Below, one piece after another: positions 1 to 36,028 of a stretch of 36,028 nucleotides of DNA (its first letter is position 1; each line of letters opens with the position of its first letter). A program made the position numbers and the translations under genes. Origin of the DNA: a virus. The notes beneath the pieces are model-generated. The model had not been told where the DNA came from. It did no database searches and worked only from the letters and a program-made list of their open reading frames with translations. The stretch lies in IMG/VR virus record IMGVR_UViG_3300022752_000196, positions 1 through 36,028 of that record; one strand, 5' to 3'.

Positions 1-63
1 TCGAGCGGGGTGTGGGGATCTTGGGCTGCCGGATGATTTGCTCCACCCCCCCCCTTGGATTAG

Positions 64-111
64 TTACCGAGGTAAATTTTACCTATGTAAGTATTTTATT
101 TACCTAGGTAA
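64..111. promoter_or_regulatory. Cluster of three operator-like palindromes, TTACC-N2-GTAA type
   Basis: Three 12-bp elements lie close together: TTACCGAGGTAA (64-75), TTACCTATGTAA (79-90) and the perfect palindrome TTACCTAGGTAA (100-111). The last two are each followed by the same GTATTT word. Such a cluster is typical of repressor or activator binding sites. If the two window ends join, it lies about 150-200 bp upstream of the terminase small subunit and could control the structural operon. The binding protein is unknown. Positions 1-278 contain no gene that I can support. Confidence 0.45.
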
Positions 112-148
112 GTATTTGTTTTAGGTTTGTCCAGGTTCGGGGGTTTGG

Positions 149-175
149 GGTTACTGTATAAGATCAGTTTCGGGG
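149..175. repeat. Non-coding repeat, copy 1 (partner at 1372-1398)
   Basis: GGTTACTG, four variable bases, AGATCAGTTT, one variable base and GGGG occur here and again at 1372-1398 in the same order and spacing. Both copies are in intergenic sequence near a GATCACTG word and a G/C hairpin. The function is unknown. The repeat supports the view that the left-end spacers are copies of a common module. Confidence 0.5.
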
Positions 176-231
176 TTTGTCTGGTGTCTGGTTTGTGGAT
201 CACTGCAACGAGTGTCTGGGGTATGACTAAA

Positions 232-259
232 CCCCCTAAACTTTGAGAGCTTTAGGGGG
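232..259 (-). terminator. G/C hairpin downstream of the left-most operon
   Basis: CCCCCTAAA at 232-240 pairs perfectly with TTTAGGGGG at 251-259 around a 10-base loop, 20 bp beyond the stop of the last minus-strand gene. There is no clear T tract on the minus-strand side, so it is terminator-like or a 3'-end stabiliser rather than a textbook intrinsic terminator. Confidence 0.5.
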
Positions 260-278
260 CTTAGGGGGTTACTGGGGG

Positions 279-620
279 TTAGTTGATACTCTGTAACACA
301 CTCTGGGCTTCTATGGTCTCGTAATCCATCTCTTCTAGTTTGCGCTCCGCTTCTTCGAGTGAATGGGCTTCTATCTCCACAATATCGCCCGTTAGGTAAG
401 TGTAGGTCTGCAACTTGGGGCGGGTTGCCCCGAACTTGGTAATGGTGTCTCTAACGGCTTCTAGGCGTGGATAGATGTCGTTTAGTTGCCCGTTAGTCTC
501 TTCGGTAACTATTCCATCGTTAGCCCTAATTTGGGCGAATACTTGCTCTAGTTCGGTAACTATGCTCTCTTGCTCCAGCATTAGCAGTCTGGTTATTAGT
601 TTGCGGTTTGCGGTTTCCAT
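279..620 (-). CDS. Hypothetical charged, helical protein (113 aa)
   Basis: I do not recognise this protein. It is acidic and rich in Glu, Leu and Ile, with probable amphipathic helices at residues 5-35 and 80-105, so a short coiled coil or an adaptor-type small protein is possible. The start is supported by AAGGG about 6 bases upstream and by a TAATG overlap with the gene before it (620-727). It is the last gene of the left-most operon and is followed by a G/C hairpin. It sits with other accessory small genes of the kind phages use to redirect the host, but nothing in the sequence shows a function. Confidence 0.6.
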   Translation of the reverse strand: METANRKLITRLLMLEQESIVTELEQVFAQIRANDGIVTEETNGQLNDIYPRLEAVRDTITKFGATRPKLQTYTYLTGDIVEIEAHSLEEAERKLEEMDYETIEAQSVLQSIN

Positions 621-727
621 TAGTTGCCCTTCTTCTTGTCGTAACTGTTGTTTATTAGGTGTTGGTAAATTCGCCCCGTAAAGAACGCCCCAAGGGCGAT
701 TAGGGCGATTAGGTAATGAGTTGGCAT
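620..727 (-). CDS. Small single-span membrane protein (35 aa)
   Basis: This short frame starts MPTHYLIALIALG and has one hydrophobic stretch (residues 5-17), followed by a polar, basic C-terminus (DKKKGN). It is linked to both neighbours by one-base TAATG stop-start overlaps (at 727 and 620), the same coupling used throughout this operon, which supports it as a real gene despite its size. The function is unknown. A membrane-active early protein such as an exclusion or host-interference peptide is possible but not shown. Confidence 0.5.
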   Translation of the reverse strand: MPTHYLIALIALGAFFTGRIYQHLINNSYDKKKGN

Positions 728-1077
728 TAGTTAGCCCCCTTCTTTAGTTCTTCATCTAGTTGGTCGAATAGTGTCCATAAAACATACCTAGGCGAACCGT
801 TAGCAATTTCGCCCGAATAGTAATCACTTGTGGAATAGTCTCTCTGTATCTGCCAGTAGATAGTTCCATCCCACATATACGGGTCTGTATCCCCGAACCC
901 GATAATTAACTGCCATTCGCCTAATTGTGTAAATAGGTAAAGCGGATATTCAATGTGCGGGCTTAGGGTCTCGTAATGACCGATAAAGTCTCTAACCCCT
1001 TCTGGCAATTCTTGCCATTCAACCCCTTCTAGTTCTGTGCTAATACGGGTCAATATCCCGTGTCTGTAATCGTTCAT
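727..1077 (-). CDS. Hypothetical protein, first gene of the left-most operon (116 aa)
   Basis: No family was recognised. The protein is acidic and unusually rich in Tyr and Trp (for example DPYMWDG and YWQIQRDYS near residues 65-82), consistent with a small globular beta-rich fold. It has an AAAGGGA ribosome site about 7 bases before the ATG. A stem-loop leader (1097-1114) and a long non-coding spacer lie upstream, so this gene probably begins a transcript that also carries the two genes downstream. Confidence 0.6.
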   Translation of the reverse strand: MNDYRHGILTRISTELEGVEWQELPEGVRDFIGHYETLSPHIEYPLYLFTQLGEWQLIIGFGDTDPYMWDGTIYWQIQRDYSTSDYYSGEIANGSPRYVLWTLFDQLDEELKKGAN

Positions 1078-1096
1078 AACTTATCCCTTTGTTTAG

Positions 1097-1114
1097 GTGA
1101 GCGCTCTTGCTCAC
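1097..1114 (-). promoter_or_regulatory. Leader stem-loop before the 727-1077 gene
   Basis: GTGAGC (1097-1102) and GCTCAC (1109-1114) form a perfect 6-bp stem with a 6-base loop in the mRNA leader. The stem is followed by CCTAAAC and then the AAAGGGA ribosome site. The same layout with a different stem sequence occurs at 5807-5824 and 2805-2820, which suggests that the structure rather than the sequence is selected. It may protect the 5' end, control translation or be an operator. Confidence 0.5.
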
Positions 1115-1191
1115 ATAACAAGTATGCCCTAGGGCAACCCCATTAGGCAAGGTATTTGATAACAATTGTTGGGCGTGTCTGTAACCTATTT

Positions 1192-1230
1192 ACCCCCCTA
1201 ATTTCGGGAGCTTTAGGGCTTTAGGGGGTA
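1192..1230. terminator. C/G-run hairpin in the spacer between operons
   Basis: A CCCCCCTAA arm near 1193-1201 pairs with TTAGGGGGTA at 1221-1230, with one bulged C. This is the second of two G/C hairpins in the 1078-1554 spacer, a stretch without any supportable gene. No T tract follows on the minus strand. It closely resembles the hairpins at 232-259 and 5905-5932. Confidence 0.35.
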
Positions 1231-1268
1231 TTTTGGGCAGTTTTGGGGGTTTGGATGTCTCTCTTTAT

Positions 1269-1293
1269 CGTGTCTAGGGTGTTCGGTGTGGTA
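1269..1293. repeat. 25-bp intergenic repeat, copy 1 (partner at 2901-2925)
   Basis: A 25-bp word beginning CGTGTCTA and ending GTGTGGTA occurs here and at 2901-2925 with one mismatch. Both copies sit in the spacer upstream of a minus-strand operon (about 190 and 115 bp before the first ATG). That placement suits a promoter element or an activator site, but no clear -35/-10 pair coincides with it. Confidence 0.6.
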
Positions 1294-1311
1294 TGACTTG
1301 GATACGACAAA

Positions 1312-1342
1312 CCCCCCGAACTGTCCTAAAGGTTTCGGGGGG
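1312..1342 (-). terminator. G/C hairpin downstream of the 1555-2785 operon
   Basis: CCCCCCGAA (1312-1320) pairs perfectly with TTCGGGGGG (1334-1342) around a 13-base loop. In the direction of transcription it follows the 11-bp array and two GATCACTG words that come after the stop codon at 1555. A short T/C-rich stretch rather than a strong T tract follows. It is probably the transcript end of the 2785-1555 operon. Confidence 0.45.
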
Positions 1343-1371
1343 CTAATCTGGATCACTGGGGGGCTAAACTT

Positions 1372-1398
1372 GGTTACTGCACGAGATCAGTTTAGGGG
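1372..1398. repeat. Non-coding repeat, copy 2 (partner at 149-175)
   Basis: GGTTACTG-N4-AGATCAGTTT-N-GGGG, the same order and spacing as at 149-175. A very G-rich tract follows (1395-1436). No function is known. Confidence 0.5.
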
Positions 1399-1454
1399 CG
1401 GGGGTGTCCGGTGAGTTCGGGGGGGGATCACTGGGGCAGCAATACCCCCCTTAA

Positions 1455-1550
1455 ACCAAAAACTGACCAAATTCTAACCAAATACTGACCAGAATATGAC
1501 CAGAATATGACCAGAATTTGACCAGAATTTGACCAAATCTAAACCAGATT
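1455..1550. repeat. Phased 11-bp repeat array, nine copies
   Basis: The trinucleotide ACC recurs at 1455, 1466, 1477, 1488, 1499, 1510, 1521, 1532 and 1543, exactly 11 bp apart nine times, within a unit of about TGACCAGAATT. The array starts 5 bp after the stop codon of the 1555-1779 gene. On the minus-strand transcript it reads as GGT every 11 nt. A/T runs phased close to the helical turn should make the DNA curved. A second array with the same period lies at 3048-3135. It could be a multimer-binding site, a curved regulatory region or an RNA-binding-protein array; none of these is proven. Confidence 0.75.
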
Positions 1551-1554
1551 AGAG

Positions 1555-1779
1555 CTAATCGGGGACTGTAAAGGTTGCTCTAATTTGCGCTTCTGTCCAA
1601 ATTTGACTAACCGAAACTGGGAAACTGCAACCCTTCGGGGTATATACGCTAACCGCTTCCCAGTCTCCCCGATTACTAAACGGGGCTTGAATTTGTCTAA
1701 CCAACCGAATTGTTTTAGGGTAATCTGTCCAGGTTGCTAGCCCTTCCGGTTTGCCTACAAATATTTGATTAGGCTTCAT
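1555..1779 (-). CDS. Hypothetical protein (74 aa)
   Basis: An unrecognised small protein with an even spread of polar and aromatic residues, probably a compact beta-rich domain. Its ATG overlaps the stop of the upstream 1779-2171 gene (TAATG), so the two are translationally coupled. It is the last gene of a four-gene operon running 2785 to 1555. Its stop is followed after 5 bp by the nine-copy 11-bp array. No membrane segment or metal site was seen. Confidence 0.55.
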   Translation of the reverse strand: MKPNQIFVGKPEGLATWTDYPKTIRLVRQIQAPFSNRGDWEAVSVYTPKGCSFPVSVSQIWTEAQIRATFTVPD

Positions 1780-2171
1780 TAGTTCGCCAAACTGTAACGC
1801 TCGATAGAGTAACCTTGGTTTTCGAAACCTTCGGCTATAAACCCGTAATTACTTAGGGCGTGTCCTAACTGATATGCAACTTGGAAGCTCCGCTCGAAGC
1901 CGCCCCCGTTACCCTTTAAATACCCTTCGGGGTTGCGCTTACCGAAACCTAGAAGCTCCAAATAGTAGTTAAGATACAAATTATCTACTAAACCAGACTG
2001 ATCAACATACCATAACCGGACTGAGTAAGTCCAGGCGGTGTTAGTTTTGTTTGTTTTGTGGATCACTGTCTCCAGTTTTCCGCCCTTGGTGTGGTATGTC
2101 TCGAATATATGTTTTGCGGCTTCAATTTTGTCCGCTTCAGTTGCGGTGTTGTTATAGGTTACAGTAACCAT
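1779..2171 (-). CDS. Hypothetical protein (130 aa)
   Basis: No known family recognised. The N-terminal half has alternating hydrophobic residues and a Lys/Thr-rich turn (residues 30-48). The C-terminal half is rich in Tyr, Gly and Asn. It is coupled by TAATG-type overlaps to both neighbours (2171 and 1779). One GATCACTG word (2061-2068) lies inside the gene, where it is read as Val-Ile-His. It is probably an accessory protein made with the rest of the small-gene operon. Confidence 0.55.
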   Translation of the reverse strand: MVTVTYNNTATEADKIEAAKHIFETYHTKGGKLETVIHKTNKTNTAWTYSVRLWYVDQSGLVDNLYLNYYLELLGFGKRNPEGYLKGNGGGFERSFQVAYQLGHALSNYGFIAEGFENQGYSIERYSLAN

Positions 2172-2386
2172 CAGTTTTGACCCTTCATTAGTTGTTTGTA
2201 GGTTTTGCGAGCTTCAGTTAAAGAACTAAAGGTGTGCCATTCGGCATTAGAGCGTTGCAAGTGATAGCATCCATCTTGATAAAGCTTCCATCCATTGCCC
2301 AGAATTTGGACATATCCGCAAGCTAAAGAATAGGCGGTTAAACTGCCGTCTCTATTGTAGAACTTAGGTTCTTTATATGTTGCCAT
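2171..2386 (-). CDS. Hypothetical protein (71 aa)
   Basis: A small protein with many Tyr and Trp residues and a basic C-terminus (TYKQLMKGQN). The start ATG is preceded by AAGGGTAATCAACTA, which gives a usable ribosome site. It ends in a one-base overlap with the next start (2171). It is the second gene of the 2785-1555 operon. The pattern of aromatic residues resembles small phage proteins that interact with host factors, but no specific family can be named. Confidence 0.55.
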   Translation of the reverse strand: MATYKEPKFYNRDGSLTAYSLACGYVQILGNGWKLYQDGCYHLQRSNAEWHTFSSLTEARKTYKQLMKGQN

Positions 2387-2404
2387 TAGTTGATTACCCT
2401 TCTA

Positions 2405-2785
2405 TTAGTTTTCGCCTAGATAAAGCTTAATAATATGTTGCGGAAATTCATTAGCGGGGTCTGTAATGTAATCAACCCCGTAACTAGACAGATACCCTTC
2501 TAGATAAATGTCGCAAGTTTCACAAGTTGGGGGAGTGTCTAAACCTTCCAGAGTAAAGGGTTCAAAACTAATCGGTTCGAACTCTTCCCCTTCTGGTCTA
2601 GGCTGCACAGTTTTAGTGTATGCCGGAGCTATTTCAATTTGCCTAAGCGGGTCTCTAGCCCAAACTAGGCGGTTAGCTTCCGCAAACTCATTAGCGCAAG
2701 GTCTGCACATAAAATGCCAAACCTCGAATTGATCCTTAGACATATAGAGAGTGTCAAGATATGTCTGCTCTTCTTTAGTTTCCAT
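2405..2785 (-). CDS. Probable zinc-binding hypothetical protein (126 aa)
   Basis: Two CxxC pairs, CRPC near residue 27 and CETC near residue 88, could together hold one zinc ion, with a long acidic loop between them. The fold is not recognised. The C-terminus is acidic (KLYLGEN). It is the first gene of the operon running 2785 to 1555, with AAGGG before the ATG and the 16-bp palindrome at 2805-2820 in its leader. A small zinc-stabilised accessory protein is the most that can be said. Confidence 0.6.
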   Translation of the reverse strand: METKEEQTYLDTLYMSKDQFEVWHFMCRPCANEFAEANRLVWARDPLRQIEIAPAYTKTVQPRPEGEEFEPISFEPFTLEGLDTPPTCETCDIYLEGYLSSYGVDYITDPANEFPQHIIKLYLGEN

Positions 2786-2804
2786 AATTTACCCTTCATT
2801 AGTT

Positions 2805-2820
2805 TTAGGCAATTGCCTAA
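2805..2820 (-). promoter_or_regulatory. Perfect 16-bp palindrome in the leader of the 2785 operon
   Basis: TTAGGCAATTGCCTAA is fully symmetric and lies 20-35 bp upstream of the ATG at 2785, just before AAC and an AAGGG ribosome site. As DNA it looks like a dimeric repressor operator. As RNA it could fold into the same pre-SD stem-loop seen at 1097-1114 and 5807-5824. A TATAAA-like box (minus strand, about 2829-2834) just upstream makes an operator overlapping a promoter plausible. Confidence 0.5.
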
Positions 2821-2900
2821 CTAATAATTTATAGGTTTCAACCTGGAAATTGGTGAATTAGCTCGAATTTGTTTGTAACAAGTTTGTTATCTCATTTTGG

Positions 2901-2925
2901 CGTGTCTAAGGTGTTCGGTGTGGTA
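2901..2925. repeat. 25-bp intergenic repeat, copy 2 (partner at 1269-1293)
   Basis: Same 25-bp word as at 1269-1293 with one base different, about 115 bp upstream of the first gene of the 2785 operon. The surrounding spacer (2786-3139) holds no supportable gene. An open minus frame across it is produced only by the repeat array. Confidence 0.6.
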
Positions 2926-3047
2926 AGTTTTCGAGCTATTGGGCGAAACCTGGAAATGAGCTAGCCCAGTGATCTAAGCCGGAGCTGCCCTAAAGTGTTC
3001 TGGGGGTGATCTTCTGGCGTTGGGTAACCAGATCTTGCAGAGATCGA

Positions 3048-3135
3048 ACCAGATTTCAACCAGATTTAAACCAAAAACTGACCAAAATTTGACCAGATTT
3101 AGACCAAATTTTGACCAGATTTTGACCAGATTTAG
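3048..3135. repeat. Phased 11-bp repeat array, eight copies
   Basis: ACC occurs at 3048, 3059, 3070, 3081, 3092, 3103, 3114 and 3125, exactly 11 bp apart, in a unit of about TTGACCAGATT. As at 1455-1550, the array starts just after the stop codon of a minus-strand gene (3140) and has the same orientation. A GATCACTG word (3138-3145) overlaps that stop. The unit sequences differ enough that recent tandem duplication alone does not explain the constant period, which points to selected phasing. Confidence 0.75.
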
Positions 3136-3139
3136 CGGA

Positions 3140-3352
3140 TCACTGGTGCGGATAGTGTCCGGCAAGTGTGAAATTATCACAGTCCCATTCACTCATACCC
3201 GCTCTACGAACCGAAACTTGACCAGATTTAATGTCTAACCGAATTATTGCTAAAGCTTCTGCAATAGTGTCCGCCCAGACATAATCCCAAACGCCAGAGT
3301 TAGGGCCGAAACCGAAACCAGATACTCCGGTTGTGTATGCGTAAAAGTTCAT
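3140..3352 (-). CDS. Hypothetical protein (70 aa)
   Basis: Glycine- and aromatic-rich N-terminus (residues 5-30), then a helix-like segment and a polar C-terminus. No family recognised. The ATG has AAGGGAAATCACTA upstream and overlaps the stop of the previous gene (3352, TAATG). It is the last gene of the long 5787-3140 group of small genes. It is followed directly by the eight-copy 11-bp array, so its 3' end lies in the repeated spacer module. Confidence 0.5.
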   Translation of the reverse strand: MNFYAYTTGVSGFGFGPNSGVWDYVWADTIAEALAIIRLDIKSGQVSVRRAGMSEWDCDNFTLAGHYPHQ

Positions 3353-3519
3353 TAGTGATTTCCCTTCATTCCATCATTAGTGTTATCGAACATTAAAACA
3401 AACCCAAAAGTAACCATAACCAAGATCGAAAACAGAGACCATTTCAAAAGCTCTTGACCGAAGCTATTAGTTTTTGGTTGTGCAACCCAAGGGGGCAGCA
3501 AATCTTCACTCTCCATCAT
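3352..3519 (-). CDS. Small single-span membrane protein (55 aa)
   Basis: This frame has a polar N-terminus (MMESEDLLPPW), one clear transmembrane segment at about residues 28-44 and a short polar tail. It fills the gap between the 3506-3757 gene, which it overlaps by 14 bp, and the 3140-3352 gene, to which it is joined by a TAATG overlap. The arrangement supports a real gene. The likely topology is N-in or N-out single pass. The function is unknown. Confidence 0.5.
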   Translation of the reverse strand: MMESEDLLPPWVAQPKTNSFGQELLKWSLFSILVMVTFGFVLMFDNTNDGMKGNH

Positions 3520-3757
3520 TATCCTTAATTAGTTTTTCGAGATCACTGCCCAAATCGTAACCAGTTTGGGTGAAATCTAAATGACCATCAACAGTCTGCT
3601 GCCCTTGATTAACAAACTCTTCCCAAACCTTATCTACATCTTCCCTTTTAAATTCATTAGTTTCGACAAAATAGTTTTTATCCCAATAGCTCACGATAAT
3701 TTCATCATCAAGCAAATTATCTTTTAGTAAATCTTCGATCAGTTTTCTTATTTTCAT
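3506..3757 (-). CDS. Hypothetical acidic protein (83 aa)
   Basis: Strongly acidic, with an amphipathic first helix (MKIRKLIEDLLKDN) and a second acidic helix at the C-terminus (EKLIKDNDGE). Residues 1-15 resemble the start of many phage proteins with a short dimerising helix, but no named family is evident. AAGGGAAA directly precedes the ATG. One GATCACTG word lies near its 3' end. It is part of the 5787-3140 small-gene operon. Confidence 0.55.
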   Translation of the reverse strand: MKIRKLIEDLLKDNLLDDEIIVSYWDKNYFVETNEFKREDVDKVWEEFVNQGQQTVDGHLDFTQTGYDLGSDLEKLIKDNDGE

Positions 3758-3769
3758 TTTCCCTTTTCC

Positions 3770-3976
3770 TTATCTTTTGTGTGTTGAATTGACTGGCATA
3801 GCTTTATAAAAGAAATCTTCGCTAACATCATCCCAGAGCAGAGACGCTCCAGTTTTAGTCCTATGCTCTGCCCAGGCTTTAGCCATTTGATTTATAAGCT
3901 CTTGCTCTGTGTCTGCAACAACATAGAAATCAAAGTGAGTTGTTGATAGATGTCCAACAAAAACAGTTTCGATCAT
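3770..3976 (-). CDS. Hypothetical protein (68 aa)
   Basis: A small mixed alpha/beta candidate: a beta-like N-terminus (IETVFVGHL), then a helix with a Glu-Gln-Glu-Leu pattern at residues 25-38, and a basic end. AAGGGAA lies 0-1 bases from the ATG, an unusually tight spacing seen in this gene and its neighbours. No motif allows a functional call. Confidence 0.5.
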   Translation of the reverse strand: MIETVFVGHLSTTHFDFYVVADTEQELINQMAKAWAEHRTKTGASLLWDDVSEDFFYKAMPVNSTHKR

Positions 3977-3998
3977 TTCCCTTTTTCCTTTACTTGTT

Positions 3999-4166
3999 TT
4001 ACTTAGCGTTGCCGTAAGTAGTTTTAATGTATTTCACCATCTCGTTATAGTGTTTTTGAACCATCCGCATAAACTCTTCATCGCAAAATAGTTCGGGCCA
4101 TTCATCACCCATACCGGCTTGCTCTCCAAGATTAGCAATATGTCTATCCATTACTACTGGTTTCAT
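3999..4166 (-). CDS. Hypothetical protein (55 aa)
   Basis: This short frame (MKPVVMDRHI...) is preceded by AAGGGAAA, the same ribosome site as its neighbours, and fills the gap between two larger genes. Central acidic segment (GDEWPELFCDEEF) and a basic C-terminal helix ending TYGNAK. Probably one small helical domain. The family is unknown. Confidence rests on the ribosome site, the tight packing and normal codon use. Confidence 0.5.
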   Translation of the reverse strand: MKPVVMDRHIANLGEQAGMGDEWPELFCDEEFMRMVQKHYNEMVKYIKTTYGNAK

Positions 4167-4185
4167 TTTCCCTTTTTCCTTTTCT

Positions 4186-4566
4186 CTAATTGTAGATTTT
4201 ATCTAAATCTAGTTTTTGTAAAGCTTCGGCAGCAAGATCACTGACATCAGTCCAGTCAGTATCTACTGCGTGAATAGCCATCCAAAACTTATGGGCAAAC
4301 CTAACTTTAGGAACATCATTCTCTTCTGTGTAATCACCCAGAATAAAAACTCTATCTCCAACCCAACGCCCAATAAATTCTCGATCATTATTCAACGAGA
4401 AATCACCGAAGCCACGCCCAGGGCTTGCAGTAGTCAGCAAATACTGGATGAACGGCAAATCGCCAAGAAATCCGCAATGCTCCATCTGCTTCATACCCAT
4501 ACCTAACATTCGGGGATTTACAAATTCTTTACGCTCACTATTTATGAGCAAATGATACTGACCCAT
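4186..4566 (-). CDS. Conserved actinobacterial/actinophage protein, MGxYH...GRWxGDR type (126 aa)
   Basis: The start MGQYHLLIN, the EFVNPRMLG segment, the Gly-rich loop near residue 50 and the core IGRWVGDRVFILGDYTEE (about 64-81) match a family I recall from Streptomyces and other actinobacteria, usually annotated as hypothetical. Members share a short N-terminal sheet, a Gly-Arg-Gly loop and the GRW-GDR-GDY block. The biochemical role is not known to me. It is the largest protein of this small-gene cluster and the best evidence here that these genes belong to an actinobacterial gene pool. AAGGGAAA precedes the ATG. Confidence 0.65.
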   Translation of the reverse strand: MGQYHLLINSERKEFVNPRMLGMGMKQMEHCGFLGDLPFIQYLLTTASPGRGFGDFSLNNDREFIGRWVGDRVFILGDYTEENDVPKVRFAHKFWMAIHAVDTDWTDVSDLAAEALQKLDLDKIYN

Positions 4567-4584
4567 TTTCCCTTTTCCTTTTCT

Positions 4585-4722
4585 TTAGTTAATGTAGTTT
4601 TCTAAACAATAGCTGCAAATTTGACCGAAGCTCTCGCCCGTAAATTTATTTCCAAATAGATAAGGTTTCAAATCTCCCTTATCCATATCATCACTACCAC
4701 AAAAATTACAAGCGTTACCCAT
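4585..4722 (-). CDS. Small zinc-ribbon protein (45 aa)
   Basis: The sequence has CNFC at residues 5-8 and CSYC at about 36-39, a two-knuckle spacing typical of zinc ribbons. The protein begins MGNACNFCG and ends CLENYIN. Its start overlaps the stop of the upstream 4722-4901 gene (TAATG). Such mini zinc ribbons in phages bind nucleic acids or host RNA polymerase, but the target cannot be read from the sequence. Confidence 0.55.
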   Translation of the reverse strand: MGNACNFCGSDDMDKGDLKPYLFGNKFTGESFGQICSYCLENYIN

Positions 4723-4901
4723 TAGACAAGTCTCCCCATAGCTTCGACAGTGATCTCGTGAGACAAATCATCTACATCCAGACCAGAACACTCCAAAATT
4801 CTTTCTTTGGCGTATTTTTTGGCTAGGCGAACATTTAGGGCATAAACGCCAGTAGTGATCGAAAATAGCTCGAAGCTAAAAGTTACAGAATAATCAAACA
4901 T
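4722..4901 (-). CDS. Hypothetical protein (59 aa)
   Basis: A beta-rich start (MFDYSVTFSFELFS) is followed by a basic helix (RLAKKYAKERILE) and an acidic segment. It lies directly between 4906-5166 and 4585-4722 with TAATG coupling downstream. A CAGTGATC word lies at its C-terminal end, read as Glu-Ile-Thr-Val. The family is unknown. The alpha/beta pattern with a basic helix leaves a nucleic-acid-related role open. Confidence 0.5.
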   Translation of the reverse strand: MFDYSVTFSFELFSITTGVYALNVRLAKKYAKERILECSGLDVDDLSHEITVEAMGRLV

Positions 4902-4905
4902 TTAT

Positions 4906-5166
4906 TTAGTTCCCTTCATCTAAGTTAATGTTGCAACCGGAGCAAAAATGTTCTGTCTCGCAGTTGTCTAAAGAGTGTTCGTTGAAGAAATCTTCTTGGG
5001 CAGTGATCCCCGAAGCTTCATCTTTATAATTCTTGTCATACATAGGCATAACAGAGATCGAGTTTTTGTTGTAAAGCTCCATAAGAAACTTGAAGCTGCA
5101 ATTAGCGCAAGAGATAAAAGTTTCATCCCCGTTATAGATTTCCCAGAGTTTAGTTGCCAATTTCAT
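4906..5166 (-). CDS. Probable zinc-binding protein (86 aa)
   Basis: CANC at residues 20-23 and a second group Cys-x4-His-x-Cys-x2-Cys at about 69-78 give enough ligands for one or two zinc ions. Between them is a 45-residue loop. A helix precedes the first knuckle. AAGGGAACTAACTAA is upstream of the ATG. It belongs to the same operon as the 45-aa zinc ribbon downstream. The function is not known. Confidence 0.55.
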   Translation of the reverse strand: MKLATKLWEIYNGDETFISCANCSFKFLMELYNKNSISVMPMYDKNYKDEASGITAQEDFFNEHSLDNCETEHFCSGCNINLDEGN

Positions 5167-5313
5167 TTAGTTAGTTCCCTTCACATAATCTCTAAATAGT
5201 TCTGTTGCTTCTTTTTTTGTGTAGCCGTAATACACTCTCGAATAAAAACGATTTCCGGCAAGTGTTGTTAGAACCCAAGCTCCTTGGTAATTTCTCTCGT
5301 AACTAATACTCAT
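5167..5313 (-). CDS. Hypothetical protein (48 aa)
   Basis: A short frame starting MSISYERNYQG, with a Tyr-rich centre and a basic helix near the end. Its stop overlaps the ATG-containing leader of the next gene (TAAATG), and its start overlaps the upstream stop as ATGA (5310-5313). Both couplings argue that it is translated. Pattern and size fit a small beta-hairpin plus helix domain. The function is unknown. Confidence 0.5.
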   Translation of the reverse strand: MSISYERNYQGAWVLTTLAGNRFYSRVYYGYTKKEATELFRDYVKGTN

Positions 5314-5462
5314 TCACCCTTTTCCTTATCTTCCGGTGTTGCAAAACAATTATTTTCAATGAATTCGGTTAGCAGATTAAACCCGTAACTGTTGTTAGCT
5401 CGATCTGTGTCTGCCAATAGGTTATAGATGTTTAGTAATTCCCAGGTTTGCTCCTTAGTCAT
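5310..5462 (-). CDS. Hypothetical protein (50 aa)
   Basis: A short acidic, mostly helical protein (MTKEQTWELLNIYNLLADTD...). It overlaps the downstream gene by four bases (ATGA) and its start overlaps the stop of the 5462-5662 gene (TAATG). Two helices separated by an Asn/Gly turn can be imagined. No motif gives a role. Confidence 0.5.
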   Translation of the reverse strand: MTKEQTWELLNIYNLLADTDRANNSYGFNLLTEFIENNCFATPEDKEKGE

Positions 5463-5662
5463 TAGTCATCCGCCAGTTTCTCGGTGTTTAGGAGACGAAG
5501 GGCTTTCTGGTATTCGTTATAGGTGTGCTTACGCCATTCCATAGCTTCGGTGTCCCAAACGCTCTGGTCAGCTTCGAAAACAGTTGTTAGGACATCATCA
5601 TTTATAAAAACGATCTTGTTGTCAATATCAACAGAGATAACAAACACTACTTGTCTAGCCAT
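5462..5662 (-). CDS. Hypothetical protein (66 aa)
   Basis: Beta-type N-terminus (VVFVISVDIDNKIVFINDD), then a charged helix ending LNTEKLADD. The N-terminus is hydrophobic but alternates with polar residues, so it is a beta sheet rather than a membrane anchor. It is linked by TAATG overlaps on both sides, as second gene of the operon that starts at 5787. No known family. Confidence 0.55.
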   Translation of the reverse strand: MARQVVFVISVDIDNKIVFINDDVLTTVFEADQSVWDTEAMEWRKHTYNEYQKALRLLNTEKLADD

Positions 5663-5787
5663 TAGTTGTCACCGCCAGTGATCAGCTCTTCCAAATCTGC
5701 TAAAGCTTCTGCGGCAGAAATGTTGTTGGCGTAATACTTGTCGTAAATACGCTTGATAATTCTTGCTTCTTGATTTGTTAGTTCCAT
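5662..5787 (-). CDS. Hypothetical helical protein, first gene of operon (41 aa)
   Basis: A very short, all-helical protein (MELTNQEARIIKRIYDKYY...) with a Leu/Ile-rich amphipathic second half. A strong AAAGGGAAAAA ribosome site precedes the ATG, and the leader carries a stem-loop. Position, leader and coupling to the next gene support it in spite of its length. A longer frame over the same bases in another phase (5669-5863) lacks these supports. Confidence 0.5.
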   Translation of the reverse strand: MELTNQEARIIKRIYDKYYANNISAAEALADLEELITGGDN

Positions 5788-5806
5788 TTTTTCCCTTTTT
5801 GTTTAG

Positions 5807-5824
5807 GTAGCCGTTATCAGCTAC
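5807..5824 (-). promoter_or_regulatory. Leader stem-loop before the 5787 operon
   Basis: GTAGC (5807-5811) and GCTAC (5820-5824) form a 5-bp stem with an 8-base loop. On the transcript it is followed by CTAAAC and then AAAAAGGGA. Layout and flanks match the stem-loop at 1097-1114, although the stem bases differ. A promoter is expected just upstream, but no convincing -35/-10 pair was found. Confidence 0.45.
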
Positions 5825-5904
5825 AAAACACACAATACGGCAGACCTGGACAATAAAGATCAACTTTGTTGCGTTTCGTTATAAATTCGTTATAAAAGCT
5901 AAAA

Positions 5905-5932
5905 ACCCCCTAACGGACAAAGATTAGGGGGT
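5905..5932 (-). terminator. Intrinsic terminator downstream of the HNH gene
   Basis: ACCCCCTAA (5905-5913) pairs perfectly with TTAGGGGGT (5924-5932) around a 10-base loop. On the minus strand the stem is followed by TTTTT, as expected of an intrinsic terminator. It ends the transcript carrying the 8-kb to 6-kb genes. Between the HNH stop (5992) and this hairpin lie a few ACCAAAT words resembling the phased arrays but without their 11-bp period, and a GATCACTG word overlapping the stop codon. Confidence 0.7.
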
Positions 5933-5991
5933 CTAGCTTGTTACCTGGTATTGGGTATCACAACCAAATTTTAGAACCAAATAACCAAATT

Positions 5992-6324
5992 TTAGATCAC
6001 TGGTTTATTTCCACGCTTCTCATTACAACTCTTGTGAGCTGGCAGCAAGATCGCATTAGAACCAAATTCCCCAGGATTAAGATGGTCAGCAACCCAAGGA
6101 TCATTAACCCTAGCACCATCACCGCATAAATGGCAAAGTAAAGCAGTCTCACGAACCAGTTTTGCCCTTTTCTTGTAATCACCGGAATACTGTCCCGTCT
6201 GTTTCTTTACTACTGCCCTTTTAGCGTTATGTAACTGTTCAACCAGATTTTCGTGTTCATCACATCTGTTATTGCCGGTAGTGAGCTGACCGCAGTCTAG
6301 ACAAGGTTTAGGAAACCTACCCAT
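5992..6324 (-). CDS. HNH endonuclease-like protein (110 aa)
   Basis: N-terminal Cys cluster (CLDCG...C...H, residues 8-24) is a first zinc knuckle. A second CHLCG (about 64-68), the ADHLNPGEFG segment (His of the HNH core, about 79-88) and LLPAHKSCNEKRGN (93-106) form a typical HNH module. In phages such small HNH proteins are homing-type nickases or partners of the terminase in cos cleavage. This one lies far from the terminase unless the genome circularises. It is followed by an intrinsic terminator and overlaps the upstream gene by 8 bp. Confidence 0.75.
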   Translation of the reverse strand: MGRFPKPCLDCGQLTTGNNRCDEHENLVEQLHNAKRAVVKKQTGQYSGDYKKRAKLVRETALLCHLCGDGARVNDPWVADHLNPGEFGSNAILLPAHKSCNEKRGNKPVI

Positions 6325-6478
6325 TGTGATCTTCGCAGTTTTCTATTGCTTGCTTTTCGGTTTGGTATTTGTCCCAACAATTTTCAACCGGATTGTCGAA
6401 CCAAATGATCATTTGAACCAAAACTATTGCTGTTAGAACCAAATTCAAACCAAATACTAGCTTTTCCCAAGGTTTCAT
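6317..6478 (-). CDS. Small membrane protein (53 aa)
   Basis: I start this gene at MKPWEKLVFGLN because an AGAAAGGGAATA ribosome site lies directly before that ATG; an in-frame ATG 60 bases upstream has none. One transmembrane segment (about residues 7-27) is followed by a charged tail with two Cys (ENCWDKY... and ENCEDHNG). It could be a single-pass protein with a disulfide-bonded or metal-binding tail. The function is unknown. Confidence 0.5.
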   Translation of the reverse strand: MKPWEKLVFGLNLVLTAIVLVQMIIWFDNPVENCWDKYQTEKQAIENCEDHNG

Positions 6479-6488
6479 TATTCCCTTT

Positions 6489-6659
6489 CTAATCTTTACC
6501 CCAACCAGATCCTTTGAACTGGACTGATGGGCTACCAAATAGTCTAACCAAATTTTCTTTACATTGCTTACACTTTTTTGGTGGAATATGGTTATTGTTT
6601 ATTGGTTCAGTAATAATGAACTTATGGCCATTAGAGCATTGATATTCATAAACTGGCAT
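6489..6659 (-). CDS. FmdB-family zinc-ribbon protein (56 aa)
   Basis: The start MPVYEYQCSNGHKF, a second CKQC pair at about residues 31-34 and the end GSPSVQFKGSGWGKD follow the FmdB-type putative regulatory zinc ribbon closely, including the C-terminal Phe-Lys-Gly-Ser-Gly-Trp. In bacteria this family is small and its function is poorly defined; transcription regulation has been suggested. Phage copies are common in actinophages. It overlaps the end of the 6659-6868 gene by one base (TAATG). Confidence 0.7.
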   Translation of the reverse strand: MPVYEYQCSNGHKFIITEPINNNHIPPKKCKQCKENLVRLFGSPSVQFKGSGWGKD

Positions 6660-6868
6660 TAGTCTCCTTCAGGTCTAAAACCGATTTGTAGTTCTGGTTC
6701 TTTTGTTATTGCTTGTGTTGCTTGCTCAACTTGTGAGCTGCTATTCACAAAGTTTACTGGCTCTGTTATTTCGTGTCGGTGAGTTGCTCGCCAAGACTTT
6801 AGGAGCTGTAAAGCAGATTTTTCATCTGTCTCAAACTCTGCCCCACAAGAACATCTCTCCCGTATCAT
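6659..6868 (-). CDS. Small putative zinc-finger protein (69 aa)
   Basis: The N-terminus MIRERCSCGAEFETD, with a later HRHE at about residues 30-33, gives a Cys-x-Cys plus His-x-His ligand set resembling a small C2H2-like finger. The remaining half is polar and probably flexible. It is joined by TAATG overlaps to an upstream 35-aa zinc protein and the downstream FmdB-like protein, so three consecutive mini zinc proteins are co-translated. Confidence 0.55.
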   Translation of the reverse strand: MIRERCSCGAEFETDEKSALQLLKSWRATHRHEITEPVNFVNSSSQVEQATQAITKEPELQIGFRPEGD

Positions 6869-6975
6869 TATTCAATCCAACTACCTAAACAACTCAAACA
6901 AAATGGTGGTCTAGGTGATTTTTTATCAAAAACAATAGTCATTTGATGTCCGTTAGCGCAAACAAATGTTTCCAT
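6868..6975 (-). CDS. Mini zinc-finger protein (35 aa)
   Basis: This frame begins METFVCANGHQM and has CLSC at residues 26-29: Cys6, His10, Cys26 and Cys29 would make one complete zinc site. It resembles a trimmed FmdB/zinc-ribbon start. It is coupled by TAATG to the next gene. The ribosome site is weak, but the ligand spacing and coupling support a real gene. Confidence 0.5.
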   Translation of the reverse strand: METFVCANGHQMTIVFDKKSPRPPFCLSCLGSWIE

Positions 6976-7007
6976 AATGTTCCAATCGTAGATCAAATGT
7001 AAAGGAA

Positions 7008-7055
7008 AGATCTCCTAGCAACAGGGCTTTTACATGCATGGCTACTAGGAGATCT
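7008..7055 (-). terminator. Perfect 11-bp-stem hairpin after the phosphoesterase gene
   Basis: AGATCTCCTAG (7008-7018) and CTAGGAGATCT (7045-7055) are perfect inverted repeats with a 26-base loop containing CATGCATG. The structure lies 22 bp beyond the stop of the phosphoesterase gene and is followed on the minus strand by TTTCCTTT, so it may act as a terminator or RNA processing site between that gene and the zinc-protein operon. Confidence 0.6.
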
Positions 7056-7076
7056 AAACCAAATCTAGCATAAAAT

Positions 7077-8246
7077 CTAGAGTTTCCAAACAGTTCCGGT
7101 AAAGTCTTTGCCTTTTTCAACTGAAAAACAGACAAGTCCTGGTTGGCTATCTTCACCAGCGGTCTGCCTAAACCAGCCAGAACCATTATCTAATGTGGCA
7201 GCTTGAACCCAGAAACGGCTTGTTCCCCTAGGGGTAGAACCAAGTTCTTGAACTCTTAGATGATGGAAATGACCAGAAATGCCGATAGTTGCGCTGGCTA
7301 CTGGTTGCCTACCAAATGCTTGCTGTCTCCACCAAGTTGGAACTTGGTCTGGTCTAGCCGATTGGTGTCCATGCCATAAACCTAGGATGTGGAATTCGTC
7401 ACCAAAAATGTCGTAAGCCAAACTTTCGTCATTAGGTTGTGGCTCAAAGAACTTGATAGGCAACCCTACTTCACCTGCTAGGCGAGCTAGAGTTCTACCA
7501 ATGTGAATACCCCAATCGTCTAGGGTTGTGCCTACACGCTGTTTGCTTACACGCCATTGGCAATGATTACTTCCAACCGAAAGATAAGATACAGGTGCAA
7601 ACTTACAGAGTTCCTTTAGAACATCCCACGCCAAAGTTGTAGCTAGATCAATCTGTTGCATAATTGAGAGCGTGTTCGATTGAAGCTGCATAAGATTTGC
7701 TGTGTTCGAGAAGCCTTCGATAACATCGCCTACATCAGCGAAAATGATTTTCTCTGGCTTAACTTCTTTCACTTTTGCGATAAGAGCCGTCTTCTTCTGC
7801 TCAATGCGCTCAAGCAACTCTGCTGTCCCCCCACGATGATCTGCCTTACCAACCTGGAGATCAGACCAAAGAATAATAAACGCTTTACCAGAATCAGTAA
7901 TCTTGGGTTCAACTTTTTTTGTTTTCTTTACTTGTGAATAAAGCAAAGGCAGATCTACAACTGAATTACGCTTCCTAAACCGGAACTTGTAGGCTGTAAG
8001 CCATTGTGGTTCAAGTGGGAAAGGTCTAGCAACCTGCCAACGGCTAGTCCTAGGCTCACCAACAATTTCAATCAGCTCTGGATCAAAACCTGCATCAACC
8101 AAAAACTGGTCAAAATCTGGCTTTTCATCGTCAGCGATAGGTGGAAGAGTTGCTGTGCCTTCTGTGCCGTCAAACTCTACGGCAGGATTCCAGCCTTGCG
8201 GTGGTGCAACCTTTGTGGCTGGTGTTAAATTCTCCAACATGAACAT
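7077..8246 (-). CDS. Calcineurin-like metallophosphoesterase (389 aa)
   Basis: The C-terminal two thirds has the metallophosphatase motifs in order: WSDLQVGK (Asp129), ADVGDVIEG (Gly-Asp 173-174), GSNHCQW (Asn227-His228), LWHGHQ (about 291-295) and GHFHHL (325-330). Together they would hold a two-metal centre of the Mre11/calcineurin type. The first 115 residues are an actinophage-specific extension. This protein is widespread in actinophages next to a small HTH protein with a GQCSC-like end, as here (8225-8452). The likely role is nuclease or phosphodiesterase action in DNA metabolism; the substrate is unknown. Confidence 0.8.
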   Translation of the reverse strand: MFMLENLTPATKVAPPQGWNPAVEFDGTEGTATLPPIADDEKPDFDQFLVDAGFDPELIEIVGEPRTSRWQVARPFPLEPQWLTAYKFRFRKRNSVVDLPLLYSQVKKTKKVEPKITDSGKAFIILWSDLQVGKADHRGGTAELLERIEQKKTALIAKVKEVKPEKIIFADVGDVIEGFSNTANLMQLQSNTLSIMQQIDLATTLAWDVLKELCKFAPVSYLSVGSNHCQWRVSKQRVGTTLDDWGIHIGRTLARLAGEVGLPIKFFEPQPNDESLAYDIFGDEFHILGLWHGHQSARPDQVPTWWRQQAFGRQPVASATIGISGHFHHLRVQELGSTPRGTSRFWVQAATLDNGSGWFRQTAGEDSQPGLVCFSVEKGKDFTGTVWKL

Positions 8247-8452
8247 TGCTTTCTGGTATGGCTATCAACTGAATAGCGACTTACTTTGAGACCACGCTCA
8301 TTTAGAGCTGTTGTGAGAGCAGAATTGTTCCACAAAGGCGATTCTAATGCTTCAACCAGAATTTTCCTATCGGCATCATTTAGAGATTCAATGATGGTTC
8401 TCATTTTGCAGGAATACTGGCGGCTGGTTGGGTTCATGTTTTCAAGCATCAT
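8225..8452 (-). CDS. Small helix-turn-helix-like actinophage protein (75 aa)
   Basis: It has a Cys near residue 15 and an RxHTRKQCSC end, a pattern I know from actinophage proteins ending HRRGQCSC. The middle (residues 22-60) predicts three helices resembling a winged or simple HTH (ALTTALNERGLKVSRYSVDS). It overlaps the start of the phosphoesterase gene, the usual partner. DNA binding, perhaps guiding the phosphoesterase, is a reasonable inference only. Confidence 0.6.
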   Translation of the reverse strand: MMLENMNPTSRQYSCKMRTIIESLNDADRKILVEALESPLWNNSALTTALNERGLKVSRYSVDSHTRKQCSCWRI

Positions 8453-8642
8453 TTTTCTCCAATAGGACAGGGCTAGTTAGGTGATGGCATAGGTCACGAA
8501 TAGTAGCCAGAATTACAGGGTGAGTGATTGTGTTTGCTTCTTCGATAACATCAGCTATCTTGTGTCTGACCAAATCAAAGTCCGCTGACCAAAGTAGGTT
8601 ATCGTCTCTAAGTAGTTTTACTGCTTCTTGTGCTTTATTCAT
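8442..8642 (-). CDS. Hypothetical helical protein (66 aa)
   Basis: The start chosen is MNKAQEAVKLLRDD, which has AAGGAGATACAG before it, a near-perfect ribosome site; an upstream in-frame ATG (8681) has none and lies inside the next gene. The protein is helical with a His/Leu-rich C-terminal half (LCHHLTSPVLLEKNDA). It overlaps both neighbours. No family recognised. Confidence 0.55.
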   Translation of the reverse strand: MNKAQEAVKLLRDDNLLWSADFDLVRHKIADVIEEANTITHPVILATIRDLCHHLTSPVLLEKNDA

Positions 8643-8769
8643 CTGTATCTCCTTCATCATCAAATGGGTTTGTGTTTTCAATTATTTTTGATAGCCACCA
8701 AAGTAAGCCAAAGCCAACTACGAGCATCCCTACGCCTAAAACTCCTATAGAACCAAATAGTTCAAGCAT
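8635..8769 (-). CDS. Small membrane protein (44 aa)
   Basis: The sequence starts MLELFGSIGVLGVGM, with one Gly/Val/Leu-rich transmembrane segment (residues 3-27) and an acidic cytoplasmic-type tail (NPFDDEGDTDE). It overlaps the next gene by 8 bp and the previous one (8762-9073) by 8 bp. The acidic tail after a single span resembles small phage membrane proteins of unknown role. Confidence 0.5.
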   Translation of the reverse strand: MLELFGSIGVLGVGMLVVGFGLLWWLSKIIENTNPFDDEGDTDE

Positions 8770-9073
8770 TAGACTGCCAAACTCTAATAGGTCTAGCGTG
8801 TGATGATGGTCTAACAGACGAAATAAACCTATCTGTAGGTGTGATTAGGTTTTGCTTCGCAGCTGACCTAAACATTGCCCCCATAGCAGATGGCTGATGG
8901 GTTGTGATTGCCGGATAGTTTTGTAGTTCTAACCAAACATCGTCAGATGTGATAGTTGCTGATTTTGCGATCAAATCTTTGATGATTTGAGCAACCAGGT
9001 TAGTCCATTCAGCGTTAGCGTTTTCTTCTACTTGATCTAGTGCTTCATCTCTTAGTTGTGTTGCAGTTTTCAT
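8762..9073 (-). CDS. Conserved actinophage protein, possible winged-helix (103 aa)
   Basis: Residues 40-75 (SDDVWLELQNYP...MGAMFRSAAKQNLITPTDRF) and the end SSHARPIRVWQSN correspond to a family frequent in actinophages, in which a short helical N-terminus is followed by a winged-helix-like domain and an invariant His-x-Arg-Pro-x-Arg-Val-Trp. The family has no proven function. It lies just after the methyltransferase with a one-base overlap, so it may be co-regulated with DNA modification. Confidence 0.6.
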   Translation of the reverse strand: MKTATQLRDEALDQVEENANAEWTNLVAQIIKDLIAKSATITSDDVWLELQNYPAITTHQPSAMGAMFRSAAKQNLITPTDRFISSVRPSSHARPIRVWQSNA

Positions 9074-10534
9074 TATTTTCCTTCCAGTTCAATGTCTTGT
9101 AGCAGTATTCTCAAAGCTAGTTCTGCTTGCTGTGGAACAACACCATTACCGCAAGCCTTGAGTTGATCGTTACGCTTCAAACCAATTTCAGGGCTAGTAA
9201 CCCAACCTTCAGGCAACCCCATCATCCATTCAGTAAATTCAGCTGACAGGCGATGATTACCATTCTTACCATCTGGTTTAGTAGGTGCAGGTGCAGGGCG
9301 AGTGATTGCTTCCCAGCGTTCAATAGCTGGCGCAAACTTACCCCAGTCAATAGTTGTTCTAGCCAAAGTAGGCATCGTTAGATCACCACCTTCGGTAGCA
9401 ATCTTGTCCATAGTTTTTTGGTTTCTGCGCTCATAGCCATCAGAAGCTCGCAATGTAGGAAGCAAAACTTCACCGCTATTGAAAATAGCTCTAGCCACAG
9501 TATCTACAGAAACAACCCCATCACGAGTTTGTGCGGCTGACCCATCCTTATAGTCACGAACAATAGGTGTAGGCAATAGTTGCACTTGATCTTCAAGCCT
9601 AGCTTTAGGCGCACCATTCTCAACTTCTTTACTGGTAGAACCATTAGCTGAAGAAGTCCTAGGAGTGCCAAGCAACCTTATTTCAGAATCATCGAAATCA
9701 TCAAGAAAATCATTTTCAGGTAACTCGTTGATTACTACTTCACGAAGATTTCTATAACCCCCTGAACTGCGCTCCTTCAATTCAGCGATCTCTTCAGGTG
9801 TTTTGATTTCCCTGTGTTCCATCGTGTTGGGTGTAGGAAGCAAATTATCTGCTTCTCTAGAAACTTTCAAACCTTGGCTTGCAACCAAATCCATGACCTG
9901 ATCACGAACACCAACAGTATTGCCACGCTTCAACGCTTCGGCTTCACCTAAAGCCCCGCCAGAACCTTCACTTGCTTTGGGGGAACGCAATAATGAAGAC
10001 TCTAAATCTGTTATGGGGCGCACCTGCATCGGCAGCTCGAAGACCACACCATTTTGCATCATACCCCAAGTCGGCCAGCGATCCGAGAACGGCCTGTATT
10101 GCTGTGAAAACAGGTTGTCTTCCCCAATCATCCAAAGTTTGTGAATCGTATTCCATTCCGTTATCTGCTTTAGCACTTAGCAAACCCCTAACATTTTCTA
10201 TAACAACCAATTTAGGTTGCAGTTCTTCAATAGCTCTAGCAAACTCTGACCAAAGACCACTTCTTGTGCCTTCAGCCAAACCTGCTCTTTTACCGGCAAG
10301 ACTTAGATCTTGGCAAGGAAAACCGCCAGTCAAAATGTCTACTTTTTCTACTTGTGTGAAATCAACTTTTGTGACATCACGATAGTTTGGAATGCCTGGG
10401 AAGTTGCGTTTAAGGATTTTGCTTGGTGCATCATCCCATTCGCAATGCCAAACAACTTCGCCACCTGTGACTGCGGTTACGGCTAGATCTAGTCCACCAT
10501 AACCAGAGAATAGGCTACCGATTTTCATATTCAT
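9073..10534 (-). CDS. DNA (cytosine-5-)methyltransferase, split by a +1 frame change
   Basis: The first frame (10534 to 9968, 188 aa) carries motif I (FSGYGGLDLA, 9-18), the catalytic PCQ (Cys74) and ENV (113-115), then ends at a stop just after FIIAFPQSK. The rest of the enzyme, including LLPTP repeats, LSAEFTEWMMGLPEGWV and the final motif CGNGVVPQ, continues in the +1 frame to 9073. Joining at the CCCCC run (9979-9983) gives one enzyme of about 486 aa reading ...AFPKASEGSG. Each frame alone lacks essential motifs. Programmed +1 slippage, a genuine inactivating mutation and a homopolymer sequencing error are all possible. The enzyme would methylate cytosine in phage DNA, usually to evade host restriction. 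Confidence 0.75.
9979..9983 (-). other. C5 run at the methyltransferase frame change
   Basis: On the minus strand the frame reads TTC CCC CAA AGC AAG TGA; skipping one C gives TTC CCC AAA GCA AGT, which continues the methyltransferase. CCC-C is a sequence on which proline tRNA is known to slip +1. The stop follows 9 bases after the slip point. Confidence 0.6.
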
Positions 10535-10793
10535 TCACACAGAAGTCGCATTTTTTACGGCAAGAGCAGCTTTCATCGCTACAAGGGTCACACTCACATT
10601 CGGTAATTTCTACCTTATAAACCCATTCCTGATTTATGCCATCAGGGAATTTTATTACAGACATCAGCGTCCATTCTGGTTTGCTAACTTCTGCCATTTG
10701 CTTTAAAACATCGTCAGGCCAGTCATCTCCAACATCCCATGATGCCATAGCGAATTGCCCTGTAGGAAGTTTGTATTTAGCCATTGCTTTCAC
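10515..10793 (-). CDS. Cys-rich hypothetical protein (92 aa)
   Basis: The first 65 residues form a Trp-containing globular part; the end carries a cluster of eight Cys (ECECDPCSDESCSCRKKCDF and CVNE), which looks like a compact metal- or disulfide-stabilised knot. The start taken is a GTG that overlaps the upstream stop as GTGA and has GGAGAG before it; the ATG three codons later is an alternative. It overlaps the methyltransferase start by 20 bp. The function is unknown. Confidence 0.6.
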   Translation of the reverse strand: MKAMAKYKLPTGQFAMASWDVGDDWPDDVLKQMAEVSKPEWTLMSVIKFPDGINQEWVYKVEITECECDPCSDESCSCRKKCDFCVNEYENR

Positions 10794-11056
10794 TTGTTCT
10801 CTCCTTTGATAACAGCGATAAGACTTGTTGTGTTTAAGTAAAGACCAGTCAAAGGGTTGCTTCCTACGGCTTCAAGTTCTTCTAGCAGTTTGATGATGCG
10901 TTCACGCTCAACTTGATACACAAGTTCAAGAAATCGGTCAAACTCAGCATTCTTTTCTTTCACGCTATTAGTGTGTGGAGCATAAAAGTGGGTTTCTTCA
11001 TAAGTTTCACGCATATCCTGAATACTTGGCGTGTAATCACTTACCCATTCACTCAT
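10790..11056 (-). CDS. Hypothetical protein, paralogue of 11056-11274 (88 aa)
   Basis: Acidic N-terminal half followed by ERERIIKLLEELEAVG and a C-terminal LIAVIKGEN. The same ERERIIKLLEE ... LIKGE arrangement is found in the upstream gene (11056-11274), and the DNA for it is identical over 33 bp. A local duplication therefore produced this pair. The repeated part is an amphipathic helix, suitable for dimer formation. Linked by GTGA and TAATG overlaps to its neighbours. Confidence 0.6.
   Translation of the reverse strand: MSEWVSDYTPSIQDMRETYEETHFYAPHTNSVKEKNAEFDRFLELVYQVERERIIKLLEELEAVGSNPLTGLYLNTTSLIAVIKGENK
10877..10909 (-). repeat. 33-bp exact repeat, copy in the 10790 gene
   Basis: Identical to 11173-11205 over 33 bp. 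It encodes the ERERIIKLLEE segment of both proteins in the same frame. Synonymous positions have not diverged, so the duplication is recent or kept by recombination. Confidence 0.75.
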
Positions 11057-11274
11057 TAGTCCTCTCCTTTAATAAGAGAGATAATGTCACCTGTAAAAGA
11101 ACTCATAACGATTTCTGGGCTGGTAGGGGTTTTCACATTGACATTAGAAAATCGCAAAACGCCTTCAAGGTTTTCTTCTAGCAGTTTGATGATGCGTTCA
11201 CGCTCTTCACGCTTACCGATTTCGTATGACCTGTGAATCCATTTGTTTAGTTCTTCAGATTCTGTGAAAGACAT
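11056..11274 (-). CDS. Hypothetical protein, paralogue of 10790-11056 (72 aa)
   Basis: A charged N-terminus (EELNKWIHRSYEIGKREE) runs into ERERIIKLLEE, a variable loop and ISLIKGED. The shared segment and 33-bp DNA identity show common origin with the next gene. AAGGGAATAAAAA precedes the ATG. It is probably a small helical dimerising protein. Biological role unknown. Confidence 0.6.
   Translation of the reverse strand: MSFTESEELNKWIHRSYEIGKREERERIIKLLEENLEGVLRFSNVNVKTPTSPEIVMSSFTGDIISLIKGED
11173..11205 (-). repeat. 33-bp exact repeat, copy in the 11056 gene
   Basis: Second copy of the 10877-10909 repeat, in the same orientation, 296 bp away. Confidence 0.75.
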
Positions 11275-11389
11275 TTTTTATTCCCTTCTTTAGTGCTGGT
11301 TTAGTGAAAAAACGCCACCTGTTTAGTAGGCGTAGATAGATTGGTCTTAGCTCATTTAGCAGGTTGTATTCTGCTTTGTGTTTAGCCAT
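11255..11389 (-). CDS. Small basic protein (44 aa)
   Basis: It starts MAKHKAEYNLLNELR after a perfect AGAAAGGGAATC ribosome site and 31 bp downstream of a good promoter. It is very basic (TKPALKKGIKNVFHRI end) with a probable helix, so it may bind nucleic acid. It overlaps the next gene by 20 bp. A hairpin-plus-T-run (11306-11333) lies inside the gene and might reduce transcription of what follows. Confidence 0.45.
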   Translation of the reverse strand: MAKHKAEYNLLNELRPIYLRLLNRWRFFTKPALKKGIKNVFHRI

Positions 11390-11419
11390 GATTCCCTTTC
11401 TTTTGCGCTATGACCTAAA

Positions 11420-11447
11420 TCTATACCAGCACTTATCCCAAAGTCAA
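11420..11447 (-). promoter_or_regulatory. Sigma70-type promoter candidate
   Basis: On the minus strand TTGACT (11442-11447), a 16-bp spacer and TATAGA (11420-11425) make the best promoter match I found. It lies in the 77-bp gap between the resolvase gene and the 44-aa basic gene and would drive the 11389-to-7077 genes, including the methyltransferase. Confidence 0.5.
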
Positions 11448-11466
11448 TAGCAACACGCCAGAAAGT

Positions 11467-11856
11467 TTAATCTTTTATTTGAGTGATCTTGATGTGAACT
11501 CCAGTCCAACCATCAACCGAATAACGCTTATAGGCGTGTAAATCAACGATACGGGCATCATCCGCAATAGCCCCACCCTGGGTCAAACCATCCCCAACGC
11601 TACGCACCAGCTTATCCAAATCAGGCATCACAGTTGGATAGTCCCTAGAAACAGAAGAAGGCCTTGGAAGATAAAACCAAAGTTCCACTTCCAAAGCCCC
11701 ATCCATTGGTTCTTCAAAAAGAGACTGACATTCTGTTTCAATCGCTTTACGCCAAGCTGGAAGAAACTTGCTGGCTTCAATCATGCGCCCATTACCTACA
11801 TGGCGTTTCGAGCCTTGTGGTGCAGGGACACCGAAAACAGCAAACTTACTTATCAT
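11467..11856 (-). CDS. RusA-like Holliday junction resolvase (129 aa)
   Basis: Length and motifs fit RusA: a beta-rich start with a PAPQGSKRH loop, a LWFYLPRP strand and the catalytic acidic set PDLDKLVRSVGDGL (Asp79, Asp81, Asp89) followed by IADDARIVDLHAYKRY (Asp99-Asp100). RusA dimers cut four-way junctions with metal ions. In phages they resolve recombination or replication intermediates before packaging. It is encoded with an exonuclease, a candidate annealing protein and an OB-fold candidate, a coherent recombination set. Confidence 0.85.
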   Translation of the reverse strand: MISKFAVFGVPAPQGSKRHVGNGRMIEASKFLPAWRKAIETECQSLFEEPMDGALEVELWFYLPRPSSVSRDYPTVMPDLDKLVRSVGDGLTQGGAIADDARIVDLHAYKRYSVDGWTGVHIKITQIKD

Positions 11857-12004
11857 GCTTTCTATAGTAGTTCACGCAAAGAACTAGAAAATACAGTCCG
11901 GCGAAACTATAGGCTAAAGCAACTTCTGTCTGCCCATCAGCGTTCAAACCCAACCAAACAAAACTAAGAATGGTTGTGTAAAGAATTAGATAGGCAAAAA
12001 TCAA
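11846..12004 (-). CDS. Small two-span membrane protein, TTG start (52 aa)
   Basis: The frame begins with TTG that overlaps the stop of the upstream gene as TTGA, a coupling equivalent to ATGA, and overlaps the RusA start by 11 bp. Two hydrophobic segments (about residues 3-19 and 28-44) are separated by a short polar loop (NADGQTE). Basic end YYRKHDK gives a likely C-in topology. The unusual start and small size lower confidence; the function is unknown. Confidence 0.45.
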   Translation of the reverse strand: MIFAYLILYTTILSFVWLGLNADGQTEVALAYSFAGLYFLVLCVNYYRKHDK

Positions 12005-12300
12005 AATGTGTCCCAGCTAGAAGGTGCAGCACCAAGGATTTCAACTTCCTTAGCGTTGATAGACAATTGTGCATAAACCACAGGCTTACCTGTTGCCTGA
12101 TCGTTGAACTCATTGACATTCGCTGAAGCTGAACCAATAATGTTTACAGTCTGCCCGATCTGAACTACAGTATTAGACCAAACTTTGTAGTTCTGTTTCC
12201 CTTCAGTTCCATCCGCTTTTTTGAAGGTGTCCTGTGCGATAAAGAACTTTGGAAAAGCCTTAGTCACAGTTAGGTTTGTTGCTTTGATTGTGTTGGGCAT
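12001..12300 (-). CDS. Putative OB-fold single-stranded DNA-binding protein (99 aa)
   Basis: The protein is almost all beta, with alternating hydrophobic residues (TVVQIGQTVNIIGSAS, VVYAQLSINAKEVEIL), a Lys-rich loop near residue 30 and a Trp-Asp-Thr-Phe end reminiscent of the acidic tip of SSB. It is shorter than standard SSB and has no convincing full-length match by eye. Location between initiator and RusA is where phages keep their ssDNA-binding protein. AGAAAGGGTAAATT precedes the ATG. Confidence 0.5.
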   Translation of the reverse strand: MPNTIKATNLTVTKAFPKFFIAQDTFKKADGTEGKQNYKVWSNTVVQIGQTVNIIGSASANVNEFNDQATGKPVVYAQLSINAKEVEILGAAPSSWDTF

Positions 12301-12303
12301 AAT

Positions 12304-12573
12304 TTACCCTTTCTCTATGTGTTTTGGATTTATGCAATCGGAGTGATTACATATTCTTTTACCTGGTAAAACTTCTGACCCACCAGATACGGGTGTAATT
12401 CCATCTTCAGCAAAATCGCCTTTGTGTGGAATACATTTGAGATTACCATACTGCACAACTTTTGCAGGTCTGGCACGACAAGACACGCAAAAAAGATCTG
12501 TTCGCTCACGCTTCTGGGGTGCAACCACCCACGAGTAACCGCACCGATTACAGATAATCTTGTTATCATCCAC
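12304..12573 (-). CDS. Zinc-finger protein with HNH-like end (89 aa)
   Basis: CNRCG (residues 8-12) and CVSC (29-32) form a zinc knuckle, then ICNHSDCINPKHI at the C-terminus resembles the Cys-x-His-x-x-Cys-x-Asn-Pro-x-His-Ile block of actinophage HNH/zinc proteins. The central catalytic His is not obvious, so it may be a DNA-binding rather than cutting protein. It is the gene directly after the replication initiator. Confidence 0.6.
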   Translation of the reverse strand: MDDNKIICNRCGYSWVVAPQKRERTDLFCVSCRARPAKVVQYGNLKCIPHKGDFAEDGITPVSGGSEVLPGKRICNHSDCINPKHIEKG

Positions 12574-12577
12574 AACA

Positions 12578-13399
12578 TCAGTCTATTTCCTTATTGCGGT
12601 TTTGCAACTTACATTCATAGCAGTTATAGACGATGCGATCATGCACACAAAGCTTTGGAGCGTTCTTTTTTACTTCTTCTTCACGCAACTTATCTTCCAA
12701 AGCCCTTTGGCGTTCAATCTCTCTATCTTTTTCTCGTCTTGCTTCTTCAGCCTTACGAGCATCAGCCAAAAGTTCTTCCTTCGACTTTGTTCTTTCAGGA
12801 AGTAAACCATCAGCCCAACGATCACCATTCAACCAGGTTGTCGGATACGGGATGAACTCTAAAGGCGGCAAATTAGGGTCATTACCGAATCTGATAGCCC
12901 CAGCAAGAATCTCGTCATGCGATGCTCTACCTAAAGCAGATTCGAAAGCTTTTACAGCTGCTCGCTTAGAAACCTTGCGTGGATAAACATTCCAAAATTC
13001 TTCAAAATGAGCATATAGGTTAATATATGTTTCTATTGATGGTTTGTCGGACAGATCTGTCCCCCCTGACTTACCCAGTCTGTCCCCCCTGGTGACCTGA
13101 TCTGTCCCCCCTGTTACCCAGTCTGTCCCCCCTGACAAAGTGATCCAATACTTGTTTGTCTTGTATTGACCACCAAATTCAGAGCCGTTTATTTCAACCG
13201 AAAGTTCGCCGAGTTCTTCTAGGTATCGTAAATCTCTGCGGACAGATCTTTCAGAAGCGTTAGCGTATCTAGCTAAGGTCTCAAGAGACGGCCAAGCACC
13301 ATTATCGCCATGATGATTAGCAATACCTATCAAAACGAGTTTTGCTCGCCCTTCAGCACGACTTTTGTTTAGAACGAGTGCGATCATCTCTACTGACAT
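12578..13399 (-). CDS. Replication initiator, lambda-O/DnaT-like with winged-helix N-terminus (273 aa)
   Basis: Start chosen at MSVEMIALVLN, which has AGGGGG upstream and the usual beginning of this family; an ATG at 13465 overlapping the previous gene is an alternative. Residues 1-80 form a winged helix (WPSLETLARYANASERSVRRDL). A Gly-Thr-Asp-rich linker (about 90-115) is encoded by four DNA iterons. The C-terminal half has FEEFWNVYPRKVSKRAAVKAF and YPTTWLNGDRW, found in phage initiators that recruit the host helicase, then a long charged helix and a Cys pair (CYEC). No helicase or polymerase gene is visible, so host machinery is presumably loaded. Confidence 0.75.
   Translation of the reverse strand: MSVEMIALVLNKSRAEGRAKLVLIGIANHHGDNGAWPSLETLARYANASERSVRRDLRYLEELGELSVEINGSEFGGQYKTNKYWITLSGGTDWVTGGTDQVTRGDRLGKSGGTDLSDKPSIETYINLYAHFEEFWNVYPRKVSKRAAVKAFESALGRASHDEILAGAIRFGNDPNLPPLEFIPYPTTWLNGDRWADGLLPERTKSKEELLADARKAEEARREKDREIERQRALEDKLREEEVKKNAPKLCVHDRIVYNCYECKLQNRNKEID
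13009..13134. repeat. Candidate replication origin: four iterons and an AT-rich flank inside the initiator gene
   Basis: TCTGTCCCCCCTG occurs four times without mismatch at 13056-13068, 13079-13091, 13101-13113 and 13122-13134, spaced 23, 22 and 21 bp, close to two helical turns. An AT-rich stretch (about 13009-13040, including TTAATATATG) flanks them on one side. Iterons plus an AT-rich unwinding element within the linker part of an initiator gene is the arrangement of the lambda O origin. Confidence 0.7.
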
Positions 13400-13451
13400 G
13401 AAAAGCCCCCTACGAGCCGTTTGAAGCCGTTTTTGCGTAGGTTTAGCATGA

Positions 13452-13748
13452 TTAGTTCTCACCATCCAGCAAAGCGGTCACAATGTTGTGTGAAGATCTA
13501 GCAATATCGTCTCTATCTCCAGCTGCATAACGCCCAGCATTAAAAAACAACTTATCTCTCTGTTCTCGCATAGTTTCAGCGTGTAAAACCTGTAACTTGA
13601 ACCAACGCTTCAAATACCTGCCATAAGCGCTGTTCAAAGCCACTTCAGTAGGTTTAGATTTAGTCCAGGTTGTGTCGGTGCGTTCTTTCTCCAAGGTAGC
13701 CAGATAAGCTAGCCACTCGGCAGAATCTTTGTCTTTAATCTTCTTCAT
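13452..13748 (-). CDS. Hypothetical helical protein (98 aa)
   Basis: A Lys/Glu-rich N-terminus and a basic middle (AYGRYLKRWFKLQVLHAETMREQRDKLFF) suggest a two-helix nucleic-acid-binding fold, but no family is recognised. AAGGGAACG precedes the ATG. It is placed between an HNH gene and the initiator gene, so a role in replication is conceivable. Its stop at 13452 lies between the two possible initiator starts. Confidence 0.55.
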   Translation of the reverse strand: MKKIKDKDSAEWLAYLATLEKERTDTTWTKSKPTEVALNSAYGRYLKRWFKLQVLHAETMREQRDKLFFNAGRYAAGDRDDIARSSHNIVTALLDGEN

Positions 13749-13767
13749 CGTTCCCTTTCGTAATTAT

Positions 13768-14109
13768 TTAGTGTAAATGTAGCCGGTAAGGTGTCTTGTT
13801 CCACTCGTTATCAAGCAGAAACCAGTCACCTTTCATAAAATCATAGACAGGTGTTTGCTCTGGAAACTTAAATCTCTCCAACTTCCAGCCATTGACCAAA
13901 GCCTTATCCCGAAACTCTGCGTTTGATTCCATCAGCACATTAGCATCCGAACATAAAGCAATCAAATTAGATGGAACATCAAGCAACTTAGAGCCGCCCA
14001 TCCCACGATTGATGCGGTGCTGTGGCACGAGAGTATCATCTATGCGCCCACAATGCCAACAACACACATCACGCTGTAAAATCTTAGACCAGGTTGCTTT
14101 ACTAACCAT
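13768..14109 (-). CDS. HNH endonuclease-like protein (113 aa)
   Basis: CWHCG (residues 17-21), LVPQHRINRGMGGSK (about 27-41) and PSNLIALCSDAN (about 45-56) make the HNH core with its zinc-binding pairs. The C-terminal half is aromatic. Such proteins are common in the replication regions of actinophages. The activity may be nicking or structure-specific cutting. The start overlaps the previous gene's end by 8 bp. Confidence 0.7.
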   Translation of the reverse strand: MVSKATWSKILQRDVCCWHCGRIDDTLVPQHRINRGMGGSKLLDVPSNLIALCSDANVLMESNAEFRDKALVNGWKLERFKFPEQTPVYDFMKGDWFLLDNEWNKTPYRLHLH

Positions 14110-14446
14110 GCCTAAAAGTCAACTCCACCTGTTTAGCGATAACAGCAGTCAAAGTTCCGGCATCAGAGATCTGTTTGATCTTAGCCTTCACTCTGTTCAA
14201 CTCGACCTTAGCCAAATCCAGTTCAAACTGAAGATCAGCGGTCTTTAGACGGGCGACAGCAGTTCTATCGGCAACAGTTCCCTGCGCTTCAAGAAAAGCC
14301 GACTGGTAAGCCTTCTCATAAACCAAATCCCTGTCAGCGACCTTGATTTCAGCATCATACAAAGCATTGATACCCTTTTCGCCTGTTTGGATAAGTTCAT
14401 TAAGTTTGGCAATAACTTGGTCTGGACTAACTATTTCCAAGTTCAC
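14102..14446 (-). CDS. Coiled-coil protein of the recombination operon (114 aa)
   Basis: Almost entirely helical with heptad-like Leu/Ala/Val spacing from residue 40 to 95 (AVARLKTADLQFELDLAKVELNRVKAKI), consistent with a coiled coil. A similar protein often follows the annealing-protein gene in actinophages. It overlaps that gene here by 20 bp. It may be a structural partner or regulator of the recombinase; there is no catalytic motif. Confidence 0.55.
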   Translation of the reverse strand: MNLEIVSPDQVIAKLNELIQTGEKGINALYDAEIKVADRDLVYEKAYQSAFLEAQGTVADRTAVARLKTADLQFELDLAKVELNRVKAKIKQISDAGTLTAVIAKQVELTFRHG

Positions 14447-14927
14447 GCCCCCAAGTCACAATCTGGTCTAACTGCTCTTTAGGTAATTTAGCGTTCTTAG
14501 CATCAACATAAATTTGCTTTAGAGCAACTAAATCTTTAGCCTTGAACAGTTCTTCAGCCTTAGTGAATAAGATTTCGTTAACACGAATTACTTTTTCCAT
14601 CTCTTGTGCTGAAGGTCGCTTACCTTTAGGGCTAAACTGACCGCCCAAAGCGCTAATCGCTCTACCATAAGCAGAAGTGGCACAGTTCTCCACAAAAGAT
14701 ACCTTGTTGATGTGGCTAGTGCCTAAACGCTCTTCAGCGAAATCAACAGCGGCTGGTTTCTCGTCAGCTTTATCCAAATAGACTTCAGCCTTCATAACAA
14801 CCTGTGCTTCGTTCAACAAAACGATCTCAAGGTTCAAACGCCCGTTTGGAAAAGAATTCCAGAACAGGTCAATTCTCTCCTGGACAGTCTGATACTGGGA
14901 AAGATCGAACCCCATTAGTTTGCCCAA
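14427..14927 (-). CDS. Putative single-strand annealing protein, Erf/Sak-like (166 aa)
   Basis: Residues 10-95 hold a pattern known from actinophage proteins next to YqaJ exonucleases: QERIDLFWNSFPNGRLNLE, a beta segment, then NKVSFVENCATSAYGRAISALGG, where the Glu-Asn-Cys-x-Thr-Ser-Ala-x-Gly-Arg-Ala block resembles the core helix of Erf-type annealing proteins. A charged helical tail follows. Erf-like proteins coat ssDNA and pair complementary strands with the exonuclease. Assignment is by pattern and neighbourhood only. Confidence 0.5.
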   Translation of the reverse strand: MGKLMGFDLSQYQTVQERIDLFWNSFPNGRLNLEIVLLNEAQVVMKAEVYLDKADEKPAAVDFAEERLGTSHINKVSFVENCATSAYGRAISALGGQFSPKGKRPSAQEMEKVIRVNEILFTKAEELFKAKDLVALKQIYVDAKNAKLPKEQLDQIVTWGRELGNS

Positions 14928-15118
14928 GTCACAGTCATGTTGGATTCAAGATAGATCCATTGACCTAAGCCAAGGACAAGAAGTGCAACCTTGTCACCAG
15001 CGTATGTTTGGATACCTGCAAGCTCACCGCTAATAGAAGCAGATCTAGCTTTATCATTGCTGATAGTGATAGCGACCTTATCGCCAATTTTGATACCGGA
15101 TACATCAGTTATTTTCAT
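14915..15118 (-). CDS. Hypothetical beta-rich protein (67 aa)
   Basis: Short, nearly all beta by pattern (VSGIKIGDKVAITISND ... VALLVLGLGQWIYLESNMTVTW), like an SH3/OB-type small barrel. It is inserted between exonuclease and annealing-protein genes with 2- and 13-bp junctions, so it belongs to this operon. The GDKV turn is typical of KOW/SH3-like barrels, but no specific family can be named. Confidence 0.55.
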   Translation of the reverse strand: MKITDVSGIKIGDKVAITISNDKARSASISGELAGIQTYAGDKVALLVLGLGQWIYLESNMTVTWAN

Positions 15119-15120
15119 TT

Positions 15121-15987
15121 TTAACCCTTTGTCTTAATTGTTAGATACGGAGTTCCACCATTTCTGGAAGAACGAGTAGCAATCACCTTGCCACCTGATA
15201 AACCATACTTTGCTTTACCCATTTTGTCTAGGATTACGCTCTTTAATTTTGTAAAGTTTTCGTTAGCCAATTCGAAGTCAGCTTGAGCAAACAGCAAATT
15301 ACTTGCCAAATCACCTAACTCCACTTCATCTTCAACAATGTCAGGATGCATCTGTCTGACTGTCTGGAAAGTGCTTTCAGAGCCATCCCAGTTGGGTGCT
15401 TCATCCTTAGCCAAATTAGCCCAGAATTGTTCCACCCTAGCGACCATGCGGTCAGCAAAATCAGGGTCATAGTCAAGATGGAAAGTCTCCAACTGGTTGC
15501 CCTGGAACAACACAACAACTTTGCACCACTTTAACCCAAGCAGATGCATATACCAAGTGCATTGAGCTGCATAATGTTCTGGGACAGAATCCCAGCGGTA
15601 ACCAGCAGTTTTGATCTCAAGCAGACCATAGGTCTCACCATCAAACAAGATGCCGTCAGGGTTAGCGTGCTTCCAGCCGTCAGCCCAAGTTCCGGTAGTG
15701 AACATCTTGTATTCAGGGTTACGCAAACCCCACTCGTCAAAGATAAGTGGTTCAACAAGTGTTCCCCAACGCATCTTCTCATTCTGCTCAAAATCAGCAT
15801 TGATCTTGCCAGATAATTTAGCCCACAAAGTGTAAGCCGATTCCCAAGGGTTCAACCCTAGGATAGTTCCAACCTGTGAGCCACCGATACCATTAGCTCG
15901 CAGTTCGTGCCATTCTGGACTTTGGTTTTCGAACTCGCCAATCAACTTAGCAGAGCCAAAAAGTCCATGTTCTAATTTGTTAGACAT
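15121..15987 (-). CDS. YqaJ/lambda-exonuclease-type recombination nuclease (288 aa)
   Basis: The family motifs are in order: GIGGSQVGTILGLNPWES (33-50), MRWGTLVEP (72-80, Glu79), HANPDGIL (Asp111), LEIKTAG (Glu124, Lys126) and QCTWYMHLLG (142-151). This is the PD-(D/E)XK core that degrades one strand of linear dsDNA and hands ssDNA to an annealing protein. First gene of a leftward operon, with AAAAGGGCGT before the ATG. It diverges from whiB across a 49-bp regulatory gap. Confidence 0.85.
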   Translation of the reverse strand: MSNKLEHGLFGSAKLIGEFENQSPEWHELRANGIGGSQVGTILGLNPWESAYTLWAKLSGKINADFEQNEKMRWGTLVEPLIFDEWGLRNPEYKMFTTGTWADGWKHANPDGILFDGETYGLLEIKTAGYRWDSVPEHYAAQCTWYMHLLGLKWCKVVVLFQGNQLETFHLDYDPDFADRMVARVEQFWANLAKDEAPNWDGSESTFQTVRQMHPDIVEDEVELGDLASNLLFAQADFELANENFTKLKSVILDKMGKAKYGLSGGKVIATRSSRNGGTPYLTIKTKG

Positions 15988-16025
15988 ACGCCCTTTTCCT
16001 ATTTACAACTGATCGAATTATCAGT
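15977..16025. promoter_or_regulatory. Divergent promoter-operator region between exonuclease and whiB
   Basis: The plus strand has TTGTTA (15977-15982), 17 bp and TATTTA (16000-16005), a possible whiB promoter. On the minus strand GATAAT (16017-16022 complement) could be the -10 of the exonuclease operon. ACTGAT (16008-16013) and ATCAGT (16020-16025) form a perfect inverted repeat with a 6-bp centre that would cover both starts. One regulator, perhaps WhiB itself, could control both directions. Confidence 0.45.
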
Positions 16026-16036
16026 AAGGTAAGTGT

Positions 16037-16387
16037 ATGACAGACCACCGACAAATGATACCTATTACGCAAAAACTTTTTTCACTATTAGAGAAAATAG
16101 AAGAAAACGGCACAACACCCTGCGTAGATGCGCCAGAGTTCTTCTTCCCAGAAGGCACAGAAGATGCTAAAAGGTATGATATCGGGGCAGCTAAATACTT
16201 ATGTAGCCAATGCCCTGTAATAGATGCTTGCAGAATGTATGCGTTAGAAGCGAAAGAACCCTACGGCATTTGGGGTGGTCTAACCCCTGAAGAAAGAACA
16301 GACTTTACTAAAGCTATTTCTTTTCATCCACTTCGGAATCAACTTTCACATTCTTCAACTGAACGCTCTGCTGGAAAGCAGCGTTAA
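16037..16387 (+). CDS. whiB: WhiB-family Fe-S transcription regulator (116 aa)
   Basis: The only plus-strand gene. It has the four WhiB cysteines Cys29, Cys56, Cys59 and Cys65 (CSQCPVIDAC), which bind a [4Fe-4S] cluster, and the G-[IV]-W-G-G turn (77-81), followed by the LTPEER segment. WhiB-like proteins bind the primary sigma factor of actinobacterial RNA polymerase and redirect promoters. A basic DNA-contact tail is weak: the last 30 residues overlap the convergent 16314-16592 gene and may be unconserved. AAGG precedes the ATG. It probably switches transcription during infection. Confidence 0.9.
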   Translation: MTDHRQMIPITQKLFSLLEKIEENGTTPCVDAPEFFFPEGTEDAKRYDIGAAKYLCSQCPVIDACRMYALEAKEPYGIWGGLTPEERTDFTKAISFHPLRNQLSHSSTERSAGKQR

Positions 16388-16592
16388 TCTCATTGTTGCT
16401 AAGTTTTCCATCTTCAAGGAAAGCCAAAGACAAACGCTCAATCACCTTAGCGACAGCCAAAATACCACCGATAAAGGCTGCTGTGGCGGCAGGAACACCA
16501 CCCAGACTACCTGCACCAATGACAGCTAGAGCTGAAGCAACAAATGTTGCAATAATACGGAGAAAAACATTACCTGCGAGTTTCCAGTTCAT
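16314..16592 (-). CDS. Holin-like membrane protein (92 aa)
   Basis: Two hydrophobic segments (about residues 8-27 and 32-48) with Gly/Ala-rich character are followed by a charged, mostly Lys/Glu/Asp C-terminus ending SEVDEKK. This is the usual shape of a class II holin. It directly follows the M23 endopeptidase gene. Its 3' end overlaps the end of whiB on the other strand by 74 bp, so the two transcripts are convergent and could interfere. Confidence 0.6.
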   Translation of the reverse strand: MNWKLAGNVFLRIIATFVASALAVIGAGSLGGVPAATAAFIGGILAVAKVIERLSLAFLEDGKLSNNEINAAFQQSVQLKNVKVDSEVDEKK

Positions 16593-16594
16593 AA

Positions 16595-17056
16595 TTAGCC
16601 TTTGTTTGCGAGAATGTGCTTTAGTGGATCAACAAGGTCTTCGTAGGCTGACAGATGAATTGCAGGGTTTGACCAAGATTTGTTTGCTTTACCGATAGAA
16701 AGGTGAAGGTGCGCTCCAGTAGAAGCAGAACCTGACGGAGTGTTTCTTCCGCCACCAACCTTACCGATAATGTCACCAACAGCGAGCTTGTCACCCTTCT
16801 TCAAAGGTGACTGCTCTGCAAGGTGAGCGTAAAGAACCCAATGCCCATCCTTAGTTGAATGAACAATAATCCAACCCAAAACATCAGTCCATTCGTTTAG
16901 AAAGACTGTGCCATCAGTAATCGCTGGGATAGGTGACTTCTCTTTAGGAGACCAGTCCTGACCACGATGCGGTCTGCCATTACGATAAGGGGCTAAATTG
17001 CCAAATTCGTCTCCACGAACTTTGGCTGGAAAAGGCTCTTTATAGATAGCAGACAT
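16595..17056 (-). CDS. M23-family endopeptidase, probable endolysin (153 aa)
   Basis: Zinc ligands His30 and Asp34 (HRGQDWSP), catalytic-type His78 (YAHLAEQ) and HLH (116-118) with the G-x-T-G-x-S-T-G loop are those of LytM/M23 lysostaphin-type peptidases. I start at MSAIYKEPF because AAGGAATAACC precedes it; a longer frame starts upstream in the 55-aa gene. It has no separate cell-wall-binding domain and no signal peptide, so it relies on a holin. Cutting of peptidoglycan cross-bridges to release progeny is the likely job. Confidence 0.8.
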   Translation of the reverse strand: MSAIYKEPFPAKVRGDEFGNLAPYRNGRPHRGQDWSPKEKSPIPAITDGTVFLNEWTDVLGWIIVHSTKDGHWVLYAHLAEQSPLKKGDKLAVGDIIGKVGGGRNTPSGSASTGAHLHLSIGKANKSWSNPAIHLSAYEDLVDPLKHILANKG

Positions 17057-17058
17057 GG

Positions 17059-17226
17059 TTATTCCTTCGGGTTGCGTAAGCGGAAAGTGACAATCCACAC
17101 CGCTAGTGATACCAGAATACACCAGCCAACAACACTCTTCGCAGAGCCTTCCAACACGATCCAGGCAACAAACATACCCAAAAGTGTCCAGATTTGACCA
17201 ACAATGTCATTCAAAAAGTTCTTCAC
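17059..17226 (-). CDS. Small holin-like two-span membrane protein, GTG start (55 aa)
   Basis: The gene has a GTG start with AGGAGAATAAA upstream and overlaps the stop of the PA14 gene by four bases. Two transmembrane segments (about 9-26 and 31-48) are separated by a short EGSAKS loop; ends are basic (FRLRNPKE). Size and position just before the endopeptidase are those of a small holin or antiholin. It is the second of three such proteins in this cassette. Confidence 0.6.
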   Translation of the reverse strand: MKNFLNDIVGQIWTLLGMFVAWIVLEGSAKSVVGWCILVSLAVWIVTFRLRNPKE

Positions 17227-18413
17227 TTTATTCTCCTAATAGATGATGGTGCTGAAGCAGTCAGCCCAACTGCCGTAGTCGCTATTTGTGTGACAATCAC
17301 AGCTGCCACAACTTCTTGCTTTGCCTTAGCTCTAACCTTTGGAGACATGTCAGCACCAAAGTTACCTAAAGCGTTCAAAGCGTTAGTCAAACCAACAATC
17401 GTTGCACCCAGCACAGGAACATTCGCTATCTCTTCAGAAATAGTAATGTCATCAGCCTGTGCAACAATCATCAGTTGCTCAAGAGCCTGTAAATACTCTT
17501 CAGAGCCTTCTACAGCCGTTTCAAAGGTCTGTAAAGCATCTTCTGTAAGTAGAGCCACATCTGCATCTGAAAGGCTCTGTGGGTCAATAGAAGCCAAACT
17601 AACATCAGTAATAGATGGCTCTGGAACAGGCTCAACAACAGGTTCTTCAACTGGCTTCTCAACTACAGGTTCTTCCACCACAGGCGGCTCTGGTTCAATC
17701 ACCACAGGCGGAACAACCACAGGTGGCTTTACAACAGGTGGCTCTGGAACAACTGGTGGTTCTGGAACTACAGGTGGCTCTGGAACGACAGGCGGTTCTG
17801 GGATAACAGGTGGAACAGTAGGTTCTGGATCTGGAACAATCGGTGGTTCAACAATAGGTGGCTCAACAACAACAGGCTCACTACTAAATGCAGTTGGAGA
17901 AACAATGTTCATTCCTTCGCCTTCAGCATCCCAAAACAATCGATTACAAGCCCCACCACCATACTCATACCACCAAGCATCAAACTTGTAAGGCTGATTA
18001 GCGATCATAGGCACAGTCGCAGAGCTACCGGAACAACCTTTCAACACCCAATCATCAATCACAGGGACATCATCTAAAGAAAACCAAAAACCATCATCAG
18101 CAATAGATTGAAAAGTAATGTCCGCAGATTTAGGTGAGATTAAATAACCCGAATAATGAATAAGGACAAAATCCCCTTGGCAACCAGCAACAATATCGCC
18201 ACCCCAGTCAGCATCAATGTTAGGTGCAAAAACCCAAACAGTATCAGTAGCACACAAAGAGTAAGCCTGGCGTTCAGGCAACGCTGACGGATCAAATGTA
18301 TAGACATCTACACCTAAACCCTGTATGGGTTCTGCCTGTGCCGTAGGTGTAAAGGTCAGAATCGGTGCAAATGCCAAAAACAAAACAAATAAAAGTCTTG
18401 TCAACTTTGGCAT
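17223..18413 (-). CDS. Exported PA14-like protein with Pro/Val/Glu-rich stalk (396 aa)
   Basis: Residues 1-27 form a signal peptide ending in AQA. Residues 30-180 resemble a PA14-type beta domain (GFWFSLDDVPVIDD, FDAWWYEYGGG, CNRLFWDAEG). Residues about 180-275 are made of PEPPVV-type repeats, a rod long enough to cross a cell wall. The remaining part is helical, with a hydrophobic segment near 370-385 and a basic end. PA14 domains bind glycans or act as insertion domains. The layout suits a protein displayed from the host envelope or one involved in lysis. A tail fibre is less likely because of the signal peptide. Confidence 0.65.
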   Translation of the reverse strand: MPKLTRLLFVLFLAFAPILTFTPTAQAEPIQGLGVDVYTFDPSALPERQAYSLCATDTVWVFAPNIDADWGGDIVAGCQGDFVLIHYSGYLISPKSADITFQSIADDGFWFSLDDVPVIDDWVLKGCSGSSATVPMIANQPYKFDAWWYEYGGGACNRLFWDAEGEGMNIVSPTAFSSEPVVVEPPIVEPPIVPDPEPTVPPVIPEPPVVPEPPVVPEPPVVPEPPVVKPPVVVPPVVIEPEPPVVEEPVVEKPVEEPVVEPVPEPSITDVSLASIDPQSLSDADVALLTEDALQTFETAVEGSEEYLQALEQLMIVAQADDITISEEIANVPVLGATIVGLTNALNALGNFGADMSPKVRAKAKQEVVAAVIVTQIATTAVGLTASAPSSIRRIK

Positions 18414-18422
18414 AATACCTTT

Positions 18423-18671
18423 CTATTGCAGTAGTCTTATCAAAATTCCAACAAGTCCAGAAGTAATAATTGCTGAAAGCACACCAGTAACCCAAGCGGA
18501 CTGCCAGCGAGCCTTCTCCAACTCCCTAATACGAGCTTCGTGGTCAATAACTAGATCAGACTGAATAGTGACATCCTTTTTGATAACAGCAATGTCAGTT
18601 TTGATTACAGCCATATCATCAACAATTCTTTGTAGAAGTTCGCCATTATTAGGTCTTTTAGTTTCAGTCAT
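18423..18671 (-). CDS. XhlA-like membrane-associated protein, holin candidate (82 aa)
   Basis: A helical, charged N-terminus with heptad spacing (residues 10-56, ...IDHEARIRELEKAR) is followed by one C-terminal transmembrane segment (about 61-80), the plan of Bacillus XhlA and of many actinophage proteins in lysis cassettes. It overlaps the upstream gene by one base. It may be the holin partner or a membrane anchor; with 16314-16592 and 17059-17226 this makes three candidates. Confidence 0.65.
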   Translation of the reverse strand: MTETKRPNNGELLQRIVDDMAVIKTDIAVIKKDVTIQSDLVIDHEARIRELEKARWQSAWVTGVLSAIITSGLVGILIRLLQ

Positions 18672-19159
18672 TAGCCAGCAGCCGTTCCAGAAGCCATCTG
18701 CACAGCGGTATAGTAAATAACTTCATCGCTACCAGCACCAGCAGACACATTTCTTACAGCCATAGTTGCAGAACCAGCAGTTACGGCAGTTGGATAAACG
18801 ATGTAGCGACCACTATAAGTCCAAGCCTGAATAATTGGGGCAACAGTAAAGCGACCAGTAGGAAAAGTAATAGGGATTGAGCCAATAGTTGCATCAGCAG
18901 CTAAAGCAGTAGTAGTAGAACTTGCTGTTCCAGCTGCTTGAGCGTAAGCCTGGGGAATCCATCTAGTGCCGTTATAGACCTGAATTTGGTCTGCATCAGT
19001 CACATAAGAAACCATACCTTCAGTAGCAGTAGCAATAGCACTACCACGAGCAGCTGTGCCAGCAAAAACCATAACAGTTTGGTCTTGCAAATAATTTTGC
19101 ACATCAGCAGCACTCAAGACAGAACCTGATGTAAAAGTTTTACGACCCGAACCAGCCAT
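18671..19159 (-). CDS. Minor tail or fibre-tip protein (162 aa)
   Basis: The N-terminus (AGSGRKTFTSGSVLSAADVQNYL) is one I know from actinophage tail-end proteins. Then follow a DADQIQVYNGTRWIPQ segment and an Ala/Thr-rich beta domain, typical for trimeric tail tips. GGAGAGATA precedes the ATG. It lies just downstream of the tape-measure/minor-tail genes and upstream of the lysis genes. It may help in receptor contact, though it is short. Confidence 0.6.
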   Translation of the reverse strand: MAGSGRKTFTSGSVLSAADVQNYLQDQTVMVFAGTAARGSAIATATEGMVSYVTDADQIQVYNGTRWIPQAYAQAAGTASSTTTALAADATIGSIPITFPTGRFTVAPIIQAWTYSGRYIVYPTAVTAGSATMAVRNVSAGAGSDEVIYYTAVQMASGTAAG

Positions 19160-19168
19160 TATCTCTCC

Positions 19169-20359
19169 TTACAAACCCAACGAATAATAGTCTAACTTAC
19201 CAAATTCACTATCATCAAGCACTAAATACTGGACAGTAATGTTGTCAAATTTGAACAAAATGTCGTGGCTACCTGGGCTTATCTCATGCTCAATACCAAT
19301 GATACGCACATAGCGTTCAATAGCAGAACCAATACGATTAGGTGTGAACCGAACTTTAGCAAAGAAATTAACTGAATTTGCTTTCCAAGCCAATCTATCT
19401 TGAATTGCAGTAGGCAAACCAGCAAAATTTACTCTCAAAGAATTAATACGATACACAGGTTCGCTGTATTTTTTGATAAGCAAAGAACCCAAATTACTTA
19501 ACTTTTGCGAAGAAGAATAAAGCACTCCATCAACTGTGTATTCAATTCGGCTATAAAGTGCCTGTGAATTAGCATCATCAGAAACTGTAGTCTTTGTTTC
19601 GTCAGCAGTTTGAACGCTTATGTGATTGTAAAGCAAATCTGAAGAATAAGATACATCAATAAAAGTATAAGGATAAGAAACAACAGATGTTCCAGGATAA
19701 GAAGTATTTGCTGCACCATCATCAGTAAAAAGTTCAACACCATTAGAGTTCAACTGATAACTATTATCATCAAACCATAAAGTGCCGTCAGAGTTGTAGT
19801 AAAACTGTCCCTGCTCTGAAGTTTCAATTTGACGAAGATAAGTAAAAGCATTTTTACCGATAGGTGATGGGTCAGCATCAAGCATCTGTGTTCCTGTGCC
19901 AATGACTGTAGCTCCAATAGCAGTAGAGTAAGCGACACCATCATCATTCAAAACACGATTAACTCTAGCCCCACTCAATTCAGCAGGAAAAGAAGTAGCC
20001 ATAATGTTTTGATTCACGAAGAAAGAACTATATTCTGTAGCACTAAAAGAAGCTGTAGCTTCACCACTCACAGAATAATCAAAAGTCCAATTATCAATAA
20101 CTCCATAAAAAATTCCATAGCCAGCCAAAGTTACCCTAACAAAATTGCGTTTAGGAGTAGTAGAGCCATAGAAACTAGAACCAGTATTAGTTGGGTCAAA
20201 TTCACGAGTATAGTTCTTCAAAACAACATTCAAAGTTCCAGGTTCAAAAGTATCTAAAAGGCGATTCTTACCTAAAACAATGTTTGCACTCAAAACATAA
20301 GTAGATACATCCCAATTAGATGTTCCTGAAATACCTACAGTAACTCTATTTATAGCCAT
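19169..20359 (-). CDS. Minor tail protein, distal-tail-like (396 aa)
   Basis: The start TVGISGTSNWDVSTYVLSANIVLGKNRL, with GTLNVVLKNYTREFDPTN near residue 40, is a beta-sandwich pattern found in tail-tip hub components that follow the tape measure. Long beta-rich C-terminus without hydrolase motifs. It overlaps the tape-measure stop by one base. The probable place is the baseplate or tail tip. Confidence 0.65.
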   Translation of the reverse strand: MAINRVTVGISGTSNWDVSTYVLSANIVLGKNRLLDTFEPGTLNVVLKNYTREFDPTNTGSSFYGSTTPKRNFVRVTLAGYGIFYGVIDNWTFDYSVSGEATASFSATEYSSFFVNQNIMATSFPAELSGARVNRVLNDDGVAYSTAIGATVIGTGTQMLDADPSPIGKNAFTYLRQIETSEQGQFYYNSDGTLWFDDNSYQLNSNGVELFTDDGAANTSYPGTSVVSYPYTFIDVSYSSDLLYNHISVQTADETKTTVSDDANSQALYSRIEYTVDGVLYSSSQKLSNLGSLLIKKYSEPVYRINSLRVNFAGLPTAIQDRLAWKANSVNFFAKVRFTPNRIGSAIERYVRIIGIEHEISPGSHDILFKFDNITVQYLVLDDSEFGKLDYYSLGL

Positions 20360-22629
20360 TAGTTCTTTCTCCAGGCAGAGCCTTTAGCTTTTTCATAGGC
20401 TTGAACCTGCTGAATAATTTTTGCACCAATAGCTGCATCAGAAGCACCATAAGGCACAGTAACGCTGATGTTATAGGTATTAGCCGTATTTCTTGCTCGT
20501 TCAAAAAGATTATACTTTACTGGTTCTTTTTCTTTACTATAAGGATTTTTGACAGACATAGCATCAAAAGTATAGTTATTGCCAGGTGAGAAGTTCGCAT
20601 AAGGGAAACCTTTTTTAGGTTGATCAGGTGTTCCAAAAAGACTAGACATATCTGGATAAGGATTTGCTTTACCAGGTTTCGCTGGCTTAGAGCTAGACAT
20701 GGCAACAAAATCAGCGAAAGTCTGCGGAACGGCCTTAGTAACAGTTTCAGGCAACTTAGTTTCAACACCAGTTCCAAAACTAGCAGCAAACTTTTCACCC
20801 ATAGTCGTAGCGACAGCGTTCAACTTGTCGGCAGATGCTTGGATAGCATCAATCATTCCATTACCAATTTCAGCACCAGTAGTCTGCATAGTAGCACCGA
20901 CAGTTGCACCAATGTTTCCAGAAACACGCTTGATACTAGCCCAAGTATCATTCAAAGCAGTTACGCCATCTTTACCAGAAGTCAAAATAGATTCAGCAAT
21001 AGCATTACCTGCTTCAGGGCCAGCAGAAACAATCTGTTGCAACAAATTTGAATCAAGATTCAAAGCATCAAGTTTAGTTATGTTAGTAGAAAAAGTTTTG
21101 ATTTCAGTAAGAACATCTCTAAAAGACTTACCTAAATCCTTTGAAGCACCACCAACACTACGAACAATAGTCTTGAATTTGCCATCAACATAAACGATAC
21201 TTTCAACAACTTCATTAGATGTATCTTGGAAAAGAGTTGCAAGATTTGCTACTTCAAGAATACCTTTTTGAATGTTTAGAGCATCAGTCAAGTATTTATT
21301 AATTTTGTCAGCAGCAGTTTTAGATTTCTGCACAACCTTTTCCAAAGCTGTATTAGTTCCATTAATATCTGGAATTGGCAGTTTCTTTGAAAGATTATTG
21401 TCTAACTTGGTTTTGGCTAAAGTTGTTTCTTCTAATTTATCTGTAAGACCAGTAACTGATTCATAAGTTGAATGGAAAGTATCTGCAACTGCCTTGAAAG
21501 CATCACCCAAACCTGGGATAGAAGCCAATGCATCAAACAAAGCAATAACACCAGCAATAACGCTATTGATAACAAAAGAAATAGCTTGCATAATTGGAAT
21601 CAAAATAACGCCAATAGTTTCAGCAACAATTTGAATAATTGGAACTAAAGGCTTGAAAACAGTAGTAAGCAATTTGACAATACTGATTAATGGAACTAAC
21701 AAAGGTCTAATCAGTTCTAACAAAACATCTAATACAGGTTGGAACGCATCAAATAAAACAAAGAGCATTTCAACTAGCGGAATAATTAAAGGCGTAAGCA
21801 TTTGAACAATTTTTGCTAGTCGTTCAAAAACAGGTGCAAGATAATTACCCATTTGTTCAATCAAAGGTTGGATTGCAGAAAGCAATGATGCTAATGGCCC
21901 TGTTAAAGAAGCACCCAAACTTGCTTTCAAATTCTCAAATGAAGCAGCCAAATTCTTTTGAGCAACAAACAAACTATCAGACTGTGCTGCATAAGAGCCT
22001 TGTGCATCCTGTGAACGGCTGTAAAGCAAATCAAGACGAGCCTGTGCTTGAGCATTACGCAACGCTTCACCAGTCAAACCCTTTTGACCACGAGCTGCTA
22101 ACAAAGCATTAACTTCGGCTTGCTTCATAGCAACACCGAACTTCTCTATCGGGTCATACTCACCACGAAACAGAGCAGTCATACCAGTCAATGCTTCAGA
22201 CACATCATAGCCATAAGTAGCTGCCAAGTCAGAAGCCAAACCAACAAGATTCTTAGTTTGCTCGGCAGTATCATCCATCGTAAAACCAGACTGCTTCAAA
22301 ACAGAACCCAAGAAAGTAGAAGCCCTAGATGCTTCAATCTGGCTCAAACCAATCTCTTGAGCATCCTTAGAAAACTTGGTCATAGTAGGTGTCAAATTGC
22401 CGAAAACACCATTTAGACCAACCATGTTACGCTCAAGGTCACGAGCAGAAGCAACAGAATCTTTAATAAAGCCTAAAGCGCCCACAGTAGCCATAGAAGC
22501 AGCCGCTGCGACAGCTGCACCCTTCAAACCCTTTACAGCACCAGCGATGCTCGCTAATCCAGTTTTAGCCTGACTGACACCCTTACCATCAAAGACGGAA
22601 ATCAGGGGAATAAAAATAGAACCAGCCAT
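20359..22629 (-). CDS. Tape measure protein (756 aa)
   Basis: Large, Ala/Ser/Lys-rich, with long helices at both ends and hydrophobic, probably membrane-active segments about 265-370 (MLTPLIIPLVEMLFVLFDA and others). It follows the frameshifted chaperone pair and one small gene, the usual neighbourhood. Tape measure length sets tail length and the protein channels DNA; at 756 residues the tail would be of moderate length. An M23 or lysozyme domain was not seen. Confidence 0.8.
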   Translation of the reverse strand: MAGSIFIPLISVFDGKGVSQAKTGLASIAGAVKGLKGAAVAAAASMATVGALGFIKDSVASARDLERNMVGLNGVFGNLTPTMTKFSKDAQEIGLSQIEASRASTFLGSVLKQSGFTMDDTAEQTKNLVGLASDLAATYGYDVSEALTGMTALFRGEYDPIEKFGVAMKQAEVNALLAARGQKGLTGEALRNAQAQARLDLLYSRSQDAQGSYAAQSDSLFVAQKNLAASFENLKASLGASLTGPLASLLSAIQPLIEQMGNYLAPVFERLAKIVQMLTPLIIPLVEMLFVLFDAFQPVLDVLLELIRPLLVPLISIVKLLTTVFKPLVPIIQIVAETIGVILIPIMQAISFVINSVIAGVIALFDALASIPGLGDAFKAVADTFHSTYESVTGLTDKLEETTLAKTKLDNNLSKKLPIPDINGTNTALEKVVQKSKTAADKINKYLTDALNIQKGILEVANLATLFQDTSNEVVESIVYVDGKFKTIVRSVGGASKDLGKSFRDVLTEIKTFSTNITKLDALNLDSNLLQQIVSAGPEAGNAIAESILTSGKDGVTALNDTWASIKRVSGNIGATVGATMQTTGAEIGNGMIDAIQASADKLNAVATTMGEKFAASFGTGVETKLPETVTKAVPQTFADFVAMSSSKPAKPGKANPYPDMSSLFGTPDQPKKGFPYANFSPGNNYTFDAMSVKNPYSKEKEPVKYNLFERARNTANTYNISVTVPYGASDAAIGAKIIQQVQAYEKAKGSAWRKN

Positions 22630-23297
22630 TAGGCAGCCATCCTTCGATTAATAGCGGTGTAAGCCTTCTGAAGGCTACGAGTGGTCTGCATACGAACCAT
22701 AGGCATAGATTTATCTGCTGCTGGCCAAACAAAACGAGAACCCTTAGAACCCAAAGCCCTAATCATTCCACGACCCTGATTATTAATTCTGTGCCGTCTC
22801 ACACCAGTAGCACTACGAGAATACTGATACTCATTAGTTCTAGATTTCTTGTTAATCCATTTACCAGAACGACCAGCCATATCAGCCATAACAACAGCCG
22901 CATTATCTATACGCAAACGAGCAATAGAAGCCACATTAGTTTTAGATCTACGCATAGCCCTAGCCGCCTTAGCTGCACTAGGGGTCTCAATCTTTACAGA
23001 ACGGACAGGGGTAGCTTTATTTTGGTCATTAGCACCCCAAGTCAAACGACCAGGCACAACTCTAGGATAGAAACCAGACACAGTTCTCTGTGGGCGTTTC
23101 TTGTGAATACCGCTAGTAGGTGGATTTAGTGGAATAGCGCCTTTGACAGCCTTCTGCATAGGTTTAGCAATTTCTTTATGTTCTCTTTGAAGTTGCTTTA
23201 CAAGAGAAGGTTGAACACGATTCAACTCACGAATAAGGTCACGATAATCAGTAATGTATAGACCAGTGCGATTACCTTGAGTAACCATCGTTGCCAT
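22629..23297 (-). CDS. Basic structural protein, HK97-gp10-like (222 aa)
   Basis: The beginning (DYRDLIRELNRVQPSLVKQLQREHKEIAKPMQKAV) resembles the helical start of HK97 gp10-type head-tail proteins. The rest is very rich in Arg/Lys/Ala, with a Gly/Trp-containing C-terminus (GSRFVWPAADKSM). Such proteins normally lie between connector and tail terminator; here it lies between the chaperone and the tape measure. It may be a tail completion protein. A one-base overlap links it to the tape measure. Confidence 0.55.
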   Translation of the reverse strand: MATMVTQGNRTGLYITDYRDLIRELNRVQPSLVKQLQREHKEIAKPMQKAVKGAIPLNPPTSGIHKKRPQRTVSGFYPRVVPGRLTWGANDQNKATPVRSVKIETPSAAKAARAMRRSKTNVASIARLRIDNAAVVMADMAGRSGKWINKKSRTNEYQYSRSATGVRRHRINNQGRGMIRALGSKGSRFVWPAADKSMPMVRMQTTRSLQKAYTAINRRMAA

Positions 23298-23321
23298 AAT
23301 CCACCACCAATCTCTTATATT

Positions 23322-23728
23322 CTATCCCCTAGATTGTTGCTGGTTACGCCAAATCAAATACCTACCCATAGTCCAAAGCATCCTGTCACTACACTCTAAA
23401 AGAGCGTTAGGACTAATACCAGTTTCTATTGCAAGAGAAGCGATATACCAATGCGCTGATTCATCGCCCAGCCCAACTATTTTGGGTCTGTTTCACTCGC
23501 CTTGATAGAAGCAACATCATCTACCCAAACATCAAACTCTTTAGTAGTTGACTTTGAGCGTGATTCAGAAGACCATGCTAGGAACAGTAGGTGTGTAAGT
23601 TTGACATTAGTTTCAAGCACAGCAACTGACAAGTCAAATTTGTTTTCAAATCTAACTATGTCAGCTGCCGAGCAAGTAACTTCTTTTTCTTCACCAGAAA
23701 CAAATTCAATGCGTAGGTTAATTTTCAA
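23322..23728 (-). CDS. Tail assembly chaperone, extended frameshift product (G-T)
   Basis: A -1 shift on CCCAAAA at the end of the G gene adds about 51 residues (IVGLGDESAHW...QQQSRG) and ends at 23322. The total is about 135 aa. In siphoviruses G and G-T proteins bind the tape measure and tail tube during assembly, with a fixed ratio set by the shift. The extension has no start codon or ribosome site of its own, so frameshifting is the natural explanation. Confidence 0.7.
23477..23728 (-). CDS. Tail assembly chaperone, short form (G-like, 83 aa)
   Basis: Small, acidic, with a beta-rich start (MKINLRIEFVSGEEKEV), a helix at 25-50 and the end WVDDVASIKASETDPK. It lies between the major tail protein and the tape measure, as in HK97 and lambda. 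The stop codon sits directly after the slippery heptamer, so most ribosomes would make this form. Confidence 0.7.
   Translation of the reverse strand: MKINLRIEFVSGEEKEVTCSAADIVRFENKFDLSVAVLETNVKLTHLLFLAWSSESRSKSTTKEFDVWVDDVASIKASETDPK
23480..23486 (-). other. -1 ribosomal slippery site CCCAAAA
   Basis: On the minus strand the zero frame reads GAC CCA AAA TAG; the X-XXY-YYZ heptamer CCCAAAA allows both tRNAs to re-pair one base back. It is next to the stop and the new frame is open for 51 further codons. Confidence 0.75.
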
Positions 23729-23742
23729 TTGTTTTCCTTAGA

Positions 23743-24156
23743 TTAGGCTGTTGCACGAGTTACTGTGCCAGATGTTGGCCAAGTAACAGAAAGTGTTGCG
23801 ATATCCCCGACAGAAGCCGAGAACGGGTTATATTGTGAAACCAAGCATACAGCAGTCCAAGCAGGGTTAGTTGCAGAAGTTGCTGTAGAAGTTGGGGTCA
23901 CTACTACTGTTCCATAAGAACCAGCAGTAAATAGTGGGGCTAGAGTGGCATCAACTGAAGTTGCACCGAAGTCCTGGTAGAAGTTAAGGGTTACTGACCC
24001 AGACTTCAAACCAGCGATACGAGTTCTCCAACCGCCACCAAAAGCAGTAGTTTCAATTTCATCTGCACTCAAGTCAAGGCTTACACTCTGGAGAACATTT
24101 GAAAGGTTTGTTCCGTTAAGTGTAATCTTGTGGTCTGTTGCTACATAAACTGCCAC
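23743..24156 (-). CDS. Major tail protein (137 aa)
   Basis: The pattern of a beta-rich protein (DHKITLNGTNLSNVLQSVSLDLSAD...), with ETTAFGGGWRTRIAGLKSGSVTLNF near residue 35-59 is typical of small actinophage major tail proteins, which stack as hexamer rings to form the tube. It is directly upstream of the chaperone genes. Short size and lack of an Ig-like C-terminal domain suggest a plain tube. Confidence 0.8.
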   Translation of the reverse strand: MAVYVATDHKITLNGTNLSNVLQSVSLDLSADEIETTAFGGGWRTRIAGLKSGSVTLNFYQDFGATSVDATLAPLFTAGSYGTVVVTPTSTATSATNPAWTAVCLVSQYNPFSASVGDIATLSVTWPTSGTVTRATA

Positions 24157-24167
24157 AGTATGTTCTC

Positions 24168-24575
24168 CTAATTTGCTTGAACAGCACAGTCAAACTCTGC
24201 TGTTAGATAAGTGTTGTCTCCAATTATGACAGAGCCGTAGTTTCTCATGTCAGACACCATCAAATCAAAACAACGACCCGATAATGTCCTATTTGATTCT
24301 ATCGCACTTTTTATACTAGACGATCCAGTAGCAGCACAATAGGCATCAAGACTGTTTTGAGCTACACGCTCTGAAACTCTCGCAACAAAGACTGCGATAG
24401 TGAAGTTGTAGGTGTTGAACCCGTTGTTGAAAGATTTGTGGTATTCAATGCTTTGTGGGCTTACCACAGCCATAGGTGGATTAGGGTTGTCCGGCACAAA
24501 GCTAGACACACGCAAACCGACAATAGTTGAAAGGTTCTCTGCAATGCCTTCACGCAGTTCGCTAACACTAGCCAT
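24168..24575 (-). CDS. Tail terminator / head-tail joining protein (135 aa)
   Basis: A helix-beta-beta pattern with LREGIAENLSTIVGLRVSSFVPDNPNPPMAVVSP at the beginning resembles the tail terminator (gpU-like) proteins of siphophages, which cap the tube. Position between connector and major tail protein is as expected. Overlaps the connector gene by one base. Confidence 0.65.
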   Translation of the reverse strand: MASVSELREGIAENLSTIVGLRVSSFVPDNPNPPMAVVSPQSIEYHKSFNNGFNTYNFTIAVFVARVSERVAQNSLDAYCAATGSSSIKSAIESNRTLSGRCFDLMVSDMRNYGSVIIGDNTYLTAEFDCAVQAN

Positions 24576-25186
24576 TAGCCTAGATGCCTTGTTTTGCGGT
24601 AAGAGTTCAACAGCATCGCCACATCAGGATCAATGCGGTTAGAAACCCTAAAATAGCCTGTGTCTGGGCTAGAGATAACACCTAAAGGTGAATCAAGGCG
24701 TTTGAAGATACGCATAGCCTGGATAATAGTTGCTTGCTTGACTGCGGTAGGCACAGCTGACCAACCCCAAACACCAGTGATCTGGACTGTAGCAATTTCA
24801 TCATCTTCGTCATACGGGAACTCCCAGACACCCACAGCACGAATACGAGTGATAGGCCATCCAGATAAACCATCAACAACACCATTCAAAGGCTCTGTCT
24901 GGTATTCAGCAGTAGTCCAAGTCTGGTCATAAGTCTTATTCAGCAAAGTAGATACAGAAATGCTTGAAATAGAGATAGCATCATCAATTGCCAGACAATC
25001 ATCGTCATAAGGCACAAACAGGCGTGTAGCCGTTCCAGCGTTATAGAAATTACGCATAGTGTATTCATCCACCATACGAGAAGCCGATTCTAGGGCAATC
25101 TCCAGCAGAGAATCATCTACGCCATCTTGAATACGAAGTGCGGTTTTTAGATCGTTTAAAGATGCGTAACCATTTACAACAGGCAC
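24575..25186 (-). CDS. Head-tail connector protein, gp6-like (203 aa)
   Basis: The start YASLNDLKTALRIQDGVDDSLLEIALESASRMVDEYT is a typical adaptor N-terminus (HK97 gp6 class) that binds below the portal as a 12-mer ring. The C-terminal half forms helices (AVKQATIIQAMRIFKRLDSP...). It is the first assembly gene after the sugar-modification island. Confidence 0.7.
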   Translation of the reverse strand: MPVVNGYASLNDLKTALRIQDGVDDSLLEIALESASRMVDEYTMRNFYNAGTATRLFVPYDDDCLAIDDAISISSISVSTLLNKTYDQTWTTAEYQTEPLNGVVDGLSGWPITRIRAVGVWEFPYDEDDEIATVQITGVWGWSAVPTAVKQATIIQAMRIFKRLDSPLGVISSPDTGYFRVSNRIDPDVAMLLNSYRKTRHLG

Positions 25187-25201
25187 AATAACTCCTAGTC
25201 T

Positions 25202-25648
25202 TTACTTACCAATTTTAGCGTTATTTACTATACGAGCCTTGATGTTCGTAGAACTAACCCCAATAGTATAAGGAACATAAATAAGTTGAATTTTATTCCC
25301 GTCAAGCCAATCCTGTGTGAACTGCATTTGAGCGTAATAATCTTTCCTAGCCCAATCATCACCAATCACAATAAAATCAGGTAAAACATTTTCTATCGCT
25401 GGTTTTGAATCTTCTCCACCAACATTGGCTACCACGCTATCTACATACCTACAAGCCATCAAAACGGCTTTACGCTCGTCAAACGACATAATCGGTGGCT
25501 TACCCTTATAGGCAGCTATAAAATCGTCAGTATTCAAACTAACCACTACACGCCCATCCTTGCCAGCAATACGCTTACAAGACCTTAGAAAAGCCACATG
25601 ACCTGCGTGAAACAAGTCAAAAGTTCCGCCTGTATAAACTATTCCCAC
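25202..25648 (-). CDS. TagD-like cytidylyl/nucleotidyltransferase (148 aa)
   Basis: HxGH signature in GGTFDLFHAGHVAFLR (residues 7-22), and a second site VSSTNIKARI near 131-140, which corresponds to the ISSTxIK motif of glycerol-3-phosphate cytidylyltransferases. Such enzymes activate a sugar or polyol phosphate with CTP. The start is GTG with AGGAG upstream, overlapping the previous gene by 10 bp. Next to two glycosyltransferases it probably provides the activated donor for modification of virion, DNA or host wall. Confidence 0.75.
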   Translation of the reverse strand: MGIVYTGGTFDLFHAGHVAFLRSCKRIAGKDGRVVVSLNTDDFIAAYKGKPPIMSFDERKAVLMACRYVDSVVANVGGEDSKPAIENVLPDFIVIGDDWARKDYYAQMQFTQDWLDGNKIQLIYVPYTIGVSSTNIKARIVNNAKIGK

Positions 25649-26286
25649 GAGTTTATTCTCCTAATCCTTAGAGACCAATTACCTTCAGAGAAATCATCCT
25701 TAGCAACCTTATCTTGAAAAGTCTGATGATTACGATGATAAGTGAAGTCGTTTTGCCCCTGAAAGCCACTATTTAGGGTAGAACTATTGTCGTGAGCTAG
25801 ACAAGCCGACAGTTGCTTAGGTTCAAACCCAGCCTTCTCTATCCTTCGCTGATAGTCATTGTCTTCAAAATAGATAGGGTAGAAGCGTTCATCAAACAAA
25901 CCAACATCATGCACAACCTTCTCGCCCAGCACAAAGCCTGACCATCTAGGGTTGATGTTTAGAAAGTTGATGGTGTTAGGATCTGTTTCTTTAGCGATAA
26001 TCTCTAACGCACCAGGTTCAAACACAGAATCGTCATTGACCAAAACCCAGTAAGGGGCAAACGGAGTAGTCTTCACAATTAGGTTTAGACCGCCACCATA
26101 ACCCAGCCCATGTGGAACTTGAATAAGCCACATTCGCTTAACCATTTTTGGTTTTACAGGTGAGTATTCCTGCTTGCCAGAGTTATCTATGATCACTAGG
26201 TTTTCTACCGGATAGTCAATGCTCGCTAGAAGTCTGTCAGCTAAGTCAAAGCGTTTGAGTGTGAGAAAGCCTAGGACTGGAATCAT
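25639..26286 (-). CDS. Glycosyltransferase, GT2-like (215 aa)
   Basis: The start at MIPVLGFLTLKR gives a four-base ATGA overlap with the upstream stop. An N-terminal GT-A fold is visible: VENLVIIDNSG, HGLGYGGGLN, the NDDSV acidic nucleotide-sugar motif (about 86-90), and GLFDERFYPIYFEDNDYQRRIEKAG (Glu-Asp near 137). This is typical of rhamnosyl/glycosyl GT2 enzymes. No membrane segment. Forms a unit with the GT4-like enzyme and the cytidylyltransferase. Confidence 0.75.
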   Translation of the reverse strand: MIPVLGFLTLKRFDLADRLLASIDYPVENLVIIDNSGKQEYSPVKPKMVKRMWLIQVPHGLGYGGGLNLIVKTTPFAPYWVLVNDDSVFEPGALEIIAKETDPNTINFLNINPRWSGFVLGEKVVHDVGLFDERFYPIYFEDNDYQRRIEKAGFEPKQLSACLAHDNSSTLNSGFQGQNDFTYHRNHQTFQDKVAKDDFSEGNWSLRIRRINSWE

Positions 26287-27482
26287 CCGAGCAGTTTCTT
26301 CCATAAAGGTAGCCAGTCGTTAGTCCATACTGTTTCAACATCAAACTGTTTAGCGAACTCAATGCTTTTCTCGGACTTTGTTCCACGCTTAGAATAAGCA
26401 TCTTCTAGGGCGTTCACAATAGATGGGATTGATGGTGTCTGCCACCAAGCGTTTTGCCCTGCATCCCAGGCTGGTTGCCCATCTACAAGCCATGAATCAG
26501 ATGAAACCAAATCTGGTGTAGCTGCCCAGTTTGAGCCGATTACAGGTGTCCCACAGGCTAAAGATTCTACAGTCGGAACACCAAATCCTTCCCCATACGA
26601 AGGTGTAAGCATCACATCCATCGCTGTATAGAACCCAGCCAAAACTTCTTGGCTCATACCATAGCGGTAATCAGCGACATCAGGGAACAATAGTTGCTCT
26701 GGGTTGATGCCCAACGATTCGGCTAAAACAAACAAATTCCAGCCACCAGCACCACCAAAAGGGTCTGTGTGCAAATAAAGTTTCGCATCAGGTCTATTCT
26801 TAGCGAAAATACTGAAAGCCATAAGGTTCTCGGCAAACGCTTTACGATGCACCAAACCTGAAGCCTTATTAGCTGCGTTCATACCAACAATAAAGTCGCT
26901 GTCAGCCACACCCATAAACTTGCGTGTATCAACACCATTGATAGTTTTAGTTGGCTTCATAACCTTAGTATCAACAGCATGTGGCACATAGGCGCACTCC
27001 AAGCCATTCTCTTCCATTTGTCTCTTACCGAAAGGAGACATAGCGATAGGAAGCACATTAGGTCTTTGAAGCCATTTCAGCACAGCTGGCGGAATAGTCA
27101 CATGGTCTAGTGGTGTCCAAGAAGCGATCTGGCGAACATTGTCATACACATTGCCTTTAAAAACCCACACATCATAGAGTGTCACTAAAACATCGTTCAA
27201 CTGGGTTTTAGAAGCCTTACGAGCATTAGCAACATGGTGAGTGTGGTTCATCGCAATAACATCGTTAGAGTAAGGCTCATAGCCACGAGCATAATGTGGA
27301 ATCTCACCATAAGGTGTCTTGAGAGTGCTGTTGATGCCGTCAAGACCAAAGTTGCTCAAAGCAGCTACATCAACGCCATCACGCTTCAAACGATCAACAA
27401 GATAGCCAGCCTGAATACCATAACCTGTAGGTAGATAAGGGCTGTTAGAGAGAACAGAAACTGCACCCTTTATTTTTCCCAT
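26283..27482 (-). CDS. Glycosyltransferase, GT4-like (399 aa)
   Basis: I start at MGKIKGAVSVLSN because GAAAGG lies upstream; a frame beginning at 27521 would start inside the terminator tail. A GT-B fold is suggested by SPYLPTGYGIQAGYL at the beginning and the donor-binding TPSYGEGFGVPTVESLACGTPVIGSN (E-x7-E type) towards the C-terminus. Gene order places it directly after the capsid gene behind a terminator, so it is made in lower amount. Sugar transfer to capsid or another surface is an inference. Confidence 0.75.
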   Translation of the reverse strand: MGKIKGAVSVLSNSPYLPTGYGIQAGYLVDRLKRDGVDVAALSNFGLDGINSTLKTPYGEIPHYARGYEPYSNDVIAMNHTHHVANARKASKTQLNDVLVTLYDVWVFKGNVYDNVRQIASWTPLDHVTIPPAVLKWLQRPNVLPIAMSPFGKRQMEENGLECAYVPHAVDTKVMKPTKTINGVDTRKFMGVADSDFIVGMNAANKASGLVHRKAFAENLMAFSIFAKNRPDAKLYLHTDPFGGAGGWNLFVLAESLGINPEQLLFPDVADYRYGMSQEVLAGFYTAMDVMLTPSYGEGFGVPTVESLACGTPVIGSNWAATPDLVSSDSWLVDGQPAWDAGQNAWWQTPSIPSIVNALEDAYSKRGTKSEKSIEFAKQFDVETVWTNDWLPLWKKLLG

Positions 27483-27528
27483 TTTTGTTGCCTTTCGTAG
27501 TAGGTAAGAATAGAATAGCATAAGAAAA

Positions 27529-27558
27529 CCCCCCTAATGCCTACGCACACTAGGGGGG
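27529..27558 (-). terminator. Intrinsic terminator after the major capsid gene
   Basis: CCCCCCTA (27529-27536) and TAGGGGGG (27551-27558) form a perfect 8-bp stem with a 14-base loop; on the minus strand TTTTCTTA follows. It lies 22 bp beyond the capsid stop and would keep capsid mRNA high and the glycosyltransferase genes low. Confidence 0.75.
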
Positions 27559-27579
27559 CTTTCCGCTTAACTCAAAGGA

Positions 27580-28749
27580 TTAGCTAGCTGCACCCTTGAA
27601 ATACTTGATGTGGCTTGCGTGGCTCAAGTTACCATCAACACGCATCTTCACACGGAATGTAGTTACATCCTGGTTGAAGGCGTAATCAGGTGACTGTGCA
27701 ATGTCAATTCCACCAGCGATACGAACCTTGTATGAAGGTAGGTGACCGAATAGAACAGACTTGTTACCAGTTCCGACAGCAGCAACAGCAGGGTTCTCAT
27801 AAACTGGGAAACCTAGAACTGTGTCTGGCGCACCAGTAGTTCCTGGAACGAAGATGTAGTTACCTGCACCATCCTTCAACTTGCGAAGAACACCAAGTGA
27901 AGAAGTTGACATCTGGAAACCAACACCAGGAAGCTGACGGGCAGCTCCATCAATGCTATAAACCAAGTCAACTAGGTTGTCGTAAGTGAAAGCACCGCTT
28001 ACTCCAGTTCCACCAAGAACCGCTGAACCTGCAACAGTTGACAAACCATTAGGCTGGACAGTTCCAGTTCCAATGGTTAGGTCGTTGTTGACACGATAAC
28101 CAATTTCGCTACCAGCCTGTTCTGCGATTAGAGATGTTAGGTCAAATCCAGCATCTGCGATTAGTTCGTTGGCTACGCCTACAAGGAATGAATACTTGTA
28201 TGCACCAAGAGTAATGCTTGAGAATGTTGGGTCGCTTGCACCAATAGCAGCAGTAGCAGTAGCAACAGCAGCAGTTGAACGAGCAGTTAGGGTAGGGATA
28301 GTTAGGTTCTCACCAGAAGTAGTGTTGAAAATCTGGCTTGTCTGTAGCATAGGGCCTACAAGACGAGCAACCTGAAATACCTGGTTGTAGAAAGAAGAAG
28401 GAACTGTGTTAGATGAACCAACAAGTGTTCTCTTTTCTGGGGCAAACTCGTAGCTTCTCTGCTCGCCCATAGCGATAGCACGAAGAATGTCAGAGTCGTT
28501 TGAACGAGTGTCTTCAGATGGCTTGAAAGATGCGGCTGCTTCAGCTGCTCTCTCTTCACGCTCTGCGGTTGCCTTGATTGATTCGATAAGCTTTGCTCTC
28601 TCGTCAATGTCAGCCATAATGCGCTCGTAAGTCTGGGTTTCTTCACCTGAAAGGTCACGCTTTTCAGATGCTGCATTGTCAAGCAAAGCCTTAGCTTGCT
28701 CGTATGCTGACTTACGGGCTTCTTGCTGGATTTTAATAAATTCAGACAT
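27580..28749 (-). CDS. Major capsid protein, HK97 fold (389 aa)
   Basis: Residues 1-100 form a helical delta-domain/scaffold (KIQQEARKSAYEQAKALLDN..., acidic, Glu/Lys-rich) probably removed by the protease near EKRTL. The mature part has the HK97 pattern, including ARLVGPMLQTSQIF, GASDPTFSSITLGAYKYSFLV and the late segment RIAGGIDIAQSPDYAFNQDVTTFRVKMRVDG. AGGAGACTTCC precedes the ATG. Terminators on both sides make it a separate transcription unit, as befits the most abundant protein. Confidence 0.9.
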   Translation of the reverse strand: MSEFIKIQQEARKSAYEQAKALLDNAASEKRDLSGEETQTYERIMADIDERAKLIESIKATAEREERAAEAAASFKPSEDTRSNDSDILRAIAMGEQRSYEFAPEKRTLVGSSNTVPSSFYNQVFQVARLVGPMLQTSQIFNTTSGENLTIPTLTARSTAAVATATAAIGASDPTFSSITLGAYKYSFLVGVANELIADAGFDLTSLIAEQAGSEIGYRVNNDLTIGTGTVQPNGLSTVAGSAVLGGTGVSGAFTYDNLVDLVYSIDGAARQLPGVGFQMSTSSLGVLRKLKDGAGNYIFVPGTTGAPDTVLGFPVYENPAVAAVGTGNKSVLFGHLPSYKVRIAGGIDIAQSPDYAFNQDVTTFRVKMRVDGNLSHASHIKYFKGAAS

Positions 28750-28785
28750 GGAAGTCTCCTATAAATAAATGAATAAGGGATGCCT

Positions 28786-28828
28786 GTGGTGCTGACACGC
28801 AACAGATGTAGCGGTGCTGACACTCAAC
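28786..28828 (-). repeat. Two 18-bp direct repeats in the capsid leader
   Basis: GYGGTGCTGACAC-K-CAAC occurs at 28786-28803 and 28811-28828 with two mismatches and a 25-bp period. The 11 central bases GGTGCTGACAC are identical. It lies 40-80 bp upstream of the capsid ATG between the tandem terminators and the ribosome site, where an activator would bind or a leader RNA structure would form. Confidence 0.6.
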
Positions 28829-28859
28829 TACTTATTTAAGTTTAGTAGTAGAAAATAAT

Positions 28860-28895
28860 GCGTAAAAGAAACCCCAGCAGTTTGATCGATGCTGG
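28860..28895 (-). terminator. Second tandem terminator upstream of the capsid gene
   Basis: CCAGCA (28874-28879) and TGCTGG (28890-28895) pair around a 10-base loop and are followed on the minus strand by GGTTTCTTTTA. A longer pairing of ACCCCAG (28871-28877) with CTGGGGT (28916-28922) is an alternative fold. Together with 28944-28982 it isolates the capsid transcript from upstream genes. Confidence 0.5.
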
Positions 28896-28943
28896 ATTGC
28901 ATTACAGGGACTGTTCTGGGGTCTTTACAGAAATCTTAGCAAA

Positions 28944-28982
28944 AGAAAACCCCACCAGGGAAAGGGAATTAACCTAGTGGGG
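28944..28982 (-). terminator. Intrinsic terminator after the 53-aa gene
   Basis: CCCCACCAGG (28950-28959) pairs with CCTAGTGGGG (28973-28982) with one G-U pair in the minus-strand RNA; TTTTCTTTTGC follows. It ends the terminase-to-protease transcript. Confidence 0.7.
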
Positions 28983-29003
28983 TGTCGCTAGAAAAGGGAA
29001 TAA

Positions 29004-29165
29004 CTAGCGAGTTTCTTTTGCTTCTAGAACCCTGACTTCTTTAGCAGGGGTATCTATCGCAACAACTGCATCAGCAAATGCTTCTGATAAATCTTTGATT
29101 TCACCGACAGTCGGATTGCCAGCAACTTCAAGTATAGCAGCTATGATCTGTTCTTTAGTAGCCAT
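29004..29165 (-). CDS. Small acidic protein between protease and capsid (53 aa)
   Basis: The frame starts MATKEQIIAAILEVAG and runs through an acidic middle (GEIKDLSEAFADAVVAID) to the end EAKETR. Helical throughout. It overlaps the protease stop by one base and is followed by a terminator. Size, charge and location fit a small scaffold or head accessory protein, but no family is recognised. Confidence 0.55.
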   Translation of the reverse strand: MATKEQIIAAILEVAGNPTVGEIKDLSEAFADAVVAIDTPAKEVRVLEAKETR

Positions 29166-30466
29166 TAGAGCATCTTTCCTTCCAGAGTGTGCTTCAACTG
29201 AAGTAAGCCTATCATAGTTACTGGCTCTTCAGTCTTGTCTTCAACAACTTTTTCTTCTTCTACGGGTGCTTCACCCTTAGTTAGTTGCTTGATAACATTT
29301 TCCAACAAACCAGCTTGGTCTGGTGTCAATGAATCACTTGTCTCCAATGCTAGTAAAGCATCAGAAAGTTTCTCGGTATCAATTTGGTCTAATGAACGCA
29401 CTTGGGCAACACTCGCTTCGTAGGCTGGAAAGGTCACAATACTTGCCTCGATAAGCCTAACAGATTCTAGCGTTCTAGTATTACCATCTGGAGACCATGA
29501 ATCCTGTTGCACAGTAAAACCGAAAGACATTTTGTTGATGTCTCCCCTTTGCATCAAGATACTCAAATCTTTTCCACGAGTGGTCGGGGCTAGCTCGGCT
29601 TCAACCTTTAGACCAACTGAATCTTCATACAGGCGCATAGTCCCAGATCGGGTGCTGGCAAGAACTTCACCTGAATCGTGATTCCACAGCAACTTCACAT
29701 CGTTACGAGCTTGAAGAGAACGCTTGAAAGCACCTGGTGCGATACGCTCAATAAAAGGTAGTGGATGGCTGTCGCTGTTGAACACAGCTGCATAGCCAGA
29801 AAAAGTAAGTTTGTCCCCATCTGCACGAATCTCAAAATCAACATCAGAAACACGAGTTTCGGCAGTAGGTTTTACACCATTGATTTTACGCAGAGTAGCA
29901 ACAATCTTTTCAGCCCTAGAGTTGGCTCTCAAAACCGCATCAGTCATTGAAGTCCTTTGGTTGTTAGATTCTCTATCTACAATACTACTTGACCAAGAGA
30001 AACCAGCGTCACCACCCCAAGCATCCCACATAATTCTTCCGTTACTAGGGTTCTCTAGGTTATTGAAATCTTTTCCCTTTTTGTCCACTTCGTGACGAGA
30101 GAAGAACGAATACATCCTTTTAACCACACTTAAAGACATAGATCTACCTGAAACAATGTCTGTGGCTCTACCCCAACCAACAGGTGTTCCAGCTCCGGTA
30201 GCCTTGCCTTCTTCTTTCCAACGCAAAGCACGAGCGGCAGCTGTTTTCATACCCTGTGTTGGCTTGTAGGTTGCAATAGCTCTAACCGAGTTAGCCTGAT
30301 ACTCGCCAGCAGGTTCAATGTCTTCAGCCAAAGACAAAGCAACCATCTGGTCAATAGCATCAGCCTTAGATGCGTGACAACCCAAAGTCTTAGGCTCACC
30401 ATCTTCAATTTTGATAGTAGCCCAACCAGAGCAGTCTGGCTGTTTATCGCTAATGTAGTAAGGCAT
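29165..30466 (-). CDS. Prohead protease (S78) with long N-terminal extension (433 aa)
   Basis: Residues 1-60 (PYYISDKQPDCSGWATIK..., IDQMVALSLAEDIEPAGE) and about 60-165 (KTAAARALRWKEEGKATGAG, WDAWGGDAG) are domains seen at the front of many actinophage head proteins. Residues 200-350 are the HK97 protease: FSGYAAVF, IAPGAFKRSL, His263 in LLWNHDSGE and Ser314 in INKMSFGF. A Glu/Asp-rich tail follows, perhaps a scaffold part. It cleaves the capsid delta domain during maturation. It is unusually long because of the two extra domains. Confidence 0.8.
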   Translation of the reverse strand: MPYYISDKQPDCSGWATIKIEDGEPKTLGCHASKADAIDQMVALSLAEDIEPAGEYQANSVRAIATYKPTQGMKTAAARALRWKEEGKATGAGTPVGWGRATDIVSGRSMSLSVVKRMYSFFSRHEVDKKGKDFNNLENPSNGRIMWDAWGGDAGFSWSSSIVDRESNNQRTSMTDAVLRANSRAEKIVATLRKINGVKPTAETRVSDVDFEIRADGDKLTFSGYAAVFNSDSHPLPFIERIAPGAFKRSLQARNDVKLLWNHDSGEVLASTRSGTMRLYEDSVGLKVEAELAPTTRGKDLSILMQRGDINKMSFGFTVQQDSWSPDGNTRTLESVRLIEASIVTFPAYEASVAQVRSLDQIDTEKLSDALLALETSDSLTPDQAGLLENVIKQLTKGEAPVEEEKVVEDKTEEPVTMIGLLQLKHTLEGKML

Positions 30467-30468
30467 CT

Positions 30469-30651
30469 CTATCCAATCAACGCTTGTATTTCTTCTTCAC
30501 TCAAACCTAAAGCGCTAAGTTTATTTTTAGCAGAATCTTTGAGTAATTCCTTTTCACTTGGTTGCGGGTCTTCAACTTCATACTGTTCAATAATGTTGTT
30601 GTTTTCTTTTTCAGGGTCATAACCCCCCAAACCATAAATTGTTACTAACAT
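30469..30651 (-). CDS. Small acidic protein (60 aa)
   Basis: The N-terminus MLVTIYGLGGYDPEKENNN is followed by an acidic helix and SEEEIQALIG. The segment ESKxxALxLxxEEI resembles linkers used by head proteins, but no family can be given. It lies two bases from the previous gene and just before the protease gene. Likely a structural accessory. Confidence 0.45.
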   Translation of the reverse strand: MLVTIYGLGGYDPEKENNNIIEQYEVEDPQPSEKELLKDSAKNKLSALGLSEEEIQALIG

Positions 30652-30652
30652 T

Positions 30653-31576
30653 CTAAAATCCTATCCAAACCGCTGGGGCAGCTATAGCTAAGGTTTTTGT
30701 TGCTGTCCAAGTTGCAGGTAAAGCACCTGTTATACCGCTTGCTGTCCACGCTACCGCACCAAAACTAGAAGAAGACGAAATACCTGTTGGTAAAACTGAC
30801 TGAACCATACTTTGTTGCGTAGAAGTGTAACCTTTTAGACCTGGAAAGCCTACGCCTTGTTTTGCTGATACTAACCAGTAAAGTCCCGCAGTTAATGATT
30901 GTGAAATAGACACAATATTTTTACCTGTTGTTCCTAATGTTGTAGAAGCTGGAACTGTTCCAGCATCCACCACTAATGCGTTTGGATAATCATCTGTTGC
31001 ACTGTTATTGTAAATACCTAATCGGATTACGCTTGATGTTCCAGCTACAGACATAATATCGACAACTAAAGAAGTTGCTGTTATTGTTGCTGGCACATAA
31101 AATGGAACAGCCCACGCAGTTGAGTTGCTTGTTGCTACAGAGTTACCTTCATTAACTAAACCGATTGGTGCATAAATGTAGCCTGACTTTATGTAGCGTG
31201 GGCCAAATGGCACACTGCCACCACCAGAACCATTAGAAGCTGCTGTAATTCTTCCCTTGCTATCAACTGTAAGATTTGTGTTGGTGTAAGAACCAGGAGT
31301 TACAGCTGTAGTGCCTAAAGTTGGCGATGGGTAAGTTCCAGTCAAATCACCACTAGCGCTCGTTGATGTTGTAATAAAACCAGTTTGGTCAATACCAATA
31401 ACAGGTGCTGTAGGTGTTCCAGTATTAGTTATAGGTGCAGTAACTGCTACAGAACCAACAGTTCCTGAAGTGTTAGTTACTTCATTTATCCAAGCAACAC
31501 CATTCCAAGTATAAGTAATTCCACCATAAGTGAAAGTATCACCTACGGCTGGACTAGAAGGCCAAGGAATTGCCAT
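30653..31576 (-). CDS. Fibre- or adhesin-like protein (307 aa)
   Basis: Begins with a [12 protein letters not shown] carbohydrate-fibre-type repeat, then [21 protein letters not shown] and [17 protein letters not shown], which are hallmarks of phage fibre proteins that fold as trimers. The C-terminal 170 residues form a beta domain, possibly glycan-binding. It lies among head genes, so head fibre or a host-range protein is possible. Confidence 0.6.
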
Positions 31577-31580
31577 TTAT

Positions 31581-32153
31581 TTAATCCCATTGTTCTGTAA
31601 TGTATGTGCCATTGACATACATTCTGCTTGCAGTAGTAAAAGTAACTGGAGTGCCTTGCTTCAAAGTAGATTCAATAATCGGCTTAGGTGAAGCTGTCGT
31701 AGATTGAAGCCAATGGAAATCTAAAGTTTGTGAGCCAGGTAGATGGTCTGCCACAATTTGAATGTGTCCATTTAGTTCATCAGGTGGAGAACTTGGATCA
31801 ACCCAAACCCATCCGTTGAAGTGATTAGATGTGCTGTCTATAGGCGCAAAAGGTAAATCAACCTTATACTGACCTGTTCCAAAATTAGTTACAGTAGTCA
31901 AATCAATGTGAATCCAAAAAGTAACTAGTTGCCCTGCTTTTACAAAATAAGAGTTGTAAGAAGGATAAGTAGCACCAGAGCCAGTAAAAGTCATTCCTGT
32001 AGCCGAAAATGTTGGTGACCATCTAATCGCTGTAGGGCTTAGGACTGCTTCATTTACTTGAACAGTATTTTCTGATACTGCAACGCTAACAGAATTATCG
32101 CTAACAGTAATAGTTGGATTATTTTCAACAACTGTGACTGTTAGATTAGTCAT
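31581..32153 (-). CDS. Beta-rich structural protein, possible adhesin (190 aa)
   Basis: The N-terminal 35 residues repeat short Val/Thr/Asn/Glu strands (TVTVVENNPTITVSDNSVSVAVSE), resembling a beta-helix or fibre shaft. The remaining part has AIRWSPTFSATGMTFTGSGATYPSYNSYFVKAGQLVTFWIHIDL, common in tail-fibre tips (C1q/jelly-roll-like). It overlaps the upstream 115-aa gene by four bases. Confidence 0.55.
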   Translation of the reverse strand: MTNLTVTVVENNPTITVSDNSVSVAVSENTVQVNEAVLSPTAIRWSPTFSATGMTFTGSGATYPSYNSYFVKAGQLVTFWIHIDLTTVTNFGTGQYKVDLPFAPIDSTSNHFNGWVWVDPSSPPDELNGHIQIVADHLPGSQTLDFHWLQSTTASPKPIIESTLKQGTPVTFTTASRMYVNGTYITEQWD

Positions 32154-32497
32154 CGTGTCACCTGCGGTGTGACCACAAACTTGCCTTGTAGCAAGCGGTC
32201 TGTAACTCCACCACCCGAAGTTATCTCAAGGTCATACTGATAGAAACCTTCAGTAATAGCTGCTGTAGCAGTAGAAGACACAAGAACAGCGATAGTTCCA
32301 GCAGTTCCACCCAAAGTAATACCTGTGCCAGAAGTCAAAGATAAAACAGTTGAAGTTGAATCATAAGTTTCACAAACCTGCATAGCTGCTGTATAACCAG
32401 TTAGGTTCATAGGTTGACCATCTGTGCTTATAGTGAAAGTCTTGTCAAAGGTTGCCCCTTGTGGACACTTGATGTTGTAATCGCCAGGATTTATCAC
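32150..32497 (-). CDS. BppU-like N-terminal beta-sandwich protein (115 aa)
   Basis: KCPQGATFDKTFTISTDGQPMNLTGYTAAMQVC and QYDLEITSGGGVTDRLLQGKFVV follow the pattern of baseplate upper protein domains that attach receptor-binding proteins. It overlaps the portal stop by four bases and the next structural gene by four. Probably it anchors the two fibre-like proteins downstream to the virion. Confidence 0.6.
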   Translation of the reverse strand: MINPGDYNIKCPQGATFDKTFTISTDGQPMNLTGYTAAMQVCETYDSTSTVLSLTSGTGITLGGTAGTIAVLVSSTATAAITEGFYQYDLEITSGGGVTDRLLQGKFVVTPQVTR

Positions 32498-33852
32498 GAA
32501 GTAGTGCCTACACTTTCTGTCATGTCTTCAGTCGTATCTTCTGGACTATCTTCTACTTCACCTGGAGATGGCATCTCTGGCGCAGATATAGTGCCAATAT
32601 ACGGAATGTTAGGCAAGCCAAGTTCCATCAACACAGCTTCAGGGTCAAAACCAGCCGCAATCAAAGTATCAGCCATCTTGACCTTAGCTTCAGTTTCAGA
32701 TAGATCAGCAGCGTTAATGTTCACATTTGCTAACGGAACTCTGAAAGCATCTCCACCTTCAACTGCTGGCTCGTCTTCCAGTTTCTTAATTTCATTAATT
32801 GACTTGAATCCAGCCTGTGTAGCGATTGAATACGCTTGGTAACGGCTCTGAAGGTCTCCACGAAGCAAAGCAGAAAAGTTGAACTTGATGAACGCTGTAG
32901 TAGGAAGAATACGGCTATAAGCCCACTCCAGCTTCTCCAAGATAGGTCTAAGAGTGTGAGAGATGAACTGAAGGTTGTTTTGCTCTACAGAAGCGTAACT
33001 GGCTGTGCCAGGGATGCCCAGCATGTGCAACGGAATGTTGAACGCTCTAGCAATCTCTTCCACAGCGAACCTGCGTGAATCAAGGAACTGTGCTTGATCG
33101 TTAGGGACAGTAGTAGTCACATACTTAGCACCGCCAGAAAGAACACCAGTCTTGTGTGCCTTCTTGTAGCCCCTGTGACGGGAATCAAAGCCTTCACGAA
33201 GGTCTTTAGCTTCTTCAGCTGTAAGTTCGCCAGGGTATTCGATAATTCCGTTTGTAGTAGAACCTTGAGCGAAGAAGCGAGCTGCGTAGGCTTGCAAAGC
33301 CGTAGCGACACCTAGAGCATCTTTTAACTTATCTACTCGGCTTAAGCCTGTAAGTGAGCCTGGTGTCGCTAGGTCTATGATATGGATAACTTCATCCGAG
33401 TTCAATGGTTTAGGTTCGTCAGCATAAACAAACATCTTCCTGCCGATAGCCGAACGCTTCACTTCCATCTTTGTAGGGTCAAGAACAACAAGGTTCACAA
33501 CATCGCCCTTATTGTCTCTGAAGACACGAGTGTAAGAGTTACCGAAAACAAGAAGCGAAGAAACAACAGCCCCATAGTGTGCTTGACGAGTAGTGTCAAC
33601 ATCTGGCTGGTCAACCCAAGCTGGGCGTGGTCGGTAAGGCTTACGCTCACCATCAACACGAATAAAAGCATCTAAAGGCAAAGTAGAGATAGTGTCGCTG
33701 ATAAGGCTGACAGCAGAGAAGAAAGCAACAACTTCATAGGCGTTCTTACCTGTGATGTTGATACCTGCTTGGCTTTCAGTTCCAAAGTCTCCACCCATAG
33801 AGAAAATGCTTTGGTAAGAAACAGAGCGAGTGTTGATTAGCCTATTGAGCAT
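32494..33852 (-). CDS. Portal protein, HK97 family (452 aa)
   Basis: Family features: NAYEVVAFFSAVSLISDTISTLPLDAF near residue 35, VSSLLVFGNSYTRVFRD, LDPTKMEV, AFNIPLHMLGIP and EQNNLQFISHTLRPILEKLEWAYSRILP. It forms the dodecameric ring through which DNA is packaged and ejected. It overlaps the small membrane gene by one base (TAATG). The C-terminal 60 residues are acidic. Confidence 0.9.
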   Translation of the reverse strand: MLNRLINTRSVSYQSIFSMGGDFGTESQAGINITGKNAYEVVAFFSAVSLISDTISTLPLDAFIRVDGERKPYRPRPAWVDQPDVDTTRQAHYGAVVSSLLVFGNSYTRVFRDNKGDVVNLVVLDPTKMEVKRSAIGRKMFVYADEPKPLNSDEVIHIIDLATPGSLTGLSRVDKLKDALGVATALQAYAARFFAQGSTTNGIIEYPGELTAEEAKDLREGFDSRHRGYKKAHKTGVLSGGAKYVTTTVPNDQAQFLDSRRFAVEEIARAFNIPLHMLGIPGTASYASVEQNNLQFISHTLRPILEKLEWAYSRILPTTAFIKFNFSALLRGDLQSRYQAYSIATQAGFKSINEIKKLEDEPAVEGGDAFRVPLANVNINAADLSETEAKVKMADTLIAAGFDPEAVLMELGLPNIPYIGTISAPEMPSPGEVEDSPEDTTEDMTESVGTTS

Positions 33853-33989
33853 TATTTATCCATTCCAAGAGCTAAGCCGAAAAGAAGTGTGCCGATACCA
33901 AAAGCGATCACACCTGCTGGCGGATAAATCAAACCTATGCCTGTGGCAACAATGATGATGCCTGTTGCTTGAATTATTGATGAAATCAT
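33852..33989 (-). CDS. Tiny membrane protein between terminase and portal (45 aa)
   Basis: The frame (MISSIIQATGIIIVATGIG...) has two hydrophobic spans (about residues 3-20 and 23-41) and ends GMDKstop. TAATG overlap with the portal ATG and 7-bp distance from the terminase stop indicate that it is translated with them. Such a protein amid packaging genes is unexpected. It may be a holin-like or DNA-ejection-related peptide. Confidence 0.5.
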   Translation of the reverse strand: MISSIIQATGIIIVATGIGLIYPPAGVIAFGIGTLLFGLALGMDK

Positions 33990-33996
33990 AATCTAC

Positions 33997-35511
33997 CTAT
34001 CCAAAAAACTTTGGCACTATCCGCTTTTCTATTTTAGCCCCTGCTCGGTCATACGCCAAGATAGCAGCAACAGCTGCGTCAATTCTGCGATTACTTGCAC
34101 GATTCTCTTTTACAATTCTTACACCCAGATTATCAGTCTTTACGACAGCGTTACTCAAATGGCGAGCAAGCAACGGATCTCCGTCATGGGTTATACGCTT
34201 CTCCACAACAGCATCAAAGAAAGCCGCACAAGCCGTAACCATACGCCTAGCCGAAGTAGAAGGCCATTCAACAATAGGAATACCGGCATCAGCTAACGCT
34301 TCCATAGATCTTTGCCAGCGGTAAGGGTCACAAGCAACTTCACGAACCTTATACTTGCCACAAAACTCTTTGATAGCGTTTTCAGCATCAGCGATGTCCA
34401 CACGCCAAGTATCGTCAGCATCAACAGGTTTCTCCCAAGCCTTCACAAGAAAGACATAAGGTTTATCTTCTTCGTGTCTTGGCTTGCGACAACCAACAAT
34501 AACAGTCGTGTCTCCAGAGAACGAGCCGTCAAAACCAAGTACATACTCGGCAGAAGGGTCAAGTTCTTCAGGTTCTGCCACAGCATCCCACACACCAGTA
34601 GGAAGCCACGAAATCTGGCTAGACACCCATTGATTACAGCGTTTAGTTCTAAACTCCGATTCAGGTGTTCTAAGCACAGCCGATTCATAGTCAGACAAAG
34701 CACAAATATCGTCAATGCCAGGGTTAGCTATACGCCAAGTCTCTTCAAGCCTGTGGTCGCTTTCCATAGGAGCTTCCCACCAACCCATGAAAAAAGTTGG
34801 ATCTGAAATTTCTCCACGAGCAACCTTTTGACCATACTGATACAACGAATAGGCGATACTGTCCTGACCTGTGCTATCAGACTTCACACCAGCAGTAGTA
34901 ATAGCGATCATAGAAGCCATGTTGCCACGAGCGCCCTGTGCAAGAGACATAACATCAAAGAGTTCACGATTGGGCTGGGCATGAAGCTCGTCAAGCACAA
35001 TTAATGTTGGACTAAGGCCTTCTTTAGTAAAAGCCTCGCTAGACAGCACACGATAAACAGAACCCGTAGAAGGCACTTCAATAGCATCCCTATACAGTTT
35101 TACCATGTCCATCAAGTCAGGGTGCGCTTCAATCATCTTCTTAGCATCAGCAAACACGATACGAGCCTGGTCTCGGTCAGCCGCACAAGAATAAACTTCA
35201 GCACCATTGATGCCCTGCGCTAAAAGCCCATAAATGCCCAAAGTAGAAGCCAAAGCCGACTTGCCTTGCTTTCTCGGCATACCAATCAAATTGATGCGAT
35301 GCTTCAAACCCTTATCGTCATAAGCAAAAACATGGCGAAGCAACTCTTTCTGCCAGTCACGCAACTGCAACGGGACACCAGCCCGACCAGCTACAGAATC
35401 CTTAGTAATAATCCCAAAGGTTTCAGCAAACGCAATGACGGCTTCACCCTTGCCATTAGCGATCTGCTCTTCAGTAACAGGGGTTAGCCAAGCAGGTGGC
35501 CAACTAGCCAT
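33997..35511 (-). CDS. terL: Terminase large subunit (504 aa)
   Basis: Walker A variant GMPRKQGKS (77-84), Walker B LIVLDE (about 170-175), motif III AITTAG (203-208), and the C-terminal nuclease with FDGS (327-330) and later acidic residues (CDPYRW). The N-terminal ATPase drives DNA into the prohead, and the nuclease cuts concatemers. Overlaps the small subunit gene by eight bp. Length is normal for the family of HK97/phage-type terminases. Confidence 0.92.
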   Translation of the reverse strand: MASWPPAWLTPVTEEQIANGKGEAVIAFAETFGIITKDSVAGRAGVPLQLRDWQKELLRHVFAYDDKGLKHRINLIGMPRKQGKSALASTLGIYGLLAQGINGAEVYSCAADRDQARIVFADAKKMIEAHPDLMDMVKLYRDAIEVPSTGSVYRVLSSEAFTKEGLSPTLIVLDELHAQPNRELFDVMSLAQGARGNMASMIAITTAGVKSDSTGQDSIAYSLYQYGQKVARGEISDPTFFMGWWEAPMESDHRLEETWRIANPGIDDICALSDYESAVLRTPESEFRTKRCNQWVSSQISWLPTGVWDAVAEPEELDPSAEYVLGFDGSFSGDTTVIVGCRKPRHEEDKPYVFLVKAWEKPVDADDTWRVDIADAENAIKEFCGKYKVREVACDPYRWQRSMEALADAGIPIVEWPSTSARRMVTACAAFFDAVVEKRITHDGDPLLARHLSNAVVKTDNLGVRIVKENRASNRRIDAAVAAILAYDRAGAKIEKRIVPKFFG

Positions 35512-35947
35512 GCTTCTCCATAAACTCCGCCAACTTAGATTTAGCCTTCACTTCAGCCAAACCATACCTACTGCGGTCAACAGGTGTCCAAGCCATCAAA
35601 GACAAGTTAGAAATCAACGCACGCTCAAGATCACGCAACTGTCTGCGATCACGCCACGAATCAGTATCACCATTAGCCACACGCTCGGCAAGGATCTGGC
35701 GCAATTCATCCCGTTCATCAAGCATCTCAGCTGTAAGTTGCACAAGCCAAGCATCAGTTCGCCCCAACCACAACTGACCCTTATTCCACGCTTCATCCCA
35801 AAACGCCAAACCAGTAGCGTTCAAAGGGCGCAAAGGGGCAGGTCTCATGTCCAACTGTGGCAACTCCACAGCATCCTTGGGCAAAGGCCGCCTACCAGGG
35901 TTGCCAATAAGGCGCTTCTGCTCAATAGGCTTCGGGGGATTAGGCAT
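35504..35947 (-). CDS. terS: Terminase small subunit (147 aa)
   Basis: Starts at MPNPPKPIEQKRLIGNPGRRPLPK, with GGAGAGTGT as ribosome site; a longer frame to 35992 has none. The RLxGNPGxRPLP segment is characteristic of actinophage P27-type small terminases. The remaining helical region (TDAWLVQLTAEMLDERDELRQIL) binds DNA and forms rings. It recognises the packaging site, normally close to its own gene. Confidence 0.85.
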   Translation of the reverse strand: MPNPPKPIEQKRLIGNPGRRPLPKDAVELPQLDMRPAPLRPLNATGLAFWDEAWNKGQLWLGRTDAWLVQLTAEMLDERDELRQILAERVANGDTDSWRDRRQLRDLERALISNLSLMAWTPVDRSRYGLAEVKAKSKLAEFMEKHG

Positions 35948-36028
35948 ACACTCTCCAAATCTCGTAGTTGATTTGTATTTACAGCCTAGCACCTAAAAAG
36001 GTCTGAACTGCTACTTTGTGCAAAGACT
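35948..36028 (-). promoter_or_regulatory. Leader upstream of the terminase operon (window edge)
   Basis: It holds the GGAGAG ribosome site of terS and AT-rich words such as TGTAAATAC, but no reliable -35/-10 pair. The window ends here. If it joins position 1, the region continues into the G-rich left end and the TTACC palindromes, and could include the packaging (cos/pac) site and the late promoter. Confidence 0.3.

Follow-up and report, generated by a model that had tools for sequence, protein, structure and literature searches.

Phased 11-bp arrays in an environmental phage genome are the densest parts of a one-strand WTYYGGTY field around an HNH gene

Tandem arrays behind stop codons

The window, i.e. 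the whole stretch of DNA analysed here, is a virus record of 36,028 bp in which nearly all genes lie on the minus strand; "sense" hereafter denotes the strand of TerL, the minus strand in window coordinates. TerL is located 517 bp from the right end, and since many related contigs start 507-519 bp from TerL, the ends of the window look like natural cos-type ends. No DNA match to the window was found among isolates; Pontimonas phage phiPsal1 (TerL 58.5%), which is reported to be lytic (PMC6106888), comes closest among them. Several unrelated features of the genome were noted along the way. A WhiB-like regulator (16037-16387, plus strand) is encoded on the strand opposite to nearly all other genes, and a C5-cytosine methyltransferase (9073-10534, minus strand) is seemingly split into two overlapping frames, 9968-10534 for the N-terminal part and 9073-10176 for the rest, which appears to be a frameshift, either programmed or a sequencing error. 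Near the left end (66-120) three operator-like palindromes similar to TTACCTAGGTAA lie about 21 bp apart. Counting both strands, the window has 13 copies of GATCACTG, most of them within its first 6 kb (eight of the copies are at 198, 1351, 1426, 2061, 3138, 3541, 5001 and 5995), and ten related genomes have 0-1 copies on each strand.

The triplet ACC recurs at an exact 11-bp period nine times from position 1455 and eight times from position 3048; one additional in-phase ACC at 1444 looks fortuitous. Allowing any period from 8 to 23, the longest run of ACC or GGT was 10 in the window (period 11), compared with 2-4 in 200 Markov genomes, and the autocorrelation at lag 11 reached 0.81 and 0.79 in the two arrays against a background of ~0.25. 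The original prediction, which had described the nine and eight units, their position beside stop codons and their common orientation and had proposed the autocorrelation, is thus borne out in these points, far beyond chance. The arrays are flanked by minus-strand genes and immediately follow, on the 3' side, the stops at 1555 and 3140; on this strand the array unit is GGTCAAAATCT-like. Both predicted arrays are real, but they are joined by a third, shorter one behind the stop of an HNH endonuclease gene. The features of the region, all on the minus strand, are as follows.

1251-1302, minus strand: second copy of a promoter-like repeated element, downstream of A1; putative promoter
1309-1344, minus strand: intrinsic-terminator-like hairpin, about 110 nt after A1
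1455-1553, minus strand: array A1, composed of nine units of 11 nt (sense ...TYTGGTY...); abuts the stop of ORF 1555-1779
1555-1779, minus strand: ORF of 74 aa, its stop followed by A1; the L145 homologue is likewise followed by an array
2883-2934, minus strand: promoter-like repeated element (TAGACACG), downstream of A2; putative promoter
3048-3135, minus strand: array A2, composed of eight units of 11 nt; abuts the stop of ORF 3140-3352, with an additional copy 21 nt further on (~3030)
3140-3352, minus strand: ORF of 70 aa, its stop followed by A2; arrays follow its homologues too
5903-5934, minus strand: intrinsic-terminator-like hairpin CCCCCTAA...TTAGGGGG with a T run, located some 27 nt past the HNH array
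5962-5990, minus strand: third, short array, three motif copies with spacings of 8 and 13, after the HNH stop at 5992
5992-6324, minus strand: zinc-ribbon HNH endonuclease of 110 aa, best match PHROG phrog_144 (E 3e-6); centre of the motif field
6489-6659, minus strand: small zinc-ribbon protein (Zn_ribbon_8 / FmdB-like; Pfam PF09723, E 1.2e-8; PHROG FmdB-like), upstream of the HNH gene

For a test of column constraint the 17 units of A1 and A2 were defined by phase only. The columns of T.TGGT are invariant in 17/17 units and all 36 changes fall into the six other columns; the content between the ACC triplets, which had been described as variable, therefore varies in six columns, while part of it is strictly kept. 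Two variants of the motif occur in the one genome, TTTGGTT after the HNH gene and TCTGGTC in A1 and A2. A neutral minisatellite, i.e. tandem duplication followed by drift, would agree with the differences in copy number and spacing between relatives. However, mutations wholly avoid five of the eleven columns (P of three adjacent invariant columns <5e-5), the same motif stands behind unrelated genes, and synonymous sites in coding sequence are enriched for it as well (see below). Duplication of a unit followed by mere drift does not produce the invariance of T.TGGT, and this already disfavoured explanation is very unlikely.

Position, polarity and spacing in related phages

The strict exact-11 pattern matched only one relative among 39 records, while autocorrelation and further pattern searches turned up more array-bearing relatives. 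These arrays have the same sense orientation and are located 3' of homologues of ORF 3140-3352, the HNH gene and ORF 1555, and of a tRNA-Leu gene. A2 and its preceding gene are conserved in L145, G004, G002, G013 and L185, and the position of the third array after the HNH stop is also occupied in many relatives; a search for related loci with ORF 1779-2171 as query gave no matches. The motif-bearing relatives are a family of environmental actinobacterial phages. Related phages are divided in this respect, as many of them have arrays while phiPsal1 and some others do not. Among bacterial genomes only 2 matches to the same array were found, in unrelated phyla. In G004 an unrelated perfect 18-bp tandem array (L096 10896-11012) adjoins the 11-bp array.

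To avoid selecting on spacing, loci were gathered by anchor proteins alone and the sequence after the stops was inspected. In 77 non-redundant loci the motif WTYYGGTY was present 277 times in sense and once in antisense orientation within the first 150 nt after the stop. In the next two 150-nt windows the ratio of sense to antisense was 15:5 and 2:9. At least three motif copies were found in 48/77 loci. Arrays begin close behind the stop (median distance 4 nt, IQR 4-8), whereas downstream promoter-like sequences lie at varying distances (113-314).

Spacing between neighbouring copies is far less uniform than in the window. Among 208 spacings we counted 11 nt (107), 13 (34), 15 (12), 21 (11), 25 and 27 (13), 8 (9) and 12 (2), whereas 14 and 16 never occur; 185/208 are odd. 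GGTC is followed mainly by an 11-nt spacing and GGTT by other spacings (odds ratio 11, p 1e-7). Tetraloop mini-hairpins were considered as the cause of the odd spacings and rejected, since their outer pairs are dictated by the motif alone and their inner pairs do not hold up. For the 101 spacings other than 11 the mean of cos(2*pi*d/10.5) is 0.000, i.e. there is no helical coherence. What is conserved is the motif, its orientation and its position; the period is not. This speaks against the proposed curved DNA, and against a DNA-binding array on one face of the helix, as what is conserved; some cooperative binding array is possible.

The same spacings bear on an operator array for a regulator that binds 11-bp direct repeats, for example a host response regulator of the OmpR/PhoP type or a phage protein. 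PHO boxes, the sites of PhoB/PhoP, likewise consist of several 11-nt direct repeat units in tandem, with four to six at one Streptomyces promoter (PMC4415409, PMC7866108), and promoter-like sequences, in some clades LexA-like boxes too, are found downstream of our arrays. PHO boxes differ from the window arrays in that they are located upstream of promoters, have the core GTTCACC in Streptomyces and are not known as a field in coding sequence. Instead of a fixed 11-nt spacing at a set distance from the promoter we find spacings of 13, 15 and more, the anchor is the upstream stop rather than the promoter, and coding sequence is enriched too, which makes an operator array quite improbable. The LexA/SOS-like palindromes (CGAACNNNNGTTCG) were observed in 16 loci (L188, L235, L239, L240, L243, L185 and others) at a median of 48 nt past the array end; none was found in the window.

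A motif field in coding sequence

A lineage-specific, one-strand WTYYGGTY field is roughly centred on the HNH gene, and the two 11-bp arrays are where it is densest. Over the 2.5 kb that precede the HNH stop, WTYYGGTY occurs 400 times in sense orientation. Synonymous shuffling that preserves both protein sequence and codon usage predicts 125 (at most 148 in 50 simulations), and this enrichment is present in all three reading frames; in antisense orientation the count is near expectation (54 versus 39 expected). Restricting the comparison to coding sequence of seven genomes and to codon shuffling, the ratio stayed at 0.6-1.5 over the first four sixths of the genome and rose to 5 and 8 in the remaining two, the antisense ratio was ~1, and permuted control motifs rose much less, with the overlapping control TWYYGGTY reaching 4. 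A de novo count of 6-mers in coding sequence near the HNH gene gave TCGGTT, TCTGGT, TTCGGT and TTTGGT at the top, and these were recovered in several HNH subclusters. As the loci are related, their counts are not independent, and the agreement of subclusters is the better guide. Mere composition, i.e. a genome-wide motif bias, was overturned as an explanation by the codon and synonymous shuffles. Per-position constraint, the strand bias of 277:1 in the 77 loci and the enrichment at synonymous sites together support selection on the motif; of the original proposal of selection for phasing the selection stands and the phasing does not, as relatives use 13, 15, 21-27 and 8 nt.

In most genomes the enrichment tracks the position of the HNH gene and not the right end. 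This is of relevance for a Chi-like or other polar DNA motif that would act close to a DNA end as a signal to a host recombination nuclease or translocase. Strict polarity, independence of reading frame and location in the last third of the genome would all suit such a motif, and the core CTGGT resembles E. coli Chi and has the orientation that Chi must have if the enzyme comes in from the right end. In contrast, the field is centred on the HNH gene with less enrichment between it and the right end, the motif variant drifts between phage clades, and clade members with the same genome layout are without the field. We consider a motif of this kind improbable.

Regarding the association with the HNH gene, the strand bias was found in 7/10 clade genomes, namely those with an HNH at least 58% identical to that of the window, and was absent in the other 3/10 (G035, G038 and phiPsal1), whose HNH is at most 48% identical. 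TerL identity is similar (65-66%) in G037, which has an HNH of ≥58% and the bias, and in G035 and G038, which lack the bias. HNH type is nevertheless confounded with phage phylogeny, which weighs against reading the motif as a site of the HNH enzyme.

Candidate functions of the motif

The HNH protein, for which 47 homologues were aligned and a structure model of pLDDT 88.5 was obtained, has its best match in phrog_144, the PHROG to which the HNH of phage gamma belongs. This small zinc-ribbon enzyme nicks ACCGR/YCGGT on one strand, at YCG^GT (PMC8845596), and its site YCGGT is contained in the enriched core YYGGT. Our leading reading, to which we assign a probability of roughly 0.35, is that the copies of the motif are strand-specific targets of the HNH that the phage itself encodes. 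WTYYGGTY would be the recognition or nicking site of this enzyme, perhaps together with the neighbouring zinc-ribbon protein, and one strand would be nicked at YYG^GT. Tandem copies about one helical turn apart would accumulate where coding constraint ends, directly after stops, and would collect the enzyme. The presence of a zinc-ribbon HNH gene at the centre of the field and the restriction of the sites to one strand support such a link. The estimate is kept at this level because the window HNH resembles that of phage gamma only weakly in sequence (hhalign E 0.0025, probability 12%), the fold search gave weak HNH-domain matches only (E above 0.1), and three Firmicutes phages with a gamma-type HNH (L337-L339) are without a motif field, showing neither enrichment nor polarity of YCGGT near the HNH gene. 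Further points against HNH sites are that A1 and A2 carry TGGT rather than CGGT, that two motif variants exist within one genome, and that the odd-number spacings are left without account.

The purpose of such nicks is a matter of speculation. They might act in gene conversion and recombination in the vicinity of the HNH gene; a nicking-based recombination role has been suggested for phage HNH enzymes (PMC5304195). Alternatively, they might be localized nicks such as those in the virion DNA of tf, T5 and phiKMV-like phages. Such one-strand interruptions have been known since the 1960s, first from T5, but what they do is not yet clear (PMC3517423). The sites in these phages are likewise short and limited to one strand; however, tf has 14 scattered sites with the consensus TACT/RTGMC and no tandem arrays, and the nicks in tf, T5 and phiKMV-like phages were observed, whereas those of the window are putative. 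A wider proposal, which we hold only tentatively, is a self-targeted nickase landscape in which the surroundings of the HNH gene, coding and non-coding, are filled with one-strand nick sites including the tandem arrays, which would drive recombination or controlled self-nicking. Should the phage's own HNH indeed act on the motif, this lineage would offer enzyme and sites together with naturally occurring variants, and what phage HNH nickases and localized nicks do could be tested. If it is something else, a one-strand motif selected at synonymous sites over several kb is still unusual.

Orientation cannot separate action on DNA from action on RNA, as the neighbouring genes run one way and antisense genes near the HNH gene are few. 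The enrichment of synonymous sites over kilobases points to DNA but is also compatible with RNA, and the anchoring at stop codons together with the tRNA case points to a role at transcript 3' ends. The main rival, a serious one that we nonetheless find doubtful, assumes GGUY repeats in RNA, or pause-like RNA polymerase sites, behind the last stop of an operon, with a role in termination, pausing, stability or protein capture. The ring-type RNA-binding protein of the original prediction is a possible reader of the arrays. The start of the arrays is fixed near the stop while the promoter-like distance varies, all arrays are sense-oriented, and one array directly follows the tRNA-Leu gene (G025); stop anchoring and this post-tRNA array fit a transcript element at least as well as HNH sites. 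Intrinsic terminators follow some arrays, including the HNH array and A1 of the window. In the consensus RNA polymerase pause element GG lies ~10-11 nt upstream of YG, an arrangement that an 11-nt spacing reproduces. Against a transcript element, motif enrichment extends kilobases upstream into coding sequence, and Rho loading sites, which are C-rich, would not account for the invariant GGT. As a general partner of the arrays intrinsic terminators were dismissed, being present by strict criteria in just 8/72 loci. A conserved RNA hairpin was discarded as well: the window arrays have strong hairpins (z -5.5 and -4.3) that are missing from many relatives, so that secondary structure is not kept across relatives, and no Rfam family matched.

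Replication-origin iterons are the least likely of the explanations considered. GGT-containing direct repeats with an 11-bp period do occur in unrelated phages, where arrays of TGGTT were located inside DnaD-like or replication-initiation genes in 10/10 cases tested, a location that also led us to reject integrase arm sites as an explanation for these unrelated arrays. The arrays of the window differ from such iterons in being intergenic and sense-oriented, with two or three per genome, and the RepO gene has separate iterons of its own. These iterons of 21-22 bp have the sequence CAGGGGxGACAGA, are unlike the arrays, and are located at 13054-13145 in the window and in the RepO genes of close relatives, where they likely constitute the replication origin.
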